Shown: in pieces, positions 1 to 64,000 of the stretch | Position numbering within the stretch: the first letter of the stretch is position 1 | Layout: every line of letters starts with the position of its first letter | Source: Salinigranum rubrum | GTDB taxonomy: Archaea > Halobacteriota > Halobacteria > Halobacteriales > Haloferacaceae | Reading direction: 5' to 3' | Length of the DNA stretch: 64,000 nt | Assembly: GCF_002906575.1 (NCBI RefSeq) | Contig: NZ_CP026309.1 | Span: 2,232,001-2,296,000, forward strand | Notes under the pieces: generated by a model | Databases searched by the model: none | The model's input: the letters and a program-made list of their open reading frames with translations, nothing else | Told to the model about the DNA's origin: nothing | Translations under genes and position numbers: made by a program

Positions 1-224
1 TCGCCGTCGTCGCCGACGTCGAGGGTGCCGAACACGACCTCCTCGCCCACGAGGGCGACGTCCTCCGCGCCCACGTCGACCTGCTCGTCGTCGAGTTCCA
101 CGCGATGGGCGACGAGACGGCCGAGACGGGCGTCGACCGACTCGCCGACCTCGGATTCGAACTCGTCGACCGCGACAACGACGTCTACGTGTTCGAGAAC
201 CGTTCCTGCTTACCCTCCCGGTGA
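1..224 (+). CDS. FkbM family methyltransferase, C-terminal fragment
   Basis: Only the last 73 codons are inside the window; the reading frame enters at base 3 and stops with TGA at 222-224. The fragment opens with VADVEGAEHDLL, the characteristic D-x-E-G-x-E motif of FkbM-type SAM-dependent methyltransferases, followed by a VDLLVVEFH strand and a C-terminal VYVFEN strand, as expected for the end of the Rossmann-like domain. Members usually O-methylate sugars or other small metabolites and often lie in surface-glycan loci, but the substrate cannot be read from this piece. It converges with the helicase on the other strand, only 30 bp away. The family call is fairly safe; the specific role is unknown. 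Confidence 0.75.
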   Translation, partial: AVVADVEGAEHDLLAHEGDVLRAHVDLLVVEFHAMGDETAETGVDRLADLGFELVDRDNDVYVFENRSCLPSR

Positions 225-254
225 GGCCGGGCACCCGTGACTCGGCGCCTCGGG

Positions 255-2578
255 CTACCGTGACCCCGTCAGCGACTCCAAGAGGAGAACCGCCGTCTCC
301 TTCGTCAACGGTTCGTTCGCGTTGCCGCAGTGTGGCGACTGCACGCAGGCCGGGCAGCCGTCGTGACAGGCACAGTCGTCGACGAGTCGGGCCGTCCGCG
401 TCATGAGTTCCTCCACCGACTCGTAGCCGCTCTCGGTGAGGCCGACGCCGCCGGGGTGGCCGTCGTAGACGAATATCGTCGACCGGTCGGTGTGCGGATG
501 GTAAGGCGTCGACAGGCCGCCGATGTCCGCGCGGTCACAGAGGAGGTGGAGGGGGAACAGCGATATCATCCCGTGCTCGGCGGCGTGGATACCGCCGTTG
601 AACCCCGTCTCACCCCGAGTTCGCGCATCTCCTCTTCGACGTCGAGCGGGACGGTGAAGTACAGCGCCCTGGTTCGAAGCGTCGTCTCGGGGAGGTCGAG
701 CGACTCCCGACCGAGTGTCGACCCCCGACGGGCGTCGCGCCGCTCGTAGCCCGTGATCTGCTTCCGCATCGTTATCTCCGCGAAGCGCACCTCCGTGTCC
801 GGTCTGGCGCTGAGCGGCTTCGAGGTGAGGTCGCGCTCGACCGTCACCTGTTTGTCGTGCAAGACGCGGGTGTAGTAGTCCGCCCACGTCCGTTCGAGGG
901 TGGCGACGTCGCGGTCGAGGTCGAGTTCCGACACCTCGTACGTCGTCCCCTGGTGGTGGTAGATGGCGCCCGGGTGCGCGTCCCGGAGGGCGTCGTCGAA
1001 CGCCAGGGAGGCGACGACTTCGTTCGAGCGCGAGTCGAGGAGGTCGACCTCGCGGTCGGCGATGGTCCGGAGGCTCATCTCGTGCTGGGGGCTTCCGCCT
1101 CCCGCGTGGATCCATCGCATCCCCTGCGGCGTCCCTCGTCGCTCTAGCGTCCCTTCCTCGGTCAGGTCGGCGACGACGTCCGGAAACGACTCGCCGAACA
1201 CCTCCTCATCCTCCGGCGAGAGCCACCGCTCCGCGGCGGCGCAGGCGACGTGGCTGGGGAGGAGGTAGTCGTTCTCGGGGTCGGTCACCGCCTTCTCGGG
1301 GTCGCCGTCGAAGAAGTCGCCGGGGCTGCTCATCAGGTACTGGTCGAGTTGGTCCTCCCCGCCCACCAGCACGACGAGCGCGGGGTCGTCGCCGCGGCCC
1401 GCCCGTCCCGCGCGCTGGTGGGTCGACATCCGGGTGCCCGGGTAGCCGTCGAGCACCACCGCGTCGAGGCCGCCGACGTCGACGCCCACTTCCAGGGCGT
1501 TCGTCGACCACACGCCCCTGAGTTCGCCCGCGTGGAGGTCGGCTTCGAGACGCCGGCGGCGGTCGTGGGTGAGCGCCGCCTGGTACGCCGCCACCTGCCC
1601 CGCCACCTCGTGCTCGCCGCGCTCTCTGAGTTCCGAGGCGGTTTCGGTGGCGTACCGCTCGGCCGTCTGTCGCGCTCGGGTGAACGCGAGCGTCTGGTAC
1701 CCCTTCGAGACGAGGTCGACGAGGAGGTTCTTCGTCTCGACGTGCGACGACCGCCGTCGACCGCTCCCCTCCTCGCCCTCGTACTCCGGCGGGTTCCAAA
1801 AGAGCCAGTGGCGCGGGCCGGTCCCCGACGTGTCCTCGTCGACGAGTTCGTACGTTCCCTCGGGCCGACCGGTCACCCGCGCGGCGTGCTCGACGGGGTT
1901 GCCGATGGTCGCCGAACAGCAGACGAACTGGGGGGACGACCCGAACTGCTCGCAGGTCCGGGCCAGTCGGCGGAGGACGAGCGCGACGTGGCTCCCGAAG
2001 ACGCCGCGGTACTGGTGGACCTCGTCGACGACGACCAGTTCCAGAGCGGAGAAGAACCACTCCCACAGTCGGCCGGCGTGCGGGAGCAAGGCATAATGAA
2101 CCATGTCGGGGTTCGAGAGCAGGAACGTCGGCATCCGGTCGCGGACCTCTCGCTTTTCGGACTTGGAGAGCCGTCCGGTGTACTGGTCGACGGAGACGCG
2201 CGAGCCGAACCCGAGGCCGTGTGCGAGGTCCGACAGCGTCTCGGTCTGGTCGGCGACGAGCGCGTTCTGCGGGCCGAGATAGAGGGTGCGGCCGCCGTGG
2301 TCCATCGCCTTCTCGAACGCCGGGACGGTGTACGCGAGGCTCTTGCCCGACGCCGTCTGGGTGGCGAGCACGACGTTCTTCCCGCCGCGGACGGCGTCGA
2401 TGGCCCGCGCCTGGTGGTCGTACAGGCGGTCGATCCCCGCCTTCGAGAGCGCCGATTCGAGCCGCGGTTCGAGGTCGACAGCCGAAAAGGAGGGGTCGCG
2501 GCCGGGGACGCGCCGCTGCTCGCGGATCTGTCCCTGGTACCAGGGCCGGTTCCGGAGCCACTCGATGAGGTCGTCCAC
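255..2578 (-). pseudogene. DEAD/DEAH-box helicase with DUF1998 domain (MrfA/Hrq1-like), single frameshift
   Basis: Superfamily 2 helicase. Residues 74-80 hold Walker A (TASGKS), 185-188 the DEVH box, then CCSAT (motif III) and QRAGRAGR (motif VI). The C-terminal part has the four-cysteine cluster CACHDGCPACVQSPHC typical of DUF1998 proteins such as Bacillus MrfA (YprA), which acts in mitomycin-type DNA damage repair. The first ~655 codons are in one frame and the last ~120 (from GETGFNGGIHAAEHG) in another. The switch falls at a run of four C on the plus strand (613-616); one extra base there restores a 774-residue protein. Either a one-base sequencing error or a real inactivating mutation explains this. 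The ATG at 2578 has a weak TATA-like element about 28 bp upstream. Family call firm; functional state undecided. Confidence 0.85.
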
Positions 2579-2669
2579 GCCTCCTCTGGGGAGGCGTCGG
2601 CCCTAACGGTTCTGGTCACCGCGGTTCGAACGCCAGCAGGGTTTTGGTCGCCTCGTCCCTAGCGCCGCC

Positions 2670-3104
2670 ATGACTCAGTCGCAGCACGATGCGGTGCTCG
2701 TGTACGACGGCGAGTGTCCCTACTGCTCTCTCACGGCGCGCACGCTCCGTCGACTCCGCGGCGTCGCGACCGTCTCGTGGTACGACGAGACGGCCCAGGA
2801 ACTCCTCCGCGCACAGTTCGGCGAGACGCCGTTCGCGGTGGTCCTCGTCGACCGACGACAGGGCCGGGTCTACGCCGGTCGCTCCGCCGCCGAGGAGGTC
2901 GCAGAGCGCGCCGGAGCGCCCGACGTCGTCAGTTCGCTCGTCCGCGACCGCTACGACGAAATCGCCTGGGCCGTCGGCGTCGCCAGCGGGCGCGACCGCG
3001 ACCCCGACGACTACCACGACGTGTACCCGCTCACCGAGGACGCGGCGGCGCTGTTCGACGACCTCGCCGGGCGCGCCACCAGCGAGGCTGCGACCCCCGC
3101 CTGA
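2670..3104 (+). CDS. Thiol-disulfide oxidoreductase DCC family protein (DUF393)
   Basis: A 144-residue protein beginning with the diagnostic VYDGECPYC stretch (residues 11-19), a thioredoxin-like CxxC redox site preceded by a DG pair as in the DCC family. The predicted role is thiol-disulfide exchange in the cytoplasm; partners are unknown for most archaeal members. The length is typical. A TATA-like GGTTTTGG lies about 28 bp before the ATG, so the transcript is probably leaderless. The stop codon is separated by one base from the ATG of the following DUF123 gene, so the two are probably cotranscribed. No anomaly seen. Confidence 0.85.
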   Translation: MTQSQHDAVLVYDGECPYCSLTARTLRRLRGVATVSWYDETAQELLRAQFGETPFAVVLVDRRQGRVYAGRSAAEEVAERAGAPDVVSSLVRDRYDEIAWAVGVASGRDRDPDDYHDVYPLTEDAAALFDDLAGRATSEAATPA

Positions 3105-3105
3105 G

Positions 3106-3609
3106 ATGCCGGAGGACGCGAACGAGGCGGTCCCGAACTCACGCGTGGTCCGCGTCGGGCCCGACGACGAACTCGCGCGCGTCGTCGACGACCCGGGAGT
3201 CGGCGGAACGTACGTCCTCGTCTTCGAACTCGCCTCGTCCGCACGCGTCGAGGTGGGCGCGCTCGGCGCCTGCACGTTCCCCGCGGGCGACTACGCGTAC
3301 GTGGGGAGCGCGCTCGGCCCCGGAGGGTTCGGTCGTACCGAACGACACCGACGGAAACTCGGCGGGGAGGGCGATACCGTCCACTGGCACGTCGACGCCC
3401 TCACGACACGGCCCGAGACGTCGTTCGTCGCCGCACATCTCGTGCCCGAGCGGGCGGTCGAGTGTGCGGTGGCGCGGAGGCTCCCCCCGGGCCCGCTGGG
3501 CGGGTTCGGTTCCTCGGACTGTGGCTGTCGCTCACACCTGTCACTGGTCGGACGTGAGGCGGTCGAGAACGCGGTTCGGACAGCCGTCGAACGCGACGGC
3601 TCGCCGTGA
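3106..3609 (+). CDS. DUF123 / GIY-YIG nuclease-like protein
   Basis: A 167-residue protein with the two strands that name the fold, GTYVLVF and YAYVGSA, followed by an RTERHRRKL helix, a WHVDAL strand and a C-terminal GFGSSDCGCRSHL segment with conserved cysteines and histidine. This matches DUF123, an archaeal GIY-YIG-related family that is sometimes fused to endonuclease III-like repair enzymes. A role in DNA processing is inferred only from family. The ATG is one base after the stop of the DCC gene, indicating an operon. Downstream lies a 477-bp non-coding stretch. The family call is good; the activity is untested. Confidence 0.8.
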   Translation: MPEDANEAVPNSRVVRVGPDDELARVVDDPGVGGTYVLVFELASSARVEVGALGACTFPAGDYAYVGSALGPGGFGRTERHRRKLGGEGDTVHWHVDALTTRPETSFVAAHLVPERAVECAVARRLPPGPLGGFGSSDCGCRSHLSLVGREAVENAVRTAVERDGSP

Positions 3610-4086
3610 GTTCGTCGGACAAAGGGAGGTCCCCGCAAGGCGTCTCTCCCCCCGTTCGAACGCGGCGGGATGGGCATCTCCACCGCGTTCAAGAGTGCCG
3701 ACCGTTCGGACGATTCTCGTCCGTCCGGAAGCCGGGTGATTCCGGTGGTCGACTGGTCAGAGGCACCCCGGCGTACGTTCGTACCACGCAAGGGGACTTT
3801 ACCTCATTCCCTGTGCCATCGGTCAGTATGTGGAACCACATATATAAATAGTTCGAATATTTAAATATAAAAACGCTTGTCGTTCCTCACCGACGAACAG
3901 ATGAGTAAATGACACGTCGTGACGAGCGGTCGTTAGGACGGTCTCATCGACAGCGAGTGCCCGACGAGCCGCGTTCCGCAGGGACGAACGTAACGTCCGC
4001 TCTCGTCGACGCCCCGTCCGACGAGAGTGCACCGGGTCGTCGGCAGTCCGGGCGTCGGTCGTCGGTTCACACGTGAATACAGGTTT
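3610..4086. other. Non-coding region with AT-rich palindromic island
   Basis: No convincing coding sequence was seen on either strand; long open frames here are GC-driven antisense frames. The stretch contains an AT-rich island at 3827-3872 in otherwise very GC-rich DNA. It includes an inverted repeat TATGTGG-AA-CCACATA (3827-3842), a TATATAAATA element just after it, and a perfect 12-bp palindrome ATATTTAAATAT (3857-3868). The island looks like a promoter/operator, but the next gene starts more than 200 bp downstream, and the only ORF directly after it is four codons long (ATG AGT AAA TGA at 3901-3912). A small RNA or a long leader is possible. Confidence 0.5.
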
Positions 4087-4683
4087 ATGACGAGCGACGC
4101 CACAGTACGCGTACGAGATGGCTCCCCCGGGAACCGAGACAGGAACGAGCACGGCCAGTTCGCCGACCGCATCCCGCCGGAGGAGGCGCTCGCGGTGTTC
4201 GAGGCACGCGAGGACCGTGCCCGTCCAGTGACGGCCGGCGACGTCGCCGACGCGCTCGACTGTTCGCGGCGGACGGCGCACAACAAGCTGGGCGAACTCA
4301 CCGACCGGGGCGTCGTCCGAACGCGGAAGGTCGGCGCGCGCAGTCGTGTCTGGTGGATACCGATCGAAGGCGACGACGCGGAGGCGCCCGACCCGTCCCG
4401 CAGTCACGCGGTCACGGACGCGGCCCACGACGCCGAACTGCCGGGCACCGGGGAGATTCTCGAACGGCGTCGACGGGCCCTCCTCGCGGCGTACGACTAC
4501 CTGAGCGAGCATCCGGAGGCGAAGAAAGCGGACTTCCTGCGCGACGTCTTCCCCGAGCACCGCGCGGAGTTCGAGTCGGCGGAGGGGTGGTGGAACGCGA
4601 TACAGCCCGCGCTGCGCGAACTCCCCGGTGTCGACCCGCCGAAGGAGCGCGGGCACATCTGGCACTACCTCGGCGGGGACTGA
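4087..4683 (+). CDS. Two-domain winged-helix (HTH) regulator, haloarchaeal type
   Basis: 198 residues from the ATG at 4087. Residues ~20-85 form a winged helix: NEHGQFADRIPPEEALAVF followed by VTAGDVADALDCSRRTAHNKL (recognition helix) and a GVVRTRKVGARSRVWW wing. A second domain (~118-198, from EILERRRRALLAAYDYL to GHIWHYLG) has the helix-rich pattern often attached to this HTH type in haloarchaeal accessory and provirus genes. It probably binds DNA; targets are unknown. It precedes the Nramp-like operon by 152 bp in the same direction and is the obvious candidate local regulator. An upstream in-frame start near 4027 exists, but the ATG with the conserved core is preferred. Confidence 0.75.
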   Translation: MTSDATVRVRDGSPGNRDRNEHGQFADRIPPEEALAVFEAREDRARPVTAGDVADALDCSRRTAHNKLGELTDRGVVRTRKVGARSRVWWIPIEGDDAEAPDPSRSHAVTDAAHDAELPGTGEILERRRRALLAAYDYLSEHPEAKKADFLRDVFPEHRAEFESAEGWWNAIQPALRELPGVDPPKERGHIWHYLGGD

Positions 4684-4835
4684 GCGGACTGCGGCGGCCG
4701 GGTACCGGCCGACCGGAGGACAGCGTCGAGGGCAATCGGTCCCGATACCCACAGACGAGAGGGGGCCGAGACGTACAGATTTATGTCGCTCGCACGGCCC
4801 GGTTGAGGTGTCGTAGCGACACCACAGACGGTGCT

Positions 4836-6542
4836 ATGGACTCACGAGAACCGCCCGGCGACGCCGCCGACGACGACGAGCCCGACGTCTACGCGTCCGA
4901 GGTCGAAGGCCGCCAGTACCGCGGAACGTCGTACATGCCGATGCCGTACGACGACCTCACCGAGGCACCCGACGCGGACGAGTACCCCGACCGCGGCGAG
5001 GGCGGGTCGTTCAAGCTCCTCGATCTCCCCCGCGTACCGAAGCTGAGCCACGTCGTCGGCCCCTCGGCCATCATGCTCGGGGCGAGTCTCGGGAGCGGCG
5101 AGACGGTCTTCTGGCCCATCCTCATCGCGCAGGGCGGGTGGGCGCTCTACTGGGCGTTCTGGATCGGCGTCCTCACCCAGTTCTTCGTCAACACGGAGCT
5201 CCAGCGCTGGACCGTCGCCACGGGCGAGAGCGTCTTCCGAGCGTTCGACCGCGTGAGTCGGTTCTGGCCGCTGTTCTTTCTGCTCGCGGGGTTCGTGAGC
5301 CTCGGCTGGCCCGGATGGGCGGCCGGCGCCGCGCAGGTCGGGGCGTGGGCCGTCGGGATCGGTGACTGGAAACCGCTCGGTATCGGGCTCATGCTGCTCA
5401 TCTTCGTCTCCTACCAGCTTTCGCCCGTCATGTACAACGTCGTCGAGGGCGCCCAGTTCGTCCTCGTCGTCGTCTCGGTCCTCTGTGCGGTCGCGCTCGC
5501 GGTCGTGACCGGGTCGACGGACCAGCTCGCGAACCTCCCGGCCGGCGCCCTCTCTCTCGGGACGATTCCCGCGGGGACGGACCTCGCGGTCTTCCTCGGC
5601 GGCCTCGCGTTCGCCGGCGCGGGCGGCTACCTCAACCTCTCGCAGTCGCTGTGGGTCCGCGAGAAGGGCTACGGCATGGGCAACTACCAGGGTCGGCTGA
5701 AGAACCCGCTCATCGGCGACGAACCCGAGCCCGTTCAGGAAGACGGGTTCACGTTCGAGCCGACGGAGGAGAACCTCCTCCGCTGGCGGGGGTGGTGGCG
5801 GGTCGTCCAGCTCGAACACCTCCTGACGTTCGTCGTCGGCCTGCTCGTCGTGGCGACGGTGTTGATGACGGTCGCCGCGAAGTTCGCGGCCGGGACGAGC
5901 GTCGAAGGCATCGACATGTGGCTCCAGGTCGTCGTCCCCCAGTTGTCCGGGGCGGGCGCGGCGCTCGTCCCGCTCGTGCTGTTCGTCGCGCTCTTCACCA
6001 CCGAGTACGCCATCGTCGAGTCGTTCGTCCGCAACAGCGCCGACATCGTCTACGAGACCCACGGCCGGCAGGCCGGCTGGTCGCTGCCGACCATCTTCCT
6101 CGTCACCCTCACGGCCTTCACCCTCTGGGGCGTCGTCATCATCCTCCTCCCCTTCGAGCAGCCGTTCTTCCTGCTCGTCGTCGGCGCGGCGATGTCGGGC
6201 GTGATGATGTGGCCCTACATCGCGCTCACGCTCGTCATCAACACCACCCGGCTCCCCGCTCACCTCCAGCCCGGTTGGATCCGCGTCGTGGCGATGTGGT
6301 GGGCGACGGGCTTCTTCGGCTACTTCAGCACGCTCCTCGTCGGACGGACGCTCGCGCGGGACTTCGGCGTCGCCGTCTTCGCGACGGCCCCCGAAATCGT
6401 CGGAAGCGCCCCCGGTGGCTACGTGCTCTGGCTCGGCTACCTCGTCGTGCAGACGTACACGGTCGCGGTGAGCCTCCGCGCGAAACGACGCGGCGCCGAG
6501 GGTTTCCACGGAGCCGAAGTCGACCGCGGGTGGCTCTCGTGA
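4836..6542 (+). CDS. Nramp-related transporter lacking the classical metal-binding motifs
   Basis: 568 residues: an acidic, proline-rich soluble N-terminus of ~75 residues, then about 11 hydrophobic helices. The first helix reads GPSAIMLGASLGSGETVFWP, where the canonical Nramp DPGN motif is replaced by LGSGE. The helix corresponding to Nramp TM6 (GGLAFAGAGGYLNLSQSLW) has no MPH motif. Nramp-related proteins of this kind are usually annotated as divalent metal transporters, but the metal ligands (Asp/Asn and Met) are not evident, so the substrate is open. The stop overlaps the GTG start of the next gene (GTGA), indicating translational coupling. The ATG at 4836 was chosen because the preceding in-frame sequence is not conserved-looking. 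Family fairly sure; substrate unknown. Confidence 0.75.
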   Translation: MDSREPPGDAADDDEPDVYASEVEGRQYRGTSYMPMPYDDLTEAPDADEYPDRGEGGSFKLLDLPRVPKLSHVVGPSAIMLGASLGSGETVFWPILIAQGGWALYWAFWIGVLTQFFVNTELQRWTVATGESVFRAFDRVSRFWPLFFLLAGFVSLGWPGWAAGAAQVGAWAVGIGDWKPLGIGLMLLIFVSYQLSPVMYNVVEGAQFVLVVVSVLCAVALAVVTGSTDQLANLPAGALSLGTIPAGTDLAVFLGGLAFAGAGGYLNLSQSLWVREKGYGMGNYQGRLKNPLIGDEPEPVQEDGFTFEPTEENLLRWRGWWRVVQLEHLLTFVVGLLVVATVLMTVAAKFAAGTSVEGIDMWLQVVVPQLSGAGAALVPLVLFVALFTTEYAIVESFVRNSADIVYETHGRQAGWSLPTIFLVTLTAFTLWGVVIILLPFEQPFFLLVVGAAMSGVMMWPYIALTLVINTTRLPAHLQPGWIRVVAMWWATGFFGYFSTLLVGRTLARDFGVAVFATAPEIVGSAPGGYVLWLGYLVVQTYTVAVSLRAKRRGAEGFHGAEVDRGWLS

Positions 6543-6898
6543 CCGAGAGGGAAGACCGTGCCGCCGGTACGGTCGAACGGCTGTTCGCCTCCCTCGCCGC
6601 CCGCCGGTACCCGATTTACCTCGGCGGACTGGGCGTCGTCGTCCTCGTCAGGGCGTTCGCTCCGACGTGGACGCGGACGCCCGTGTTCGTCCTCGCTCTC
6701 ACCCTCATGTGTACCACCTACCTCGCGGAACTCCACGGACGCGCCGAGACGGAGACACGGACGCTGGTGGTCGCCCTCGCCGTCGCGGGCGTCGCCGTCG
6801 GCGCGTTCGTCGTCGCCGAGGTGAACCCCGTCGGTGGCTTCCTGTTCGTCCTCGGCGGACTCTTCTTCTTCCGCGCCGCGACACGGAGGAGGACGTGA
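6539..6898 (+). CDS. Small membrane protein coupled to Nramp-like transporter
   Basis: 119 residues starting at a GTG that overlaps the transporter stop by four bases. It has a charged N-terminus (MTEREDRAAG) and then three to four hydrophobic segments (YPIYLGGLGVVVLVRAF, TPVFVLALTLMCTTYLAE, LVVALAVAGVAVGAFVVAE and GGFLFVLGGLFFF), ending in basic residues. No catalytic motif or known family was recognised. Position and overlap on both sides suggest it is made in step with the transporter, perhaps as an accessory subunit; that is inference only. Confidence 0.7.
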   Translation: MTEREDRAAGTVERLFASLAARRYPIYLGGLGVVVLVRAFAPTWTRTPVFVLALTLMCTTYLAELHGRAETETRTLVVALAVAGVAVGAFVVAEVNPVGGFLFVLGGLFFFRAATRRRT

Positions 6899-7356
6899 CA
6901 GACACCGACGCCGGCGCGACCGACACCGCTCGCGTTCGCGTCCACTACGGCATGGCGGGGTCGGTCCCGCTCCAACTGTACGAGTTCGTCTTCGAACCCG
7001 CGGGCTGTTACGTGCTCGACTGCGGGGCGTTCACGCCGCTGTTCGGCCTCACGACCGGGAGACACACCCGACGGGCGGCGGCCCTCGACACGGTGTACGA
7101 CGAGCAGGGCCTCGACGGCCTGCTCGCCGTCGCCGACACGACCACGTGGCTCGCCTGGGAGACCGTCGCGCGCGTCGCGCTCCACGACGGCGGTCGGTTC
7201 ACCCGGCCGAAACTGACGGTCGAGACGCGTGGCGAGGCTCCCTCCCGAAGCGTCCGTCTCCACGGCGTCGACACCGCGTCGCTCGCCGACTCTCTGCGCG
7301 CCGTCGTCGGCGACTCGGTCCGGTTCGACCACGTGGAGTCGACGGGGTTGTTCTGA
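6895..7356 (+). CDS. Conserved haloarchaeal protein of unknown function, third gene of transporter operon
   Basis: 153 residues beginning at a GTG that overlaps the previous stop by four bases. It is soluble and mostly predicted beta strand: LQLYEFVFEPAGCYVLDCG near the N-terminus, a central helix (RRAAALDTVYDEQGLDGLLAV), then ETVARVALHDGG and KLTVETRG strands and a final helix (TASLADSLRAVVG). The alternation resembles a small PH-like or barrel fold, but no family is recognised with certainty. Two cysteines (C39 and C43 region) are close together. It may modulate the transporter encoded just upstream; this is inferred from the overlapping gene order. Confidence 0.65.
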   Translation: MTDTDAGATDTARVRVHYGMAGSVPLQLYEFVFEPAGCYVLDCGAFTPLFGLTTGRHTRRAAALDTVYDEQGLDGLLAVADTTTWLAWETVARVALHDGGRFTRPKLTVETRGEAPSRSVRLHGVDTASLADSLRAVVGDSVRFDHVESTGLF

Positions 7357-7423
7357 GGTCGTCGGCTGTCCGTCGGTCGTCGTCGCGTTCGGTCGCCGCG
7401 GACCGACGCTCTCCGGGAGACGA

Positions 7424-7720
7424 CTACCGCCGCGGGTGTCGCACCTGTATCCACGCGACGACCGACTTCGGGTAGCGCTCGGTCCGCTCCCCCGCGAACG
7501 AGCCGTCGGTGCTGACGACGAACGCCTCCCGCTCGTATCGAACGAACGCCTCGTCGTGGTGGACGGCTTCGCCGTCGCGGGTCCGGAGGTCGACGCTCCC
7601 GCGACGGACAGGTGTCTCGAACGAGTTCGCGTCCGGCGTCGTGCCCGTGTCCACACCGTCGTCCGGCGTCGCGTTCACGTCATCGCCGTCGTCTCTGTCG
7701 CCTCCGCCGTCGTCCGCCAC
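7424..7720 (-). CDS. Small acidic conserved haloarchaeal protein
   Basis: 98 residues from a GTG start three bases past the stop of the FAD/Fe-S dehydrogenase, so it is read as the next gene of that transcript. The first ~35 residues are a disordered Asp/Gly-rich tail (MADDGGGDRDDGDD); the rest is a compact domain with strands SVDLRTRDGEAVHHDEAFVRY, EAFVVSTDG and a C-terminal YPKSVVAWIQVRH. No motif was recognised. Coupling to the lactate dehydrogenase suggests a linked role, but nothing in the sequence says what. An alternative start inside the acidic tail is possible. Confidence 0.6.
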   Translation of the reverse strand: MADDGGGDRDDGDDVNATPDDGVDTGTTPDANSFETPVRRGSVDLRTRDGEAVHHDEAFVRYEREAFVVSTDGSFAGERTERYPKSVVAWIQVRHPRR

Positions 7721-7723
7721 GAG

Positions 7724-10700
7724 TCAGGCGACGACGGCCGCCAGCTTCTCGACCGGGTGGGGCGGCTCCTCGCCCTCGTGGTCGCCGAGTTGTGACCGAC
7801 AGGAGGCGCCGGGCGCGACCACCGTGTCGCCGTCGCTCGCGTCCACCTGGTCGTAGAGGATGGAGGCGATGGCCTTCGACATCGAGTAGTGTTCGGCCTC
7901 GTAGCCGAACGAGCCAGCCATCCCACAGCAGGTCGAGTCGAGCGGGTCGACGTCGTACCCGACCCGTCCCAGCACCGACACGGTGTGGTGGTCCTTGTTC
8001 GTCGACTTCTGGTGGCAGTGGCCGTGGTACGTCAGCGACTCCTCCCTCCGCTGGAACTCGCGGTCGCCGAACAGGTCGAACGTGTCGACGTACTCCATCA
8101 CGCCGTAGCTGTTCGCGGCGAACGTCTCCACCTCGGGTCCCGAGAGCAAGTCGAGGTAGTCCGACTGGAACATCACGGCGTCGGACGGTTCGACGACGAC
8201 GACGTCCCAGCCCGCTTCGACGTTCGGAACCAGCGTCTCGACGTTCTGCTCGGCCTCGGCGCGCGCCCTGTCGAGGAAGCCCTTCGAGTGTGGCGGGCGA
8301 CCGCTGCCGGCGACGTCGTCGGGAATCCGAACGTGGACGCCGGCGGCTTCGAGCGCCCGCACCGCGGCCTTCCCCGCTTCGGGGTGGTTGTAGGTGGTGT
8401 AGGTGTCGGGGAAGAGCAGGGCTCGACGGACCGCCTCGCTCTCGTCGACGGTCGACCCGCCGCGCGCCTCGAACCACTCGGTCAGGGACTGGGAGGCGAA
8501 CGAGGGCAGCGTCCGCTCGGAGGCGATGCCCAGCGTCTTCTCCATGACCCACCCCGACCCCGGGAGTTTCGTCGCGAGGTTCGACAGCGGAGCGAGCGAA
8601 CTGCCCACGCTGGAGAGGCTGTCGATGTTGGCGAACATCCTGTCTCTGAGACTCGAACCGTTGCGCTGGTGGTACTCGTGGGTCACCTCGGCTTTCATCT
8701 TCGCCATGTCGACCTCGCTCGGACAGTCCTTGGTACAGCCCTTACAGCCGATACAGAGGTCGAGCACCTCGTGGACGAACTCGTCGGTGAACATCTCCTC
8801 CTCGTCGAACGACCCGGACATCGCCTGCCGGAGCATGTTCGCCCGGCCGCGGGTGGACTGTATCTCCTCTTCGGCCGCGCGGAACGTGGGACACATCACG
8901 CCGCCGGTCGTCTCCTGTGGCCCACGACAGCCCGCACAGCCGTGACAGAGTTCGGCCATCCCCTGGAAGCCGTTGTCGTTGTCCCAGTTCAGCGACGGCT
9001 CGAACCCCTCCTCGAACTCGTAATCCGGGGAGAACCGGAGGTGTTCGGTCATGTCGTGGTCGCCGCAGATGTTTCCGGGGTTGAGGAGCCAGTCGGGGTC
9101 GTACGCGGACTTCAGGTCCCGAAACACCCCCCAGAGGTGGTCGCCGTAGAGCTTCCGGTTCCACTGGGTCCGGGCGCGGCCGTCGCCGTGCTCGCCCGAG
9201 ACGCTGCCGCCGTACTTCACGACGAGGTCCGTCACCTCGTCCGCGATGGCCTCGAACGTCTCCAGCCCCTCGACCGTCTTGGTGTTGACGAGCGGCCGGA
9301 TGTGCAACACCCCGGGGCCGGCGTGGGCGTAGTAGCTCGCGAACGTGTCGTGCTTCTCGAGGATGTCCTGGAAGTCGGAGACGTACGCCGGGAGGTTCTC
9401 CGCGGGGATGGCGGTGTCCTCGATGTAGGCGATGTGCTTCTCGTCCGTGGTCCGCCCGAGCAGGATGGGGAGGCCGGACTTGCGCATCTTCCAGAACTTC
9501 GCGCGCGTCTCCGCGTCGTGAGCTTCCATCGACCCGACCGCCGTGTGTGGCTTGTCGGTCGTCTCCACGGCAGCCACGGAGGGTTCGACCTGGCTGTCTC
9601 CGTCGGTGACCCGGTCGGCGATGAGGTCTGCGACCTGCTCTTTACCGTGCTGGTCGTCATCGGCGTAGAACTCCACGAGCAAGACGGCGCTCGTCCCCTC
9701 GGGGAGCATCCCGACGACGCCGCGGAACTCCGCGGTCTCTCGGGCGAGGTCGAGGAGGACGTCGTCCATCACCTCGACGGCCGCCGGGTCGTGTTCGAGG
9801 ATGGGCGCGACGTCCTCCATCGCGTCGACGACGCTGTCGTAGGTGAGGAGGGCGACGCTCGCCGTGTTCGGGATGGGTTCGAGCGAGACGGTCGCCTCGG
9901 TGACGATGGCTAACGTCCCCTCGCTCCCCGCGAGCAGGCGGGCGAGGTTGACCGTGCCCGCCTCCGCATCCGGGTCGAGTCCCTTGTCGTCGGGCGTCCG
10001 TCGCTCGCCTCGGGCCTCGTCGACGAGCATGTCGAGGTTGTACCCCGAGACGTTCCGCTTGAGTTCGGGGTACCGCTCTTCGACCTCCTCTGCCTCCTCG
10101 TCGAGGATGCGGACCACCTGGGCGTACACCCGGGGGAGTATGTCGTCGCTGTCGGGGTCGGCGCGGGCGCGGAGTTCCTCGACCTCGACCTCGCCGAAGC
10201 GTTCGACGCTCCCGTCGGCGAGGACGGCCTCACACTCCTCGATGTAGTAGTCGGTCTTGCCGTACTTCAGCGAGTGCGCGCCGGTGGAGTTGTTGCCGAT
10301 GGCCCCGCCGAGCGCGCTCTTGTCGCCCCAGGCGGGGTCGGGCGCGAACTTCAGCCCGTGCGGTTTCAACTCGCGGTTGAGGTCGCCGAGGTACGTCCCG
10401 GCCTCCGCCCGGGCCGTCGCCGCGTCGGGGTCGACGTCCACGACCGAGTCCATGTAGCGCGTGAAGTCGAGGACGACCGCCTCGTTCACGGTCTGTCCCG
10501 CCAGCGACGTGCCGCCGCCGCGGGGGAGGACGGGAATCTCACGGCGAGCGCAGTACTGCACCACCGCGGCGACGTCGTCGGTCGACGTCGGCATCACCAC
10601 GCCGATGGGCGTCCGTTCGTACGCGGACGCGTCGGTCGCGTACAGTTCCCTCGTGTAGGTGTCGAAGCGAACGTCGCCGTCGACCAGTCCTTCGAGGTCG

Positions 10701-10804
10701 TCGACGAGCGCCGGGCGGGCGACGTCGTCCGAGACGTAGTCGAAGTTCGCCCCGTCACGTGGGTCGTCGGCCCGCGACCCCAGGTCGTCCGTGTTGCTTG
10801 CCAT
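7724..10804 (-). CDS. FAD-linked oxidase / Fe-S / CCG-domain fusion (D-lactate or glycolate dehydrogenase type)
   Basis: 1026 residues combining GlcD- and GlcF-like parts. The N-terminal FAD-binding (PCMH) domain includes PTSTDDVAAVVQYC (~70) and the PRGGGTSLAGQ loop (~95-105). An FAD-oxidase C domain follows to about residue 560. The Fe-S region has CHGCAGCRG (~618) with a later Cys, and CIGCKGCTKDCP (~682). The C-terminal CCG domain has YHGHCHQK and STCCGMAGSFGYEAEHY (~956). Such fusions oxidise D-lactate or glycolate and pass electrons to the membrane quinone pool. The permease upstream and the lut genes nearby favour D-lactate. A small acidic gene follows after 3 bp. Its Fe-S/CCG module closely resembles that of the LutB fusion at 13861-16083. 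Confidence 0.88.
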   Translation of the reverse strand: MASNTDDLGSRADDPRDGANFDYVSDDVARPALVDDLEGLVDGDVRFDTYTRELYATDASAYERTPIGVVMPTSTDDVAAVVQYCARREIPVLPRGGGTSLAGQTVNEAVVLDFTRYMDSVVDVDPDAATARAEAGTYLGDLNRELKPHGLKFAPDPAWGDKSALGGAIGNNSTGAHSLKYGKTDYYIEECEAVLADGSVERFGEVEVEELRARADPDSDDILPRVYAQVVRILDEEAEEVEERYPELKRNVSGYNLDMLVDEARGERRTPDDKGLDPDAEAGTVNLARLLAGSEGTLAIVTEATVSLEPIPNTASVALLTYDSVVDAMEDVAPILEHDPAAVEVMDDVLLDLARETAEFRGVVGMLPEGTSAVLLVEFYADDDQHGKEQVADLIADRVTDGDSQVEPSVAAVETTDKPHTAVGSMEAHDAETRAKFWKMRKSGLPILLGRTTDEKHIAYIEDTAIPAENLPAYVSDFQDILEKHDTFASYYAHAGPGVLHIRPLVNTKTVEGLETFEAIADEVTDLVVKYGGSVSGEHGDGRARTQWNRKLYGDHLWGVFRDLKSAYDPDWLLNPGNICGDHDMTEHLRFSPDYEFEEGFEPSLNWDNDNGFQGMAELCHGCAGCRGPQETTGGVMCPTFRAAEEEIQSTRGRANMLRQAMSGSFDEEEMFTDEFVHEVLDLCIGCKGCTKDCPSEVDMAKMKAEVTHEYHQRNGSSLRDRMFANIDSLSSVGSSLAPLSNLATKLPGSGWVMEKTLGIASERTLPSFASQSLTEWFEARGGSTVDESEAVRRALLFPDTYTTYNHPEAGKAAVRALEAAGVHVRIPDDVAGSGRPPHSKGFLDRARAEAEQNVETLVPNVEAGWDVVVVEPSDAVMFQSDYLDLLSGPEVETFAANSYGVMEYVDTFDLFGDREFQRREESLTYHGHCHQKSTNKDHHTVSVLGRVGYDVDPLDSTCCGMAGSFGYEAEHYSMSKAIASILYDQVDASDGDTVVAPGASCRSQLGDHEGEEPPHPVEKLAAVVA

Positions 10805-10992
10805 TGATAGTCAGTCCTTTGAGTCGTCGCTAATAAAATCCGGAGGTTACGCCGTCCGGAGGCGTCGTCGACTGGCGATTCTCCTGCGCCCCTCGAACCG
10901 GGATCGGTGTCACGAGGGCTGTCGGACGCCCGTCCCGGATGTCGCCGACACCGGGGGCGGCGACTCCCGGGAGACGGGGACGACGGACCCCG
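10805..10992. other. Spacer between dehydrogenase fusion and lactate permease
   Basis: 188 bp without a convincing gene. Both flanking genes are read on the minus strand, so this is the region just before the dehydrogenase start and after the permease stop. An AT-richer patch (TAATAAAATCCGG on the plus strand, around 10830-10843) lies about 30 bp upstream of the dehydrogenase ATG and could supply its TATA box on the minus strand (TTTTATTA), placing transcription start near the ATG. The dehydrogenase may therefore have its own promoter. Confidence 0.45.
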
Positions 10993-12726
10993 TCAGAAGA
11001 CGCCCGGGAAGAGGACGTAGCTGAACAGCAGCGTCACGAGGCCGGTGGCGGTCCCGTAGTAGACGAGCGGGATGAGTTCCAGCCGGATGACGCGACCCTC
11101 CTCGCCGACGAGGCCGACGACGGCCAGCGCCGCGACGACGTTGTGGATGGCGATGAGGTTGCCGATGGCGCCGCCGACGGCCTGTGCGGCCAGCATCAGC
11201 GTCCGCGGCGTCCCGATCTGGTCGGCGACGCCGTACTGGAACGTGCCGAAGAGGATGTCCGACACGGTGTTCGACCCGGCGAGGAACGCCCCGAACGCGC
11301 CGACGTACGCGGCGAAGAACGGGTAGACGCCGCCCGCGACCGAGGCCATGCCGTCCGAGAGGACGATGAGCATGCTGTCGGTCCCCGTCGCGGAGCCCGA
11401 CTGCAGCATGATCTGGACCGTCGCCACCGCGAACAGCAGGGCGACGACCGCGGGCATCACCTTCTCGACCGTCTCGGACCACGCCGCCGTGATCTCGTCG
11501 GTCCGCATGTCGTGCAGCGGGATGGTGAGCAGGTGGACCGCGACGAACACCGCCCCCGGCAGGTAGAGGACGGCGAAACTGTCGCTCAGTCCCGTCCCGA
11601 GGATGTCGGTCCACGCGAGCGTGAACAGGTCCATCGTGACGAACGCGTTCACGGGGTCGACGACGCGGGTGACGACGAGGAGAACGGCGACGAGCGCGTA
11701 GGGCGTCCACGCCTTCCACAGCGGCATCCGGACGTGCCCGCCGTCGGCCGTCACCGTCCCCTCGCGGGAGGTGCCCGCGCCGACGCCGCCCTCGCCGGGC
11801 TGGATGTCGCCGACCCAGTGGTCGGGCCACTGCTCCTGAGGCGCGAAGTCCCACTCGTCGTCGGGGTGGAAGAAGCCGGCCTTCAGCGCACCGACGGTGA
11901 CGAACAGGCCGACCATCGCCCCGATGAGGCCGGGGAACTCCGGCCCGAGGAAGTACGCCGTGAGCCAGTACGGGACCGAGAAGGAGGCCCACGCGAACAG
12001 CGTGAGCGGGAGGACCTCCAGCGCGGGCTTGATCGAGCGTTCCTCGCCGAAGAAGCGGGTCATCATCGCCACGCCGATGAAGGGCAGTGCGACGCCGACG
12101 ATGACGTGGTACGTCGCGGCCCACATCGCAATGTCGCCGACCCACGCGGCGACGCTCGCGTACGGGCCGTTCGCGACCACCGCGGTCTGGATGCTCTCGA
12201 CGGAGCCGAAGATGTCGATCATCCCGATGATGAGCGGCGTCCCGACCGCGCCGAACGTGATGGCCATCAGGTTCCCCGTGAGCGCGACGACGACGGCCGC
12301 CATCGGCGGGAAACCGAGCCCCACGAGGAGCGGACCGACGATGGCCGCGGGCGTCCCGAAGCCGGCCGCGGCCTCGATGAACGACCCCATCAAGAATACG
12401 AGCAGGACGACCTGAACGCGGCGGTCCTCGCTCACGGAGGCGAAGCCCTGATTGATGGCGTCGAAGGCGCCCGTGCGTTTCAGCGTGTAGAGGAGGAGGA
12501 TGGCGCCGAAGACGATGTAGAGGATGTTCGCGGCGGTGATAAAGCCGACAATCGACGACGCGGCGATCCACCGCGCGGACATTCCCCAGCCGACGACGCC
12601 CGCGCCGACCGCGACGAGCCAGGCGACGGGCATCGCCCGCGTCGCGGGCCAGTACCGGCCGACCATCAGGAACGCGATGGTCGCCAGCGGCGCGAGCGCG
12701 ACGAGCGCGTCCACGGCGCTAACCAT
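10993..12726 (-). CDS. lctP: L-lactate permease family transporter
   Basis: 577 residues, hydrophobic throughout with roughly 12-14 membrane helices. The family pattern is clear in [20 protein letters not shown] near residues 65-85, and in [26 protein letters not shown] and [18 protein letters not shown], the conserved GFGTP and GTP segments of the LctP/LldP lactate permeases. A cytoplasmic loop ([20 protein letters not shown]) separates the halves. It imports lactate or glycolate with protons. A GTG at 12735 is in frame, but the ATG at 12726 is preferred. Upstream are a TATA-like element and a 9-bp inverted repeat. It precedes the dehydrogenase fusion on the same strand and diverges from the lut genes. 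Confidence 0.88.
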
Positions 12727-12764
12727 CGGTCTCACCTCGGTCGATACGTCTCGAACCGCCCCGA

Positions 12765-12802
12765 ACCATGCCAGTGCTGTGCTCGATGCCTCGTGGCATG
12801 GT
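12765..12802 (-). promoter_or_regulatory. 9-bp inverted repeat in permease leader
   Basis: ACCATGCCA at 12765-12773 is mirrored exactly by TGGCATGGT at 12794-12802, with 20 bp between. It lies 39-76 bp upstream of the permease ATG and starts right where transcription should begin if the TATA-like element at 12825-12833 is used. It may be a repressor operator covering the start site or a stem-loop in the mRNA leader. The repeat is observed directly; its function is inferred. Confidence 0.5.
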
Positions 12803-12824
12803 CGAGTGGAGCCGAGTCTGTCAT

Positions 12825-12833
12825 GATATATCT
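12825..12833 (-). promoter_or_regulatory. TATA-like element for lactate permease
   Basis: Read on the minus strand this is AGATATATC, the most AT-rich site upstream of the permease. Transcription would start about 25 bp downstream, near 12800, giving a leader of about 75 nt that contains the inverted repeat at 12765-12802. Confidence 0.45.
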
Positions 12834-13012
12834 ATCGCTTCTCCCCCGATTGCGAGAACTCGGACGGTCAGCGGCGGACCTCTCTCGATACCTGTTCGTT
12901 CGAGTGTTGTGGATAACATGCCTCAGAGACCGGCTCAAAACCGTTATTCTCTGCTGCAGTAATTCTCACGGCGTCGGCGACGACGCACGTCAGCCGCTAC
13001 CGGCGTCCCTCT

Positions 13013-13067
13013 ACACACGTGTGTTCTATCCAGTGTACACGTGTATACACGCCTCTATACACGTGTG
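13013..13067. promoter_or_regulatory. Three ACACGTGT palindromes at 22-bp spacing (candidate operator array)
   Basis: Three copies of the palindrome ACACGTGT occur at 13015-13022, 13037-13044 and 13059-13066, centre to centre exactly 22 bp apart (two helical turns). Copy one extends to the 12-bp palindrome ACACACGTGTGT and copy two to TACACGTGTA. The array ends 6 bp before a TATTTAA box (13073-13079) on the plus strand, the usual place for an activator site in archaea. It sits mid-way between the divergent lactate permease and lutC, so it could control either or both. The regulator is not encoded in the neighbourhood. Confidence 0.65.
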
Positions 13068-13072
13068 AACAG

Positions 13073-13144
13073 TATTTAATCACTCTAAACGACGAGCTGA
13101 AAGGGAGTCTAAACGGCGAGAAGAGCGTATTTCGACCTATTTCG
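13073..13144 (+). promoter_or_regulatory. TATA box and two sets of direct repeats upstream of lutC
   Basis: TATTTAA at 13073-13079 follows the palindrome array. Downstream are a 13-bp direct repeat TCTAAACGRCGAG (13084-13096 and 13108-13120, 24 bp apart, one mismatch) and a 7-bp repeat TATTTCG (13128-13134 and 13138-13144, one helical turn apart). The lutC ATG is about 260 bp further on, so transcription from this TATA would have a long leader. No gene was found between 12727 and 13364 on either strand. RBS-like GGTGA precedes the lutC ATG. Confidence 0.5.
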
Positions 13145-13364
13145 GCGCGTTATCCGTGGACGGACGGTGCCACGTGGCCGTCGACGCCAGCGCGCGGGCG
13201 TCTCACGGACCGCGAGCGCGTTCGAAACCCGGGTCGCGCGCGTCCGATACGTCGGGTCGTCCGCGCTCCTCCTGTCGGTTTTCGTCGCCGTTCGGGGCCG
13301 GTCGTGACCCGGCGATGGACGGCCGAAAGCAAAGAAACTTGAAACCCCTGTCGTAAGGTGACAC

Positions 13365-13868
13365 ATGGCGACTGGCACGGTCACGACGTTCGAGGCGTCA
13401 CTGGACCGCCTCGACGTCGACTGGACGCATACGACGCACGACGGGTTGGCGGACGTTCTCCGGGAGGTGTCGACGGAGCCGGCGGTGGGCACGCCGCTCC
13501 CGTTCGACGTCTCCCTGCCCGCGTGGGTGAACACGGAGCCGACCCCGGACGAACTGGAGACGGCGACGACGGGTATCACCGCCGCCGGACTCGGTATCGC
13601 GGACTACGGGAGCGTCGTCCTCCCGTCGACGCCCGAGGGGACCGAACCGGTGTCGCTCTTCCCCGACCTCCACGTCGCCGTCCTCCGGACCGGGGACGTC
13701 GTTCCGGGGATGGCCGAGGCGTTCGACTTCCTGGGTGAGGAGTTCCGCGACGGCACCCACTCGTCGGCGATTATCGCGACCGGTCCGAGCGCGACGGCCG
13801 ACATGGGGGCGCTGGTGAAGGGTGCACACGGCCCGAAAGACGTCCACGTGGTGATGCTCGATGAGTAA
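13365..13868 (+). CDS. lutC: LUD-domain protein, LutC-like lactate utilisation subunit
   Basis: 167 residues forming one LUD domain. Signature pieces are a beta strand and helix ending in ITAAGLGIADYGSVVLPSTPEG, the LFPDLHVAVLRTGDVVPGMAEAF core and TGPSATADMGALVKGAHGPKDVHVVML, the typical LUD C-terminal segment. In Bacillus, LutC works with LutA and LutB to oxidise L-lactate to pyruvate through Fe-S proteins. The start has a GGTGA sequence 6 nt upstream. Its last codons overlap the start of the LutB fusion (13861) by 8 bp, showing translational coupling. No oddity in length for archaeal LutC. Confidence 0.88.
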   Translation: MATGTVTTFEASLDRLDVDWTHTTHDGLADVLREVSTEPAVGTPLPFDVSLPAWVNTEPTPDELETATTGITAAGLGIADYGSVVLPSTPEGTEPVSLFPDLHVAVLRTGDVVPGMAEAFDFLGEEFRDGTHSSAIIATGPSATADMGALVKGAHGPKDVHVVMLDE

Positions 13869-16083
13869 GAGCACGTCCCGAGAGGCGAAGGCCGCACGCA
13901 TCCGCTATCTCCTCGAAACCGAGGGCGACGCGGTCAAAGCCAACACGAAGGGCTTCAATCAGGGCCGGTACGACTCCGTCGCGAAACTGGAGTCGTACGA
14001 GGAACTCCGCGCCCGTGCCCGCGAAATAAAAGCGGACGCCATCGACCGCCTGCCGGAACTCCTCGACCGGGTGGAAGCGACGGTCGAGGCCAACGGCGGC
14101 ACGGTCTACTTCGCCGACGACGCCGCGGACGCCAACCGCTACGTCCGGGAGGTCTGCCGGGACAAGGAGGCCGAGCGCGTCGTGAAGTCGAAGTCGATGA
14201 CCTCCGAGGAAATCGAGGTGAACGAGTTCTTGGAGGAAGACGGCGTGGACGTCGTCGAGACAGACCTCGGCGAGTGGGTGTTGCAGGTCGCCGACGAGGC
14301 CCCCTCCCACATCGTCGCCCCTGCCATCCACAAGTCCCGCGAGGGCATCGCAGAGCTGTTCAACGAGACGTTCCAGCCCGAAGAGAAACTCGAAACCGCG
14401 GAGGAACTGACGATGTTCGCCCGCGAGCGACTGCTCGAAGAGATCAAAGGCGCGGACGTCGGCATGACCGGGGCGAACTTCATCACCGCCGACACCGGGA
14501 CCCTGGCGCTCGTCACGAGCGAGGGCAACGCCCGGAAGTCGGCGGTGGTTCCGGACACCCACGTCGCCGTCGCGGGCGTCGAGAAGGTGGTTCCCTCGGT
14601 CGAAAGCCTCCAGCCGTTCGTCGAACTCATCGGTCGTTCCGGGACGGGACAGGACATCACCTCGTACATCTCGCTGCTGACGCCGCCCGTCGAGTCGCCG
14701 GTCGTCGACTTCGACGCGTCCGACACGCCGCTCGCGAGCGGAGAGAACGACCGCGACTTCCACCTCGTCCTCATCGACAACGGCCGGATGGCGATGCGCG
14801 AGGACAGCGAGTTGAAAGAGACGCTGTACTGCATCCGGTGTTCGGCGTGTTCGAACGTCTGTGCGAACTTCCAGTCGGTGGGAGGGCACGGCTTCGGCGG
14901 CGAGACGTACTCGGGGGGAATCGCCACCGGGTGGGAGGCCGGCATCGAAGGGCTCGACACGGCCGCGGAGTTCAACGACCTCTGTACGGGCTGTTCGCGC
15001 TGTGTCGACGCCTGCCCCGTCAACATCGACATCCCGTGGATCAACACGGTCGTGAGGGATAGAATCAACCGCGGGACCGACCACGAGTTCGACTGGCTCG
15101 TCGACGGGCTGACCCCCGACGCCGAGGAGGGAGGGCTCAGCCTGCAGAAGCGGTTCTTCGGCAACTTCTCGACGGTGGCGACGGTCGGCAGCGCCCTCGC
15201 GCCGCTGTCGAACTGGGTCGCCGGGACCGACCTCTCCCGGCGGCTGATGGAGTCGACCATCGGCGTCGACGCCCGCCGCGACCTCCCGTCGTTCGAGCGG
15301 GAGACGCTCGTCGACTGGTTCGCGGCACGGGGGCCGCGGGTCTCACCGACCGAGGCCGAGCGCGAGGCCGTCGTCTACCCCGACGTCTACACCAACCACG
15401 CGATGGTCGAGCGCGGGAAGGCCGCCGTGCGGGCGCTCGAAGCGCTCGGCGTCCACGTCCGCGTCCCCGACCTCCCCGCGTCGGGCCGCGCGCCGCTCTC
15501 GCAGGGGATGATCACGACGGCCGAGGAGAAGGCCCACGCCCTCTACGCCGCGCTCGCGGAACACATCGACGCCGAGCGCGACGTCGTCGTCATCGAACCG
15601 TCGGACCTCGCGATGTTCGACCGCGAGTACGGGAAGTTCCTCGCCCCGAGGTCCCAGGAGCGGCTCTCGGATGCGAGCTACGAGGTGATGGAGTACGTCT
15701 ACGGTCTGCTGGAGAACGGCGGCGACCCGAAAACGCTCCGCGCTCCCGGCGCGAACGACAGCGGGGTCGCGTACCACTCACACTGCCAGCAACGAACCCT
15801 GGGGCTGGAAGGCTACACGGAAGCGGTCCTCGACCGTCTCGGCTACGACGTCGCCACCTCGGAGGTCGAGTGCTGTGGGATGGCCGGGTCGTTCGGCTAC
15901 AAGTCCGAGTACTACGAACTCTCGATGGACGTCGGGAGCGAACTCGAAGCGCAGTTCTCCACGCCGGAGACGCGCGAGCGCCGCGTCGTCGCCTCCGGGA
16001 CGTCGTGTCTGGAACAGCTCGACTCGATGTTGGCACGACCGTCACAGCATCCGGTCGAACTCGTCGCGCCCGAGCGGCTCTGA
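13861..16083 (+). CDS. lutB: LutB-type LUD/Fe-S protein fused to LutA-like CCG domain
   Basis: 740 residues. The LUD domain spans roughly 60-310 (for example VGMTGANFITADTGTLALVTSEGN at ~200-223). Two Fe-S cysteine groups follow: CIRCSACSNVC (324-334) and CTGCSRCVDACP (375-386). The C-terminal part is a CCG domain with HSHCQQRT (~640) and VECCGMAGSFGYKSEYY (~671), a function done by separate LutA in bacteria. It should oxidise L-lactate with LutC and deliver electrons to the respiratory chain. The tail after the Fe-S clusters matches the tail of the FAD dehydrogenase at 7724-10804 segment by segment. The next gene begins 73 bp downstream. Confidence 0.88.
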   Translation: MSKSTSREAKAARIRYLLETEGDAVKANTKGFNQGRYDSVAKLESYEELRARAREIKADAIDRLPELLDRVEATVEANGGTVYFADDAADANRYVREVCRDKEAERVVKSKSMTSEEIEVNEFLEEDGVDVVETDLGEWVLQVADEAPSHIVAPAIHKSREGIAELFNETFQPEEKLETAEELTMFARERLLEEIKGADVGMTGANFITADTGTLALVTSEGNARKSAVVPDTHVAVAGVEKVVPSVESLQPFVELIGRSGTGQDITSYISLLTPPVESPVVDFDASDTPLASGENDRDFHLVLIDNGRMAMREDSELKETLYCIRCSACSNVCANFQSVGGHGFGGETYSGGIATGWEAGIEGLDTAAEFNDLCTGCSRCVDACPVNIDIPWINTVVRDRINRGTDHEFDWLVDGLTPDAEEGGLSLQKRFFGNFSTVATVGSALAPLSNWVAGTDLSRRLMESTIGVDARRDLPSFERETLVDWFAARGPRVSPTEAEREAVVYPDVYTNHAMVERGKAAVRALEALGVHVRVPDLPASGRAPLSQGMITTAEEKAHALYAALAEHIDAERDVVVIEPSDLAMFDREYGKFLAPRSQERLSDASYEVMEYVYGLLENGGDPKTLRAPGANDSGVAYHSHCQQRTLGLEGYTEAVLDRLGYDVATSEVECCGMAGSFGYKSEYYELSMDVGSELEAQFSTPETRERRVVASGTSCLEQLDSMLARPSQHPVELVAPERL

Positions 16084-16156
16084 GCGCGGGACGCGTTTCA
16101 CTCGCGCTCACTGTCGGCAACGGAACGGCTATGTCGTCCCGCGGTGCGACCAGTGC

Positions 16157-17526
16157 ATGGTAGAGTGTGTCGTCCACGGCGGAACGGTCGTGACTGCGCA
16201 GGCGCGGACGGATGCGGACATCGCTATCGACGACGGGACCGTCGTGGAGGTCGGTACGGACCTGTCTCACCTCGACGCCGAGCACCGAATCGACGCCTCC
16301 GGTCTCTTGGTGCTTCCCGGCGTCATCGACCCCCACGTCCACGTCGAGTGGCCGGGCTGGGAGTACGACCTCGCCGCCAGACACGGCGGCCGTGCGGCCG
16401 CGGCTGGCGGTGTCACGAGCGTCATCAATTTCCTCATCGGCCCGCCGGGAGAACTCGAAACCAACTACGCGGCGTTCCGCGAAGCGATGGAGACGCACTT
16501 CATCGGCGACTTCTCCTTTCACGTCGCGGTGTTCACGATGGAACAGGTCCGGAAGGTGCCGAGGTTCGTCGAGGAGGAGGGGCTGACGTCGTTCAAGCTC
16601 TTCTTGCCGTACCGCGGCGAGGAGGTGGTCGAACCGCTCGTCGGTATCGACGACGGCATCGTCTACAAGCTCATGGAGACGGTCGCGGCCATCGACGACG
16701 CGTACGGCGCACGCGTCCTCGTCCACCCGAGAACGTCGAACCCGCGTTCAAGTTCAAGGAGGCGATGCGAGCCGAGAGCGAGGAGGTCGAAAGCGTCAAC
16801 ACGTGGAACCAGGTCCGCCCTGACTTCCTCGAAGCGGACGCCATCAACCGGCTGATGCTCTTCGCCGACGAGACGAACTGTCCGCTCCACTTCGTCCACA
16901 TGAGCTCCGAGAAGGGCCTCCGGGCGTTCCAGCGGAACCAGGCGCACACCCGCGCGACTGTCACCGCCGAGGCACAGGTCCAGTACCTGACCGAAGACGC
17001 CCGTGACCACGACCACCTCGCCAAGGTGAACCCCCCGATTCGGACGCGTGCAGAACACGACGCGCTCTGGGAGGGCGTCCGTCGCGGCGACATCCGCATC
17101 CTCGACTCCGATCACGCCCCCTGTGCGCGCGAGCACAAACCGAACGTCTGGGACGCCACCGTCGGGATCCCACACCTGCAGACGTGGTTCCCCTCCGTTC
17201 TGACAGCGGTCCTCGACGGGGGGCAGATCTCACTGCCGAAACTCGTGGAGGTGACGTCGTACAACCCGGCGGTGCACTACGGACTCACCCCCCGGAAGGG
17301 CGGTCTCTGGCCGGGTGCGGACGCCGACCTCGTCCTCGTCGACCCCGACGTGCGTACAGTCGTCCGGGCCGAGGAGATGCTCGACCAGTCGGACTTCACC
17401 CCGTTCGAGGGGCGCGAGTTCGTCTTCCCCCGGCTCACGATGTCGCGCGGTGAAGTCGTCTACGAGGACGGCGAGGTCGTCGGCAGTGAGGGGAACGCGC
17501 AGTTCCTCGCACGTCCGGACCCGTGA
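16157..17526 (+). pseudogene. Dihydropyrimidinase/allantoinase-like amidohydrolase, single frameshift
   Basis: Cyclic amidohydrolase with the zinc-binding VIDPHVHVEW (His60, His62), GLTSFKLFL carrying the Lys147 expected to be carboxylated, a later LHFVHMSSEKG histidine, and DSDHAPC with the catalytic Asp. Residues 1 to ~190 (to ARVLVHP) are in one frame and the rest (from ENVEPAFKFKEAM) in the next. The shift falls at CCC 16726-16728, where one more C restores a 456-residue protein of normal family length. The substrate may be a hydantoin, dihydropyrimidine or allantoin; the sequence does not decide. It follows the lut genes on the same strand, perhaps under its own promoter. Error versus true mutation is unresolved. 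Confidence 0.82.
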
Positions 17527-17671
17527 CGCGCAGCGGCCCGGCACCCCGTCACTCGGGTGCGATCTACCCGCGGTATCTTCCCGGGTTCGACCTGCCCGTC
17601 TCGGCCGGTCTGACCACCGTCTGACGCGCGTCTGATACGTAATTAAGAGGGAGGGATTCGTCGCCTGGCGT

Positions 17672-17959
17672 ATGGATGGGACGCCCCAGGAGATCACGAA
17701 CCTAGTCGGCCGCGAGGTGTACTCGAACAACGGCGTGTTCGTCGGCGAAGTGCGCGACGTCCACCTCGACTTCGAGCGTCAGACCGTCACCGAACTCGCA
17801 CTACAGGACCTCAACAACGAACTGTTCCACGGTCGTATCGACCCCGGCAAGGGCGTGATGGTTCCGTACCGATGGGTCCGCGCGGTCGGCGACGTCATCC
17901 TCATCAACGACGTCGTCGAGCGGTACAAAGAGGAAGAAGAAGAGAAAGCCATCGCCTGA
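17672..17959 (+). CDS. PRC-barrel domain protein
   Basis: 95 residues that form one PRC barrel: NLVGREVYSNNGVFVGEVRDVHLDFERQTVTEL is the standard opening of the domain, and VMVPYRWVRAVGDVILIND closes it. Stand-alone archaeal PRC-barrel proteins are abundant cytoplasmic proteins thought to act in RNA-related processes and, in some cases, cell division. An AT-rich ACGTAATTAAGAGG element lies about 30 bp before the ATG, so the mRNA is nearly leaderless. The gene is isolated between the amidohydrolase and the DHH protein. The family assignment is secure. Confidence 0.88.
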   Translation: MDGTPQEITNLVGREVYSNNGVFVGEVRDVHLDFERQTVTELALQDLNNELFHGRIDPGKGVMVPYRWVRAVGDVILINDVVERYKEEEEEKAIA

Positions 17960-18068
17960 CACTGCTGTCGGATCGCCGTCACCGTCCTCACGACGGCGAG
18001 ACGGCCCTTTTTCGGCTCGCGAGCGAGTCCAACTCGGCCAGCGACGCGTCGGGTGCCCTTCGAGCGCG

Positions 18069-19535
18069 TCAAGAGCCGTTCGCGCTCTCGCCGGTCGAGG
18101 GAGACGAGGAGTCGACGCCGAGCGCCTGGAACAGCTTTCGTCTGACGGCTTCCTCGGTGAGTTGCAGCAGCGTGTCGCGGTTGCCGTCGCCGCTCTCGAT
18201 GCCCGTGAAGATGCCGAGCGGAATCTCGACGCTGCCCTGCGTCGAGTGGCCGGCGGCCTCGCCGATGCCCGCGAAGGCGTCCTCCAGTGCGTTGCCGATG
18301 TTGATGCGGATGTCCTTCGAGCGGGCGGCGAGGTAGATCTTGTCGTCGGCGATGCCGAAAACGGCGGTGGTGGTGATGCCTTCGAGGTTGAGGAGGTGTT
18401 GGGCGGCCTGCGTGAGCGCCTCTCTATCCCTGATGAAACCCGCGTTCGACACGAGGTGGCTCCCCTGTACCTCGCGGTTCTGGATCGCCTCCGCGAGGAC
18501 GTCGAGCGTCTCGGGCGACATCGACGGCGACTCGACCTGTTCGAGCGTGTCGTGGTTCGCGAAGGGGTAGAGGTAGGCAGCCGCGGTGAGGTCGGCGGGC
18601 GTCGTCTCCCGCTTGAAGTCCATCGTTTCCGCGCGGATTCCGTAGAGCAGGGCCGTGGCGACCGCCTCCGAGGGGGAGAGGTCGAACTCCTGGATGTACT
18701 TCGTCAGGATGGTCGAGGTGGAGGAGACGTTCGGGCGGACGTCCGTGAAGTCCGCGTCGATGCCCTCGTCGGGCTCGAAGTGGTCGATGAAGATGTCGAC
18801 CTCGACGTCGGCGGTGAGCGCTCCCGACTTCATGTGGTCGACGAGCGCGACGGCGCTGTACTCGTCGAGGGAAGTCTCCGACTGGTGGATGAGTTCGATG
18901 CCGAGGAGGTTGACGAACGCGCGGTTCTCCTGGTGGCCGATGTCGCCGTCGTAGACGATGTCGGCCTCCACGTCGTACTCCTCCGCGATGGCCTGGAGCG
19001 CGACGGCGCTGGCGATGGAGTCGGGGTCGGGGTTGTCGTGGGTGAGGATGGCCAACTTGCCGTCGGTCTCCCCGAGGAGGTCGGCGAGTTGACGCGCTTT
19101 GTACTCCAGCTCACCGGTTTCGAGCGCCCGGAGCGCCGAGTCCGCGATGACCTCCGAGGGGTTGATGACGACGTCGGCGCCCAGGTCGAGGAGTTCGTCC
19201 TTCGAGACGGGGTCCGACGCACGGACGACGATGAACTGGTCACCGCCTCCCTCGCGAATCGTCGAGACGGCCGCCTTGTTGGCCTCCACGTCGGACGCGA
19301 GGATGAGAATAACGTCGCGGTCCTCGACCGCCGCACTCACGGACGCGTCCATGATGTCCGTCTGCTGGGCGTTGAGGTCCTGGTCGCGCAGCGCCTCGAC
19401 ACGGTCGGCGTCCTTGTCGAGGATCAGGACGTGCTTGCCCTCTTCGGCGAGTTCTTCCGCCACCGCGTGGCCGACGCTCCCACACCCGAGGATGGCGTAT
19501 GTGGACATCGAGGAGACGGTGACCCCAGTACTCAT
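18069..19535 (-). CDS. TrkA-N (NAD-binding) plus DHH phosphoesterase fusion protein
   Basis: 488 residues. The N-terminal Rossmann domain has YAILGCGSVGHAVAEEL and LILDKDADRVEAL (residues ~10-45), as in TrkA-N/RCK nucleotide-binding proteins. From about 160 a DHH phosphoesterase domain follows, with LAILTHDNPDPDSIASAVAL (the DNPDPD variant of the DHH metal site), ALVDHMKSGA and IDHFEPDE, and a DHHA1-like end. Such fusions are common in haloarchaea; DHH enzymes hydrolyse short nucleotides or cyclic dinucleotides, but the substrate here is unknown. The start is ambiguous: ATG at 19535 (chosen), ATG at 19508 or one at 19571. Its promoter must lie near the tRNA gene. Confidence 0.85.
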   Translation of the reverse strand: MSTGVTVSSMSTYAILGCGSVGHAVAEELAEEGKHVLILDKDADRVEALRDQDLNAQQTDIMDASVSAAVEDRDVILILASDVEANKAAVSTIREGGGDQFIVVRASDPVSKDELLDLGADVVINPSEVIADSALRALETGELEYKARQLADLLGETDGKLAILTHDNPDPDSIASAVALQAIAEEYDVEADIVYDGDIGHQENRAFVNLLGIELIHQSETSLDEYSAVALVDHMKSGALTADVEVDIFIDHFEPDEGIDADFTDVRPNVSSTSTILTKYIQEFDLSPSEAVATALLYGIRAETMDFKRETTPADLTAAAYLYPFANHDTLEQVESPSMSPETLDVLAEAIQNREVQGSHLVSNAGFIRDREALTQAAQHLLNLEGITTTAVFGIADDKIYLAARSKDIRINIGNALEDAFAGIGEAAGHSTQGSVEIPLGIFTGIESGDGNRDTLLQLTEEAVRRKLFQALGVDSSSPSTGESANGS

Positions 19536-19647
19536 TCGTACGTTGAGTAACCGGTGGACCACACTTAACACCCACTCTTTACCGGAGCAAGAACCGAGGC
19601 CGGCTTCGGGCTGTCACGCCGTGACGTCCGTCGACTGAATGGAAACG

Positions 19648-19656
19648 CCTTTTAAC
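19648..19656 (+). promoter_or_regulatory. TATA box of tRNA-Lys
   Basis: CTTTTAACG lies 24-32 bp before the first base of the tRNA, the expected distance for an archaeal TATA box driving a tRNA transcript. Confidence 0.6.
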
Positions 19657-19679
19657 GTACCTCAGTAAGGTGTGAGTGA

Positions 19680-19753
19680 GGGCCGGTAGCTCAGTCAGGG
19701 AGAGCGACGGACTCTTAATCCGTCGGTCGGGGGTTCAACTCCCTCCCGGCCCG
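19680..19753 (+). tRNA. trnK: tRNA-Lys (anticodon CUU)
   Basis: 74 nt folding into a full cloverleaf. The acceptor stem GGGCCGG (19680-19686) pairs with CCGGCCC (19746-19752), with G as discriminator. D arm GCTC...GAGC, anticodon stem ACGGA/TCCGT around the loop CTCTTAA with anticodon CTT at 19714-19716, and a T arm with TTCAACT loop. There is no intron, and CCA is not encoded. It decodes AAG, the favoured lysine codon in this high-GC genome. Confidence 0.95.
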
Positions 19754-19833
19754 CTTCTGCAAGGAACGTACGTGACGAGCGATGCGGCAACGGAGGATGT
19801 GAACTACGGAACGAACGGAGTGAGCGACGTTCA

Positions 19834-19866
19834 GGTGGTGCAACTCCCGCCTGGCCCGGTTTCTGG
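19834..19866 (+). repeat. Degenerate copy of the tRNA-Lys 3' end
   Basis: The stretch from GGTGGTGCAACTCCCGCC to TTTCTG resembles the tRNA T-arm, acceptor and first bases beyond it, with about five differences over ~30 nt. Only ~80 bp separate it from the intact tRNA end. The intervening DNA includes GAACGT (19763) and ACGTTC (19827) as inverted arms and the motif GAACGGAGTGAG. A duplicated tRNA 3' end is the usual scar of integration by an integrase-bearing element, but no integrase is nearby. Confidence 0.5.
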
Positions 19867-19983
19867 GCAAACGAGGCGTTCATACTACTACGCACGCGTG
19901 CCCGGCATCGATCCGGAGGACCTCACGTCGTGTCACCCGTCTCTCGGCGTTCTTACCAGCGCGAAGTTCAACACTTAAATGTT

Positions 19984-19995
19984 TTCTATATATAA
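19984..19995 (+). promoter_or_regulatory. Strong TATA region of S-layer gene
   Basis: TTCTATATATAA is the most AT-rich stretch upstream of the S-layer gene and would start transcription near 20015-20020. This leaves a leader of about 150 nt, in line with the long leader known for haloarchaeal S-layer genes. A second, weaker site (GTACTTATGTAAATG, 20022-20036) could also serve. Confidence 0.55.
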
Positions 19996-20166
19996 GAGAT
20001 CTGATTATTTTCGTAACACAAGGTACTTATGTAAATGGGTGCAGTTCTGACACGTACCCCTACCCAGGTGGCAGCAGCGAGTATGCGTGATCGCCGCACG
20101 CCGCGCGAATTCACGCGAGAAAGGTGTTGTCCCCGATTGCGGTTGCGATTGCGACCCTCCGAAACT

Positions 20167-22971
20167 ATGTCAGACACAAATAACAAGATTCGCGCTGTTG
20201 TGCTTGCGGCGCTGATGGTCCTCTCCGTCTTTGCGGGGACCATCGCGTTCGCGGGTACAGCGAGTGCGACCCTCAACCCCGGCAACAGCAGTATCTCTCC
20301 GACTACTGTTGATGCGGGAACGACCAACACGCACACGTTCGTAGTAGAGTTCGACGCAGACACGAGTGACACCACTCCTGCTGTCGTCAACATCTCGATG
20401 CCTAGCGGCACCGACCTCTCGTCGCCCAGCGTCACGGGCGCGAGTGTTGACGCCGGTTCCGCCTCGTTCACCGACAGCGATGTCTCCGTGAACGACGGGC
20501 AGGACTACATCAACCTCACCGTCGCCGACAACAGTGGTTCTATCGGTGACACCGTCCGAGTCAGCTTCGATGCCGACGTCGGGGCGCCGTCTGCAACGGG
20601 TAACTTCCCCGTGACCGCCGACGTCGACTCGAACAACGACGGTACTCTCGAGACTGACGGTGGAACGGTCGACACGCTCACGCTCGAGAGCTCCAGCCGC
20701 ACCATCAACAACGGTGGTACGGTCTACCTCGGTGAGAGCGACGTCGACCTGACGCAGATCAGTGGTGTCTCCGCCGGTAGTTCGGCTACCTTCACGGGTG
20801 TCAGCGGCGACGCCGACGGTTCGACGGCGTCCGTTGGCGACCCGCTCGCCGCCGACATCACGGAAGCGAACAACTTCGAGACCGGCGGCTACAACACCTC
20901 GGGTAACTCCGACGGCACCGCCAACTTCTTCGTCGTTGAACCGCAGGTCACTGACCTGACGATCTACTCCGGCGCCGGTACGGGTGGCGCGGACGTCACG
21001 GACGGTTCGATCGTCACCGACACGGACACCATCACCGTCGAGGCCGACTGGAACTTCGACGAGGCCGAGAACGTCTCGATCACCATCGAGGACGAGGACG
21101 GCCTCGAGGTCCAGTCGCAGCTCACCTCGAACACCGGTCTCCTCGAGATCGGTGAGTCCGGTGGCAACGTCGAACTCTCGGACGTCACCGACCTCGACAC
21201 GGGCGAGTACACCGTCACGGTCGAGGGCGAGGACGACCTCGACGGCGCGTCGCGCAGCGCGACGTTCACCATCCGCGACGAATCGCAGAGCATCTCGCTG
21301 GGCCAGTCGAGCGCCACGCAGGGCGACAACGTCGTCGCCACGGTCACCGGCACGCCCGGAACGTACGGTCTCCTCCGCATCGAGCAGGGTGACACCGACG
21401 ACCTCGAAGCTGGCGACGCGAACGCGAGCCAGGTCTTCGCCAACACCGGCGACGTCCAGGGCCGCTTCGGCACTGACGACCTCGCTGGCGACCAGGACGA
21501 GGACTACGTCGGCGCTGTCGTCGACATGGACGACGAAGGTGAAGCGCAGGTCCGTATCCAGACGGACAGCCTCGACACGACGACGCTCGACGTCGAGTTC
21601 GTCGAGATGGACAGCGCGGACACCAACCCCGGCACGCTCCAGACAGCGTTCAACGCGAGCGCTGACGACTCCGCGGAGCTGACGGTCGAAGAGCAGTCGA
21701 TCAACATCTCGTCCGCCCCGAGCGTCGTCCGCATCGGTGAGGAGTTCACCATCGAGGGAACTGCCGCCGAGTCGGACGAGGTGAAGGCGTACGCGCGCAT
21801 CGACCAGAACTACGTCCCGCTCGTTGACGAGGACGGCGACTGGGCCGAGGACGACGTCGACTCGAACGGCGAGTTCTCGCTCGACATCGACTCGAGCAGC
21901 AACATCAGCCTGCCCGACTCGTACCGCATCGCGGTCGTCGCTGACCCCGTCGACGACGACGGCACGAACTACCTGAGCGCAGGTAACCAGGACAACGAGA
22001 TCGACTCGGACACCTACAGCGAGTTCGACACGAAGACGACGACGACCGTCCGCACCGTCGAGGGCGACCTCACGGCACAGGTCTCGTCGCAGAGCATCGC
22101 CGCGAACGTCGGTGACGAGGTCACGCTGTCGGGCACCGCGCTCGGCCAGGGTGACTCGGTCCGCGTCTACCTGATCGGTCCGCGCGGGAACTTCCTCGAC
22201 GCCAGCGGGGCCTCGCAGGCCGCCGAGGAGATCGACATCGACGAGGAAGAGTTCGAAGAGGACTACGCCGCGTTCAGTAACCGCGGTCAGTACACGTTCA
22301 TCGTCGTCGGCCAGGGCCGCGACGGTGACTACGCGTCTGACTACGGCTTCGGTGGCGACGCCCTGCAGTCGGACCTCACGCCGCAGCAGGCAGTCGCGAT
22401 CGTCAACGACGAGTACACGGGTGCTGGCGTTGACGACCAGATCGTCGAAATGACCGTCTCTGCGGAGAACCCGCAGCTCTCGATCGACGACTTCACCACG
22501 AACGGTGAGGTCGCCCAGGGCGAGGTCACCGTCTCGGGTACCTCGAACCGCGAGGACGGCACGACCGTCTTCATCGAGGTCCTCGGCCAGAACGAGAACG
22601 TGATCGCCTCGGACGAGGCTGAGGTCAACGGTTCGACCGGCGAATGGTCGACCACGATCGACATGTCGGACGTCGAGACGGGCACGTACACGCTGCGTGC
22701 TGACGACGACGAGGCTTCGGCCTCGCTCGAGTTCGAGCTCGTCGAGTCGGTGAGCACGCCGACCGAGGAGCCGACGCCGACCGAAGAACCGTCGACTGAC
22801 GAGCCGACGCCGACCGAAGAGCCGACGACCGACGAATCGACGCCGACCGAAGAGCCGACGACCGACGAATCGACGCCGACTGAGACGTCCACGTCGACGC
22901 CCGGCTTCGGTGTCATCGTCGCGCTCATCGCGCTCATCGCCGCGGCGCTGGTCGCAGTCCGTCGCGACTAA
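20167..22971 (+). CDS. csg: S-layer glycoprotein with PGF-CTERM sorting tail
   Basis: 934 residues. The N-terminus MSDTNNKIRAVVLAALMVLS...GTASA is the TIGR04207-type surface glycoprotein signal, with predicted cleavage after residue 34. The mature part is very acidic, beta-rich and carries many N-x-S/T sequons (for example NISM, NLTV, NVSI, NASQ, NISS, NISL). Near the C-terminus is a Thr/Glu/Pro stalk suited to O-glycosylation, then TPGFGVIVALIALIAAALVAVRRD-like PGF-CTERM tripartite tail, processed by archaeosortase A with lipid anchoring. It forms the two-dimensional cell wall lattice. Codon third positions and local composition are slightly less GC-biased than in neighbours, as usual for a highly expressed gene. 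A hairpin terminator follows. Confidence 0.92.
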   Translation: MSDTNNKIRAVVLAALMVLSVFAGTIAFAGTASATLNPGNSSISPTTVDAGTTNTHTFVVEFDADTSDTTPAVVNISMPSGTDLSSPSVTGASVDAGSASFTDSDVSVNDGQDYINLTVADNSGSIGDTVRVSFDADVGAPSATGNFPVTADVDSNNDGTLETDGGTVDTLTLESSSRTINNGGTVYLGESDVDLTQISGVSAGSSATFTGVSGDADGSTASVGDPLAADITEANNFETGGYNTSGNSDGTANFFVVEPQVTDLTIYSGAGTGGADVTDGSIVTDTDTITVEADWNFDEAENVSITIEDEDGLEVQSQLTSNTGLLEIGESGGNVELSDVTDLDTGEYTVTVEGEDDLDGASRSATFTIRDESQSISLGQSSATQGDNVVATVTGTPGTYGLLRIEQGDTDDLEAGDANASQVFANTGDVQGRFGTDDLAGDQDEDYVGAVVDMDDEGEAQVRIQTDSLDTTTLDVEFVEMDSADTNPGTLQTAFNASADDSAELTVEEQSINISSAPSVVRIGEEFTIEGTAAESDEVKAYARIDQNYVPLVDEDGDWAEDDVDSNGEFSLDIDSSSNISLPDSYRIAVVADPVDDDGTNYLSAGNQDNEIDSDTYSEFDTKTTTTVRTVEGDLTAQVSSQSIAANVGDEVTLSGTALGQGDSVRVYLIGPRGNFLDASGASQAAEEIDIDEEEFEEDYAAFSNRGQYTFIVVGQGRDGDYASDYGFGGDALQSDLTPQQAVAIVNDEYTGAGVDDQIVEMTVSAENPQLSIDDFTTNGEVAQGEVTVSGTSNREDGTTVFIEVLGQNENVIASDEAEVNGSTGEWSTTIDMSDVETGTYTLRADDDEASASLEFELVESVSTPTEEPTPTEEPSTDEPTPTEEPTTDESTPTEEPTTDESTPTETSTSTPGFGVIVALIALIAAALVAVRRD
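22805..22870 (+). repeat. 33-bp perfect tandem duplication in S-layer stalk
   Basis: The 33-bp unit beginning CGACGCCGACCG occurs at 22805-22837 and again, without a change, at 22838-22870. It encodes an 11-residue TPTEEPTTDES unit in the stalk next to the membrane tail. Partial units flank it on both sides. Identity at the DNA level indicates a recent in-frame duplication and a stalk length that can vary by slippage or recombination. Confidence 0.85.
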
Positions 22972-22982
22972 CTAACCACGAC

Positions 22983-23023
22983 TGACCGGCGAAACCGGTC
23001 ACACGGTGCGGTTTCATTTCTTC
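22983..23023 (+). terminator. Hairpin plus T-rich terminator after S-layer gene
   Basis: TGACCGG (22983-22989) pairs perfectly with CCGGTCA (22995-23001) across a five-base CGAAA loop, 11 bp after the stop codon. A T-rich stretch (GTTTCATTTCTT, 23011-23022) follows. Together they are a plausible transcription end for a very strongly expressed gene. Confidence 0.6.
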
Positions 23024-23264
23024 GCGACGCCACCCACCGCGAGTGGTAACGCCGCTAACCAAGAGGCGACGCGGGTGCCGTCGGAGTCGTCCGATTCCAA
23101 CGCGAGTCCGGATGACGAACGTCCAGTTTCGGTTCCGACCGGATCGGGCATCCACTCACAGCGACCGCGCCACTGTTCGATGCGGGGGATGATTTCAAGA
23201 GGGGTGGTCACGAATCGAAGGTAGTGACCGTGAACAGGCGCGGGCCGAACGGGGAGGACCACGG

Positions 23265-24638
23265 GTGAGCGAGGACGACCGATGGGTCGAAGACGGTGCG
23301 ACCCCGGACATCGTTCCGGAGAGCGCCAGGGAGCTCGTCGTACTCGTCGAATCGACGGACGCCGCGGTCGTCGCCCTGTGGTGGTGGGACGGTGACGACC
23401 GGCGAACCACGTTCGCGTTCGACGTCGATCCGACACCACCCGACGACGGCTCCACTGTCGACGTCCGGAGCGTCGAAGCGGACCGACCGGTCGCCCCGCC
23501 GGTTCCACTGGCAGCGGTCGACGCGGTTCGTCCGCTTCCGACTGCCGCGTCGGCGACAGCAGCGCTCCCGGACGACCCATCTCGACGGGCGGCACTGCTT
23601 CGGGGGCTCGCCGCGCACGCGCCCGAACTCGTCGACGTCAGCGTCGTCCTCTGCCTACTCACGTCTACGACCGAGGACGTCCCGGCCCTCACGGACGCGC
23701 TGGGGTGTCTCTCGACGCTCGCGGCCGACCGACCCGACGACTGCGTGGCGGCGATTCCATCCGTCCACGCGCTCGTTACCGACCCGACGGACCACGCGGT
23801 CCACGCCGCGGCGCTCACGTGTCTGGCGGCGCTCGCCGCCGCCTGTCCAGAGGAGGTCGCCCCGCACGTCGAGAGCACCTTCTCCGGGCTCGAATCGTCG
23901 GACTCGACCGTCGTGACGGCGGCGGTTACCTGCGTCTCACACGTCGCGTCCGGGGACCCCGAGTCGGTCATCGACGCCACCGACCGACTCGTGAGACTGA
24001 TGACGGCAGCCGACCCGACCGTCCGGATACACGCCGCGTTCGCGCTCGGACGCGTCGCCGTCGTCGCGCCCGAGGTTGTCCGGCCCGACGTCGCCAGCCT
24101 CGCTCGCGTGGTGGGCGACGAGACGGAGCGGACGGCGGCCCGGTTGAACGCGACGTGTGCGGTCGGCCGGGTCGCCGGCGAGTGGCCCGACGCCGTCGTC
24201 GAACACCTTCCGACGTTCGTCGGCGCGCTCGGGGACGGCGATTCGGGGATTCGAGCCAACGCGGCCGGCGTCGTCGGCGATGTCGCGACGACCCACGCCG
24301 TCGCGGTCCGGCGGCACGTCGACGCGCTCCTCGCGTGTCTCGACGACGACGACAGCGTCGCACGGGCGAACGGGTCGACGGCACTCGCCCGCGTCGCCCG
24401 CGAGTTTCCCGAGACGGTCGCACCACACGTCGACCGACTCGTCGACGCGCTCGACGACACCGACGCGCTCGTCCGCGAGAACGTCTGCTGGACGCTCGGC
24501 TACCTCCGCGACGACGCCCGCACGGCCCGTCCGGTCCTCGAACGCGTTCGGACTGACGACGGCGACGAGCGGGTCCGGGGCCGCGCGGCGTGGGCGCTCG
24601 ACGAAGTCGGCCACGGCGGGGTCGGCGCCACCGAGTGA
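23265..24638 (+). CDS. HEAT-repeat protein
   Basis: 457 residues from a GTG start. After a ~100-residue N-terminal region with the unusual VVALWWWDGDDRR segment, at least eight helical repeats of ~38-40 residues follow, each with patterns like DDSVARANGSTALARVAREFPETVAPHVDRLVDALDD. HEAT/PBS-lyase-like repeats build a superhelical scaffold for protein binding; no catalytic motif is present. It lies downstream of the S-layer gene but beyond a terminator, and 45 bp upstream of an MFS transporter. Haloarchaea encode many such proteins with unknown partners. Repeat assignment is firm. Confidence 0.82.
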   Translation: MSEDDRWVEDGATPDIVPESARELVVLVESTDAAVVALWWWDGDDRRTTFAFDVDPTPPDDGSTVDVRSVEADRPVAPPVPLAAVDAVRPLPTAASATAALPDDPSRRAALLRGLAAHAPELVDVSVVLCLLTSTTEDVPALTDALGCLSTLAADRPDDCVAAIPSVHALVTDPTDHAVHAAALTCLAALAAACPEEVAPHVESTFSGLESSDSTVVTAAVTCVSHVASGDPESVIDATDRLVRLMTAADPTVRIHAAFALGRVAVVAPEVVRPDVASLARVVGDETERTAARLNATCAVGRVAGEWPDAVVEHLPTFVGALGDGDSGIRANAAGVVGDVATTHAVAVRRHVDALLACLDDDDSVARANGSTALARVAREFPETVAPHVDRLVDALDDTDALVRENVCWTLGYLRDDARTARPVLERVRTDDGDERVRGRAAWALDEVGHGGVGATE

Positions 24639-24683
24639 CCGGCGTATCGAAACCAGTTTCACCCCACTCCGCCGACCCTCGGT

Positions 24684-25964
24684 GTGAACCGTCCCTCGCT
24701 CCCGCCCTTCTTCGCCCTCTACTGCTCGCGGTTCGCCAGCGGCTTCGGCTTCATCACCCTCGCAACGCTCCTCCCGAAGTACATCGAGGCGCTCGACCCC
24801 TCGGCGGTGACCGTGCTGGGACTGACGGTCTCCGCGGGCCTCGTCATCGGCCTGTTCACCACCGGCTTCACGCTCTCGTCGGGGCTCGCCGTCGTCCCCA
24901 TCGCCTGGTGGGGCGACCGCGGCGACAAGCGACGCGTCCTGCTCGCCGGCCTCGTGCTGGGCGTGGGGGTCTACGCGGCGTATCCGTTCGTCGAGTCGAG
25001 CCTCGGGTTCATCCTCCTCCGCGTCGTCCAGGGCGTCGTCTTCGTCGCCCTCTCGCTCATGTCGCTCGGCCTCGTGGGACAACTGGCGACGACGGGAACC
25101 AGAGCGAACTACATCGGGAAGGCCAACTCGTGGGCGTTCGCCGCCTCCATCGTCGGGAGCCTCAGCGCCGGGGTGCTGTACGACCGCTTCGGCTTCGGTC
25201 CCGTCTTCACCGTCGTCACCCTCGTCTTCGTCGTCACGACCGTCCTCGTCTGGTGGTTGCTTCCCTCGGACGACACCGTCGTCGAGGAGTTCCCGTTCTC
25301 GGACCTCGCGCTCAACGAGCGCATCCTCACCATCGCAACCTTTCGAACCCAGTACGCCGTCGCCGTCACCCTGGTCCGGACGTGGGTCCCCATCTTCGCG
25401 GGCGTCTCCGCCGCGACCGGCGGCCTCGCGTACGGCGGCCTCGCGGTGAGCCTCACCGTCGTCGCCGAGAAGTTCACCAACATGCTCTCTCAGCCGACGA
25501 TGGGCCGCCTCTCGGACAGGTACGGCCGCGCGGCGTTCGTCGCCTGCGGCGGCGCGCTCTACGGACTCATCGCCCTCGCGGTTCCCTTTTCTCCACAGAT
25601 GGGCGTCGCGCTCGGCCTGCCCGCGGCGCTGCCCCTCCTCGGGCCGCTCTCGCCCGCGTTCGTCCCGCTCGTCGGGCTGAGCGGACTCCTGGGCGTGGCG
25701 GACAGCCTCCGCGAACCCGCGAGCATGGCGCTGTTCGCCGACGAGGGGACCGACTCGGGAGGTGTCGCCTCCAGTTTCGGCGTCCGCGACCTGCTCTGGC
25801 GGCCCGGCAGCATCGCCGCACCTCTTTTGGGCGGGTGGCTCATGACCGAAGTCGGCATGGCGTGGGTGTTCTACGTCGGCGGCGCGTTCGCGCTCACCGG
25901 GGTCGTGGCCTTCGTCGGGACGCTCGCGGTCAGTCACGGCCCGCGTGCGCTCTCGGAGTGGTAG
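24684..25964 (+). CDS. MFS transporter
   Basis: 426 residues with 12 predicted membrane helices. Motif A-like WWGDRGDKRRVLLAG lies between helices 2 and 3, and a second copy, MGRLSDRYGRAAFVACGG, between helices 8 and 9, as in the two halves of the major facilitator superfamily. Proton-coupled efflux or uptake of a small solute is likely, but the substrate cannot be read from the sequence. The GTG start at 24684 directly precedes NRPSLPPFFALYCSRFASGFGF, the first helix. It may share a transcript with the HEAT-repeat gene 45 bp upstream. Confidence 0.82.
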   Translation: MNRPSLPPFFALYCSRFASGFGFITLATLLPKYIEALDPSAVTVLGLTVSAGLVIGLFTTGFTLSSGLAVVPIAWWGDRGDKRRVLLAGLVLGVGVYAAYPFVESSLGFILLRVVQGVVFVALSLMSLGLVGQLATTGTRANYIGKANSWAFAASIVGSLSAGVLYDRFGFGPVFTVVTLVFVVTTVLVWWLLPSDDTVVEEFPFSDLALNERILTIATFRTQYAVAVTLVRTWVPIFAGVSAATGGLAYGGLAVSLTVVAEKFTNMLSQPTMGRLSDRYGRAAFVACGGALYGLIALAVPFSPQMGVALGLPAALPLLGPLSPAFVPLVGLSGLLGVADSLREPASMALFADEGTDSGGVASSFGVRDLLWRPGSIAAPLLGGWLMTEVGMAWVFYVGGAFALTGVVAFVGTLAVSHGPRALSEW

Positions 25965-26030
25965 CGGGGGTCGGTCGCGGGCGGACGCGGGGCCGGTAAC
26001 GGTTTGTCGGTCGCCACCCCTTCCACGCCC

Positions 26031-26414
26031 ATGCACGTCACCGGCATCGACCACCTCGTGCTGTACGCGACCGACATCGAAGAGACCTGCGAGTTCTACG
26101 CGGAGACGCTCGGCGTGGCTGACGTCGAGACGTTCGGTGGCGGGCGCGTCGCGCTCTCGTTCGGCAGCACGAAGCTCAACCTCCACCCCGCCGGCGACGA
26201 GTACGATCCACACGCGGTCGATCCGGCACCGGGGTCGGCCGACTTCTGCCTCGTCGTCGACGAACCGATTCCGACCGTCGTCGAGCGCATCGAGGACGCC
26301 GGCGTATCGATCGTCGAAGGCTCTGGTACCCGGACCGGCGCCCGCGGTGAGATGGAGTCGGTCTACGTCAGAGACCCCGACGGCAACCTCGTGGAGTTCG
26401 CCCACTACGGGTGA
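26031..26414 (+). CDS. VOC (glyoxalase/dioxygenase) superfamily protein
   Basis: 127 residues with two beta-alpha-beta-beta-beta modules. The first metal-ligand His is in GIDHLVLYATDIEETCEFY, and the DPDGNLVEFAHYG end carries the usual Glu. KLNLHP holds another candidate His ligand. Members are lyases, dioxygenases or resistance proteins; this one resembles generic glyoxalase-like VOC proteins and its substrate is unknown. The ATG at 26031 is chosen because it starts directly at the first beta strand. It converges with the aminotransferase 42 bp downstream. Confidence 0.82.
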   Translation: MHVTGIDHLVLYATDIEETCEFYAETLGVADVETFGGGRVALSFGSTKLNLHPAGDEYDPHAVDPAPGSADFCLVVDEPIPTVVERIEDAGVSIVEGSGTRTGARGEMESVYVRDPDGNLVEFAHYG

Positions 26415-26456
26415 GTCGAGAAGGAGAGAAGACGTGAGCGAGCGGCGTGTCGCGCC

Positions 26457-27629
26457 TCAGTCGTCCGAGGGAGCGGCCGTGACCTGCTCGGTGTCGTAGC
26501 CCTCTGCTTCGAGCGCGTCCGCGAGCGCCGAGAGGACGTACTCGACGTTCTTCGGTCGCGCGGAGTAGCCCATGCAGCCGATGCGCCAAATCTCGCCGGA
26601 GAGGTCACCGAGCCCCGAGGCGATTTCGAGGTCGTACTCGTCCAGCAGGTGAGCGATGACCGCGCCGTCGTCGACACCGCTGGGCACGCGCACCGCGTTC
26701 AGCGAGGGGAGCCAGTACTCGTCGGGGGCGTTCATCTCCAGGCCCATCGCCTCCAGTCCGGATTTGAGTTCGCCCGCGACGTCGAGGTGGCGCTCCCAGC
26801 GCGCTTCGATACCCTCCTCCGCGACGAGGCGGAGTGCCTCCCGGAGCGCGTAGACGTTCGTGACCGGGGCGGTGTGGTGGTACGCGCGCTCCTCGCCCCA
26901 GTACCCCTCTAAAAGCGAGAGGTCGAGATACCACGACCGCGGCTCCTCCTCCCGGGAGAGCACCTTGTCCATCGCGCGGTCGTTCAGCGTCAGGGGCGAC
27001 GCACCCGGCGGGCAGGAGAGACACTTCTGCGGCCCCGAGTAGGCGACGTCGATATCCCACTCGTCGACGCGGAGTTCGACCCCGCCCAGCGACGTGACGG
27101 TGTCGGCGATGACGTACGCGTCGTGACTGTGAGCGATGTCGGTGAGTTCCGACACCCCGGGCTGTTTCACGCCCGTAGAGGTCTCGGCGTGGACGAACCC
27201 GAAGACGTCTATCGAATGCTCGTCGAAGGCCGCCTCGACGTCGGCGGGGTCGAGCGGTTCGCCCCACGGCGCGTCGACGTGGACGACTTCGCCGCCCGCG
27301 CGCTCGGCCATCGACTGCATGCGCCCGCCGAAGTAGCCGTTCGTCGGCACCAGTGCGGTGTCGCCGGGTTCGACGAGGTTGCCGATGGCGGCCTCCATCG
27401 ACGCCGACCCCGTGCCCGAGACGGGGATGGTCCACTGGTTGTCGGTCCGGAACGTGTATCGAAGGAGTTCCTGCACCTCGTTCATGATCTCGACGAACGA
27501 GGGGTCGAGGTGCCCCACGAGGGGCGTGCTCATCGCGCGAAGGACGCGGGGATGGACGTCGCTCGGGCCCGGGCCCATCAGGGTCCGGTCCGGGGGTGTC
27601 AACTCGCCTACGTCTGGTGCTTTCTCCAT
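26457..27629 (-). CDS. PLP-dependent serine/alanine-glyoxylate-type aminotransferase
   Basis: 390 residues of fold-type I class V aminotransferase. Markers are LMGPGPSDVHPRVLRAMSTP at the start, VSGTGSASMEAAIGN (PLP phosphate loop), VHAETSTGVKQP, ADTVTSLGGVEL with the PLP-contacting Asp, and YSGPQKCLSCPPG with the Schiff-base Lys. It should convert glyoxylate with serine or alanine as amino donor, linking photorespiration-like C2 metabolism and serine. The ATG at 27629 is preferred over a GTG four codons upstream (27641). It diverges from the hydrolase gene at 27733. Confidence 0.88.
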   Translation of the reverse strand: MEKAPDVGELTPPDRTLMGPGPSDVHPRVLRAMSTPLVGHLDPSFVEIMNEVQELLRYTFRTDNQWTIPVSGTGSASMEAAIGNLVEPGDTALVPTNGYFGGRMQSMAERAGGEVVHVDAPWGEPLDPADVEAAFDEHSIDVFGFVHAETSTGVKQPGVSELTDIAHSHDAYVIADTVTSLGGVELRVDEWDIDVAYSGPQKCLSCPPGASPLTLNDRAMDKVLSREEEPRSWYLDLSLLEGYWGEERAYHHTAPVTNVYALREALRLVAEEGIEARWERHLDVAGELKSGLEAMGLEMNAPDEYWLPSLNAVRVPSGVDDGAVIAHLLDEYDLEIASGLGDLSGEIWRIGCMGYSARPKNVEYVLSALADALEAEGYDTEQVTAAPSDD

Positions 27630-27732
27630 ACGACCACTCACGCGTCCTCGGTGAAAAACCCGTATGAATCGCCCGCTCGGTGCGCGACAGTCTCACACGA
27701 ACTGTCAAGACGTCGTCGTGCCATTCGACGGT

Positions 27733-29136
27733 ATGGACCACCTCGCGACCCCTCGCGTCCACCGACTCCTGGCCTCCCCGGTCGGCCGTGCGCTCGACGC
27801 CGACTGGTTCGACCGACTGAAAACGCGGTCGCTCCGCCGCGAGTTCGCCGTCCAGCGCGCCCGGGCCGCCGCGGACGTCGCCGTCGGCGCGTCGCCGCGG
27901 GCGTACCTCCAGGCTGTCGGTGCGCCGCCCGCACCACATCTCTCGGACCGAATCGAGGCGGCGCTCGCGCGCTACGCATCGCGACGGGAGGCCGCGTTCG
28001 ACGCGAACGAGCGCTGGGAGGACGTCCTGTGGGACCCGGCGTCGTCGGTCGAGGAGCGTCTCGACGCCGAGCGCGAGCGCCGCCGGGCCGAACACCGCCG
28101 GCGCGACGTCGCGGACGTCTTCGGCTTCCTCGTCGACGACCACCTCGTGCCACCGGTCGATTATTCGATCCCCGACCCAGAGACGGTCCTGTCGAAGTAC
28201 CACACCGACCTCGTCACGCCCGACCCGGTGTACCGTGTCCCCGAACGCTCTCCGCGGGTCGAGCGGTCGGACTGGGTCCCCGGTCCCGATACCGTCGAGT
28301 ACTGGCTCCGGTTTCCCTCCCCGTCGCCGTACGTCTCGGACGACGCCACGGCGCGCGTGTACGAACCGGTCGACGCCGGCGACGACCTCCCGACGCTCGT
28401 GTTCTACGGCGGGATGGGCATGGTGAACGACTGCGCCGCCTACTGGCCCGAGGAGGCGTATCTCGGGCGTGCGCTCGCCCCCGAGGGCGTCCGCGTCGTT
28501 CTCCCCGACGCCCCGTGGCACGGACGCCGCGAACGCGAAGGGAGATACAGCGGCGAACCGTATCTCGCACGCGCGCCGGAGTCGACGCTCCAACTGTACG
28601 CGGCGGCCGTCGTCGAGGCCGGGACCTTCGTCGACTGGGCGCACACGGAGGGGTCGGGCGTCGGTCTCGGTGGGATCAGTCTCGGCGGCATCGTCGCGAT
28701 GCACGTCGCGGGCCGCTGTGGGTCGTGGCCCGAATCGGCACGGCCCGAGAGCGTCGTCCCCGTGGCGGCGACCGGAGACGTCGACGCCGTCCTCGTCGAG
28801 GGCGACCTCTCTCCGCTCGTGGACCTCGACGACGCCCTCCGCGCGGCGGGCTGGTACGCTCGCCTACACGAACTCGGTCCCCTCCTGAACCCGCCCGACT
28901 CGTGTGGACTCGCGCCCGAGCGGGTCTTCCCGGTCTTCGGCCGGCGCGACACCGTCGTTCCCCCTCACACGTTCACGGCGACGCTCGACGCGTGGGGCGT
29001 CCCCGAGGAGAACCGGACGACCTGGGAGACGGGTCACTTCGGCGCGTTGCTCCGATCCATCCGCGGCGACCTCGAACCCGTCGTCGACGCGGCGCTGTCT
29101 GTCGCCGAGTCGACGCGAACGCGCGTGGCGACCTGA
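27733..29136 (+). CDS. Alpha/beta hydrolase family protein
   Basis: 467 residues. The N-terminal third is helical and arginine-rich. The catalytic core begins near 200 with PTLVFYGGMGMVNDCAAYWPE (oxyanion strand) and VRVVLPDAPWHGRR. The nucleophile elbow is GLGGISLGGIVAMHVAG, with Ser in GISLG; FPVFGRRDTVVPP supplies the acid and TWETGHFGAL the His. The layout resembles the ABHD18/DUF2048-like hydrolases. The substrate is unknown. The ATG at 27733 removes an unconserved-looking 23-residue extension. It stands alone between a divergent aminotransferase and an MBL-fold gene 81 bp downstream. Confidence 0.72.
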   Translation: MDHLATPRVHRLLASPVGRALDADWFDRLKTRSLRREFAVQRARAAADVAVGASPRAYLQAVGAPPAPHLSDRIEAALARYASRREAAFDANERWEDVLWDPASSVEERLDAERERRRAEHRRRDVADVFGFLVDDHLVPPVDYSIPDPETVLSKYHTDLVTPDPVYRVPERSPRVERSDWVPGPDTVEYWLRFPSPSPYVSDDATARVYEPVDAGDDLPTLVFYGGMGMVNDCAAYWPEEAYLGRALAPEGVRVVLPDAPWHGRREREGRYSGEPYLARAPESTLQLYAAAVVEAGTFVDWAHTEGSGVGLGGISLGGIVAMHVAGRCGSWPESARPESVVPVAATGDVDAVLVEGDLSPLVDLDDALRAAGWYARLHELGPLLNPPDSCGLAPERVFPVFGRRDTVVPPHTFTATLDAWGVPEENRTTWETGHFGALLRSIRGDLEPVVDAALSVAESTRTRVAT

Positions 29137-29217
29137 GCCGTCGCATCGACCATCCGACCGGTCGCATCCACCGCCCGGTCGGGAAACGCCGAAGTACTCC
29201 GAGCGCTCACTCCTCAC

Positions 29218-29826
29218 ATGATCCACAACATCGCCCAGGGCGTCCAGGCGTTCACGAGCAACGCGTTCCTCGTCGCGCCGGGGGCTCGCGGCGAACACGG
29301 GGCGAGCGGGAGAACGGTCCTCGTCGACACCGGCGCGAACTTCGACGCCGTCTCGCATCTCGCGGGGGACGTCGACCACCTCGACGCCGTCGTCATAACC
29401 CACACCCACCCGGACCACGTCGGCAACGTCGACGCCGTCAGAACTCGATTCGGTGTCGAGACGTGGGGGTTCGACACCTCACACGACGCGGTCGACAATC
29501 GGATCGAGGACGGCGAGACGGTTCGCATCGGCACCGAGGAGTACCGCGCGCTCCACACGCCCGGCCACGCCGTCGACCACCTCTGTCTGTACGCGCCCGA
29601 CGCGGGCGTGCTGTTCGCCGGCGACCTCGTCTTCGCCGGCGGGAGCTTCGGGCGGACGGACCTGCCCGGCGGCGACGGGAAGACGCTCGTCGAGAGCATC
29701 GAGCGCGTCGTCGGAACGGTCGAGGGAAACCTCCAGGCGCTCCACACCGGCCACGGGCCGAGCGTGGTCGACGACCCGCTCGACGCGCTGGAACAGTCGC
29801 TGCGGGCGGCTCGACTGAGCGCCTGA
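29218..29826 (+). CDS. MBL-fold metallo-hydrolase
   Basis: 202 residues of metallo-beta-lactamase fold: THTHPDHVGN (H-x-H-x-D-H motif, ~61-67), HTPGHAVDHLCLY (third His), LFAGDLVFAGGSFGRTDLPGGD (bridging Asp) and LHTGHGPSV (last His). The sequence follows the glyoxalase II-like subgroup, which hydrolyse thioesters or lactones with two zinc ions. In cells without glutathione the natural substrate is uncertain. The length is normal. It converges with the DUF5827-like gene 12 bp downstream. Confidence 0.85.
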   Translation: MIHNIAQGVQAFTSNAFLVAPGARGEHGASGRTVLVDTGANFDAVSHLAGDVDHLDAVVITHTHPDHVGNVDAVRTRFGVETWGFDTSHDAVDNRIEDGETVRIGTEEYRALHTPGHAVDHLCLYAPDAGVLFAGDLVFAGGSFGRTDLPGGDGKTLVESIERVVGTVEGNLQALHTGHGPSVVDDPLDALEQSLRAARLSA

Positions 29827-29838
29827 ACCGATCGAGAC

Positions 29839-30129
29839 TCAGTCCTCGTCGAGCGCCGCGACCGCCTCGTCGCTCACGCCGAAGTAGCCCGGGTCGTCGC
29901 CCTCGGGGTCGTTGATGACCATGTCCTCCTGGTGGTAGATGAGCCACGGGATGGTCCAGGCGATGATGCGTGCCTCGGTCTCTTCTTCCAACTGCGTGTC
30001 GGGCGCGAGGTCCTGCAGTCGCCGGCCGATTTCGGGGACCGTGTACATCAGATCGGGCTCCAGCACCTCCGCGGGCGTGTACATCTGGTACGGGTACAGG
30101 ACGTCGAAGTCTTCTTTGGGACGGGGCAT
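29839..30129 (-). CDS. Conserved haloarchaeal protein (DUF5827-like)
   Basis: 96 residues starting MPRPKEDFDVLYPYQMYTPAEVLEPDLMYTVPEIGRRL-type sequence, with a central amphipathic helix (EARIIAWTIPWLIYHQEDM) and an acidic tail. It looks like the small conserved DUF5827 family of haloarchaea; that name rests on memory of the pattern and should be confirmed. No catalytic motif. It is separated by 59 bp from a small membrane protein gene on the same strand. Confidence 0.68.
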   Translation of the reverse strand: MPRPKEDFDVLYPYQMYTPAEVLEPDLMYTVPEIGRRLQDLAPDTQLEEETEARIIAWTIPWLIYHQEDMVINDPEGDDPGYFGVSDEAVAALDED

Positions 30130-30188
30130 GCCGGGAGATTCGAACGGGGACGGTAAACGTGTGTCCTCTCGGCGCCGATGGCCCGACC

Positions 30189-30386
30189 TCACCGGCCGTA
30201 CCGGAGATACGAGTACCCGAGGAACGCCGCGAGGACGCCGACGAGAAAGCCCGCGAAGAACCCCGGCGGTCCGGCGACCGACCGGACGGCCAGCCCCGCG
30301 ACGATACCGACGACGGCGCTCCCGAGGACGAGGAAGAAGCCCGTCTGCCACTCCTCGATGAACCCGACGAGGCTCTCACCAGTCAT
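30189..30386 (-). CDS. Small two-helix membrane protein
   Basis: 65 residues from the ATG at 30386. After a short acidic start (MTGESLVGFIEEWQ) there are two hydrophobic helices (TGFFLVLGSAVVGIVAGLAV and GFFAGFLVGVLAAFLGYSYL) separated by RSVAGPP, and a basic end. No family recognised. It lies 112 bp downstream of the superoxide dismutase on the same strand and upstream of the DUF5827-like gene, possibly sharing transcription with them. Confidence 0.65.
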   Translation of the reverse strand: MTGESLVGFIEEWQTGFFLVLGSAVVGIVAGLAVRSVAGPPGFFAGFLVGVLAAFLGYSYLRYGR

Positions 30387-30498
30387 AGGTCGACCGACCG
30401 ACAGCACCGTCTTAGTCGTGTCGCTCTTGGTGGGTTCGTGGGTCCGTGAGTCCGCGGTGCAAAAAACGTGAGAGGGTGGACGGTGTCGTCGCTCTGTG

Positions 30499-31098
30499 TT
30501 ACTCGAAGAGGTCGACGGCCTGTTCGTAGCGGGCGGCGGGTTCGTTCCAGTCGACGACGTCGAAGAACGCCGAGACGAAGTCGCCGCGCTTGGGGCCGTA
30601 GTCGTAGTAGTACGAGTGTTCCCACACGTCGAGGGCGAGAATCGGGTGCGAGCCCCACAGCGCGCCCTGGTCGTGCTTGTCGACCACGACGTTGCGCAGT
30701 TGGTTCGAGAACGAGTCGTACACCAACAGCGCCCAGCCGCTCGCAGCCCCCGCAGCGGCCTCGAACTCGCCCTTCCACGCCTCGTACGAACCGAAGTCCT
30801 CTTCGATGCGGTCGGCCAGCGCGCCCGAAGGCTCGGAGCCGCCCTCGGGCGACATGCACTGCCAGAACAGGTCGTGGAGGATGTGTCCACAGCCGTTGTG
30901 GGTGACGCTGCGGATCGCGCCCGCCGACGAGGAGAAATCCCCGCTCTCGCGGTTCTCGGCGAGGGTCTCCTCCGCGGAGTTCCACCCGTTGACGTAGCCC
31001 TGGTGGTGGGTGTCGTGGTGCCACGTCAGCACCTGCTCGGAAATGCTCCCTTCCAGCGCGTCGTACTCGTACGGTAATGGGTCGAGTTCGTAGCTCAT
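30499..31098 (-). CDS. sod: Superoxide dismutase, Fe/Mn type
   Basis: 199 residues. All four metal ligands of the family can be placed: His in LTWHHDTHHQGYV, His in GCGHILHDLFW, and Asp and His in LALDVWEHSYYYDYG. The enzyme dismutates superoxide in the cytoplasm; haloarchaeal versions usually use Mn. The start MSYELDPLPYEYDALE is the normal N-terminus. An AT-richer stretch 30-60 bp upstream (31128-31160) can act as promoter. It is divergent from the pirin gene across a 202-bp AT-rich spacer. Confidence 0.95.
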   Translation of the reverse strand: MSYELDPLPYEYDALEGSISEQVLTWHHDTHHQGYVNGWNSAEETLAENRESGDFSSSAGAIRSVTHNGCGHILHDLFWQCMSPEGGSEPSGALADRIEEDFGSYEAWKGEFEAAAGAASGWALLVYDSFSNQLRNVVVDKHDQGALWGSHPILALDVWEHSYYYDYGPKRGDFVSAFFDVVDWNEPAARYEQAVDLFE

Positions 31099-31232
31099 AT
31101 CGACATCCGAGTGTAGGGACGGGCCGAGTATGAAGTTTCTCTGTAGCCCGTTTTAGTAGATTCCTTGTTATATGGGTACTCTTCGTTCATTTGTTTTTCC
31201 TGGCTTCTTTCGGGTTTTTCTGAAAATAGTAC

Positions 31233-31275
31233 TCTATCTCTGATAGAATTCGACTTCCGCTTGCGAGACGGTTAT
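31233..31275 (+). promoter_or_regulatory. Inverted repeat and TATA-like element before pirin gene
   Basis: TCTATC-TCT-GATAGA (31233-31247) is a perfect 6-bp inverted repeat, 54 bp before the pirin ATG. A TATA-like GGTTATC (31270-31275) lies 26-31 bp before the ATG, giving a leaderless transcript. The repeat is placed just upstream of the promoter, where an activator would bind. The whole spacer from 31130 to 31262 is AT-rich compared with its surroundings. Confidence 0.45.
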
Positions 31276-31300
31276 CGGCGACGGTGCCATCCGTGGCGAT

Positions 31301-32053
31301 ATGAGTCGAGACGAAGCCACACGGGACGCGGTGGACGGACCGGTTCCGGGCCAACCAGTCCAGCACGGCACGGGCGTGAACTCGAACCGTGCGTTTCCGA
31401 CCGACGCGTACCGGTCGAACCTGGACCCGTTCGTCCTGTTCGAGCGCTTCTACATCGACCCCGACACGGGGTTCCCGATGCACCCACACCGGGGGTTCGA
31501 AATCGTCTCGTACATGCTCGACGGCGGGATGGAGCACGCGGACTCGCTCGGCGTCGCACACACGGCCTCCGTGGGCGACGCGATGCGTATCACGGCGGGC
31601 TCCGGCATCCGTCACTCCGAGTTCCCCGCGGGGGAAGGGGGCTGTAGCGGTCTCCAGCTATGGGTGAACCTCCCGCGGACGAAGAAGGAAATCGACGCCG
31701 ACTACGCGGACGCCGACGCCGAGGAACTGCCGACCGTCGAAGAGGGCGGAACGAGCGTCACGACCGTCGTCGGCGAGGGCTCGCCGCTCGGTTTACAGAC
31801 GCCGATGGAGTACCTCGACGTCCGCGTGGAGGGGTCGTGGACCTGGGACGGACGAGACGGCTGGGCCGGGTTCGTCTACGGCGTCTCCGGCGAGGGGACC
31901 GTCGACGGCGACGGCTTCGGTCAGGGAGACGTCCTGCCGATGCGCGAGACGAGACCGCTCGAACTCCGGAGCGACGAGGACCTCCGCGTCGTCGTCGTCT
32001 CCGGGCAACCACACGGCGAGGAGATCAGACAACGGGGCCCGTTCGTGTTGTAG
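31301..32053 (+). CDS. Pirin family protein
   Basis: 250 residues with two cupin domains. The first has the metal-binding FPMHPHRGFEIVSYMLDGGMEH set (His-x-His, His/Glu) followed by SGIRHSEFP, the classic pirin motifs. The second domain ends GQPHGEEIRQRGPFV, as in most pirins. Pirins bind one iron or other metal; some are quercetinases or redox sensors. A leaderless start is supported by a TATA-like site 26-31 bp upstream. It is divergent from the superoxide dismutase, so both may respond to oxidative conditions. Confidence 0.9.
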   Translation: MSRDEATRDAVDGPVPGQPVQHGTGVNSNRAFPTDAYRSNLDPFVLFERFYIDPDTGFPMHPHRGFEIVSYMLDGGMEHADSLGVAHTASVGDAMRITAGSGIRHSEFPAGEGGCSGLQLWVNLPRTKKEIDADYADADAEELPTVEEGGTSVTTVVGEGSPLGLQTPMEYLDVRVEGSWTWDGRDGWAGFVYGVSGEGTVDGDGFGQGDVLPMRETRPLELRSDEDLRVVVVSGQPHGEEIRQRGPFVL

Positions 32054-32260
32054 CCACCCCGATTCCGGTTCCGTCCCCGTCTCTGCTGTCCGAGCGACCG
32101 ACTATCACCGACGGAGCCATACGACCTCCGCTGATCGGTCTTCGAGTTCGAACGGGCCGTCGGCTTCGAGACTGAACGCGGCCCGTGAGGCCACGCCCGT
32201 CTGTCCCCCGTCCGTCCCCCGCCCGCGTCACACGGTGCGGTGCTGTCGTTCGAGACGGGG

Positions 32261-33499
32261 TCATGCCGTCGGGTTCGGAAGGCGCGCGAGCGCACGCCGA
32301 AGCAGCGGCGGCGTCATGACGGAAGTGGCGATAGCGACCAGCACGACGACCACGTACACGGTCGGCGTGAGGATACCGATGCTCAGCCCGAGCGCTGCGA
32401 CGACAATCTCCATCGCTCCGCGTGCGTTCAGCCCGATGGCGAGACAGACCGTCTCCGGGCGGGAGAGGTCGGTGAACGCCGCCCCGACGGCGACACCGAC
32501 AAACTTGCCGAGGACGGCGACGACCAGGGTGAGTCCCGTAACGAGGAGCGTCCCGGGGACGAGCAGTCCGCTCAGGTCGGCTTGCAGCCCCGCCGTCGCG
32601 AAGAACAGCGGCGCGAAGAGGCCGAGCGTCACCATCTCGAAGACCCGTTCGGTCTCCCCGTCGAGACGGCGCTTCACGAGGATGCCCGCGAGGAACGCGC
32701 CGAGAACCGCCTCGAGTTCGAGCGCGACCGCCGACCCGGCCAGCCCGACTCCGAGCACGACGACGATGGAGAACCCGGTCAGCACGGGTGACCGGACGTG
32801 ATTCGTGAGGTCGAACAGCGTGTCCACGACTCGCGGACCGACGGCGACGACGAAGAGGACGAACCCGACGAGGACGACGAGCGTGCCACCGAGACCGACG
32901 GCGTCGAACCGCCCGGCGCGAGTGAAGTCAGCGACGAAGGTCAGGGCGAGCCAGCCCGACGCGTCGACGACGACAGCCGCGGTGAGGGTGAGCTGTCCGA
33001 CGGGACGGTCCATCGCGTCGAGGTCGATGAGGACACGCACCGCGACGGGAACGGCCGAGATGCTCAGTGCGGTCGCCAGGAAGAGGGAGAACGGGAGCCG
33101 TTGTGCGGGCGTCACGAGATAGCGAGCGGGGAGGACCCACCCCAGCGCGAAGCCGGCGAGAAACGGCACGACGAACGCGCCGGTTGCGAGCGCGACGGTC
33201 GGACGGACGAACCGGCGGACGGCAGCCGCGTCGACCTCTGTGCCCGCCAGAACGAGCAGGAGGACGAGCCCGAGCGCCGCGAGCGCCGCCAGACGCTCGG
33301 GAACCGGAACGAGAAGTGACGTCAGACCGGGGGCGACGAGGCCCAACAGGGACGGACCGAGCACGAGTCCCGTGAGGAGTTCGCCGACGACCGGCGCGAA
33401 CCCCAGTCTGTCGGCAACGGCTCCGAGCGTGTGTGCGACGACGAGCACGAGAGTCAGCCCGGCCAAGAACGGCAGCAGGTTCCCGGTTTCCGCGACCAT
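32261..33499 (-). CDS. Cation:proton antiporter, CPA2 family
   Basis: 412 residues with about 12 helices. The N-terminal LGFAPVVGELLTGLVLGPSLLGL and the central ATALSISAVPVAVRVLIDLDAMDRPVGQLTLTAAVVVDASGW segment are typical of CPA2/KefB-type exchangers. VVDAS carries the membrane Asp thought to bind the ion. No C-terminal TrkA domain is present. It likely exchanges Na+ or K+ for protons. It is read in the same direction as mutY, 69 bp downstream of it. Family solid; ion choice uncertain. Confidence 0.87.
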   Translation of the reverse strand: MVAETGNLLPFLAGLTLVLVVAHTLGAVADRLGFAPVVGELLTGLVLGPSLLGLVAPGLTSLLVPVPERLAALAALGLVLLLVLAGTEVDAAAVRRFVRPTVALATGAFVVPFLAGFALGWVLPARYLVTPAQRLPFSLFLATALSISAVPVAVRVLIDLDAMDRPVGQLTLTAAVVVDASGWLALTFVADFTRAGRFDAVGLGGTLVVLVGFVLFVVAVGPRVVDTLFDLTNHVRSPVLTGFSIVVVLGVGLAGSAVALELEAVLGAFLAGILVKRRLDGETERVFEMVTLGLFAPLFFATAGLQADLSGLLVPGTLLVTGLTLVVAVLGKFVGVAVGAAFTDLSRPETVCLAIGLNARGAMEIVVAALGLSIGILTPTVYVVVVLVAIATSVMTPPLLRRALARLPNPTA

Positions 33500-33568
33500 A
33501 CGCTGTCGACAGGGCCGACCGGCTTGAACCCCCGGCCGCAGCGCCGTGTCGTCTCGGAACCGCGAGAG

Positions 33569-34486
33569 TCACTGCCGGAGTCGCGCGACGGTGTCGTCGC
33601 CCTCCTCCGTGACCTCCACGAGACCGTCCGCAGCGAGGTCGTCGACCAGCCCACGGAGCCACTCGCGGGAGTTCGGTCCGTAATCGACCCTCACCCGCGG
33701 ACCGAGTTCGTCCAGCGAGAGGTCGTCGTACTCGCCGAGGACGCGGACCACGCGCCCTCGGAACTGCCGGCGCGACCCTTCGAAACTCGGCTGGGTCGGC
33801 ACGTCGGGCGCGGTGAAGTCGCCGGTTTCGTAGGCGTGACACCAGCGACGCCACGGACACCCCGCCTCGTCACAGCGCGGGGTCTTCCCGCAGGCGACGC
33901 CGCCGAGTTCCATGACGGCGTTGTTCCACACGCGGGACTCGCCGTCGGGCATCAGTCCCCGGGCCGCCCGCTCGAACTCGCTGTCGTCGTCCGAGACGTC
34001 GAACGCGCGGTAGAGCACCCGTTTGACGTTGGTGTCGACGACGGCGTCGCCGTTGTCGAACGCGAAGGAGGCGACGGCGTTCGCCGTGTACGGCCCGACG
34101 CCCATCAGTTCCTCCAGTTCCTCGGGACTGTCGGGAAAGTCGCCGCCGAACTCCTCGATCACCTGCCGTGCGGCCTCGTGGAGGTACTTCGCGCGGTTGT
34201 TGTAGCCGAGCGAGTGGTCCGACCAGAAGCGGACGACGTCGGCGCGGTCCGCTCCGGCGAGGTCCTCGACCGTCGGCCACTCGTCGAGAAAGTCCTCCCA
34301 CGCCGGAACGACTCTCCCCAACTGGGTCTGTTGGCTCATCACCTCCGAGACGAGGATGGCGTAGGGGTCGGTGGTCCGCCGCCAGGGGAAGTCGCGGTGG
34401 TCCGACTCGTACCACTCGACGAGCGCCGCTCGAACGGCCGCTACGTCCACGTCGTCGAGCGGGTCTCCCTCGGCGTCGTCGCTCAT
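33569..34486 (-). CDS. mutY: A/G-specific adenine glycosylase MutY (short archaeal form)
   Basis: 305 residues. It removes adenine opposite 8-oxoguanine. Markers: VSEVMSQQTQLGRV with the catalytic Glu, helix-hairpin-helix LMGVGPYTANAVASFAF, the catalytic Asp in VVDTNVKRVLYR, and a four-cysteine iron-sulfur loop ACGKTPRC...CPWRRWC. After the core a ~90-residue winged-helix-like tail (from SRRQFRGRVVRVLGEY) replaces the bacterial NUDIX-type 8-oxoG recognition domain, which is absent. The ATG at 34486 is the natural start. It precedes the antiporter in the same direction. Confidence 0.93.
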   Translation of the reverse strand: MSDDAEGDPLDDVDVAAVRAALVEWYESDHRDFPWRRTTDPYAILVSEVMSQQTQLGRVVPAWEDFLDEWPTVEDLAGADRADVVRFWSDHSLGYNNRAKYLHEAARQVIEEFGGDFPDSPEELEELMGVGPYTANAVASFAFDNGDAVVDTNVKRVLYRAFDVSDDDSEFERAARGLMPDGESRVWNNAVMELGGVACGKTPRCDEAGCPWRRWCHAYETGDFTAPDVPTQPSFEGSRRQFRGRVVRVLGEYDDLSLDELGPRVRVDYGPNSREWLRGLVDDLAADGLVEVTEEGDDTVARLRQ

Positions 34487-34570
34487 CGACGGAGGGAGGG
34501 TACTCGGGTGTAAAGGCGTGGTGGTTCTCGCTTCCGTTTCAGTCGCGTCGTCTCCCCCTCTTGCCCGCGG

Positions 34571-35188
34571 TCACCAGCACTCGACGACCAGTCCACCGCG
34601 GCGGAGCCCTCGTTCGGAGACGAGATACGAGGACTCGAACGGCCAGTGACCCGCCGGGAGCGGCGTCACCGTGGGCGTCTCGGGTGTGGACGACCCCGGA
34701 CCGGCGTCGCCGGTGATGTGCGTCGATGCCTGCCCGCTCACGACGACGGAGACGAGTCGTGGCTCCGCCTCGGACTCGACGGTCACCTGGCTCTCGGCGA
34801 CGTGAACCGAGAGACCGTTGAGTCGACCGATCTTTCGCGGGTTGTCCGCGAGGTGCCGGTTGTACTGGTAGGCCGTCTCGTACGCCTCCACGAACGTCCG
34901 GACGCTCGACGTGGCCAGGTCGTCCGGTGCCGCCGGGTACGCGCGAGGCGACGTCGCGGCGTCGGTCGGTCGTGGCACTTCGGCGGCGGTGCAGTCGTCA
35001 GAAATCGTCACCGTGGGGTCGTCGGCCGTTGCGGTCTGCCGGGCCGTCTCGACCGTCGTACAGTCGGTCTCTGCTGTTGACGGTCGCTCCGTGGCAGCCC
35101 CCTGGTCGCCACCGAGACAACTGGCGAGGCCGCTCGGACTCAGGGCGGCGAGCGAACGCACCACGTCACGGCGGGAGGGCTGTCGCAT
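34571..35188 (-). CDS. Putative Tat-exported lipoprotein of unknown function
   Basis: 205 residues from the ATG at 35188. The N-terminus has twin arginines (SRRDVVRSLAAL, residues 5-16) and a lipobox-like LASC with Cys24, typical of haloarchaeal Tat lipoproteins. A Thr/Ala-rich linker (~30-85) is followed by a small domain containing SSVRTFVEAYETAYQYNRHLADNP and strands QVTVESEAEPRLVSVVVSG and HWPFESSYLVSERGL. No catalytic motif seen. The GTG-type extension upstream to 35308 is rejected because it is not signal-like. Anchored outside the membrane by inference. Confidence 0.65.
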   Translation of the reverse strand: MRQPSRRDVVRSLAALSPSGLASCLGGDQGAATERPSTAETDCTTVETARQTATADDPTVTISDDCTAAEVPRPTDAATSPRAYPAAPDDLATSSVRTFVEAYETAYQYNRHLADNPRKIGRLNGLSVHVAESQVTVESEAEPRLVSVVVSGQASTHITGDAGPGSSTPETPTVTPLPAGHWPFESSYLVSERGLRRGGLVVECW

Positions 35189-35226
35189 ACGTTCGGGTCC
35201 CCGGGGCCATCGGCATAGGCCTTGGG

Positions 35227-36089
35227 TCAGTCGTTCTGCTTCCGCTCCTGTCGGGGATGTTCGGCGACGAAGACGCTCGTGTGGTCCGGGATGTCGTCGG
35301 TGATCCACGAGTTCGCGCCGATGCTCACGTGGTCCCCCACGTCGACGGGGCCGAGCACGTTCGTCCCGGCGCCGATGACCACGTGGGCGCCGATGTCGGG
35401 TGGCGCTTGTAGTCCTTCTTCAGCGTGTGCTCGTCGTCCTCCTGTTCCTCGAAGTGGAGCGCGCCCAGCGTCACGTTCTGGTAGATGCGCGCCCACTCGC
35501 CGACGGTGGCCGTCTCCCCGATGACGACGCCGGTCCCGTGGTCGATGAAGCAGTAGTCGCCGATGGTCGCCCCGGGGTGGACGTCGATGCCGGTCTCGGT
35601 CTTCGCGTACTCGGCGAGTTCCCGGGCGTACTCCGGCGCACCGGCCTCGTAGAGGGCGTGTGCGACCCGGTGGACCACGAGCGCCTGGACGCTCGGATAC
35701 GACCGGATGACCTCGATGTAGCTCTTCGCGGCCGGGTCGCCCCGGTAGGCGGCGTCGACGTCCCGCTTGAGCGTCTCGCGGATGTCGGGCAGGGCTTCGA
35801 GCATCCCGTCGACCAGCGGGGCCGGGTCGCCGTCGACGTAGGGGTCGATTCCCCGGTAGCAGAGTCGGCCGAACCGCTCGACGCTGTCGGCGAGCGCGTC
35901 GCCGTCTTCGACGAGCGACCCCGCGTTCCAGCACCGAGGGAAGAAGAGCCGTTCCAACACACCGATTTCGTCGCGCAGGTGGTCGCGGCGGGGGAACTCG
36001 AGGTCGGTGCGCGTGGGGAACGGTTCCTCGTCGGCGCGGAGCGACGCGCCCAGCGCGCGGTGGGCGTCTCCGGTGTACGTGTACCTCAT
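35227..36089 (-). pseudogene. cysE: Serine O-acetyltransferase (CysE), single frameshift
   Basis: The enzyme makes O-acetylserine, the first step of cysteine synthesis. An N-terminal helical region (MRYTYTGDAHRALG to ~160) contains RETLKRDVDAAYRGDPAAKSYIEVIRSYPSVQALVVHRVAHALYEAG. The left-handed beta helix has GIDVHPGATIGDYCFIDHGTGVVIGETATVG and later IGAHVVIGAGTNVLGPVDVGDHVSIGANSWI. The frame breaks after KKDYKRHP: the rest (from PDIGAHVVIG) is one frame over. The break is at GGG 35398-35400 on the plus strand (CCC in the gene); one extra base gives 287 residues. Without it the last coils and acetyl-CoA site are lost. Sequencing error is as likely as inactivation. Confidence 0.88.
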
Positions 36090-36149
36090 ACGCGGTGTTG
36101 ACGACGCCAAACGAAAAGTCGTATCCCTCCGCCCGGCGTTTTGCCCGCA

Positions 36150-36470
36150 ATGTCACTCGACGACCTCGACGACGACGTGAAGGCGGTCTACAGCGGACTG
36201 AACGACGAACACGCCGTCGGCCTCGACCGCGAGACGAAGAACGAACTGGCGATGCTCACGGCCGTCTTCGACGCCGACGTGGACGAGTTGGTTCGGCGGG
36301 GGATTCACGCGCTCTTTCGGTCCACCGTCGACACGGGCGACCTCGACTTCCACCTCCGACAGGGGTACGACGTCACCTACGACGAGTACCTCGCGGGGAT
36401 GACCTACGACGAGATGACCGGCGCCGACCAGTACCCCCAGCGCGACGACGAGCGCCGCTATCAGATGTGA
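36150..36470 (+). CDS. Small conserved haloarchaeal protein
   Basis: 106 residues from the ATG at 36150 (a TTG three codons earlier is in frame but unlikely). It is acidic and mainly helical: KAVYSGLNDEHAVGLDRETKNELAMLTAVFDADVDELVRRGIHALF, which reads like a two-helix, possibly DNA- or protein-binding segment, then VTYDEYLAGMTYDEMTGADQYPQ. No known family recognised with confidence. It diverges from cysE across 60 bp. Existence is well supported by acidity and position; function unknown. Confidence 0.68.
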   Translation: MSLDDLDDDVKAVYSGLNDEHAVGLDRETKNELAMLTAVFDADVDELVRRGIHALFRSTVDTGDLDFHLRQGYDVTYDEYLAGMTYDEMTGADQYPQRDDERRYQM

Positions 36471-36857
36471 CGGCCCTCTTCGGCTGAGTACGGGACGTGG
36501 ATGGAGCGATTGGACGCGATTCGTGTCGTCCGTGAGCGTCCCCGCAACTGTGTATCTTCACGAACGGAGTGAGTGAAGGCTTGAAGCGACGAAGTCGCGT
36601 CAGTGGACGAGGAGCACAGCCGCGAACGGAGTGGGCGGCGAGCACCGCAGTCGGGTGGGGAGGCTGTGGTCTCACCGTGTCCGTGTCCCGCGCAGTCGCT
36701 GTCTGCGCGCATACTCTCTCGATTCTCTCCTCGCCCTCGGCTGACGCTGAGACGCACAGCGGCGACACGAATCGGTTCCGCTCACCACCACCGCGGACTC
36801 GACGACGAAGACGTCGTGCGGTTCCCGGAGTACCGCGACCCGCTACTCACACCGACA
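36471..36857. other. Non-coding region with stem-loops and a dispersed motif
   Basis: 387 bp between two convergent genes, with no supported ORF. Two stem-loops occur close together: CTTCAC (36556-36561) pairs with GTGAAG (36573-36578) around GAACGGAGTGA, and GCGAC (36586-36590) pairs with GTCGC (36594-36598) around GAA. The loop motif GAACGGAGTG recurs at 36623-36632 and also downstream of the tRNA at 19812. CACAGCC (36614) and GGCTGTG (36664) could form a longer-range stem. It may be a bidirectional terminator or the relic of a repeated element; a small RNA is possible. Confidence 0.5.
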
Positions 36858-37304
36858 TCACCGCCACTCGACGCGGACGAGTTCCTCCGCCGAGACGTCG
36901 CGCGGACGCAGCAGGACCCTTCCATCCCGGCGCTCCACCGAGAGCGCCTCGATGGAGACGACCAGGCGTCCACCATCGAGCGTCGCCCGCAGGACGACTC
37001 CCGTCGCCGTCGCCGCGACGTAGGGCGGGGCGGCGACCGGCGGTGCCCTGAGCGTCTTCCCCAGTTCCGCGACGCAACCTGCCAGCACCCGAGGGAGTCG
37101 CTCCCAGACGCCCAGTTCGCGCAGTCCAGCCTCGGTTCCCCGTCGGACCGCGCTCGTGTCGCTGTGGCCGTCGGCCGTTCCCGCTTCGGCCGCCGTCTCC
37201 GCGCACGCGCGAACCGTCTCGACGATGGCTTCGTGGTCGGTGAGGAGGTACTCCCGCAGGGCGGCCGTGTCGACGGCGGTCACAGCGCCGCGTAGTCGGC
37301 CCAT
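36858..37304 (-). CDS. Conserved haloarchaeal protein, helix plus beta domain
   Basis: 148 residues. A helical first half (DTAALREYLLTDHEAIVETVRACAETAAEAG) precedes a long helix (RRGTEAGLRELGVWERLPRVLAGCVAELGKTL) and then strands YVAATATGVVLRATLDGGRLVVSIEALSVE. No catalytic motif; it resembles small DUF-type haloarchaeal proteins. Note on start: a TATA-like TTATTTTA lies at 37306-37313, right against the ATG at 37304. If it is used, transcription would begin near 37283, exactly at an in-frame GTG, suggesting a leaderless start seven codons downstream. Confidence 0.68.
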   Translation of the reverse strand: MGRLRGAVTAVDTAALREYLLTDHEAIVETVRACAETAAEAGTADGHSDTSAVRRGTEAGLRELGVWERLPRVLAGCVAELGKTLRAPPVAAPPYVAATATGVVLRATLDGGRLVVSIEALSVERRDGRVLLRPRDVSAEELVRVEWR

Positions 37305-37334
37305 CGTAAAATAACGTACCGTCGGGTCGTCCGA

Positions 37335-37898
37335 CTACTCGTCCGCGTCCGCGGCAGGTGCGCTTTCGACGCCGACGACGTGTTCGGTCACCACGATGAG
37401 GTCCTCGTCGGGGGGAATGGCGACGACTCGGAGGACGTCGCCCGTCGCGAAGCCCCGGACGTCGGTCTGGGCGCTTCGACCCGGCTGGAACCCCTGGCTC
37501 TCCGCGAGCCAGTGTTCCCCGACGGCCGTGTGTCGACTGCGGGGCGCCGAGAGGAACTGGTCGACCCCGCGCTCGTCGTACCCCAGTCCGATCCGGCGGG
37601 CGACGACGTACCAGCCGTCACCGTCGTCGTCGAGGGTCCGGGCGAACTCGGGGTCGGTGGCGTCGTCGACACGGTGTTCGAGTCGGACGGCGACGAGCGG
37701 ACGCATCGGGGCGAATCGCACCCGCACGAGTCGCTCGGACTCGTCGTCGGCGTCGGCGTCGTGGTGTCGTTCGTCGATGCGGAGGTCGGCGACGTACCGC
37801 TCGCCGACGCCCGTCCGTTCGCTCTGTAGTTGCCCCGCCACGGTGAGCGAGCACAGGGAGACCCCGGCGCTCGTGAGGAGGGTTCGTCGGGTCCACAT
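37335..37898 (-). CDS. Putative exported protein with Tat-like signal
   Basis: 187 residues. The N-terminus MWTRRTLLTSAGVSLCSLTVAG has twin arginines and a short hydrophobic core, like haloarchaeal Tat signals. The mature part is acidic with strands ERLVRVRFAPMRPLVAVRLEHRV and DGDGWYVVARRIGLGY and a final segment DVLRVVAIPPDEDLIVVTEHVVGVE. No metal or catalytic motif seen. It lies 30 bp upstream of the previous gene on the same strand, so the two may share a transcript. Function unknown. Confidence 0.65.
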   Translation of the reverse strand: MWTRRTLLTSAGVSLCSLTVAGQLQSERTGVGERYVADLRIDERHHDADADDESERLVRVRFAPMRPLVAVRLEHRVDDATDPEFARTLDDDGDGWYVVARRIGLGYDERGVDQFLSAPRSRHTAVGEHWLAESQGFQPGRSAQTDVRGFATGDVLRVVAIPPDEDLIVVTEHVVGVESAPAADADE

Positions 37899-38073
37899 AT
37901 CCGGGCGACGGCGACCGGAGAATATGACCTTTTGTCCCCGACTATCACGTCTGAACTCGGTGTGCGAGCGGACCGCCGCCGGTACTTGACGGTTACCCCC
38001 CGACTCTCAGTGCTGAGTCGGAGGGGGGGACTCAACCCGTCGACTTTTCACCTCACGGCTCCCCACGCACGGT

Positions 38074-38343
38074 ATGAACACCGACGAAGTCGAGCGGCTC
38101 ATCGAATCGGGTATCGAGGACGCCGAGGCCACCGTGACGACGCCCCGGAACCCGGACCAGGAGTTCGAAGACGCACACTTCGCGGCGGTCGTCGTCTCGC
38201 CCGCGTTCGCGGGAAAGTCGCTCGTCCAGCAGCACCAGCTGGTGTACGACGCCCTCGACGGGCACATGACGACCGACATCCACGCCCTGGAGATGAAGAC
38301 CTACACGCCCGAGGAGTACGAGGAGTACGCCGGCGGGGAGTAG
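38074..38343 (+). CDS. bolA: BolA family protein
   Basis: 89 residues of BolA fold: NTDEVERLIESGIEDAEATVTTP at the start, the FEDAHFAAVVVSPAFAGKSLVQQHQLVYDAL core with the conserved histidines, and a final TDIHALEMKTYTPEEYEEY. BolA proteins partner with glutaredoxins or Fe-S assembly factors in iron and thiol metabolism. A TATA-like CTTTTCA lies about 27-30 bp before the ATG, so the mRNA should be leaderless. Length normal. It stands alone between divergent and same-strand neighbours. Confidence 0.88.
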   Translation: MNTDEVERLIESGIEDAEATVTTPRNPDQEFEDAHFAAVVVSPAFAGKSLVQQHQLVYDALDGHMTTDIHALEMKTYTPEEYEEYAGGE

Positions 38344-38518
38344 CGGAACCGACTCTCGGCGGGCCTCCCCGCACTCTTTCCGGCGTCTCGTCCGCGGAGG
38401 ACCGGTCGCGTCGCTCACGCGCCTGTCGGATGACGACACGGTTTTCCGCCGGCACGGAGAAGCGGCGACCTGACGTGTCCCGCTCCAGCGACCGACCCCG
38501 ACCCCTCGGGCAGAACTG

Positions 38519-39199
38519 ATGCTCGCCGACTCGTTCCGGTACCCGCTTCGGGACGGGGACGCCCGTGACGCCACGGCGACCTGCACGGGTCTCGTTTTGG
38601 TCGCCCTGCTGTTGCTCCGCGCGGCGCGCGCGCTGTGGCCCGACCTGCTCGCCCTCTTCCCGATCGTGTTCGCCCTCGTCCCGACCGTGCTGTTCGCCGG
38701 CTACCTCGGCCGGGTCGTCGACACCGGGGGACGGCCGTCGTCGACGCCCTTCTCGTGGTCGATGCGGAGCGTCCGCCTCGGCGTTCGGGTCGTCGTCGTC
38801 GCCGCCGTCTACCTCTTCCCCGCCGCGCTGGCGCTCGCGCTCACCGCGTTCGTCGTTCTCGGCGGTGGCGGGATGTTGCTGACGCTCGCGCCCACCCTCG
38901 CGCTCCTCGTGACCGTCGCGGCCTGCTACCTCCTCCCCGCTGCGGTGGCCGCCGCCGGGAGGAACGGCCTCCGGTCGGGCTTCAGACGCGCGTCGCTCGG
39001 CGGTCTCGCCAGCGGGTCGTACTTCTTCGCGTGGACCGTCGGGACGTCGCTCGTCGTCAGCACGTGGAGCCTCCTCACGGCCGTCCGACTAGCGACGCCC
39101 GCCGCCGTGGCCCTCTCCGTCGTCTTCGCGTACGTGCACGTGGTCGCCGCGCGACTGGTCGGCGAAGGGCTCGACCGGAGCCGGTGGGAGCCGGCGTAG
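38519..39199 (+). CDS. DUF4013-like membrane protein
   Basis: 226 residues with about five to six hydrophobic segments. MLADSFRYPLRDGDA at the start and the PSSTPFSWSMRSVRLGVRVVVV region, together with PAAVAAAGRNGLRSGFR before a late pair of helices, follow the DUF4013 pattern common in haloarchaea. Its function is unknown; no transporter motif was found. The ATG at 38519 coincides with the conserved start. 175 bp of apparently empty DNA separates it from bolA; it converges with the ABC ATPase gene. Confidence 0.75.
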   Translation: MLADSFRYPLRDGDARDATATCTGLVLVALLLLRAARALWPDLLALFPIVFALVPTVLFAGYLGRVVDTGGRPSSTPFSWSMRSVRLGVRVVVVAAVYLFPAALALALTAFVVLGGGGMLLTLAPTLALLVTVAACYLLPAAVAAAGRNGLRSGFRRASLGGLASGSYFFAWTVGTSLVVSTWSLLTAVRLATPAAVALSVVFAYVHVVAARLVGEGLDRSRWEPA

Positions 39200-39230
39200 C
39201 CGGGAAACGCGAGAGGAAGGGGAAAAACGG

Positions 39231-40379
39231 TCAGTTCGACGGCGCGTCGGCGAGCGCGTCCTCGTCGACGATGGTCCGGTTGTGGAGCGCTCCTCCGGAA
39301 CGCCGGTCGAAGACGTGGATGGCCTCTTCGGGGAAGCGCACCACGACGCTCTGGCCGCGGCTGAACTGTCGCATGCTGCTCGTCGTCGCGACGACCGCAT
39401 CGTCCGGGTCTCGGTCCCCGAACGTCAGATACACGGTGTTCTCGTCGCCCATCGGCTCGACGACGTCGACCTCGGTCTCGAAGTCGTGGGGGCCCGACGG
39501 CTCTCCGACGAGTTCGATGGCCTCCGGACGGATACCGAAGACGAGGTCGGTCTCTCCTCCCAGGTCTGCCGCGGTCTCCTCGGAGATGGGGTACTCGAAG
39601 GAGTCGGCGACGAGTTTCTCGCCGTCGAAGTCGGCGTCGAAGAAGTTCATCGACGGCTCGCCGAGGAAGCCCGCCACGAAGACGTTGGCGGGTTCGTGAT
39701 AGCATTCGAGCGGGGTCGCCACCTGCTGGAGTTCGCCCCCGTCGAGAATAGCGATGCGGTCGCCCATCGTCATCGCCTCCGTCTGGTCGTGCGTCACGTA
39801 CATCGTGGTGACGCCGAGGTCCTCCTGCAGACGCTGGAGTTCGGTCCGCATCTGTGCGCGGAGTTTGGCGTCGAGGTTCGACAGCGGTTCGTCCATCAAG
39901 AACACCTCGGGGTCCCGAACGATTGCGCGACCGAGGGCGACGCGCTGTTGTTGTCCGCCGGAGAGGTCACGGGGTTTCCGGTCGAGGAGCGGCGACATGT
40001 CTAGCAGGTCGGCCGTCTCCTCGACGCGGTCTTTGATCTCGGCGTCCGAGAGATCCGTGCTCTCTTCGAGGCCGAACGACATGTTCTGCCGGACGCTCAT
40101 GTGCGGGTAGAGCGCGTACGACTGGAACACCATCGCGATGTCGCGGTCCTGCGGTTTGACGTCGTTGATGACCCTCCCGTCGAGGCTGATGGTGCCGCTC
40201 GAAACGGTTTCGAGGCCGGCGACCATCCGGAGCGTCGTCGACTTCCCACAGCCGGAGGGGCCGACGACGACGAGGAACTCGCCGTCCTCGATGGATACCG
40301 TCACGTCGTCGACCGCGACGACCTCCGAATCTCCGTCCTGATACACCTTCGTGAGCGAATCGAGTTCGAGTGCTGCCAT
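39231..40379 (-). CDS. Sugar ABC transporter ATP-binding protein (MalK/UgpC type)
   Basis: 382 residues. The ATPase domain (1-~235) has Walker A GPSGCGKST (40-48), Q-loop FQSYALYPHMSV, signature LSGGQQQRVALGRA, Walker B VFLMDEPLSNLDA and switch THDQTEAMTMGD. The C-terminal ~140 residues form the MOI/TOBE regulatory domain (GIRPEAIEL, VVEPMGDENTVYLTFG) of carbohydrate importers. It energises the permease pair encoded just upstream (77 bp). It is the last gene of the four-gene importer operon running from 43818. Subfamily well supported; sugar unknown. Confidence 0.9.
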   Translation of the reverse strand: MAALELDSLTKVYQDGDSEVVAVDDVTVSIEDGEFLVVVGPSGCGKSTTLRMVAGLETVSSGTISLDGRVINDVKPQDRDIAMVFQSYALYPHMSVRQNMSFGLEESTDLSDAEIKDRVEETADLLDMSPLLDRKPRDLSGGQQQRVALGRAIVRDPEVFLMDEPLSNLDAKLRAQMRTELQRLQEDLGVTTMYVTHDQTEAMTMGDRIAILDGGELQQVATPLECYHEPANVFVAGFLGEPSMNFFDADFDGEKLVADSFEYPISEETAADLGGETDLVFGIRPEAIELVGEPSGPHDFETEVDVVEPMGDENTVYLTFGDRDPDDAVVATTSSMRQFSRGQSVVVRFPEEAIHVFDRRSGGALHNRTIVDEDALADAPSN

Positions 40380-40456
40380 TGGTTATTGCCTCCTGTTGTC
40401 TGTCGACGCTACTGGAGTTATCGGCGCGCCGGACGCGCGGATGCGAGCGCGAGACG

Positions 40457-41359
40457 TCACGTCGCCACCCCTTCGGCGAACTCCTCGCCGAACATGATGT
40501 ACACCGCGAGGGTCGGGAGCGCCGCGAAGAACGCCCCGGCCATCCGGAGCCCGAAGTCCTGCCCTTCGAGCGACTGGCCCAGGCCGGCCAGAATCAACAC
40601 GACCGGCGCGGCGGCGCTCGACTCCGTGGCGACGAGGATGAGCGTGAAGAGCAGGTCGTTCCAGATCTGGGTGAACTGGTAGATGAGGACGACCGCGAAC
40701 ATCGGCGTCGACAGCGGGAAGACGATGCGCCGGTACACTCTTCGAAGAGTTGCCCCGTCGAGTCGCGCGGACTCGACCATCTCCGTGCTGATGTTCTTGT
40801 AGTACGAGCGGAACAGGATGGTGCAGATGGGGATGCCGTACGCGACGTGGGTGACGATGAGTTCGAGGATGCCGACGTAGTCGTTGTTGATGCCCGCGGC
40901 CCAGAGGAACGACAGCCACTCCTCCAGCGGAGCGATCTGCGCCCAGAACTGACTCAGCGGGACCAACACGGCCTGGTACGGAATGAAGATGCCGGCGACG
41001 AACAGCGCCAGGAGCGGCGCTTTGTACCGCATCCGCCAGTTCGTGATGGTGAGCCCGTAGGCGGTGATGCTCCCGAAGAAGGCCGAGAGGATCGTCGCGG
41101 GCACCGCGTAGAGGAGGCTGTTGCCCATCCCTCGCAGGAGGGCGTCGACCGCAGCCTGCCACTTCTCCGTCGTGAGACCGCTCCCCCCTGGAGGGGCGAA
41201 CGGTGCCGTCTCGACGACGGCGGTGTTCGTCTTGAACGAGGTGACGAGCCCCGATTCGATGGGCGTCAGGTAGAAGGCCGCCATCCCGACGAGGACGGCG
41301 TACAGGCCGACCCGGTAGGGGTCGACGTTCCCGATTCCGCCACCGGTTTCGGTGCTCAT
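40457..41359 (-). CDS. Carbohydrate ABC transporter permease (MalG type)
   Basis: 300 residues with six predicted helices. The EAA loop, which docks to the ATPase, reads MVESARLDGATLRRVYRRIVFPLSTPMFAVV. The start overlaps the stop of the preceding permease by four bases, giving translational coupling. It forms the second half of the membrane channel. The N-terminus is preceded by MSTETGGGIGNVDPYRVGLYAVLVGMAAFYLTP. Family clear; substrate inferred only as a sugar from the operon type. Confidence 0.9.
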   Translation of the reverse strand: MSTETGGGIGNVDPYRVGLYAVLVGMAAFYLTPIESGLVTSFKTNTAVVETAPFAPPGGSGLTTEKWQAAVDALLRGMGNSLLYAVPATILSAFFGSITAYGLTITNWRMRYKAPLLALFVAGIFIPYQAVLVPLSQFWAQIAPLEEWLSFLWAAGINNDYVGILELIVTHVAYGIPICTILFRSYYKNISTEMVESARLDGATLRRVYRRIVFPLSTPMFAVVLIYQFTQIWNDLLFTLILVATESSAAAPVVLILAGLGQSLEGQDFGLRMAGAFFAALPTLAVYIMFGEEFAEGVAT

Positions 41360-42417
41360 AGGTTCCCCCTCCGGAACTGGTAGGCGAGGTACGGGCCGAT
41401 GACCGACAGCGCCATGGCGAAGAGGATGATGGCCAGCGCCGCTCCGTACGCCCAGTTCTGGTTCGAGTACGCCTCACGGACCATCTTCGTCGCCAGGATG
41501 TCCGCGCCGTTCGGCGGGCGGTAGTTGGCGTTCAGCGAGTAGAGGAAGTCGAACGCTTTCAAAGCAAACACCATCAGCACGACGGCCGCGCCGATAGTCG
41601 CGCTCTTCAGTTGGGGAACGATGACTCGCCAGTACATCTTCAGGGTGGAGGCGCCGTCGACCTTCGCGGCCTCGTAGTGTTCGGTGGGAATCGCTCGGAG
41701 TCCGGCGAGGTAGACGACCATCGCGTAGCCCGAGAACTGCCACATCAGCGCGAAGATGACCGCCCACAGGACGATCTGCTGGTTGCCGATCCAGTCGATG
41801 GGCCCGACCCCGAAGGTGCCGAGGAGGATGTTGACGACACCGTTGTTGTAGTTGTACATCCACAGCCAGAACTGCGCGGTGACGACGAACGAGAGGCTCA
41901 TCGGCAGGAGGTAGATCGTTCGGAACGTGTTCTCGAACCGGATTCCCCTGTCGATGAGGATAGCCAGCGCGAGGCCCAGAGCGAGCGTCGCGAGCGTGAA
42001 CGCGAGAAGCAGGATGACCGTGTTCACCGCGGCGGTGACCGCACCGGAGTCGGTCGCCGCCCGGACGTACATCTCGAAGTCGAGGTTGCCGTAGTTCGGC
42101 GCCTGTGCGAACCCCTCGTAGTCCGTGAGGGAGATGAGGAGGTTCCAGAAGATGGCGCCGTAGACGAACAACCCGACGAGGAGGAACGCCGGGAGCCAGA
42201 ACGGGAGCGACTCGACGAAGTCCTGGCCGAGTCGGTCGTCGACCGCGCCGGTGAGTCGGTCGACTGTACCGCCCCGCGTCGACGAGTCGGACACGACCCC
42301 GCCGTCCGTTCGCGCTGCTCCCGACGAGGTCTCGCTCGTCGCGCTCCAAGCCTCGTCGTCGCTCTCCGACCGTTCACCCGGGAGTATCCGTCGAAGCCTG
42401 CGAAAAATTCGGGACAT
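41356..42417 (-). CDS. Sugar ABC transporter permease (MalF type)
   Basis: 353 residues: a ~60-residue charged cytoplasmic start, then six or seven helices beginning FWLPAFLLVGLFVYGAIFWNLLISLTDYEGF. The EAA loop is HYEAAKVDGASTLKMYWRVIVPQLKSATIGA. It pairs with the MalG-type permease whose start overlaps its stop. It begins 21 bp after the stop of the binding protein. Operon order (binding protein, MalF, MalG, MalK) is the standard one for carbohydrate importers. Confidence 0.9.
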   Translation of the reverse strand: MSRIFRRLRRILPGERSESDDEAWSATSETSSGAARTDGGVVSDSSTRGGTVDRLTGAVDDRLGQDFVESLPFWLPAFLLVGLFVYGAIFWNLLISLTDYEGFAQAPNYGNLDFEMYVRAATDSGAVTAAVNTVILLLAFTLATLALGLALAILIDRGIRFENTFRTIYLLPMSLSFVVTAQFWLWMYNYNNGVVNILLGTFGVGPIDWIGNQQIVLWAVIFALMWQFSGYAMVVYLAGLRAIPTEHYEAAKVDGASTLKMYWRVIVPQLKSATIGAAVVLMVFALKAFDFLYSLNANYRPPNGADILATKMVREAYSNQNWAYGAALAIILFAMALSVIGPYLAYQFRRGNL

Positions 42418-42438
42418 GAATCCGTGTGAACTCCTCTG

Positions 42439-43818
42439 TTAGTTCGAGACCGCGTCGAGGAAGCCCTGCGTCGCGGCGTCGACGTTGTACGGTCCGGTGA
42501 ACTCCGAGGAGATGACCTCGTTGAGCGCGGTCATCTTCTCACGCGTGACCGCGAGGCCGTGCTGGAGCGTCGGCGGCCGCTGCTCGGCGTTCGCGAAGTC
42601 CTCCGCCGTCTCCTGGAGGTACGGTCCGAACTGCTCCATGCTGACGTCGGTCCGGGTCGGGATGGAGCCCTTGTACTGATTGAACGCGATCTGTGCCTCG
42701 GGACTGCCGACGAACCCGAGGTACGTCTTCGCCTTCTCGGGCGTCGGGTTGTTCGACGGGTAGAGGAACGAGTCGAAGTGCAGCGTGTACATGCCCTCGG
42801 TGCCCGGGAAGGTCTTGAAGCCCCAGTCCTCGTTGTAGGTGAAGTCCTCGGCGTTGCGGTACGCACCGGCGGCCCAGTTGCCCTGGTGGATGAACGCCGC
42901 GTTGCCGTTGATGATGTTCTGGTTGGACTCGGTCAGTCCGATGGAGGAGGCGTCCTCCGAGATGTAGTTCTCGTGGATCGTCGCCAGGTGCTCGAAGGCC
43001 GTGCGGACGGCGTCCTCGGAACCGTTGCCCTCGATGAAGTCCATGTAGGCCTGGTACCCGTTCGCCCCGAGCATCACGGCGGCCCAGAGCTGGGTGATCG
43101 TCCACGTGCCGGACATCGCCTGGGTCATCGGGATCTTGTCCGTCTCGGTCGAGACCGTATCGAGCGCTTCGAGGAGCGCCTCGACGCTGTCGAGCGAGTC
43201 GGGGTCGACACCGGCCTCCTCGACGACGGAGGTGTTGTAGAACAGGCAGTTCAGACGGTGCGAACCGAGCGGGACGGCGCGGAAGCTCCCGCCCAGTTGG
43301 TGGAGGTCGACCGCCTCTTGGACCATCACCTCGGAGAAGTTGTTCTCCGACCAGACGTCGTCGACGGTGCCCAGCGCGCCCTCGTACCGCTGGAGGTTCT
43401 TGCCCGGCCAGTTCGCGAACGAACTCGGCGGGTCGCCGCTCTGGAGTCGGTTGGCGACGACGGCGTCGAGGTTCTCGTTGCCGCCACCACCGATGGGGTT
43501 GAACTCGGCGCTGATATCCGGGTAGGCCTCGCTGAACGCGCTCGAAAGCGCCTCCGCGGCCCGTGCGCCGTCGCCGCCGGTCCACCCGTGGAGGACTTCG
43601 AGCGGGGCGCTCGACCCACCGGACCCACCGCCGTCGCCGGAGCTATCACCGCCGGAGTCGCCGCCACCACCGTCGCCGGAGCTACCGCCACCGTCGCCGC
43701 CGGAGTCGCCGCCACCGCCACCACCACCGGAACAGCCGGCGAGACCGGCCATCCCTGCACTGGTGAGCCCTGCGAGCGTGACGTACGTCCTCCGTGACAT
43801 TCGTTCGTTATCGTCCAT
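42439..43818 (-). CDS. Sugar ABC transporter substrate-binding lipoprotein
   Basis: 459 residues. The N-terminus MDDNERMSRRTYVTLAGLTSAGMAGLAGCSGG is a Tat signal with twin arginines (9-10) and lipobox LAGC (Cys29). A ~45-residue Gly/Ser/Asp linker keeps the domain clear of the membrane. The binding domain starts at LEVLHGWTGGDGARAAEAL and follows the family-1 extracellular sugar-binding fold, with NGYQAYMDFIEGNG and AAFIHQGNWAAGAYRNAEDF. It hands sugar to the permeases. It is the first gene of the operon, with a TATA-like site ~50 bp upstream. Confidence 0.9.
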   Translation of the reverse strand: MDDNERMSRRTYVTLAGLTSAGMAGLAGCSGGGGGGGDSGGDGGGSSGDGGGGDSGGDSSGDGGGSGGSSAPLEVLHGWTGGDGARAAEALSSAFSEAYPDISAEFNPIGGGGNENLDAVVANRLQSGDPPSSFANWPGKNLQRYEGALGTVDDVWSENNFSEVMVQEAVDLHQLGGSFRAVPLGSHRLNCLFYNTSVVEEAGVDPDSLDSVEALLEALDTVSTETDKIPMTQAMSGTWTITQLWAAVMLGANGYQAYMDFIEGNGSEDAVRTAFEHLATIHENYISEDASSIGLTESNQNIINGNAAFIHQGNWAAGAYRNAEDFTYNEDWGFKTFPGTEGMYTLHFDSFLYPSNNPTPEKAKTYLGFVGSPEAQIAFNQYKGSIPTRTDVSMEQFGPYLQETAEDFANAEQRPPTLQHGLAVTREKMTALNEVISSEFTGPYNVDAATQGFLDAVSN

Positions 43819-44154
43819 GGTTTTTCCTCCTCGTCAGAGGCACTCATATCCTGTGGGACGAACATCATAAAGGTTTCCAAGTTTACTATATTCCGAGTCA
43901 AAAATTATCCATCTATAATGTGATAGATTATTTTCGGTCGACGTAAGCGATATACAGCGTGAAATAATAATTTTCACCGCTGTGAAAGAAACTCATGGTG
44001 AATGTTGACAAGTTACTCGGATCGTCGTGGCCGGTCGGAGGGTGAGTCACCACTCGAACCGTGTCGGCTGGACCGTCGTGTCTCGCCCCCGATCACTTGG
44101 TGGGGCCGTGCCGCAAGAGTAGCTTTTAGGCGACCCCGTTGCGTCCACCCGGAC
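43819..44154. other. Divergent regulatory region between sugar importer and fumarase
   Basis: 336 bp, AT-rich in its left half, no gene seen. On the minus strand a TTTATG box (43867-43872) should drive the importer. At 43911-43928 there is an inverted repeat ATCTAT-AATGTG-ATAGAT, the only clear dyad here and a candidate operator for the sugar operon, about 40 bp upstream of its TATA. The right half is GC-rich and holds the fumarase promoter. Confidence 0.5.
44124..44129 (+). promoter_or_regulatory. TATA-like box of fumarase gene
   Basis: TTTTAG lies 26-31 bp before the fumC ATG, the right distance for a leaderless haloarchaeal transcript; this also supports the chosen start over the longer in-frame extension. 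Confidence 0.5.
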
Positions 44155-45561
44155 ATGAGCGACGACTACCGCACCGAACGGGACAGTCTCGGCGAGATGC
44201 AGGTGCCGGCGGAGGCGTACTGGGGCGCACAGACGCAGCGCGCGGTGGAGAACTTCCCCATCTCGGGTATCACGTTCAGCCGCCGGTTCGTCCGGGCGCT
44301 GGGCGTGGTGAAGAAGGCCGCCGCGCAGGCGAACCGCGACCTCGACCACCTCGACGACGAGACCGCCGAGGCCATCGTCGAGGCCGCCGACGAGGTCATC
44401 GCGGGCGACCACGACGACCAGTTCCCCGTCGACGTCTTCCAGACCGGGTCGGGTACCTCCTCGAACATGAACGCCAACGAGGTCATCGCGAACCGCGCCG
44501 CCGAACTCCTCGGGGAGGAGATCGGCGACCGCGCCGTCCACCCGAACGACCACGTCAACTACGGCCAGTCGTCGAACGACGTCATCCCGACCGCGATGCA
44601 CGTCTCGGCCCTGGAGGCGGTCGAGAAGGACCTCGTCCCCGCGCTCGAAGCGCTCGCCGAAGCGCTCGGCGCGAAAGAAGCGGAGTTCGAGAACGTCGTC
44701 AAGACCGGCCGGACCCACCTGCAGGACGCCACGCCCATCACCCTGGGCCAGGAGTTCGAGGGCTACCGGACTCAGATCGAGAAGGGCGTCGCGCGCGTGG
44801 AGAACACACGGTCGCACCTCGCGGAACTCGCGCTCGGTGGTACCGCCGTCGGGACCGGCCTGAACACCGACCCCGACTTTCCCGAACTCGCCGCCGAGTA
44901 CATCTCCGAGGAGACGGGCATCGAGTTCCGCGAGGCCGACAGCCACTTCGAGGCGCAGGCGGCCCACGACGCCATGGGCGAGGCCCACGGCGCTCTCCGG
45001 ACGGTCGCCGGATCGATGAACAAAATCGCGAACGACCTTCGACTCCTCGCGTCGGGGCCGCGAAACGGACTCGGCGAGCTCGAACAGCCCGAGAACCAGC
45101 CCGGGTCCTCGATTATGCCGGGGAAGATCAACCCGGTCGTCGCCGAAGCGGTCAACCAGGTCCACAAGCAGGTGGTCGGCAACGACGCGGCCGTCGCCGC
45201 GGGCGCGAGCGAGGGACAGATCGACCTCAACCTCTACAAACCGGTCCTCGCGCACAACTTCCTCGAATCGGCGAACCTCCTCTCGAATTCGGCCGAGGTG
45301 TTCGCCGAGCGGTTCGTCGCGAAACTCGAGGCCAACGAGGACCACTGCGCCGACCAGGTCGAACGCTCGATGGCGCTCGCCACCGCGCTGAACCCCGCCA
45401 TCGGCTACGACAAGGCCTCGAAGGTCGCCAAACAGGCGCTCGCGGAGGACAAGACCGTCCGCGAAGTCGCCGTCGAGGAGGGTTACCTCACCGAAGAGGA
45501 GGCCGACGAGGTGCTCGACCCGATGGCGATGACCCGCCGCGGCATCCTCGGCGACGACTGA
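44155..45561 (+). CDS. fumC: Class II fumarate hydratase
   Basis: 468 residues. The enzyme interconverts fumarate and malate in the citric acid cycle. Signature GSSIMPGKINPV (with the catalytic Ser loop) is exact; TGSGTSSNMNANEVIANRA, VHPNDHVNYGQSSNDVIPTAMH and KTGRTHLQDATPITLGQEF complete the active site. The start MSDDYRTERDSLGEMQVP is typical and lies just after a TATA-like box. No anomaly. It stands alone after the sugar importer's divergent promoter; convergent genes follow only beyond a small zinc protein. Confidence 0.95.
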   Translation: MSDDYRTERDSLGEMQVPAEAYWGAQTQRAVENFPISGITFSRRFVRALGVVKKAAAQANRDLDHLDDETAEAIVEAADEVIAGDHDDQFPVDVFQTGSGTSSNMNANEVIANRAAELLGEEIGDRAVHPNDHVNYGQSSNDVIPTAMHVSALEAVEKDLVPALEALAEALGAKEAEFENVVKTGRTHLQDATPITLGQEFEGYRTQIEKGVARVENTRSHLAELALGGTAVGTGLNTDPDFPELAAEYISEETGIEFREADSHFEAQAAHDAMGEAHGALRTVAGSMNKIANDLRLLASGPRNGLGELEQPENQPGSSIMPGKINPVVAEAVNQVHKQVVGNDAAVAAGASEGQIDLNLYKPVLAHNFLESANLLSNSAEVFAERFVAKLEANEDHCADQVERSMALATALNPAIGYDKASKVAKQALAEDKTVREVAVEEGYLTEEEADEVLDPMAMTRRGILGDD

Positions 45562-45610
45562 CCCTTCGTTCCCACGCGGAGCCGCCGCGGACGCGGACTC
45601 ACAGAGGTGG

Positions 45611-45650
45611 GGTGTACACCACAACAGTGTGCGTCACTGGACACACCAGT
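45611..45650. other. Two small dyads downstream of fumC
   Basis: A perfect palindrome GGTGTACACC (45611-45620) is followed by ACTGG-ACACA-CCAGT (45636-45650). They lie 50-90 bp after the fumC stop and ~165 bp before the next gene. They could be a terminator or operator; there is no T tract to decide. The rest of the 251-bp spacer shows nothing else clear. Confidence 0.35.
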
Positions 45651-45812
45651 TCACTGATCCGTCGTCAGCCGTCCGTCTGACACCGAATTGACAATCGCCC
45701 GAGTGGTTCGAAGCGGTCGACGGGTCACGCGAGCGGATTTCTTGCGCGTGAACTTCTCCTGAAACCGAAGAGAAGCGACATCTTGAAGCTACATGCAAGT
45801 GTCCTTGTCACT

Positions 45813-45977
45813 ATGGCGGGGATGCAGATCACAAAGCAGTCCGGTCGAGACATGCTCGTATGCCGAAAGTGTGCCGCAGAGTTCCCCGAGGGGCGTGCTA
45901 CCAAGGACGGGTGGCACTACGAGTGCCCCGAGTGTGGCGAGGCGGAAGGTATCGGTGAGGGGCTCCGGCGGCTCTAA
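45813..45977 (+). CDS. Small double-CxxC zinc-ribbon protein
   Basis: 54 residues with two CxxC knuckles, CRKC and CPEC, 20 residues apart, around a FPEGRATKDGWHYE core; a single zinc ion is expected. Such micro-proteins of 50-60 residues are common in haloarchaea and a few affect biofilm or swarming, but the function of this one is unknown. The ATG at 45813 is chosen over one at 45783 that adds MKLHASVLVT. Its stop overlaps, tail to tail by 4 bp, the stop of the metallopeptidase gene on the other strand. Confidence 0.75.
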   Translation: MAGMQITKQSGRDMLVCRKCAAEFPEGRATKDGWHYECPECGEAEGIGEGLRRL

Positions 45978-47788
45978 GACGAGGCTCGATTCTCCCGACG
46001 ACATCGCATCCCCCTGAGGGCTCCCGCCGCGACTCCGAGTCCGATTCCCCAGAGCGTCACGCCGACGCCGAACCCGGGCGTCTCGGTTCGGGTCTCGGTC
46101 ACCTGTTCGCGCGTTTCTTCCGTCGACGTCGCCGTCTCCCGCTCCTCGGCAGTCGCCGACGGCGTCGGTGTTTTCGTCTCCGTCGACTCGCTCGTGGCCC
46201 GCTGGGCCGCCGGGTCGGTCGGATACGCGTCGAGCGCGTCGTTCGTGCCGTCGCCGTCGGTGTCCGCCCGCGTCGGGTCGGTCCGCGCCTCGCGCTCGTG
46301 GGAGTCCGAGAGCGTGTCGCCGTCGGTGTCCGCGACGAACGGGTTCGTCGCGGGCGTCGCCGTCACCTCCTCCTCGCTGGTGAGGCCGTCGCCGTCGGGG
46401 TCCAAATCGTCCCCCTGAACGTAGCGTGCGGGGTCGTCGGGAAGCGGCGGGAGCGCGTCGGTCGTGACGTAGCGGTCGAGCCACGGTCCGAGCGTCTCGT
46501 CGCCGGTCGTCTCGACGACCGCCGCCCGGAAGGCCGCGTAGTCGTCGAACGACGCGTTGGCGACGAAGACGTCGTACAGCGTCGCGTCGGTCCGCGCACG
46601 GATTTCGGCGTCGAGCGCGGCGAGGACGTGCGCGCCCTTCTCGTAGTCCGCGAGCGTCCCGCGCCAACTCTCCGGTTCGGAGAGGACGACAGCCGTCCGG
46701 TTCGGGGCGAACGAGTCGGCTCGCACCGACCGGTAGAACGCCTCGTAGGACGTGCCGCCGACGTTCACCACCGCGAGCGATCCGTAGTACTCGGCGGTGG
46801 CCTCGGTGAGCCACGCCGCCGACCCGTTGCCGACGCTCTCGAGGCGCGAGTGGACGTACTCGTGGGCGAACGCGTTCTCGGCCCCCGAGACGTGGGTCGC
46901 GTCCGCGGTCACCCAGAAGGCGTCACCGAACGCTTCCCCGGTCACGGTCGCCTCCTCCGTCTCGACGCGGCCCTCGTAGGGGAGCACGAAGACGACGAGG
47001 CGGTCGCGGCGGACCCCGAAGTCGAACCGTCCCTGGGCCCGTTCGAGGAACGCCCGGGCGGCCGAGACGTTCCCCTCGGTGGTTCCGCTGCCGACGACGA
47101 ATCGGATCGTCTCGGTCGACTCGCTCACCTCGACCGTGTCGTACGGTCCCATGAACGCCATGCGGTCGGTCGCGTAGCCCGTCTCTTCGACCCGCGTCTC
47201 CGAGACGAGGCGGGGGCGCGTGCCGGTGTACGTGACGTCGAGACCGGTCGGCGGCACCGTCGCGAACGCCCAGTCGTCGCGTTCGACCCCCCACTCGTCG
47301 GTCGATATCTCGTCGGTCGACACGTCGAGTTCGAGCGCGAGGGTCGGCGCGGACGTCGACCGGGTCCACTCGAACGCCGTCTCGCCTCGCCTGTCGAACC
47401 CCTCGCTGTCGACGACCGAGATGGACGGACCGGCGAGGTCCGGTAGTCTGACCCGGAGGTCCGTCACCCCGGTCGGAATCTCGTACGCCAGTTCGAGCCG
47501 GACCGTCCCGCGAGCCTCGCCGCGCGCGAACGTCTGGCGCTCGCGGATCCGTGGCTCGTGTCGTGACGGGAGCGTCATCTGGTCGCCACCGGGAGCCGCG
47601 ACGCTCGACGGGGCGGGTGGGTCGGCGTCGCTCACCTCCGTCGACCCGGCGGGTGCGGGCGGCGGTTCGACGGGAGCGGGCGACGCTCCGGCGACCACGG
47701 CGGCGACGCCCGGCACCGAGCAGGCGACCGACCCGACCACGAGCGTGAGCACGAGGAGCGACAGCGCACGCGTCCGTGGCGGGGACAT
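45974..47788 (-). CDS. Secreted metallopeptidase-like protein with calcium repeats and PGF-CTERM tail
   Basis: 604 residues. A signal peptide (MSPPRTRALSLLVLTLVVGSVAC) leads to two beta-rich domains. Around residue 309 comes HEYVHSRLES, the zinc HExxH motif, followed 16 residues later by the third ligand in WLTEATAEYYGSL, as in gluzincins of the M1/M61 kind. From ~460 to 525 are three thrombospondin type 3-like calcium repeats (DPDGDGLTSEEE, DTDGDTLSDSHE, DTDGDGTNDALD). A Thr/Glu stalk and TPGFGVGVTLWGIGLGVAAG with basic end form a PGF-CTERM, so archaeosortase A should anchor it to the surface. Substrate unknown. Confidence 0.82.
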   Translation of the reverse strand: MSPPRTRALSLLVLTLVVGSVACSVPGVAAVVAGASPAPVEPPPAPAGSTEVSDADPPAPSSVAAPGGDQMTLPSRHEPRIRERQTFARGEARGTVRLELAYEIPTGVTDLRVRLPDLAGPSISVVDSEGFDRRGETAFEWTRSTSAPTLALELDVSTDEISTDEWGVERDDWAFATVPPTGLDVTYTGTRPRLVSETRVEETGYATDRMAFMGPYDTVEVSESTETIRFVVGSGTTEGNVSAARAFLERAQGRFDFGVRRDRLVVFVLPYEGRVETEEATVTGEAFGDAFWVTADATHVSGAENAFAHEYVHSRLESVGNGSAAWLTEATAEYYGSLAVVNVGGTSYEAFYRSVRADSFAPNRTAVVLSEPESWRGTLADYEKGAHVLAALDAEIRARTDATLYDVFVANASFDDYAAFRAAVVETTGDETLGPWLDRYVTTDALPPLPDDPARYVQGDDLDPDGDGLTSEEEVTATPATNPFVADTDGDTLSDSHEREARTDPTRADTDGDGTNDALDAYPTDPAAQRATSESTETKTPTPSATAEERETATSTEETREQVTETRTETPGFGVGVTLWGIGLGVAAGALRGMRCRRENRASS

Positions 47789-47935
47789 TACTGGCGCGTA
47801 CGCGGAGCGGCCACTTCAACTCGCTCCTCCGTTCTCGATGTTCGGGCCGTTGTCGGGCGGAGCCGACGCGGTGACCACGGCACGTCGTGACGGAACTGGA
47901 GCCTTTTTTACGCCCGCCGTTCGGAGAGGGGACCA

Positions 47936-49804
47936 ATGAGCGCGTACGACTACGAGGACCTCGGGCTCGTCGCGGGGCTCGAGATCCACCAGCAACTGGA
48001 CACCTCGCGCAAACTGTTCTGCGAGTGTCCGACCGAGCGCCGCGAACCCGAGGAGTCTCACCGTCGGCTCACCCGGTATCTCCACCCGACGAAGAGCGAA
48101 CTCGGCGAACTCGACGACGCCGCCCTCGAAGAGAGCCGCGTCGACCGCGAGTTCGAGTACCTCGGCTTCGACACCACCTGCCTGGTCGAGGAGGACGACG
48201 AGCCACCCTCCCGGCTCTCGCGGGAGGCGCTCGACGTGACGATGCAGATAGCCGCCCTCCTCGACATGGAGGCGGTCGACCAGGCGCACGTCATGCGAAA
48301 GCTCGTCATCGACGGCTCGAACACGTCGGGCTTCCAGCGCACCACGCTCGTCGCGCAGGCGGGGGAGATTTCGACCACCGAGGGACCGGTCTCCGTCGAG
48401 GACCTCCTCCTCGAAGAGGAGTCGGCCCAGCGCGTCGAAGCCACGGAGAAGGGAGTGCGGTGGTCGCTCGACCGCCTCGGGATTCCCCTCGTGGAAATCG
48501 GCACCGGCCCGGACATCTCCTCGCCGGAGCAGGCCCGCGAGGCCGCCGAGACTATCGGCATGCTGCTGCGCTCCACGGGGAAGGTGAAACGCGGCCTCGG
48601 CACCATCCGCCAGGACGTCAACGTCTCCATCGCCGACGGCGCGCGCGTCGAGATCAAGGGCGTTCAGGCGCTCGATCAGATCGACGAAATCGTCCGGCTC
48701 GAAGTGCGGCGACAGGTCGAACTCCTCGCCATCCGCGACTCCTTGCGGGAACGCGACGCCGCGGTCGGGGAGCCACGGGACGTCTCCGACGTGTTCGAAG
48801 ACACCGACTCGAGCGTCATCGCCGGCGCGCTCTCGTCGGGAGGCACGGTCGGCGCCCTTCGCCTCGACGGCTTCGACGGCCTCGTCGGCCACGAACTCCA
48901 GCCCGACCGCCGGTTCGGCACCGAACTCTCGGACCACGCGAAGCGCCACGGCGCGGGCGGCGTCTTCCACACCGACGAACTACCCGCCTACGGCGTGACC
49001 GAAGCGGAGGTCGAGTCGCTGCGCGAGGCTGTGGACGCTGGTCCCGAGGACGCCGTCGTCCTCGTCGCCGACGCCCCCGAGACGGTTGACCTGTCTCTCG
49101 AAGCCGTCGCCGAGCGCGCGCGCACGGCCGTCGAGGGCGTCCCCGAGGAGACGCGCGACGCCCTGGAAGACGGCACCACGCGCTACCTCCGCCCGCTCCC
49201 CGGCGCGGCGCGGATGTACCCCGAGACGGACGTCCCGCCGGTCGAACCCGACCCCTCCGAGGTGGAGGTGCCCGAACTCCTCACCGAGAAGACCGAGCGC
49301 TACCAGGAGGCGTACGGCCTCGGCGCCGGCCTCGCCGAGCAGGTGGCGTACGGCCGGCGGTTCACCCTCTTCGAGGCCGCCGTGGAGGAAGGCGTCGACC
49401 CGACGCTCGCCGCGAACACGCTGGAGTCGACGCTGACCGAACTCCGCCGCGACGACGTCCCGGTCGAGAATCTCACCGACGACCACCTGATGGAACTCCT
49501 CCTGCTCGTCGAGGGCGGCGACCTGGCGAAGGAGGGCGTCGGCGACGTCCTCTCGGTGCTCGCGGAGAACCCCGACCTCTCGGCCGAGGAGGCGGTCGAG
49601 GAGGCCGGCCTCGCCGGCGTCGGCGACGAGGAGGTCAGAGCGGCCGTCGTCGAAGTCGTCGAGCGCAACGCCGATCAGATCGACGAGCAGGGCATGGGCG
49701 CGTTCTCGGCGCTCATGGGCGAAGCGATGGGCGCGCTCAGAGGGAAGGCCGACGGCGGTCAGGTGAGCGACGTCCTGCGCGAGGAGATTCAGAAACGGGC
49801 CTGA
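47936..49804 (+). CDS. gatE: Glu-tRNA(Gln) amidotransferase subunit E
   Basis: 622 residues. GatE with GatD converts Glu-tRNA(Gln) to Gln-tRNA(Gln) in archaea. The GLVAGLEIHQQLDT motif (residues 10-23), the TRYLHPTKSELGELD insert, VMRKLVIDGSNTSGFQRT and KRGLGTIRQDVNVSI belong to the GatB/E kinase-like cradle, and the C-terminal YqeY-like helical tail is present. A TTTTTTA box (47904-47910) lies 26-32 bp before the ATG. The gene is alone; gatD is not in this window. Assignment secure. Confidence 0.95.
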   Translation: MSAYDYEDLGLVAGLEIHQQLDTSRKLFCECPTERREPEESHRRLTRYLHPTKSELGELDDAALEESRVDREFEYLGFDTTCLVEEDDEPPSRLSREALDVTMQIAALLDMEAVDQAHVMRKLVIDGSNTSGFQRTTLVAQAGEISTTEGPVSVEDLLLEEESAQRVEATEKGVRWSLDRLGIPLVEIGTGPDISSPEQAREAAETIGMLLRSTGKVKRGLGTIRQDVNVSIADGARVEIKGVQALDQIDEIVRLEVRRQVELLAIRDSLRERDAAVGEPRDVSDVFEDTDSSVIAGALSSGGTVGALRLDGFDGLVGHELQPDRRFGTELSDHAKRHGAGGVFHTDELPAYGVTEAEVESLREAVDAGPEDAVVLVADAPETVDLSLEAVAERARTAVEGVPEETRDALEDGTTRYLRPLPGAARMYPETDVPPVEPDPSEVEVPELLTEKTERYQEAYGLGAGLAEQVAYGRRFTLFEAAVEEGVDPTLAANTLESTLTELRRDDVPVENLTDDHLMELLLLVEGGDLAKEGVGDVLSVLAENPDLSAEEAVEEAGLAGVGDEEVRAAVVEVVERNADQIDEQGMGAFSALMGEAMGALRGKADGGQVSDVLREEIQKRA

Positions 49805-49927
49805 AATCTCGGAGCCGCGCCTGCAACGACCGGAGCGACTCCCGGGTCACTCTTCTACGCTTCGCGCTCCGGACGTCGTGCTGAACTCGAAGCGAACGGA
49901 ACGCCGGTCGCCGGGAGCCACTCGCCG

Positions 49928-50587
49928 TCAGGAGGGCGTCATCGACTCGAAGACGCGCTCTTCTATCTTCCGGAGGTGGTCGCCGACGGTCGACGGGGCT
50001 AGGTCGACGGCCGCGGCGATGTCCTCGTGCGTCGCCTGTCGGGGCGCCCGATAGTATCCGAGGTCGACGGCGGTCGTCAGTATCTCCTGCTGCCGAGCGG
50101 TCAGCGAGCGCATGAACCGCTCGGCGCTCGGCTCGTACTCGCCGCTCTCGACGACTTCGAACGAGAACGACTCCAGCGCCGTCGCCCGTTCGAACAGGCG
50201 CTTGAACGCCCGCTGGTCCCCGAGGAGTGTCATACGCTGTGAGCCGTCCGACTGAAACAGCATCGGCGTCTCGATGACCACCTCTGCGTCCCGCTGCCAC
50301 TCCATGACCTGTCGGACTGCTTCGGACGTGTCGAGGTGGCTCACCGCCATCCAGCGGTCCGTTCCCGAGGCCATGTAGTCGATCACCGAGGGTGACGAGG
50401 ACATTATCTCCTCGTATCGGTCACGGTCGCCCGACCCCTCCGCCAGCAACAAAACCGTCCCGTCGTCGAGCAGTTCGACGTGGTGAATGGCCTCTCGTCG
50501 AATCGACGGCTCTTCGGACAGTCGTCTCCCGAGCGGGTGGAACCCCTCACCCCGGGACGGGGAGAGCCGGAGCGTCACGTACCGCAT
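49928..50587 (-). CDS. Bacterio-opsin activator (Bat)-type HTH regulator
   Basis: 219 residues. The N-terminal ~140 residues form the beta-rich domain of Bat-like proteins (MRYVTLRLSPSRGEGFHPLGRRL). The C-terminal HTH_10 domain reads LTARQQEILTTAVDLGYYRAPRQATHEDIAAAVDLAPSTVGDHLRKIEERVF, the standard recognition helix. Such proteins act as one-component activators or sensors of light, oxygen or other signals. It is divergent, across 84 bp, from the lone cytochrome b gene, which it probably controls. Start chosen at the ATG 50587; family assignment secure. Confidence 0.87.
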   Translation of the reverse strand: MRYVTLRLSPSRGEGFHPLGRRLSEEPSIRREAIHHVELLDDGTVLLLAEGSGDRDRYEEIMSSSPSVIDYMASGTDRWMAVSHLDTSEAVRQVMEWQRDAEVVIETPMLFQSDGSQRMTLLGDQRAFKRLFERATALESFSFEVVESGEYEPSAERFMRSLTARQQEILTTAVDLGYYRAPRQATHEDIAAAVDLAPSTVGDHLRKIEERVFESMTPS

Positions 50588-50671
50588 ACCGGCACCTACC
50601 CGAGCGCCCGACTTAAAACGGCGTGGATGACCGCCAGAAGCCCGTTGGCCCTCACTCCCGTCGGTGAAGAC
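50588..50671. promoter_or_regulatory. Divergent promoter between Bat-type regulator and cytochrome b gene
   Basis: 84 bp. ACTTAAAACG at 50611-50620 is the only AT-rich element and could serve as TATA for either side. GGTGA just before the ATG at 50672 is a ribosome-binding site and supports this start over an in-frame ATG at 50627. Confidence 0.45.
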
Positions 50672-51529
50672 ATGGAGACGAAGCAGTCCTCGACGTCCGC
50701 AGACCGGCCCTCCTCCCATCGGACGCCCGGTCCCGACGACCAGTCGACGAACGAGACGCCGGACGGAGACGAGGACGAGGACGCGGACGAGAAAGCCCGC
50801 ACCGACGGTGCTGGCGTCGTCGCACCGGACGCCGAGGCGCCGGCCTGGGAGGAACGGAAGGCGCGACGGGTCGGCCTCCCTCGGCTCACGTACGAGTACT
50901 TCGAGCGCGCCCGTCACGAGGACGAGGCACTCAGACGGGAGTCGACGTACGTCGAGCGGGACGTCCTGGGTTTTCCGACCTGGCCGCACGAGGTGATCCG
51001 GAACCTCTCCATCGCGTCGTTCTTCGTCGGGATGGTCCTGTTTCTCGCGGCGACGATGCCGCCGCACATCGGCCCTCCCGCCGACGGGTCGACGACGCCG
51101 GCGGTCATCCTCCCTGACTGGTATCTCTACTGGTCGTTCGGTCTGCTGAAACTCGGCCCGCTCAACCCCGAACTGACCGTCCTCGGCGGGGAGAAACTGC
51201 TCGGGGACCGCCCGTACGGCGTGCTCGCGAACCTGGTGGTCGTCGGCGTCATCACGCTCGTCCCGTTCTTGAACAAGGGGTCGGCCCGTCGTCCAGTCGA
51301 GCAGCCGTTCTGGTCTGCGGTCGGCGTCGGCGGCGTCGTGTTCGCTTTCACCATCAGCGTCTACTCCGCGAAGAACCTCGTCCCGATGAACGTCGACCTG
51401 CTGTTCGATCTGACGTTTCTCCTCCCGCCCGTCGCGAGCGTCGTCGCCTACGCGGTGTTGAAGACGATGCGCGAGGGCTACATGTACGACCTCAACCGCC
51501 GGTACTACCGGCTCCGACCGCCGAAGTGA
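50672..51529 (+). CDS. Cytochrome b C-terminal-half protein (subunit IV type, PDWY motif)
   Basis: 285 residues. A ~95-residue acidic soluble start is followed by a first helix (RNLSIASFFVGMVLFLAATMPP). Then comes LPDWYLYWSFGLLKL, whose PDWY corresponds to the PEWY quinol-oxidation loop of bc1/b6f cytochrome b. Three more helices follow, ending KTMREGYMYDLNRRYYRL. This is the second half of a split cytochrome b. In a working complex it would pair with the haem-carrying N-terminal half and a Rieske protein, neither of which is in the window. A divergent regulator flanks it. Fold well supported; partners unknown. Confidence 0.82.
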   Translation: METKQSSTSADRPSSHRTPGPDDQSTNETPDGDEDEDADEKARTDGAGVVAPDAEAPAWEERKARRVGLPRLTYEYFERARHEDEALRRESTYVERDVLGFPTWPHEVIRNLSIASFFVGMVLFLAATMPPHIGPPADGSTTPAVILPDWYLYWSFGLLKLGPLNPELTVLGGEKLLGDRPYGVLANLVVVGVITLVPFLNKGSARRPVEQPFWSAVGVGGVVFAFTISVYSAKNLVPMNVDLLFDLTFLLPPVASVVAYAVLKTMREGYMYDLNRRYYRLRPPK

Positions 51530-51653
51530 GTCGCGCTCGGTGTCGCGTTCGCGAGGACAGCGCAGTCTCGTCGGTGTCGACGGCCGCCTTGCAGAGCCGT
51601 GCCGGTCGCTTATCACCGTCCGGTCACTGGACCAAATGTCGATTCTCACTCAC

Positions 51654-52370
51654 ATGACGCACACAGCAATCATCGAGGACACGTATCCTCTCACGCCCCG
51701 CGTGAACGGCTTCCGGCTGCGGGTTCCGGGCCACACGTTCGACTACGAGCCCGGTCAGCACACGACGGTTCGGTTCGAGTCCGGCGACGAAGAGGTCGTC
51801 CGGCCGTACACGCCGACGAACCTCCCGGGCACCGATCAGCTCTCGCTCGCCATCAAGCGCTACGACGACGGCCTCGCCTCCTCGTACATGCACACGAAGC
51901 GCCCGGGCGACGAGGTGACCATCGGCGAACTCGACGGGAACCTGAGCCTCGCGGACACCGACCGCGACGTGGCGTTCCTCTCGACGGGCGCCGGCATCAC
52001 TCCCATGCTCGCGATGCTCCGCCAGTACCTCCGAGTGGGCACCGGCGACGCGACGTTCCTCTTCGGCGAGCAAGACGAGTCCTCTCTCATCCACCGGGGG
52101 ACGCTGAACGACCTCGCCGTCGAGCACGACCGCCTCGACGTGGCGTTCACGCTGTCGGACCCGAACTGGGAGTGGACGGGGCGGGCCGGCTACGTCCAAG
52201 AGCACCTCGAATCGACGTTCGACGACTTCGAGCGGACCGACTTCTACGTCTGCGGCGTGCCGGAGATGGTCGTCGACACGAAGGAGAGACTGCGTGAACT
52301 CGGCGCCCCGGACGACCGGATTCACAGCGAGGGATGGGAAGGAGACGCCGTGGACGAGAGCGAGTCGTGA
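51654..52370 (+). CDS. Ferredoxin-NAD(P)-reductase-like flavoprotein
   Basis: 238 residues. The FAD-binding beta barrel shows PGQHTTVRF and VVRPYTPTN (R-x-Y-T/S flavin motif). The NAD(P) domain shows STGAGITPMLAMLRQYL and the final DFYVCGVPEMVVDTKERL. It should move electrons between NAD(P)H and an iron-sulfur or haem acceptor. A TATA-like GCTTATC at 51608 would give a leaderless start at ATG 51636, six codons earlier; ATG 51654 is chosen because the conserved strand follows it. It lies 125 bp after the cytochrome b gene on the same strand. Confidence 0.85.
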   Translation: MTHTAIIEDTYPLTPRVNGFRLRVPGHTFDYEPGQHTTVRFESGDEEVVRPYTPTNLPGTDQLSLAIKRYDDGLASSYMHTKRPGDEVTIGELDGNLSLADTDRDVAFLSTGAGITPMLAMLRQYLRVGTGDATFLFGEQDESSLIHRGTLNDLAVEHDRLDVAFTLSDPNWEWTGRAGYVQEHLESTFDDFERTDFYVCGVPEMVVDTKERLRELGAPDDRIHSEGWEGDAVDESES

Positions 52371-52425
52371 GCCGAGCGATGCTCACCGGCACGGACGCCG
52401 ACGTCTCGAAGGCGCGAGAGGAGCG

Positions 52426-54006
52426 ATGACGCGGGTCTCGGACCTCGTCGTGGACTGTCTGGCGGCCGAAGGCGTCGAGTACGTGTTCGGCCTCCCCGGC
52501 GAGGAACTGGAGGACCTGCTGTTTTCGATTCGCGACTCCGACGTGACGTTCGTCCCCGTCCGTCACGAACAGGGGGCCGCCTTCATGGCCGACGTCCACG
52601 GGCGTCTCACCGGGGAGGCGGGGGTCTGTCTCGCGACCCTCGGTCCCGGCGCGACGAACCTCCTCACGGGCGTCGCGGACGCCCACCTCGACAAGGCGCC
52701 GCTGGTCGCGCTCACCGGCCAGGGGAGCCGCGAACGGCTGAACAAGGAGAGCCACCAGAACCTCGACGTCGTCGACGTCGTCGAACCCGTCGTGAAGTGG
52801 AACGCGCAGCTCTCGGACCCCGCGGGCGTCGCGGAGTCGATGCGGAAGGCGTTCAAGGTCGCCGAGTACGAGAAGCCCGGCGCGACCCACCTCGAACTCC
52901 CCGAGGACGTCGCCGCGGCGGAGACGGACGACGAACCGCTCCCCGTCCGCCCGTCGGTCGCACGGCCCGCCGCGAACCGGGATGCGCTCGCGGACGCGGC
53001 CGACGCGCTCGCCGAAGCCGAACAGCCGCTCGTCCTCGCCGGCAACGGCGCGGTCCGGGCGGACGCCGCCGCGTCGCTGGCGGCGTTCGTCGACGCGACG
53101 GGCGTGCCCGTGGTGTCGACGTACATGGGGAAAGGCGCGCTGTCGGACCGCGACGAGCGGTCGCTGATGACGCTCGATTCGGGGCCGGAGGAGGCCGCGG
53201 GCGGAGCGGTCGAGGCGGCTGACTGCGTGCTCGCCGTCGGGTACGACATCGCCGAGCACGACCCCGCCGGCTGGAACCCCACCCGCGAGAAGACCGTGAT
53301 TCACCTCGACAGCGAACCGGCCGAGGTGTACGCCCACTACAACCCCGAGGTGGAGGTCATCGCGGACCCCTCGCGTGCGCTGGACCGTCTCGCCGACGCG
53401 CTCGACCGCGAGTGGGACGTCTGGTGTGCCGACGCCCGCGAGCGGGTGTACGGACACGCGACGAGTGAGCCAGACCCCGACGACCCGGTGACGGTGGCGA
53501 ACACGCTCCCGGCACTCCGGTCGGCCATGGCCGACTCGGACGTTCTGATCTCCGACGTCGGGAGCCACAAGATGGCCATCGCCAAGCGCTTCCCCGTCTT
53601 CGAGCCCGGCCGCTGTGTGATATCCAACGGCCTCGCGTCGATGGGTATCGCCGTTCCGGGGGGTGTCGCGGCCGACCTCGCTGTCGACGACGAGGTGGTC
53701 GTGGCCACCGGCGACGGGGGATTCCTGATGAACGCGGCCGAACTGGAGACCGCCCGCCGGCTTGACTGCTCGTTCACCACGGTCGTGTTCCGCGACGACG
53801 ACTACGGGCTCATCTCGGAGAAACAGACCGAACACCGCGGCGAGTCGTTCGGGACCGGCCTCGGCAACCCCGACCTGGTCGCGTTCGCGGAGAGCTTCGG
53901 CGTCCGGGCGGAGCGCGTCAGTTCCCTCGCGGGGTTCACGGCGGCAATCGACGACGCCGTCGGGAGCGACGACCAGCGGCTCATCGACGTTCCGCTCGAC
54001 GGCTGA
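52426..54006 (+). CDS. ThDP-dependent acetolactate synthase-like enzyme
   Basis: 526 residues of the acetolactate synthase/pyruvate oxidase family. VRHEQGAAFMADVHGRLTGEAGVCLATLGPGATN holds the catalytic Glu that activates thiamine diphosphate. GDGGFLMNAAELETA begins the GDG-x(24-27)-N metal and ThDP motif, whose end reads VVFRDDDYGLI, with Asp in place of the usual Asn. The order of domains is complete. No regulatory small subunit gene is nearby, so a catabolic (AlsS-like) or other 2-oxoacid role is more likely than branched-chain synthesis. It follows the flavoprotein by 55 bp, perhaps cotranscribed. Confidence 0.8.
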   Translation: MTRVSDLVVDCLAAEGVEYVFGLPGEELEDLLFSIRDSDVTFVPVRHEQGAAFMADVHGRLTGEAGVCLATLGPGATNLLTGVADAHLDKAPLVALTGQGSRERLNKESHQNLDVVDVVEPVVKWNAQLSDPAGVAESMRKAFKVAEYEKPGATHLELPEDVAAAETDDEPLPVRPSVARPAANRDALADAADALAEAEQPLVLAGNGAVRADAAASLAAFVDATGVPVVSTYMGKGALSDRDERSLMTLDSGPEEAAGGAVEAADCVLAVGYDIAEHDPAGWNPTREKTVIHLDSEPAEVYAHYNPEVEVIADPSRALDRLADALDREWDVWCADARERVYGHATSEPDPDDPVTVANTLPALRSAMADSDVLISDVGSHKMAIAKRFPVFEPGRCVISNGLASMGIAVPGGVAADLAVDDEVVVATGDGGFLMNAAELETARRLDCSFTTVVFRDDDYGLISEKQTEHRGESFGTGLGNPDLVAFAESFGVRAERVSSLAGFTAAIDDAVGSDDQRLIDVPLDG

Positions 54007-54056
54007 GTCCGCACGACTGACCGCCGGGCCGCCGTCTCCAGCCGCCACGTGCGGCC

Positions 54057-54539
54057 CTAGTCGTCGATCAGTTCGGAGAGGAGCGTGTCGAGGCTGTAGC
54101 TTTCGAGGGGACGGGTGCTGTCGCGGAGGCTCGAAATGACGAACGTCGAGTTCGTCCGTTCGACCTCCGGAACCGACTCGAAGTCGCGGATGAGTCGCTC
54201 CACGTCGTCGCTGTCGGGAAGGCGCGCGACGACCACGAAGTCGGTCTCGCCCATCGTGAAGTACAACTGGGTGACGCCCTCGATGTCGAGCAGTCGCTCG
54301 GAGATGTCCTCGTACCGGTCGTAACTCGCGAGCACCTCGACGATGACCGTCACGCCCAGTCCGAAGGCGTCGAGGTCGACGTCGTAGAGGTCGTTCTCGA
54401 TGACCCCCGCCTCGCGGAGGTTGTTCAGGCGGTAGTGAATCGTCGAGACGGGGATTCCCGTCTCCTCGTGGAGTTTCTCGGGGCTGCCCGTCCCGAGGTC
54501 GGAGATGGCTTTCAGGAGCGTGATGTCGCGCTCGTCCAT
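54057..54539 (-). CDS. Lrp/AsnC family transcriptional regulator
   Basis: 160 residues. The HTH is MDERDITLLKAISDLGTGSPEKLHEETGIPVSTIHYRLNNLREAGVI (1-~48). A RAM effector-binding domain follows: VTVIVEVLASYDRYEDISERLLDIEGVTQLYFTMGETDFVVVARL. Such regulators bind amino acids or cofactors and often control an adjacent transporter. The gene is divergent from a DMT exporter at 54711. The ATG at 54539 is preferred to one 12 codons upstream. A palindrome at 54571-54583 is a possible self-operator. Confidence 0.9.
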   Translation of the reverse strand: MDERDITLLKAISDLGTGSPEKLHEETGIPVSTIHYRLNNLREAGVIENDLYDVDLDAFGLGVTVIVEVLASYDRYEDISERLLDIEGVTQLYFTMGETDFVVVARLPDSDDVERLIRDFESVPEVERTNSTFVISSLRDSTRPLESYSLDTLLSELIDD

Positions 54540-54570
54540 AGCGGGGTATAGCCGTAACGGGGACTTGAAC

Positions 54571-54583
54571 TCCATGCCATGGA
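54571..54583. promoter_or_regulatory. TCCATG-C-CATGGA dyad upstream of Lrp gene
   Basis: A perfect 6-1-6 palindrome, 32 bp before the Lrp start codon and on the side of the divergent exporter. Lrp proteins often bind such short dyads to control themselves and the divergent gene. The rest of the 171-bp gap is strongly AT-rich (54618-54672), containing TAACGTGGAATAAAAATTG and GGATTTAACAAC, likely promoters. Confidence 0.45.
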
Positions 54584-54710
54584 CGTGCTCCCCGGTCGAA
54601 TTGGGAGCGAACTCTCACGAAAATACGAGATTAACGTGGAATAAAAATTGAGAATTTAGTAGAAGGATTTAACAACATCAGGCCCTTGAGTCTGAATCGA
54701 ATCCGATAAG

Positions 54711-55646
54711 ATGCCCTCCATAAAGACAAAAATACAATCAATCCCCGTGCTGTTCGTTCTGCTCGCCATCGTCTGGGGCTCCTCGTTCGTCGCTATCGAG
54801 GTCGGCCTCGAACGCGTCCCACCGCTTCTCTTCGCCGCGTTGCGGTACGACGTGGCCGGCGTGGTAGTTCTCGCGTACGCGGCGCTCACCTACGAGCGGT
54901 GGCTCCCCCGCGGACGGGCGGACTGGGTCCCAATCGCACTCGGCGGCGTCCTCCTCATCGCTGCCTTCCACGCCCTCTTGTACCTCGGGCAAGGCTCCGT
55001 CTCGGGCGCCGTCGCCGCCGTCGTGATCAGTCTCGTTCCCCTGCTGACGGCGGTGTTCGACCACACGCTCCTCGGCGAGCGGCGCCTCGACCCCGTCGGC
55101 GGGGCGGGGTTCGGGTTCGGCATCGTCGGCGTCGCCGTCGTCGCCAGCCCCACGCCGGGCGCGGTCGGCTCCGAGTCGCTCTTCGGGGTCGGACTCGTCT
55201 TCCTCGCGGCGGTCGCGTTCGGCCTCGGGAGCGTCATCACCCGGTCGTCGACCTCTACTCTCCCGGTCGTCGCCCAACAGGGCTGGACGATGCTCTTCGG
55301 GTCGGCGGTTCTGCACGCCGCCAGCGTCGTCCGCGGCGAACCGTTCGTCGCGGGCGCGTGGACGCCCTCGGTCCTCGTGGCGTTCGTGTATCTCGCGCTC
55401 GGTTCGGGGGTCCTGGGCTTCCTGCTGTACTTCGAGCTTCTCGGGAGGGTCGGTCCGTCCGACCTCAACCTGGTCAACTACGTCACCCCGGTCGTCGCAG
55501 CGGTCGTCAGTTGGGCCGTCCTCGGACAGGTGATCGACGCGACCACCGTCGCGGGCTTCGCCGTCGTCTTCGTCGGCTTCGCCCTCCTCAAGCGCGACGT
55601 GGTCCGCTGTCTCCTCCGCTCGCGGTGGGCTGTCGCGGACTGCTGA
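54711..55646 (+). CDS. EamA/DMT-superfamily transporter
   Basis: 311 residues with ten predicted helices in two EamA repeats: LLAIVWGSSFVAIEVGLERVPPLLFAALRYDVAGVVV opens the first, and SVITRSSTSTLPVVAQQGWTMLF lies in the second; GRVGPSDLNLVNYVTPVVAAVVSWAVLGQ near the end is a family hallmark. DMT proteins of this kind export amino acids or metabolites. The divergent Lrp regulator supports an amino-acid-type substrate. The first ten codons are unusually AT-rich (ATAAAGACAAAAATACAATC), unlike the rest of the gene. Confidence 0.85.
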   Translation: MPSIKTKIQSIPVLFVLLAIVWGSSFVAIEVGLERVPPLLFAALRYDVAGVVVLAYAALTYERWLPRGRADWVPIALGGVLLIAAFHALLYLGQGSVSGAVAAVVISLVPLLTAVFDHTLLGERRLDPVGGAGFGFGIVGVAVVASPTPGAVGSESLFGVGLVFLAAVAFGLGSVITRSSTSTLPVVAQQGWTMLFGSAVLHAASVVRGEPFVAGAWTPSVLVAFVYLALGSGVLGFLLYFELLGRVGPSDLNLVNYVTPVVAAVVSWAVLGQVIDATTVAGFAVVFVGFALLKRDVVRCLLRSRWAVADC

Positions 55647-55692
55647 ACCCGCCGAACGGAGCGCCCCTTCTCTGTCGACCGCCGGCCGTCGA

Positions 55693-56445
55693 CTACTGTT
55701 GTTTCTCGGGCGGTTGCACGCGCTCGGAGGCCTTCCGGAAGAGCCCGGTCAGCGTCGTGATCTCCCGCTCGGTCGGGTGCGCTCTCCCCACGAGACGCCT
55801 GAGCATCCGCATCGTCTTCTCGCGCTTGTGGTCGCGGTGTTCGATCTGCGAGAGGAACGACTCGAAGAAGTCGTAGAAGCGGTCGATGTCGGCTTCGGCG
55901 GCGCGTTCGCGCTCGACGTCCGGCAACTGGGTGTCCTCGACGCCCCGCCCGAGCGTGAGCGTCCGCAGTTCGTACAGCGCGACGGTCGCCGCCTGTCCGA
56001 GGTTGAGGACCGGATACTCCTCCGAGGCCGGGATGGAACACACCTCGTCGAGTCGCTCTAACTCCGCGTTCGACAGCCCGGTCCCCTCCCGCCCGAAGAC
56101 GAGCGCCGTCCGCGTCTCGACGCGGGCGAGCGAGTCGGCCAACTGTCGGGGGGTCGTGAACGGAAAGCGGACGTGCCGGCGGGCGTCCTCGTTGGTGATA
56201 GCGGTGAACCCGACCGTGTGGAAGTTCTCCACGACGAAGTCGAAGGTCACCTCCTCGGCGTCGGGGAGGACGTCCTCCCGCGCGTGCCCGGCGAAGCCGT
56301 ACGCCTCGCTCTCACGGTCGATTGCGGGCGGGTTCACCAGCTTCAGGTCCGAGAAGCCGAAGTTCTTCATCGCGCGGGCGATGGTCCCGACGTTTCCCGG
56401 CGTCTCTGGTTCGACCACGACGACTACGGGGGCCTCCGAACTCAT
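55693..56445 (-). CDS. SPOUT-type RNA methyltransferase, TrmJ-like
   Basis: 250 residues. The SpoU/TrmJ fold is shown by [52 protein letters not shown] and the knot end [15 protein letters not shown], which bind S-adenosylmethionine and ribose. A C-terminal helical tail ([37 protein letters not shown]) is typical of TrmJ, which 2'-O-methylates position 32 of tRNA. The first codons overlap the stop of the preceding gene (ATGA), so both are cotranscribed. Target tRNA position is inferred from family. Confidence 0.88.
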
Positions 56446-57080
56446 CGCGTCGGGTAGTCCGCGCCGAGGTCGAGGTCAGCGTCGTCGGCGTCGGCGTCGG
56501 TGTCGGCCGCCTCGTCTCCGTCCTCGTCGTCGGTCTCCTCGCTCTCGCCGTCGAGTTTCGCGGGGCGGTCGAACGGCGTCCCCTCGCGGAGGTCGATCTG
56601 CTCGCCCTCGAACTCGTTCGTCTCCTCCAGACGGCGCTGTACCTCCTGTGCGTCCGGCGGGTCCGGCAGCGTGTCGGGGTCGGTCTCGACGTGTTCTAAG
56701 CCGGCGTACCCCTCGGGCGCACGACCGCCCGCGGCGAACCACTCGTGGAACGCGTCGCGGAACTCCTCGTCGCCCGCGAGGCCTCTCCCACCGCCCTCGC
56801 GGAACCAGTAGAGGAAGTCGGCCTCGTGAGCGTCACAGAGCAGCACCTCGTCGAGCGGTTCGCCGTAGACGATGGTCGCCTGTCGGCACCGATCCTTCTC
56901 GCTCTCCCCGTGGACGAGATAACAGGCGTCGCAGGGGCGTTCGACGATGAGCGACAGGCGGACGAGTCGGTGTCGGGTCTCCTTGGGAATCTCCGTGAGC
57001 GGGCGGAACTCCCCCTCCTCGGTGAACACTTCGCGCTCTTCGAACCGCCAGCCGCGAAGTCCGATGCTGACCTTCGACAT
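56442..57080 (-). CDS. Conserved haloarchaeal protein with cysteine cluster, upstream of TrmJ-like gene
   Basis: 212 residues. A first domain carries [19 protein letters not shown] and [15 protein letters not shown], with four cysteines and a histidine that could hold a zinc ion. A middle helix region is followed by a ~50-residue Asp/Glu-rich tail ([19 protein letters not shown]), probably disordered. Its stop overlaps the start of the methyltransferase gene by 4 bp, so a role in tRNA modification is a reasonable guess. No known family was recognised. Confidence 0.72.
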
Positions 57081-57261
57081 ACCATCTCTACCCTCGGGAC
57101 GGACAAAAAGAGCGTGACTCGCGGCCGTCCCGGTCGACTGCCTTCGGTCCGTCCGCGCGGCTCACGGGACCGGCGGTGTCACCGTCTCCCATCGTCGTGG
57201 GTCGTTGCCCGTCCGTCACCGCGACCGGTCGGCATATTACGACAGAGTCCTCAGCGCGAGT

Positions 57262-58401
57262 ATGCGAACGGTCAACGCAGCCGGCCTGGCCATCGGCGAC
57301 GACGCGCCTCCGCGCATCATGGGCGTGTTGAACGTCTCGAAGGAATCGCCGTACAAGCCGAGCGTCTTCAACGACTCCGCCGAGGCCGCCGAGTACGTCG
57401 ACACCGAACTCATCGACCAGGGGGCGGACATCGTCGACATCGGCCTCGAATCGGCGAACAAGAAGTTCGAGGTCCTGTCGGCAGAAGACGAACTCGACCG
57501 GCTCGAAACCGCCCTCGCCGTCGTAGAGAGCGTCTCCGGCGACGCCGTGTTCTCCATCGAGACGCGGTACCACGAGGTGGCGGAGGCGGCCATCGAGGGC
57601 GGGTTCGACATGGTGAACGACATCTGCGGCTTCGCCGACCCCGAGATGCCGCGCGTCTGTGAGGAGTACGACGTCGCCGTCGCGAAGATGGCCTCTCCCC
57701 CCGACCTCGAACGCCCGGGCGCCGTCGAGCGGGTCGACGACATCTACGACGCCCTCGAACTGAACGGCTTCACCGACAAGACCATCGTCGACCCCGCCTT
57801 CGGCGGGTGGTCCGAGGAGAAGACGCTCGAAGACGACCGCGAGACGTTCCACCGACTCCGGGAGTTTCGGGGATACGGCCGCCCCATCCTCGTTTCGATC
57901 AACCGTAAGAACTTCCTCCGCGACGTCGCGGGACGGTCGACCGAGGAGGCGCTCTCGGTGTCGCTCGCGGCGACGGCCATGGCCGTCGAGCGCGGGGCGC
58001 ACGTCGTCCGGACCCACGACGTCGCCGAGACGCGCGACGCGGCGCTCATCGGCCGGGAGTTCACCCGCGAGCGCGTCCGCGAGACGGGTGACATCGCTAT
58101 CGAGGAACTCGACGTGACGACGGCCGGCGACGCGGCCCGACACCTCGACCGACTCGGTGCGGACACCGAACCCGCCGCGGAGAGCGTCGTCCGGACCGTC
58201 GAACTCACGGGCGTGAGCGACGAGGAGCGTGCCACACTGGACACCGTGGCCCGGGAGGCCGGCGTGACGTTCGTGGTGGGGAGCGACCGTGACCGACTCC
58301 TGCTCCTCGGGACGCCCGGCGGGTTCGCCCGACTTCGGGCGGCCGTCGACGACCCGGACGGGACGCTCGACGCGGCGCTCGAACGGCTTCCGACGGCGTG
58401 A
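57262..58401 (+). CDS. folP: Dihydropteroate synthase
   Basis: 379 residues. Pterin-binding TIM barrel: RIMGVLNVSKESPYKPSVF and GADIVDIGLES are the family's first motifs; DMVNDICGF and TIVDPAFGGW follow, and GAHVVRTHDV closes the barrel with the R-x-H pterin phosphate motif. The C-terminal ~100 residues are an extra domain (VRTVELTGVSDEERATLD) found in haloarchaea. The enzyme joins pterin diphosphate to p-aminobenzoate. A CATATTAC box lies 25-30 bp upstream of the ATG at 57262. The pterin kinase gene mptE follows 170 bp downstream. Confidence 0.9.
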   Translation: MRTVNAAGLAIGDDAPPRIMGVLNVSKESPYKPSVFNDSAEAAEYVDTELIDQGADIVDIGLESANKKFEVLSAEDELDRLETALAVVESVSGDAVFSIETRYHEVAEAAIEGGFDMVNDICGFADPEMPRVCEEYDVAVAKMASPPDLERPGAVERVDDIYDALELNGFTDKTIVDPAFGGWSEEKTLEDDRETFHRLREFRGYGRPILVSINRKNFLRDVAGRSTEEALSVSLAATAMAVERGAHVVRTHDVAETRDAALIGREFTRERVRETGDIAIEELDVTTAGDAARHLDRLGADTEPAAESVVRTVELTGVSDEERATLDTVAREAGVTFVVGSDRDRLLLLGTPGGFARLRAAVDDPDGTLDAALERLPTA

Positions 58402-58570
58402 ACCTCCCCCGAACCCGATATTCACGTACGAGAAAACTTATGCAGGATCATCGTAAACCGACCACGCGGAAGCCGGAAGGGCACGCGGGTAGGGGTACAC
58501 GCTGCCACTCCGGCTCGTGCGGTTCGTCCCCTATTTATCGGCGAGCGAGGTACGACACGGAGCGGTGGGT

Positions 58571-59245
58571 ATGAACTTCGACGAGTGGGAACCCGTCTAC
58601 GAGCGCATCCTCGCGGACTTCGGGTTCGACCGCGCTGGGGACGAACGAGCCAGGGACGTCTGCCGGTCACTCCTCGACGCCGCCTTCGACGTCGAGAGCC
58701 TCCGTGACGACGTCGCGGGGAGCAGCGTCGCCGTCGTCGGTGCCGCGCCGTCGCTGGAACGGGAGGTCGACCGGGCGGCCGACGCCGACCACGTCTTCGC
58801 CGCGTCGACGGCGGCGGACGTCTGTCTCGACCACGGCGTCGACGTCGACCTGATGGTGACGGACCTCGACAAGAACCCCGAGACGGCCGTCGACCTCACC
58901 CGCGAGGGGACGCCCGTCGCAGCACACGCCCACGGCGACAATATCCCCCTCCTCCGGACGTGGCTCCCCCGCTTCGCATCCGAGGCGACGCTCCCGACGA
59001 CCCAGGCCGCGCCCGCCCCGCCGGTGACGAACTTCGGCGGCTTCACCGACGGCGACCGGGCGGCGTTCCTCGCCGACCACCTCGGAGCCGACGCGCTCGT
59101 CTTCGTCGGCTGGGACTTCGAAGATTCGAGCGTCGAGCCGACGAAAGCGAAGAAGCTCCGGTGGGCGGCGCGACTGCTCACCTGGCTCGAATCGCGCCGT
59201 GACGACCGCTTCGCCGTCCTCGACGGGCACAGAGAGTCGCTCTGA
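58571..59245 (+). CDS. mptE: 6-hydroxymethylpterin diphosphokinase MptE-like
   Basis: 224 residues of the DUF115/MptE family, the archaeal replacement for FolK: it makes the pterin diphosphate used by dihydropteroate synthase. Conserved pieces are MNFDEWEPVYERILADFGFD, SSVAVVGAAPSLEREV, FAASTAADVCLDHGVDVDLMVTDLDKNPE, VAAHAHGDNIPLL and PVTNFGGFTDGDRA. The position downstream of folP fits. TATTTATC at 58533-58540 lies about 31 bp before the ATG at 58571, supporting that start over the longer frame from 58517. Assignment secure by family; kinase role known from homologues. Confidence 0.9.
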   Translation: MNFDEWEPVYERILADFGFDRAGDERARDVCRSLLDAAFDVESLRDDVAGSSVAVVGAAPSLEREVDRAADADHVFAASTAADVCLDHGVDVDLMVTDLDKNPETAVDLTREGTPVAAHAHGDNIPLLRTWLPRFASEATLPTTQAAPAPPVTNFGGFTDGDRAAFLADHLGADALVFVGWDFEDSSVEPTKAKKLRWAARLLTWLESRRDDRFAVLDGHRESL

Positions 59246-59258
59246 CGCGCCAGGGCGG

Positions 59259-60071
59259 TCACCGACCGACGACGGATGGAGAGGTGTCGTCGCCGACGAC
59301 GGCGACGCTGGCGCTGAAGGCGCTCTCGAAGAGGCGGGCGTCGCAGTCCGCACAGGTCACCGCGACGGTCCGCCCGAGCGCGCCGGGCACGCGGCTTGCT
59401 GCACGGTCGAGCACCGTCGTCCCGTCGCAGGCGGGACAGACGTCCAGATAGAGCCGGAGCGTCGAGAGCATCGCGCCGCGCCGCTGCGGGGAAGAGAGGT
59501 CCCACTGGGGGTACCGACGACGGAGTTCGTGGATGCTCGCCGTGTCGGCGACCAGCGCGGCACGCGAGAGCCACGCCCCGAGCGGAGTACCGGACACCTC
59601 GGCGAACAGGACACCCGCCCGCCACCGGAGGGTGACGCGCTCGGGGTCGACGCCGAGCGCCTCAGAGAGCGCGCGAGCGTCGTCCTCGCGCGGGCCGGCC
59701 GAGCGGACGCGCGCGCGCCACGCGGCGAGGAACGACGCCGTCGGCTGGAACCCCCCGTTCGCACGCGCTAGCACTCCCGCCCGGAGGAGTTCCTGTTCGT
59801 CCTGCGGCACCGGGTCGGGAGTGCCTGCGGACGCGGACCACTCGGTGACCGCGCGGACGAGCGCGGGCGTCCCCGGGACGGCGTACCCACGGAGGACCAG
59901 AAGCACCACACTCACACCGATGAGGAGCGTTCCGGCCAGCGGGACGAGTCGTTCGACGCCGACGGCGAGGAGGCTCACCACGAGGACGTTGGCGACGACG
60001 AACCCCGGTTCGCGGGCCCGTCCCGTGTACGACGGATGCCTGAGGGACGAGACGAGCGCGACGAGATTCAT
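59259..60071 (-). CDS. Membrane-anchored zinc-ribbon protein, haloarchaeal
   Basis: 270 residues. Near the N-terminus two helices (FVVANVLVVSLLAVGVERLV and LAGTLLIGVSVVLLVLRGYAV) form a hairpin in the membrane. A helical cytoplasmic region follows, and late in the protein a ribbon with CPACDG and CADC (28-30 residues apart) probably binds zinc. The family is seen in haloarchaea but has no known function to my knowledge. It converges with mptE (13 bp) and is divergent from the photolyase across 289 bp that hold no clear gene. Confidence 0.72.
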   Translation of the reverse strand: MNLVALVSSLRHPSYTGRAREPGFVVANVLVVSLLAVGVERLVPLAGTLLIGVSVVLLVLRGYAVPGTPALVRAVTEWSASAGTPDPVPQDEQELLRAGVLARANGGFQPTASFLAAWRARVRSAGPREDDARALSEALGVDPERVTLRWRAGVLFAEVSGTPLGAWLSRAALVADTASIHELRRRYPQWDLSSPQRRGAMLSTLRLYLDVCPACDGTTVLDRAASRVPGALGRTVAVTCADCDARLFESAFSASVAVVGDDTSPSVVGR

Positions 60072-60360
60072 CTGTGGTACGGCCCGGGAAGGGGCGTCTG
60101 TATCCGTGTATCGTATTCCCCATGGTTAGGTATGGGCCGAATACTGTCCAGTTATGAGGGGATTCGCGACGGTAGGGACCCCTGAACCGGTCGGAATCGG
60201 TGAATAAGTCAGACGAAACGTATCAAATGGCACATGTATCGCGGCGTTAATTCTCACGTCTTTCGGGAAGTCCGGGTATCGGGACCCCAACGACGGCGTC
60301 TCGCTCGACCCGAGCGGGAGAGGCCGGTAGTTTCTCCTCTGCCCTCCCCTTGCGGTCGGT

Positions 60361-61770
60361 ATGCAGCTTCATTGGCACCGGCGCGACCTCCGGACCGCGG
60401 ACAACCGGGGGCTCGCGACCGCCGCCGACGCCGGCCCGGTCGTCCCGCTTTTCGTCTTCGACGACGCCGTCCTCGAACACGCGGGCTCGGCGCGGGTCCG
60501 CTACATGCTCGACGCGCTGGACGCGCTGCGGGCGCGGTATCGGGCGCTCGGCTCGGACCTCGTCGTCCGCCGCGGCGACCCCCGCGAGGTCGTCCCGGCG
60601 GTCGCGTCGGACGTCGGAGCCGAGCGCGTCGGCTGGAACAAGGACTACTCGGGGCTCGCCCGCGAGCGCGACACGGCCGTCCGGCGGGCGCTCGACGACG
60701 CCGATATCGCCCGCGAGAGCGTCCACGACCACCTCCACCACGAGCCCGGCTCCATCACGACCAACGCGGGCGAGCCGTACTCGGTGTACACCTACTTCTG
60801 GAAGAAGTGGCGCGACCGCGACAAAGCGGAGCCGTATCCCGAGCCGTCGGGCGACGGTCTCGCCGACCCGGACGTCGTCGACGACGCCGGCTCCCTCCCC
60901 ACCATCGAGGACCTCGGTTTCGCGGAACCGAACGCGACGGTTCCGGAGGCGGGAGCCGACCCCGCACGCGAACGGCTCGACCGGTTCTGTGACGACGGCA
61001 TCTTCCGGTACGAATCCGACAGGGACTACCCCACGAGGGAGGCCGTCTCGCGGCTCTCGGCGGACCTCAAGTGGGGGACGCTGGGGGTGCGTGAGGTGTA
61101 CGCCGCCACGGAGTCGGCGATGGCGGCGGCCGACGGGGAGGAGACGGAGTCGGTCGAGGAGTTCCAGTCCCAGTTGGCGTGGCGGGAGTTCTACACGCAC
61201 GTCCTCTTCTTCAATCCCGAAGTGGTCACGGAGAACTACAAGACGTACGAGCACGACATCGAGTGGCGCGACGACGAGGCGGAGCGAGAGGCGTGGCGCG
61301 AGGGGGAGACGGGCTACCCCATCGTCGACGCGGGGATGCGCCAACTCAAGGAGGAAGCGTACATGCACAACCGCGTCCGAATGATCGTCGCCTCCTTCCT
61401 CACGAAGGACCTGCTGTGTGACTGGCGGCACGGCTACGCGCACTTCCGGGACCTGCTGGTCGACCACGACACGCAGAACGACAACGGCGGCTGGCAGTGG
61501 GCGGCCTCGACGGGCACCGACGCACAGCCGTACTTCCGCATCTTCAACCCGATGACGCAGGGCGAGCGGTACGACCCCGACGCCGGATACGTTACGGAGT
61601 ACGTTCCCGAACTCGAAGGCGTCGACCCCGACGTCATCCACTCGTGGCACGAACTGTCGAGCGAGGCGCGGCGCGAGGCCGCGCCCGACTACCCCGACCC
61701 GGTCGTCGACCACTCCGAGCGTCGGGAGGCGGCGCTCTCGATGTTCGAGCGGGCGCGCGGCGACGACTGA
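60361..61770 (+). CDS. phr2: Cryptochrome/photolyase family protein, CPD photolyase type
   Basis: 469 residues. The N-terminal antenna domain begins MQLHWHRRDLRTADNRGL. The FAD-binding helical domain has FQSQLAWREFYTHVL, TGYPIVDAGMRQLKEEAYMHNRVRMIVASFLTKDLL, and GGWQWAASTGTDAQPYFRIFNPMTQGERYDPDAGYV, the near-invariant flavin and lesion-binding motifs of class I photolyases. It repairs UV-induced pyrimidine dimers using light, important in brine habitats. The length is normal. The convergent RND exporter starts 6 bp after its stop. Subtype (CPD versus cryptochrome) inferred from similarity to haloarchaeal Phr2. Confidence 0.9.
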   Translation: MQLHWHRRDLRTADNRGLATAADAGPVVPLFVFDDAVLEHAGSARVRYMLDALDALRARYRALGSDLVVRRGDPREVVPAVASDVGAERVGWNKDYSGLARERDTAVRRALDDADIARESVHDHLHHEPGSITTNAGEPYSVYTYFWKKWRDRDKAEPYPEPSGDGLADPDVVDDAGSLPTIEDLGFAEPNATVPEAGADPARERLDRFCDDGIFRYESDRDYPTREAVSRLSADLKWGTLGVREVYAATESAMAAADGEETESVEEFQSQLAWREFYTHVLFFNPEVVTENYKTYEHDIEWRDDEAEREAWREGETGYPIVDAGMRQLKEEAYMHNRVRMIVASFLTKDLLCDWRHGYAHFRDLLVDHDTQNDNGGWQWAASTGTDAQPYFRIFNPMTQGERYDPDAGYVTEYVPELEGVDPDVIHSWHELSSEARREAAPDYPDPVVDHSERREAALSMFERARGDD

Positions 61771-61776
61771 CCGGGA

Positions 61777-64000
61777 CTAGTCGGTCGTGGTCGTCGGTCC
61801 CGAGACGCCGCCGGAGCGGTCGGCACCGGGCGTGGCGGCGTCGACGCCGCCCGCGCCGAAGAGCCGCTCCCAGACGACCAGCGCCGACGGCAGGACGACG
61901 AGCGACGCCACGAACGCGTAGAACACCGACAGAGCCGCGATGAGCCCGAAGTCCCCGATAGCGGGGAAGACGGAGAGCACGAGCACGCCGATGCCGAACA
62001 TGGTCGTGAGCACGCTGCCGAGGAGCGCCCCGCCGGTCCCGTAGACGGTGCGCGAGAGCGCCGAGAGCACGGTCGGCTGGAGCTCCCGCTCGTCGATGTA
62101 GCGGTGGGTGAGGTGGACGGAGTAGTCGATGCCGAGGCCGATGGTCATCGCCAGCACCGTCGCGGTGAAGGCGTTGAGCGAGAAGCCCAGATAGCGCATC
62201 GACCCGGCGACGAACGCGACGGTGACGACGATGGGGACGAGGTTGGCGATGCCGAGCGTCGCTCTCCCTTCGAGGACCCAGTAGATGAACACGAGGAAGG
62301 CGGCGGTGCCGGCGATGGCGAGCCCGAGGCTGACGATGGCGGACTCGAAGATGATGTCCGAGATGGCCTTGAAGACGACGATACTTCCCGTCGCTGTCGC
62401 GCCCATCCGGTAGCGCTCGGCGACGGCGCGGGTGTCGTCGGTGACGTCGGCGTCCGACTCGTCCGCCTTCACCGCGTAGACCACGCGAGCGTTCCGGCGG
62501 TCCTCGGTGAGGTATTCGAGCGTCTGTCCGCGCGCCGGGGAGGTAAAGAGGTAGTCGTACACCTCGTCGAGGTTCTGGTCGGGGATGCCGTTGGCGTTCC
62601 GGTCGTTTCGGGCCACGAGGGCGTCGAACGCGGGGTCGCGCTCCTGGTAGGCGAGGATGACGGTCACGATGGACGTCTCGCGGGCGTGACGACCGTCGCG
62701 CACGAACGTGTCGGGCGGGTCCTCGCCGGCCTTCCACATCGACTCCAGCGCCGAGTTCCGCTCCATCGGTCCCTCGACGAATATCACGGTCTCGTCGTCC
62801 TCGCTCGACTCGAAGTTGTCTTCGAGGAAGTTGATCGTCGCGGTGATGGTGTACTCGCCGGGCTTGAACGGCTCCGGCAGGACGTCGTAGAAGTCGGCCG
62901 TCTCCTCGGGCGGGAGGAACTGCTCCTGTGAGAAACTGGTGTCGATGCCGGACGCGTAGTACGCGGCGTATCCCGACGAGACGACTGCGACGAGGAGGAG
63001 CAACACGGGAATGCGCTTGGCGAGAGAGACGCCGACCGAGAGGACGCCGCCGAGCGACGACCCCTCCGAGCCGATGGGCGACTGCGAGAGCGTCGGGATG
63101 GGGTAGCGCTCGCGGAGGTCGTCGGTGTACAGCTTCAGCGCGGGGAGGAAGACGCCGAAGACGAGGAAGGTGAAGACGATGCCGATGGCGGCGACGACGC
63201 CGAACTCCCGGATGGGGAGCAACCCGCTGACGAGGTTCGACGAGAAGCCGATGACCGTCGTGGCGGTGACGATGAAGAAGGCGACGAGAAGCTGGTCGGT
63301 CGTGGTGCGCATCGCCCGGACGGGGTCGTCCTCGACCAGTCGTTCCTCGCGGTAGCGGTTGATGGCGTGGATGCCGAAGTCGATGCCGACCGCGAGTAAG
63401 AGAGGAGGAACGGCGATGAGAATCTGCGAGAAGGCGATGCCGGCGAAGCCCATGAAGCCGAACGTCCAGATAATTGCCATCCCGAGCGCGAGGGTCCCCA
63501 AGACGAGGTCGACCAGGTCGCGGTAGGCGACGACGAGAAAGAGGATGATGAAGAACACGGCCGCGGGGACGACGATGAGCAGCGAGTCGCCGATGACGGT
63601 GCCGAACTCCTGAGAGATGACGCCGGAGCCGAAGACGACGATGTCGCCGCCGGCCGCATCGGCCACGTACACCGCTTCGAGCTGGATGGGTTCGAGCGGG
63701 CTGGCCCCGCCCTGACCCGACCCGCTGGAGATGCCGGTCGGCACCTCGTGGCGGACGATGCCCACCGTCGCCGAGGCGTACGCCGCCGTCGGGTTGAAGT
63801 CGTCGCTCAGAAGCGAGGCGAAGCCGGGGTTCTCCCGCGCGAGCGTGCCGACGGCGACCCGGATTTCACTCGGTGTCGCGCGCTCGACGGCGTCGATTTC
63901 CTCCTCCAGGGTCGCCGCCGACGGGTCGAGTTGCCGGGCGACGATGCGGGCGGCGCTCTCGGTGGAGACCACGCGCATGTCGGGGTCGTCGGCCATTCGC
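61777..64000 (-). CDS. RND superfamily exporter (MMPL/HpnN type), N-terminus beyond window
   Basis: At least 740 residues; the frame is still open at the right edge, and the first membrane helix and start of the extracellular domain are missing. Two cassettes of about five helices each follow extracellular loops: LLIVVPAAVFFIILFLVVAYRDLVDLVLGTLALG with IAVPPLLLAVGIDFGIHAINRYREER in the first, and VSLGLAIAGTAAFLVFIYWVLEG with VLAMTIGLGIDYSVHLTHRYIDER in the second. GIDFGIHAINRYREE and GIDYSVHLTHRYIDE carry the proton-relay Asp of MMPL proteins. It likely exports lipids or hydrophobic solutes. Family firm; substrate unknown. Confidence 0.88.
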   Translation of the reverse strand, partial: RMADDPDMRVVSTESAARIVARQLDPSAATLEEEIDAVERATPSEIRVAVGTLARENPGFASLLSDDFNPTAAYASATVGIVRHEVPTGISSGSGQGGASPLEPIQLEAVYVADAAGGDIVVFGSGVISQEFGTVIGDSLLIVVPAAVFFIILFLVVAYRDLVDLVLGTLALGMAIIWTFGFMGFAGIAFSQILIAVPPLLLAVGIDFGIHAINRYREERLVEDDPVRAMRTTTDQLLVAFFIVTATTVIGFSSNLVSGLLPIREFGVVAAIGIVFTFLVFGVFLPALKLYTDDLRERYPIPTLSQSPIGSEGSSLGGVLSVGVSLAKRIPVLLLLVAVVSSGYAAYYASGIDTSFSQEQFLPPEETADFYDVLPEPFKPGEYTITATINFLEDNFESSEDDETVIFVEGPMERNSALESMWKAGEDPPDTFVRDGRHARETSIVTVILAYQERDPAFDALVARNDRNANGIPDQNLDEVYDYLFTSPARGQTLEYLTEDRRNARVVYAVKADESDADVTDDTRAVAERYRMGATATGSIVVFKAISDIIFESAIVSLGLAIAGTAAFLVFIYWVLEGRATLGIANLVPIVVTVAFVAGSMRYLGFSLNAFTATVLAMTIGLGIDYSVHLTHRYIDERELQPTVLSALSRTVYGTGGALLGSVLTTMFGIGVLVLSVFPAIGDFGLIAALSVFYAFVASLVVLPSALVVWERLFGAGGVDAATPGADRSGGVSGPTTTTD

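Follow-up and report, generated by a model that had tools for sequence, protein, structure and literature searches.

An Nramp-related protein without the canonical metal-site motifs, linked to lactate and 2-hydroxyacid genes in haloarchaea

Examination of a 64,000-nt stretch of Salinigranum rubrum DNA (contig NZ_CP026309.1, positions 2,232,001 to 2,296,000), hereafter the window, revealed a gene (T) for an Nramp-related, LeuT-fold transporter that is not a canonical Nramp. Its motifs and gene neighbourhood, together with those of its relatives, indicate that T probably carries a small 2-hydroxy-monocarboxylate, D-lactate being the likeliest, with a small membrane protein (M) and a soluble protein (S) as optional accessories. 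The fold and superfamily of T are known; a probable substrate class and the two undescribed partner families M and S are new. The features of the locus are given in Table 1.

Table 1. Genes of the T locus, with positions within the 64,000-nt window.
Feature	Position	Strand	Remarks
R: winged-HTH regulator gene, 198 aa	4087..4683	+	precedes T; directly upstream in 17/34 loci
T: Nramp-related LeuT-fold transporter, 568 aa	4836..6542	+	ATG start; TM1 GSGE, TM6 AGAGGYLN
M: small membrane protein, 119 aa	6539..6898	+	GTG start; no Pfam family over cut-off
S: soluble protein, 153 aa	6895..7356	+	GTG start; predicted PH/PTB-like fold; no Pfam family
U: 98-aa gene, convergent with S	7424..7720	-	cluster present in 14/34 loci
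dld-type gene, 1026 aa, GlcD/GlcF fusion, D-lactate-dehydrogenase-like	7724..10804	-	domains given in the text
lctP: L-lactate permease family	10993..12735	-	Pfam Lactate_perm
lutC-like gene	13365..13868	+	LUD domain
lutAB-like gene, 740 aa	13861..16083	+	77%-identical L057 relative has LUD and 4Fe-4S domains

The T/M and M/S junctions are both GTGA, that is, four-base stop/start overlaps, and the product of R has winged-HTH matches, HTH_20 lying just over its cut-off; a preliminary description made from the sequence had recorded the overlaps and a preceding HTH gene, and was right about both. Since R, T, M and S all recur in other haloarchaea, they are not chance reading frames. Adjoining S is a lactate-utilisation island that spans positions 7724-16083, in which the dld-type product combines FAD_binding_4, FAD-oxidase_C, 4Fe-4S and CCG domains. 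This island lay outside the preliminary description, which ended at position 7356, and it gives a specific substrate class. A scan of the locus for sigma-70 promoters and terminators returned nothing above shuffled sequences. A palindrome just upstream of T, GGTGTCGTAGCGACACC, was considered as an operator and dropped, being absent in the closest relative (L056).

The first and sixth transmembrane helices of T read GPSAIMLGASLGSGETVFWP and FLGGLAFAGAGGYLNLSQSLW. In an alignment to two Nramps with DPGN and MPH motifs (L089 and L103), GSGE of T occupies the DPGN columns and the equivalent of MPH is gone from TM6, where AGAGGYLN stands instead, a pattern of GAGG-x2-N. The match of GSGE with DPGN was seen independently in an HMMER alignment of a Rubrobacter homologue (P0006) to human DMT1, and bacterial homologues at 31-33% identity have the same pattern, with GSGE, SSGE or ASGE in TM1 and GAGG-x2-NL-x-QS in TM6. 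As read from these alignments, the usual metal site is missing in T, in agreement with the preliminary description, which had noted both the GSGE replacement and the lack of MPH. The change from Asp, Asn, Met and His to Gly-Ser-Gly-Glu and Gly-Ala-Gly-Gly would remove the metal ligands and leave backbone groups in their place. Such a pattern may recall that of APC amino-acid transporters.

The NCBIfam model NF037982 (Nramp_1), labelled divalent metal transporter, matches T with 283.5 bits against a curated cut-off of 50 and over positions 1-404 of its 404; the same model also accepts DPGN Nramps (L089) and is thus not substrate-defining. The Pfam Nramp family PF01566 gave no match to T at E up to 1 and was matched by 1 of 42 T relatives (E up to 0.01). 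Our findings suggest that the T branch is mislabelled when annotated automatically as 'Nramp family divalent metal transporter'.

The predicted structure of T (pLDDT 88.3, pTM 0.90) has a full LeuT fold with the TM6 helix break at its usual place. Nramp structures are the nearest folds, namely NRAMP1 (9f6q, Z 33.4 over 427 residues, rmsd 3.3), DraNramp (8e5s, Z 31.5 over 380 residues, rmsd 2.9), the Nramp-related Mg transporter EleNRMT (7qia, Z 29.4 over 375 residues, rmsd 3.1) and an integrative model of YcsG (9a52, Z 28.9 over 398 residues, rmsd 3.3), amino-acid transporters ranking lower (Z 24.2 and below). Profile searches of the sequences of solved structures with T, S and M gave nothing useful. 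Relatives of T were found in 33 loci at 54-83% identity, the nearest named one belonging to Salinigranum salinum (83%). T is also encoded by Haloferax gibbonsii, and by Haloarcula hispanica together with S. In a tree of 34 proteins, the long branches of which leave the order of the deeper groups unsure, the haloarchaeal, non-halophile and bacterial relatives of T form one clade (100/100) far from the two DPGN Nramps. The comparison with true Nramps that the preliminary description had proposed therefore places T outside the two canonical members, the conserved metal ligands being absent.

The genes that surround T point to a substrate other than a metal. A search of 195 genomes of the order found 24 with a strong T and five with a weak relative only (~25% identity). 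The window and the 23 other strong T loci were compared, a dld, lctP or lut gene being counted at >=45% identity over >=150 aa, and in 19 of the 24 genomes T has at least one of them nearby. By the same rule none was found in 40 random control stretches of 18 kb from T-bearing genomes, the positions of which had been fixed in advance; three of the 40 held weak dld/lctP/lut matches of 29-37% identity. The link has a Fisher p of 5e-12, or 2e-7 when counted by genus (9/13), values that are not strict probabilities since the loci are related. One genus supplies 8 of the 24 genomes. The five genomes in which the rule finds no link are L134, where the contig breaks off 54 aa inside dld, L140, L143, L147 and L149. 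The dld family is common (190 of 195 genomes, with 1 to 6 matches in carriers), so that co-occurrence in one genome says little and proximity alone is informative.

A second, overlapping set of 34 loci, made up of the window and loci L056-L088 from named genomes, carries dld at 26 loci, LctP at 12 (a 58-aa fragment in one case) and lutC at nine; L087, outside the 26 dld loci, carries lutC/lutAB together with part of lctP. The other seven loci are L061, L068, L069, L073, L077, L081 and L082. A D-2-hydroxyacid dehydrogenase adjoins T in L068 and L077, where dld has no match, and also in L074, which in addition carries a dld stretch (42% over 467 aa); a malic enzyme lies beside T in L061. Several layouts can be distinguished: (i) dld and T in that order on the same strand, including dld-T-M-S (L064-L067, L070, L071, L079, L080); (ii) tail to tail (the window, L056, L075, L078, L122); (iii) T, lutC and lutAB in a row, with lctP-dld divergent (L057, L058, L062, L063, L085); and (iv) dld downstream of T (L076). 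Because order and strand differ between clades, the nearness of these genes must have survived, or been re-formed through, several rearrangements.

Similar neighbours occur around distant relatives. Two loci from non-halophile genomes of ~2 Mb (L155 and L156, 40-44% GC) encode a T that is 40-42% identical, with S convergent to T and a MOFRL/DUF4147 gene, which we take to be of the glycerate 2-kinase type, beside T in both. Two D-2-hydroxyacid dehydrogenases lie near T in L155, and a GlcD-type oxidase, an Fe-S protein and a LUD protein in L156. Genome G320 has two further distant copies, one (L157) with only TctA nearby and the other (L158) with no carboxylate gene recognised nearby. The Rubrobacter homologue P0006 (31% identity) lies convergent to lutCBA, with a lactate-racemase-domain protein in the vicinity and a UxaA-type dehydratase beside it. 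An Aureimonas homologue has isocitrate lyase one gene away. Among the weak haloarchaeal relatives (~25%), L151, L152 and L154 have LutC/LutAB 5-7 kb away, L151 also having a UxaA-type dehydratase as neighbour; L150 and L153 have no LutC/LutAB nearby.

The wider GSGE group was sampled on plasmids (8 contexts of 12 records) together with Rubrobacter and Deinococcus, and its contexts are mixed, so we use them as a suggestion only. PdxA/acid-sugar-kinase genes lie beside the Streptomyces relative, a mannonate dehydratase beside that of Halocatena and a 3-oxoacid CoA-transferase beside that of Mesobacillus, while a GSGE-type relative in Roseomonas sits in a siderophore-type cluster. Nothing clear surrounds the relatives in Azospirillum, both Skermanella and Microscilla, and the locus of the Deinococcus relative has no neighbour of lactate or hydroxy-acid type. 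The Nonomuraea locus, which came without annotation, is left unassigned. Taken across clades, the recurring enzymes share 2-hydroxyacids, mostly of the D form, and D-lactate is the best fit to the window. Loss of the metal ligands, combined with these neighbouring genes, points to a small carboxylate as the substrate of T.

Metal import by Nramp relatives is the main rival to this reading. T could still be a divalent-metal importer with an altered site, feeding Fe or Mn to the Fe-S enzymes of the island and to metabolism, which we consider unlikely. Beyond the NF037982 call and the metal Nramps as nearest folds, this reading draws on the Fe-S domains of the neighbouring enzymes, on the siderophore-type cluster of Roseomonas and on Nramp relatives of metabolic operons for which there is genetic evidence of Mn2+ import: YcsG received the new name MntG because it imports Mn2+ (PMC10448178), MumT raises cellular Mn (PMC5050338), and both are found in nitrogen-metabolism operons (PMC10448178, PMC5050338). 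Against it stand the missing DPGN and MPH ligands, the presence among the partners of enzymes free of Fe-S domains (such as D-2-hydroxyacid dehydrogenases and glycerate-kinase-type genes) and the repetition of the 2-hydroxyacid theme in Rubrobacter and in non-halophile archaea.

Canonical Nramp/SLC11 proteins (DraNramp, NRAMP1, DMT1) have DPGN and MPH, whereas T has neither; in the structural matches to NRAMP1 and DraNramp, 12-14% of the aligned residues are identical. The site of NRMTs is given as DxxG-TxxA/T (PMC8806188), in contrast to GSGE in TM1 and AGAGG in TM6 of T, with no Asp. YcsG/MntG and PxpT are, like T, Nramp-related and found in carboxylate-metabolism operons, the likeness to T seen here being one of fold and context; they sit with 5-oxoprolinase genes, and partners of the M or S type are not among the features set out in the excerpts of their descriptions. 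MntG is assigned to a 'G-motif 3' group in the excerpted part of a 2026 phylogeny preprint (PMC12873925). PxpT, a member of the Nramp family that is 50% identical to YcsG, is needed for growth of C. glutamicum on 5-oxoproline according to the excerpted report, the authors of which leave a metal role possible (PMC13274462); it is a precedent for an organic-acid role of an Nramp relative.

Other readings, in which T exports its substrate, carries another acid or acts as a sensor, are less likely. T might carry another organic solute or work outwards, releasing lactate or pyruvate as overflow or handling a sugar or keto acid that feeds the lactate genes, and we regard this as less probable than metal import. 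The UxaA-type dehydratases beside P0006 and in L151 and the sugar-acid and oxoacid genes near the Streptomyces, Halocatena and Mesobacillus relatives would suit another solute, and the presence of the uptake carrier LctP within the window would suit export. The partners of T in its own clade, on the other hand, are dld/LUD/LctP or a D-2-hydroxyacid dehydrogenase, sugar-acid partners being confined to distant branches. LctP, which belongs to its own Pfam family, shares the job proposed for T (lactate uptake) in the same island and is encoded by a separate gene. We note that a second lactate carrier in an island that already has LctP could be redundant.

The partners of T are optional. Their presence across the 34 loci is nested, with T in 34, S in 26, M in 22 (always with S) and R in 17, which makes T the core and M dependent on S. 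S occurs without M in L061, L075, L078 and L081; neither adjoins T in the Haloferax/Halobellus loci or in L080, and the genome that matches L080 (G133) has S on another contig. S is present in 22 of the 195 genomes of the order, all 22 having a strong T, and adjoins T in 21 of them, the exception being G133. On these counts a fixed three-gene complex was rejected: the data support a core of T to which S and M are optional additions, and an obligate three-protein complex is unsupported. The preliminary description had proposed a complex with a new substrate and accessory subunits; gene context points to a new substrate, and an obligate association is not supported, T, M and S keeping company at many loci and not in Haloferax or Halobellus. 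Absence of the partners from relatives, which that description had named as evidence against it, is thus seen in part.

S, for which that description gave no fold, has a predicted PH/PTB-like fold (model pLDDT 91.3), made up of seven strands, an extra helix between strands 3 and 4 and a helix at the C-terminus. PH-type domains match this model best (Z 8.9 over 98 residues, rmsd 2.8), though modestly, and the matches listed by Foldseek (E 1.2e-3) are mostly of PH/PTB type, again modest and without sequence support. The seven strands and C-terminal helix of the model resemble those of PH-superfold proteins (FACT SSRP1/Pob3, FERM F3, bacterial PH), from which S differs by the inserted helix and by its 2-12% identity in the matches listed; the Pfam PH families matched none of 35 S members scanned. 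We therefore call S PH-like by predicted fold, at modest strength, and do not claim it as a member of the PH family. One of 26 M members matches DUF456, to which M itself scores 19.5 bits, below the gathering cut-off of 29.4, and no Pfam family membership was found for M or S among the members scanned.

That T is a sensor (transceptor) or a regulatory subunit that gates LctP or the dehydrogenase together with R, M and S, without being the main carrier, is highly improbable: T accompanies LctP in 12 of 34 loci (the fragment included), a regulator is joined to it in half of the loci and a soluble PH-like protein in most, yet T also occurs where M and S (Haloferax), R or LctP are lacking, and its model is a complete LeuT fold with the helix break in place.

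From the observed genes, motifs, linkage and nested presence and from the predicted folds, we infer the substrate, direction and coupling ion of T and the roles of R, M and S along the lines of 2-hydroxyacid import. Nramps hold their substrate between the unwound segments of TM1 and TM6 in the LeuT fold, as stated in the excerpted preprint (PMC12873925). T would belong to an uncharacterised GSGE branch of Nramp-related proteins that has given up the metal site, and the unwound middles of TM1 (GSGE) and TM6 (GAGG-x2-N) would form the walls of a pocket that takes a small organic acid. It probably imports a 2-hydroxy-monocarboxylate, most likely D-lactate here and glycolate or D-glycerate in some relatives, which the neighbouring FAD/Fe-S dehydrogenase would then oxidise; LctP and the LutABC-type genes may handle lactate in parallel, for example the L form. 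R presumably controls T, and cytosolic, PH-like S and membrane-bound M would be optional accessories, perhaps tuning or anchoring T. Lactate as the exact substrate of the FAD/Fe-S enzyme is putative and unproven, its Haloferax volcanii relative HVO_1697 being called unclear (PMC8305020). D-lactate production by communities of halophilic archaea has been reported (reference cited in PMC12175516), so the compound would be present in such brines.

More broadly, it is possible, though we hold this tentatively, that the GSGE branch as a whole, now labelled as metal transporters, consists of hydroxy-acid and sugar-acid carriers in archaea and bacteria, to which haloarchaea and some non-halophile archaea add PH-like S and partly M in a multi-subunit assembly. 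If so, T with S (and M) would be the first transporter of the Nramp fold built from several subunits, with a tie to the oxidation of D-2-hydroxyacids. The excerpted preprint describes the Nramp-related groups as entirely uncharacterised, two excepted (PMC12873925), and a literature search that covered few subscription journals and preprints found no proposal of an Nramp-related lactate or 2-hydroxyacid carrier. The locus offers a concrete candidate substrate class for one Nramp-related branch in culturable, genetically tractable archaea, and M and S represent two families without Pfam entries that are candidate transporter subunits. It would also show how scaffolds for metal transport and for carboxylate transport turn into one another. 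An extra M-S-U set is carried without T on a plasmid of Haladaptatus (G190), where the relative of U is annotated as a CFI-box-CTERM protein. HVO_1694 of H. volcanii was considered as a counterpart of T and dropped, HVO_1695 being a putative iron-sulfur protein and the layout different (PMC11349517); the lactate genes of that species are HVO_1692/1693 and HVO_1696/1697 (PMC8305020).

The wider branch of Nramp relatives that share with the transporter T a GSGE motif in TM1 includes distant proteins (loci L120, L151, L206 and L208) that neighbour genes for mannonate dehydratase, for PdxA/acid-sugar kinase or for dehydratases of the altronate/galactarate type. The adjoining dehydratase and kinase genes suggest that these distant proteins are sugar-acid carriers. 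Several loci (L056, L059, L061, L082, L084, L123 and L125) have, upstream of the regulator gene R and divergent from R-T, an ABC cassette of the branched-chain-amino-acid type that includes a solute-binding protein and may carry a related substrate. A glyoxalase-superfamily (VOC) gene adjoins the D-lactate-dehydrogenase-like gene dld in several loci devoid of R (L064, L066, L067, L070, L071 and L079), an arrangement that would fit conversion of methylglyoxal to D-lactate.

The sole match to the Pfam Nramp model in the genome of Salinigranum rubrum is broken across two reading frames, perhaps by a frameshift or sequencing error, and no DPGN was found in the pieces that were read.

The U cluster is represented in 14 of the 34 compared loci. 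One U relative is annotated as a CFI-box-CTERM protein; the CFI tail is absent from the window copy. Sets of M (small membrane protein), S (soluble protein) and U without T occur in L203 and likewise in L162, with a VOC gene and FetB-type genes adjoining; in Haladaptatus halobius, T-M-S is carried on a separate replicon of the same genome. Elsewhere in the window, a secreted protein, judged by eye, resembles a haloarchaeal S-layer glycoprotein.

Coordinates of the features discussed
Feature	Location	Strand	Remarks
U, small gene	window 7424-7720	-	convergent with S
Secreted protein, 978 aa	window 20035-22971	+	PGF-CTERM-like tail
Distant GSGE protein	L120 2563-3984		Rubrobacter
Sole PF01566 match	C1:2955884-2956905		L001/L002
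M-S-U set, no T	L203 7430-9036		Haladaptatus halobius plasmid NZ_CP085337

Follow-up and report, generated by a model that had tools for sequence, protein, structure and literature searches.

Three short palindromes between the divergent lctP and lutC genes of the haloarchaeon Salinigranum rubrum are quite likely the operator array of HTH5, a winged-helix protein that would be devoted to controlling lctP-dld, lutCB, and the operon in which it is itself encoded, probably as a repressor relieved by lactate. Together, the array and HTH5 very probably make up an undescribed lactate gene switch. The window, as the term is used here, is the whole 64-kb stretch of DNA that was analyzed.

Gene Cluster and Palindromic Array

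The original prediction had placed three evenly spaced 8-bp palindromes between a lactate permease gene and the divergent lutC/lutB genes, and the Pfam identities of the neighboring genes bear out this location, with dld coming after lctP. The genes concerned are listed below.

4087–4683, plus strand: HTH5, candidate cognate regulator, with a winged helix and a predicted winged-helix-like C-terminal domain; start codon uncertain
4836–6542, plus strand: Nramp-like transporter (NCBIfam NF037982, 283.5 bits against a cut-off of 50; gene order)
7724–10804, minus strand: dld, FAD/Fe-S fused 2-hydroxyacid (D-lactate type) dehydrogenase (Pfam FAD-oxidase_C, FAD_binding_4, Fer4_8, CCG)
10993–12735, minus strand: lctP, L-lactate permease (Pfam PF02652, E 4e-100)
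13365–13868, plus strand: lutC, LUD-domain protein (Pfam PF02589)
13861–16083, plus strand: lutB-like LUD/Fe-S protein of the LdhH/LutB type (profile matches)

As predicted, ACACGTGT occurs in exactly three copies within the window (13015–13022, 13037–13044, and 13059–13066), 22 bp from center to center, and TATTTAA follows from 13073 onward, 6 bases past the last core. The site itself turned out to be larger than an 8-bp palindrome. Alignment of the sites across lctP upstream regions of the family gives a 22-bp palindromic unit, CCNNTWCACWCGWGTGWANNGG, and such units abut every 21–22 bp. The array accordingly extends beyond the stretch first described, its full units spanning 13008–13073, and further units lie at 12891–12912 and 4062–4083. 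In the following list, each pair of scores gives first the family-trained matrix and then the matrix trained outside the family.

4062–4083, no strand: HTH5 promoter unit, TCGGTTCACACGTGAATACAGG, directly adjoining the TATA-like GTTTAT (18.4 / 15.6 bits)
12891–12912, no strand: fourth, weaker unit on the lctP side, CCTGTTCGTTCGAGTGTTGTGG, separated from the array by 117 bp (15.7 / 13.2 bits)
13008–13029, no strand: array unit 1, CCTCTACACACGTGTGTTCTAT, containing the first of the three predicted palindromes (19.1 / 16.4 bits)
13030–13051, no strand: array unit 2, CCAGTGTACACGTGTATACACG (22.1 / 19.2 bits)
13052–13073, no strand: array unit 3, CCTCTATACACGTGTGAACAGT (22.8 / 20.1 bits)
13073–13079, plus strand: lutC-side TATA-like box (TATTTAA), read from the sequence, with a putative promoter role; the lutC ATG is 286 nt downstream

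By count alone, three copies of ACACGTGT in 64 kb are unremarkable, as 12% of shuffled windows contain at least three. However, among the palindromic 8-mers of the window, ACACGTGT alone recurs three times at a constant interval (spacings of 8–59 bp were tested). The 629-bp lctP-lutC intergenic region holds four sites of at least 15 bits according to the 22-bp matrix, whereas 2000 Markov-2 simulations of this region gave no site in 1989 cases and one site in 11; the matrix used for this comparison had seen the region, but these sites are also recovered by a matrix for which other families alone supplied the training set.

The edge of unit 3 touches the TATTTAA box, so that this unit covers the expected BRE position, and GAACAGTAT at this box is kept in three of the four Salinigranum species. 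A separate block, AAGC(C)AAAG(G)AA..TT, lies approximately 20–40 nt before lutC (window positions ~13335–13352) and is conserved in all four species; if this block is the true core promoter of lutC, as it may be, TATTTAA at 13073 would have a lesser part to play.

Conservation of the Array and Co-Occurrence with HTH5

Orthologues of lctP were gathered from 148 genomes of the family and their upstream regions were inspected. Copies of ACWCGWGT at 21–22 bp steps are found in most close lctP orthologues, and the iterated 22-bp matrix finds 3–5 units in most HTH5-bearing loci. The typical layout, present in most relatives, consists of abutting units at 21–22 bp and one unit that lies 75–130 bp nearer lctP. 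Nearest-neighbor gaps peak at 20–23 bp, a range that takes in 39 of 69 gaps within the family and 28 of 40 outside it, with more at 42–43 bp. In G002, a close relative whose units are degenerate and include no exact ACACGTGT copy, the register is still maintained. Outside the family, in loci collected by a public-genome scan for HTH5, the family-trained matrix finds arrays beside lutC, lctP, or HTH5, including five units at 21–22 bp in Natrinema gelatinilyticum (L147), and a matrix trained only outside the family recovers exactly the five units of the window plus one weak hit at 34986. The test proposed with the original prediction, conservation of a two-turn-spaced array before lactate-gene orthologues, therefore came out in its favor in relatives of several haloarchaeal families. 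Exact-pattern searching for core pairs in the 148 genomes gave matches chiefly at the lactate locus, the others being scattered; the exact two-copy pattern with mismatches in 60 relatives gave mostly scattered matches, some of them at lct or HTH5 promoters.

The presence of sites follows that of HTH5. With the outside-family matrix, lctP promoter sites are found in 26 of 27 family genomes that have HTH5 and in none of the 14 that lack it (Fisher value 4e-10, which is overstated since the genomes share ancestry). With the family matrix, the corresponding figures outside the family are five of six and none of 10, a count that leaves aside G202 (partial HTH5 match, no sites) and G295 (frame-broken HTH5, two sites). 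Three genomes (G010, G060, and G224) keep the divergent lctP/lutC layout, yet have neither HTH5 nor sites, and two others (G086 and G338) have HTH5 relatives and no site at the lctP tested, G086 having an HTH5-promoter site. In G295 (L208), the frame-broken HTH5 gene adjoins lctP and two weaker sites are left, a possible case of joint decay of regulator and array.

Position of the HTH5 Gene and Its Own Promoter

Genes were called in 40 neighborhoods of about 20 kb each. Most relatives have the order lutB, lutC, Nramp-like gene, HTH5, array, lctP, dld, and HTH5 also adjoins the array in other haloarchaeal families. The original prediction remarked that no regulator gene is next to the array; this is true of the window itself, but not of most relatives. 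In Salinigranum, HTH5 and the Nramp-like gene have been relocated beyond dld to the far end of the cluster (window positions 4087–6542), and this displacement explains why no regulator had been noticed.

The displaced HTH5 genes still have their promoter site, as seen in four Salinigranum species, in L083, L085, and L087 from other genera, and in Natrialbaceae loci; AGGTTTAT at the HTH5 promoter, where units end, is kept in all four Salinigranum species. In family members other than Salinigranum, the TATA-like box of HTH5 (CTTATA) forms the beginning of one unit, which extends toward the start codon, and the expected BRE (GCAAAGG) is covered by the next unit. By gene order and sites, then, HTH5 is linked to its targets and has an operator in common with them, as a local autoregulated regulator would. 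At window positions 4087–4140, the HTH5 ATG that matches relatives (4118) is shifted by one base from the HTH5 reading frame, and the in-frame ATG (4087) falls within the TATA-like box. This discrepancy could stem from a frameshift, from an error in the assembly, or from use of another start codon.

Genome-wide scanning was carried out with consensus patterns allowing mismatches rather than with the matrix. At up to three mismatches to the consensus, the whole genome of the window has 12 places, four of them at this locus, against five for the reversed control, and across 13 HTH5 genomes at up to two mismatches, 22 of 29 places are at the lct/HTH5 locus. Because there are so few sites elsewhere in the genomes, HTH5 looks like a dedicated local regulator. 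A scan for the 14-bp core with up to two mismatches gave 55 places in the genome versus 17 for the reversed control, and single near-perfect cores lie elsewhere on G000:C1 at 14375, 342050, 1641129, and 2176604; such lone cores may be sites of a different regulator that recognizes a similar sequence.

The units, their spacing and conservation, the co-occurrence with HTH5, the HTH5-promoter sites, and the scarcity of other genomic sites were all computed here.

Structural Features of HTH5 and the Nramp-Like Protein

HTH5 is an uncharacterized protein of approximately 190 residues with an N-terminal winged helix, in which CSRRTAHNKL is invariant in the recognition-helix region and the wing is conserved, and a C-terminal domain of approximately 85 residues. 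Against HTH_20 (PF12840, an ArsR-like winged helix; cut-off 27), the window HTH5 scores 27.7 bits and two relatives score 24.3 and 21.5 bits. HTH5 falls outside the IclR family (HTH_IclR 20.5 bits against a cut-off of 22, and no ligand-binding domain), the TrmB family (PF01978 14.5 bits against 25.6), and the FilR1/HVO_A0261 type (HVO_A0261 N-terminal model 24.5 bits against 35, and no FilR1 middle domain), and neither a GntR HTH nor an FCD domain is among its Pfam hits up to E = 1.

The C-terminal domain matched no family among Pfam and NCBIfam models. Predicted alone (mean pLDDT 85, pTM 0.77), it consists of three helices and a short hairpin, and the model suggests a domain built in the manner of a winged helix; the best matches in a fold search were cullin winged-helix domains (TM ~0.65–0.74), with non-significant E-values. 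The whole HTH5 model retrieved generic winged helices only, sequence searches of the PDB, run with HTH5 as well as with its alignment, returned nothing significant, and no sensor domain was recognized by Pfam/NCBIfam and fold searches.

The Nramp-like gene comes after HTH5 in most family relatives. In the first helix of its product, GSGE stands where the canonical metal-binding DPGN is expected. In addition, among loci L142–L172, a second lctP occupies the place of the Nramp-like gene in loci of the Natrialbaceae type, and Halomicroarcula (L170) has the Nramp-like gene together with dld and lutCB and without lctP. On account of these three features, the Nramp-like protein may be a transporter of lactate or another hydroxyacid.

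The Probable Orthologous Locus in Haloferax

The orthologous locus in Haloferax seems to be HVO_1692–1697, in which HVO_1695 may, by its numbering, be HTH5. In an endA knock-down, HVO_1696 is up by log2 7.0 and HVO_1697 by 4.1, the two forming an operon (PMC7714728), and this rise fits strong regulation of lctP. Normal growth on rhamnose, a substrate that yields lactate, depends on the lutB/lutC pair, HVO_1692 and HVO_1693 (PMC8305020). HVO_1695 has been labeled a putative iron-sulfur protein and is lower in iron starvation (PMC11349517); the label is ill-suited to a winged-helix protein with one conserved cysteine.

Proposed Mechanism and Alternative Explanations

HTH5 binding, cooperativity, repression, and the ligand are what we infer from these patterns. 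The simplest reading is that an HTH5 dimer would occupy each 22-bp CCNNTWCACWCGWGTGWANNGG unit. Because the palindromes abut at two helical turns, cooperative binding is plausible: dimers bound to units 21–22 bp apart would all face the same side of the DNA, where they could contact one another, and the array could then fill cooperatively, in the manner of a switch. The array would serve the divergent lctP-dld and lutC-lutB operons, with a separate unit on the lctP side and another at the HTH5 promoter, and HTH5 would thereby repress lactate uptake, lactate oxidation, and itself until the repression is lifted by lactate or a related 2-hydroxyacid. Looping between the lctP-side unit and the array was considered and rejected; the gaps of 75–130 bp are not on one helical phase, and no loop is claimed.

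Repression with autorepression is somewhat favored over activation or dual action, since, in family members other than Salinigranum, units over the HTH5 TATA-to-start region and the BRE should block initiation. In Salinigranum itself, the lutC-side and HTH5-side units end at the upstream edge of TATA-like boxes, and because this is the activating position for Haloferax OxsR, the sign is uncertain and the lean toward repression a modest one. A less probable but still realistic account is that HTH5 binds the array as an activator, or as activator or repressor depending on the promoter, recruiting TBP/TFB when lactate is present. The Salinigranum sites, ending exactly at TATA-like boxes on the upstream side, would suit it, as in Haloferax an upstream OxsR site goes with activation and a downstream one with repression (PMC9426492), and the rise of HVO_1696 means that lctP can increase strongly (PMC7714728). 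However, in the remaining members of the family the unit covering the HTH5 TATA-to-start region is in a blocking position, as is the lctP-side unit, which in several loci lies near or just after the expected start.

Lactate is proposed as the signal on the basis of the identity of the target genes. Sites of HTH5 without a nearby lctP (L145, L148, and L164) would lead one to think that the signal may not be lactate itself, and a doubtful alternative is that the regulator senses a metal, iron status, or redox state, the lactate genes being iron-sulfur-rich targets. HTH5 is paired with the Nramp-like transporter, including in those genomes without a nearby lctP; iron-uptake genes rise along with lctP in the endA knock-down (PMC7714728); and HVO_1695, by numbering maybe HTH5, falls in iron starvation (PMC11349517). 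However, Natrialbaceae-type HTH5 is flanked by two lctP genes with no Nramp-like gene, and the Nramp-like protein has GSGE in place of the canonical metal motif.

That another regulator uses the array is very improbable. A FilR1/HVO_A0261-type protein, HTH10, is present in the cluster beyond dld in 12 of 41 loci (L070, L073–L075, L077–L082, L095, and L096), but arrays exist with no HTH10 nearby in the window and in L061–L069, L071, L072, and L076, and HTH10 occurs without arrays in L081, L082, L095, and L096; it was rejected on this distribution. A global factor would be expected to have many sites, and few exist. Finally, it is hardly credible that the palindromes are chance or a selfish repeat without a regulatory role: three copies of ACACGTGT in 64 kb are not rare and many units are degenerate, but position, spacing, and sequence are conserved across families and sites occur in none of 24 lctP promoters without HTH5, and this explanation was rejected on the equal-spacing and simulation tests and the co-occurrence with HTH5.

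Returning to HTH5 as the lactate-responsive regulator, a more detailed picture can be drawn, although as a whole it is unlikely to be right. HTH5 would found an archaeal regulator family in which each chain contains two winged helices and lacks a distinct sensor domain; two chains would bind each unit, with the second winged helix on the outer CC/GG letters; gapless tiling of dimers would form a short filament dissolved by a 2-hydroxyacid; and the Nramp-like protein would transport lactate and not metal.

Relation to Known Regulators

Regulators that act locally, control their own genes, and use operator arrays form an already known type. Bacterial LldR/LutR proteins, which belong to the GntR family (FadR type), control lactate permease and LutABC-type or FAD lactate dehydrogenases via palindromic operators. 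HTH5 would control the same functions through palindromic operators, but is unrelated, as it has no GntR or FCD domain, and its operator differs. OxsR of Haloferax volcanii, a TrmB-type single winged helix, resembles HTH5 in being a small winged-helix regulator from haloarchaea whose palindromic motif lies close to BRE/TATA (PMC9426492); however, it differs from HTH5 in sequence family, motif, and targets, being a thiol-based stress regulator with many targets. Proteins of the HVO_A0261_N/FilR1 type have an N-terminal winged helix broadly like that of HTH5 (a weak match), whereas HTH5 lacks their FilR1 middle domain and its C-terminal domain belongs to no Pfam/NCBIfam family. No description of a haloarchaeal lactate regulator, or of this motif, was found in the open literature searched, and as far as that literature goes, the HTH5 regulator family, its operator, and the candidate switch for haloarchaeal lactate use are new.

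Because a single gene is matched to a defined operator, the question can be put directly to the test in Haloferax. In addition, a dedicated multi-copy operator of natural origin, with its units spaced at two helical turns, would be useful for studies of cooperative regulation on archaeal BRE/TATA promoters, and the array could possibly be used as an inducible promoter. Extra HTH5 copies distant from lctP are also seen, at G023:C3:54998-55543 and in L124/L168 (G148:C6), and in L168 three weak sites lie upstream of the HTH5 copy.
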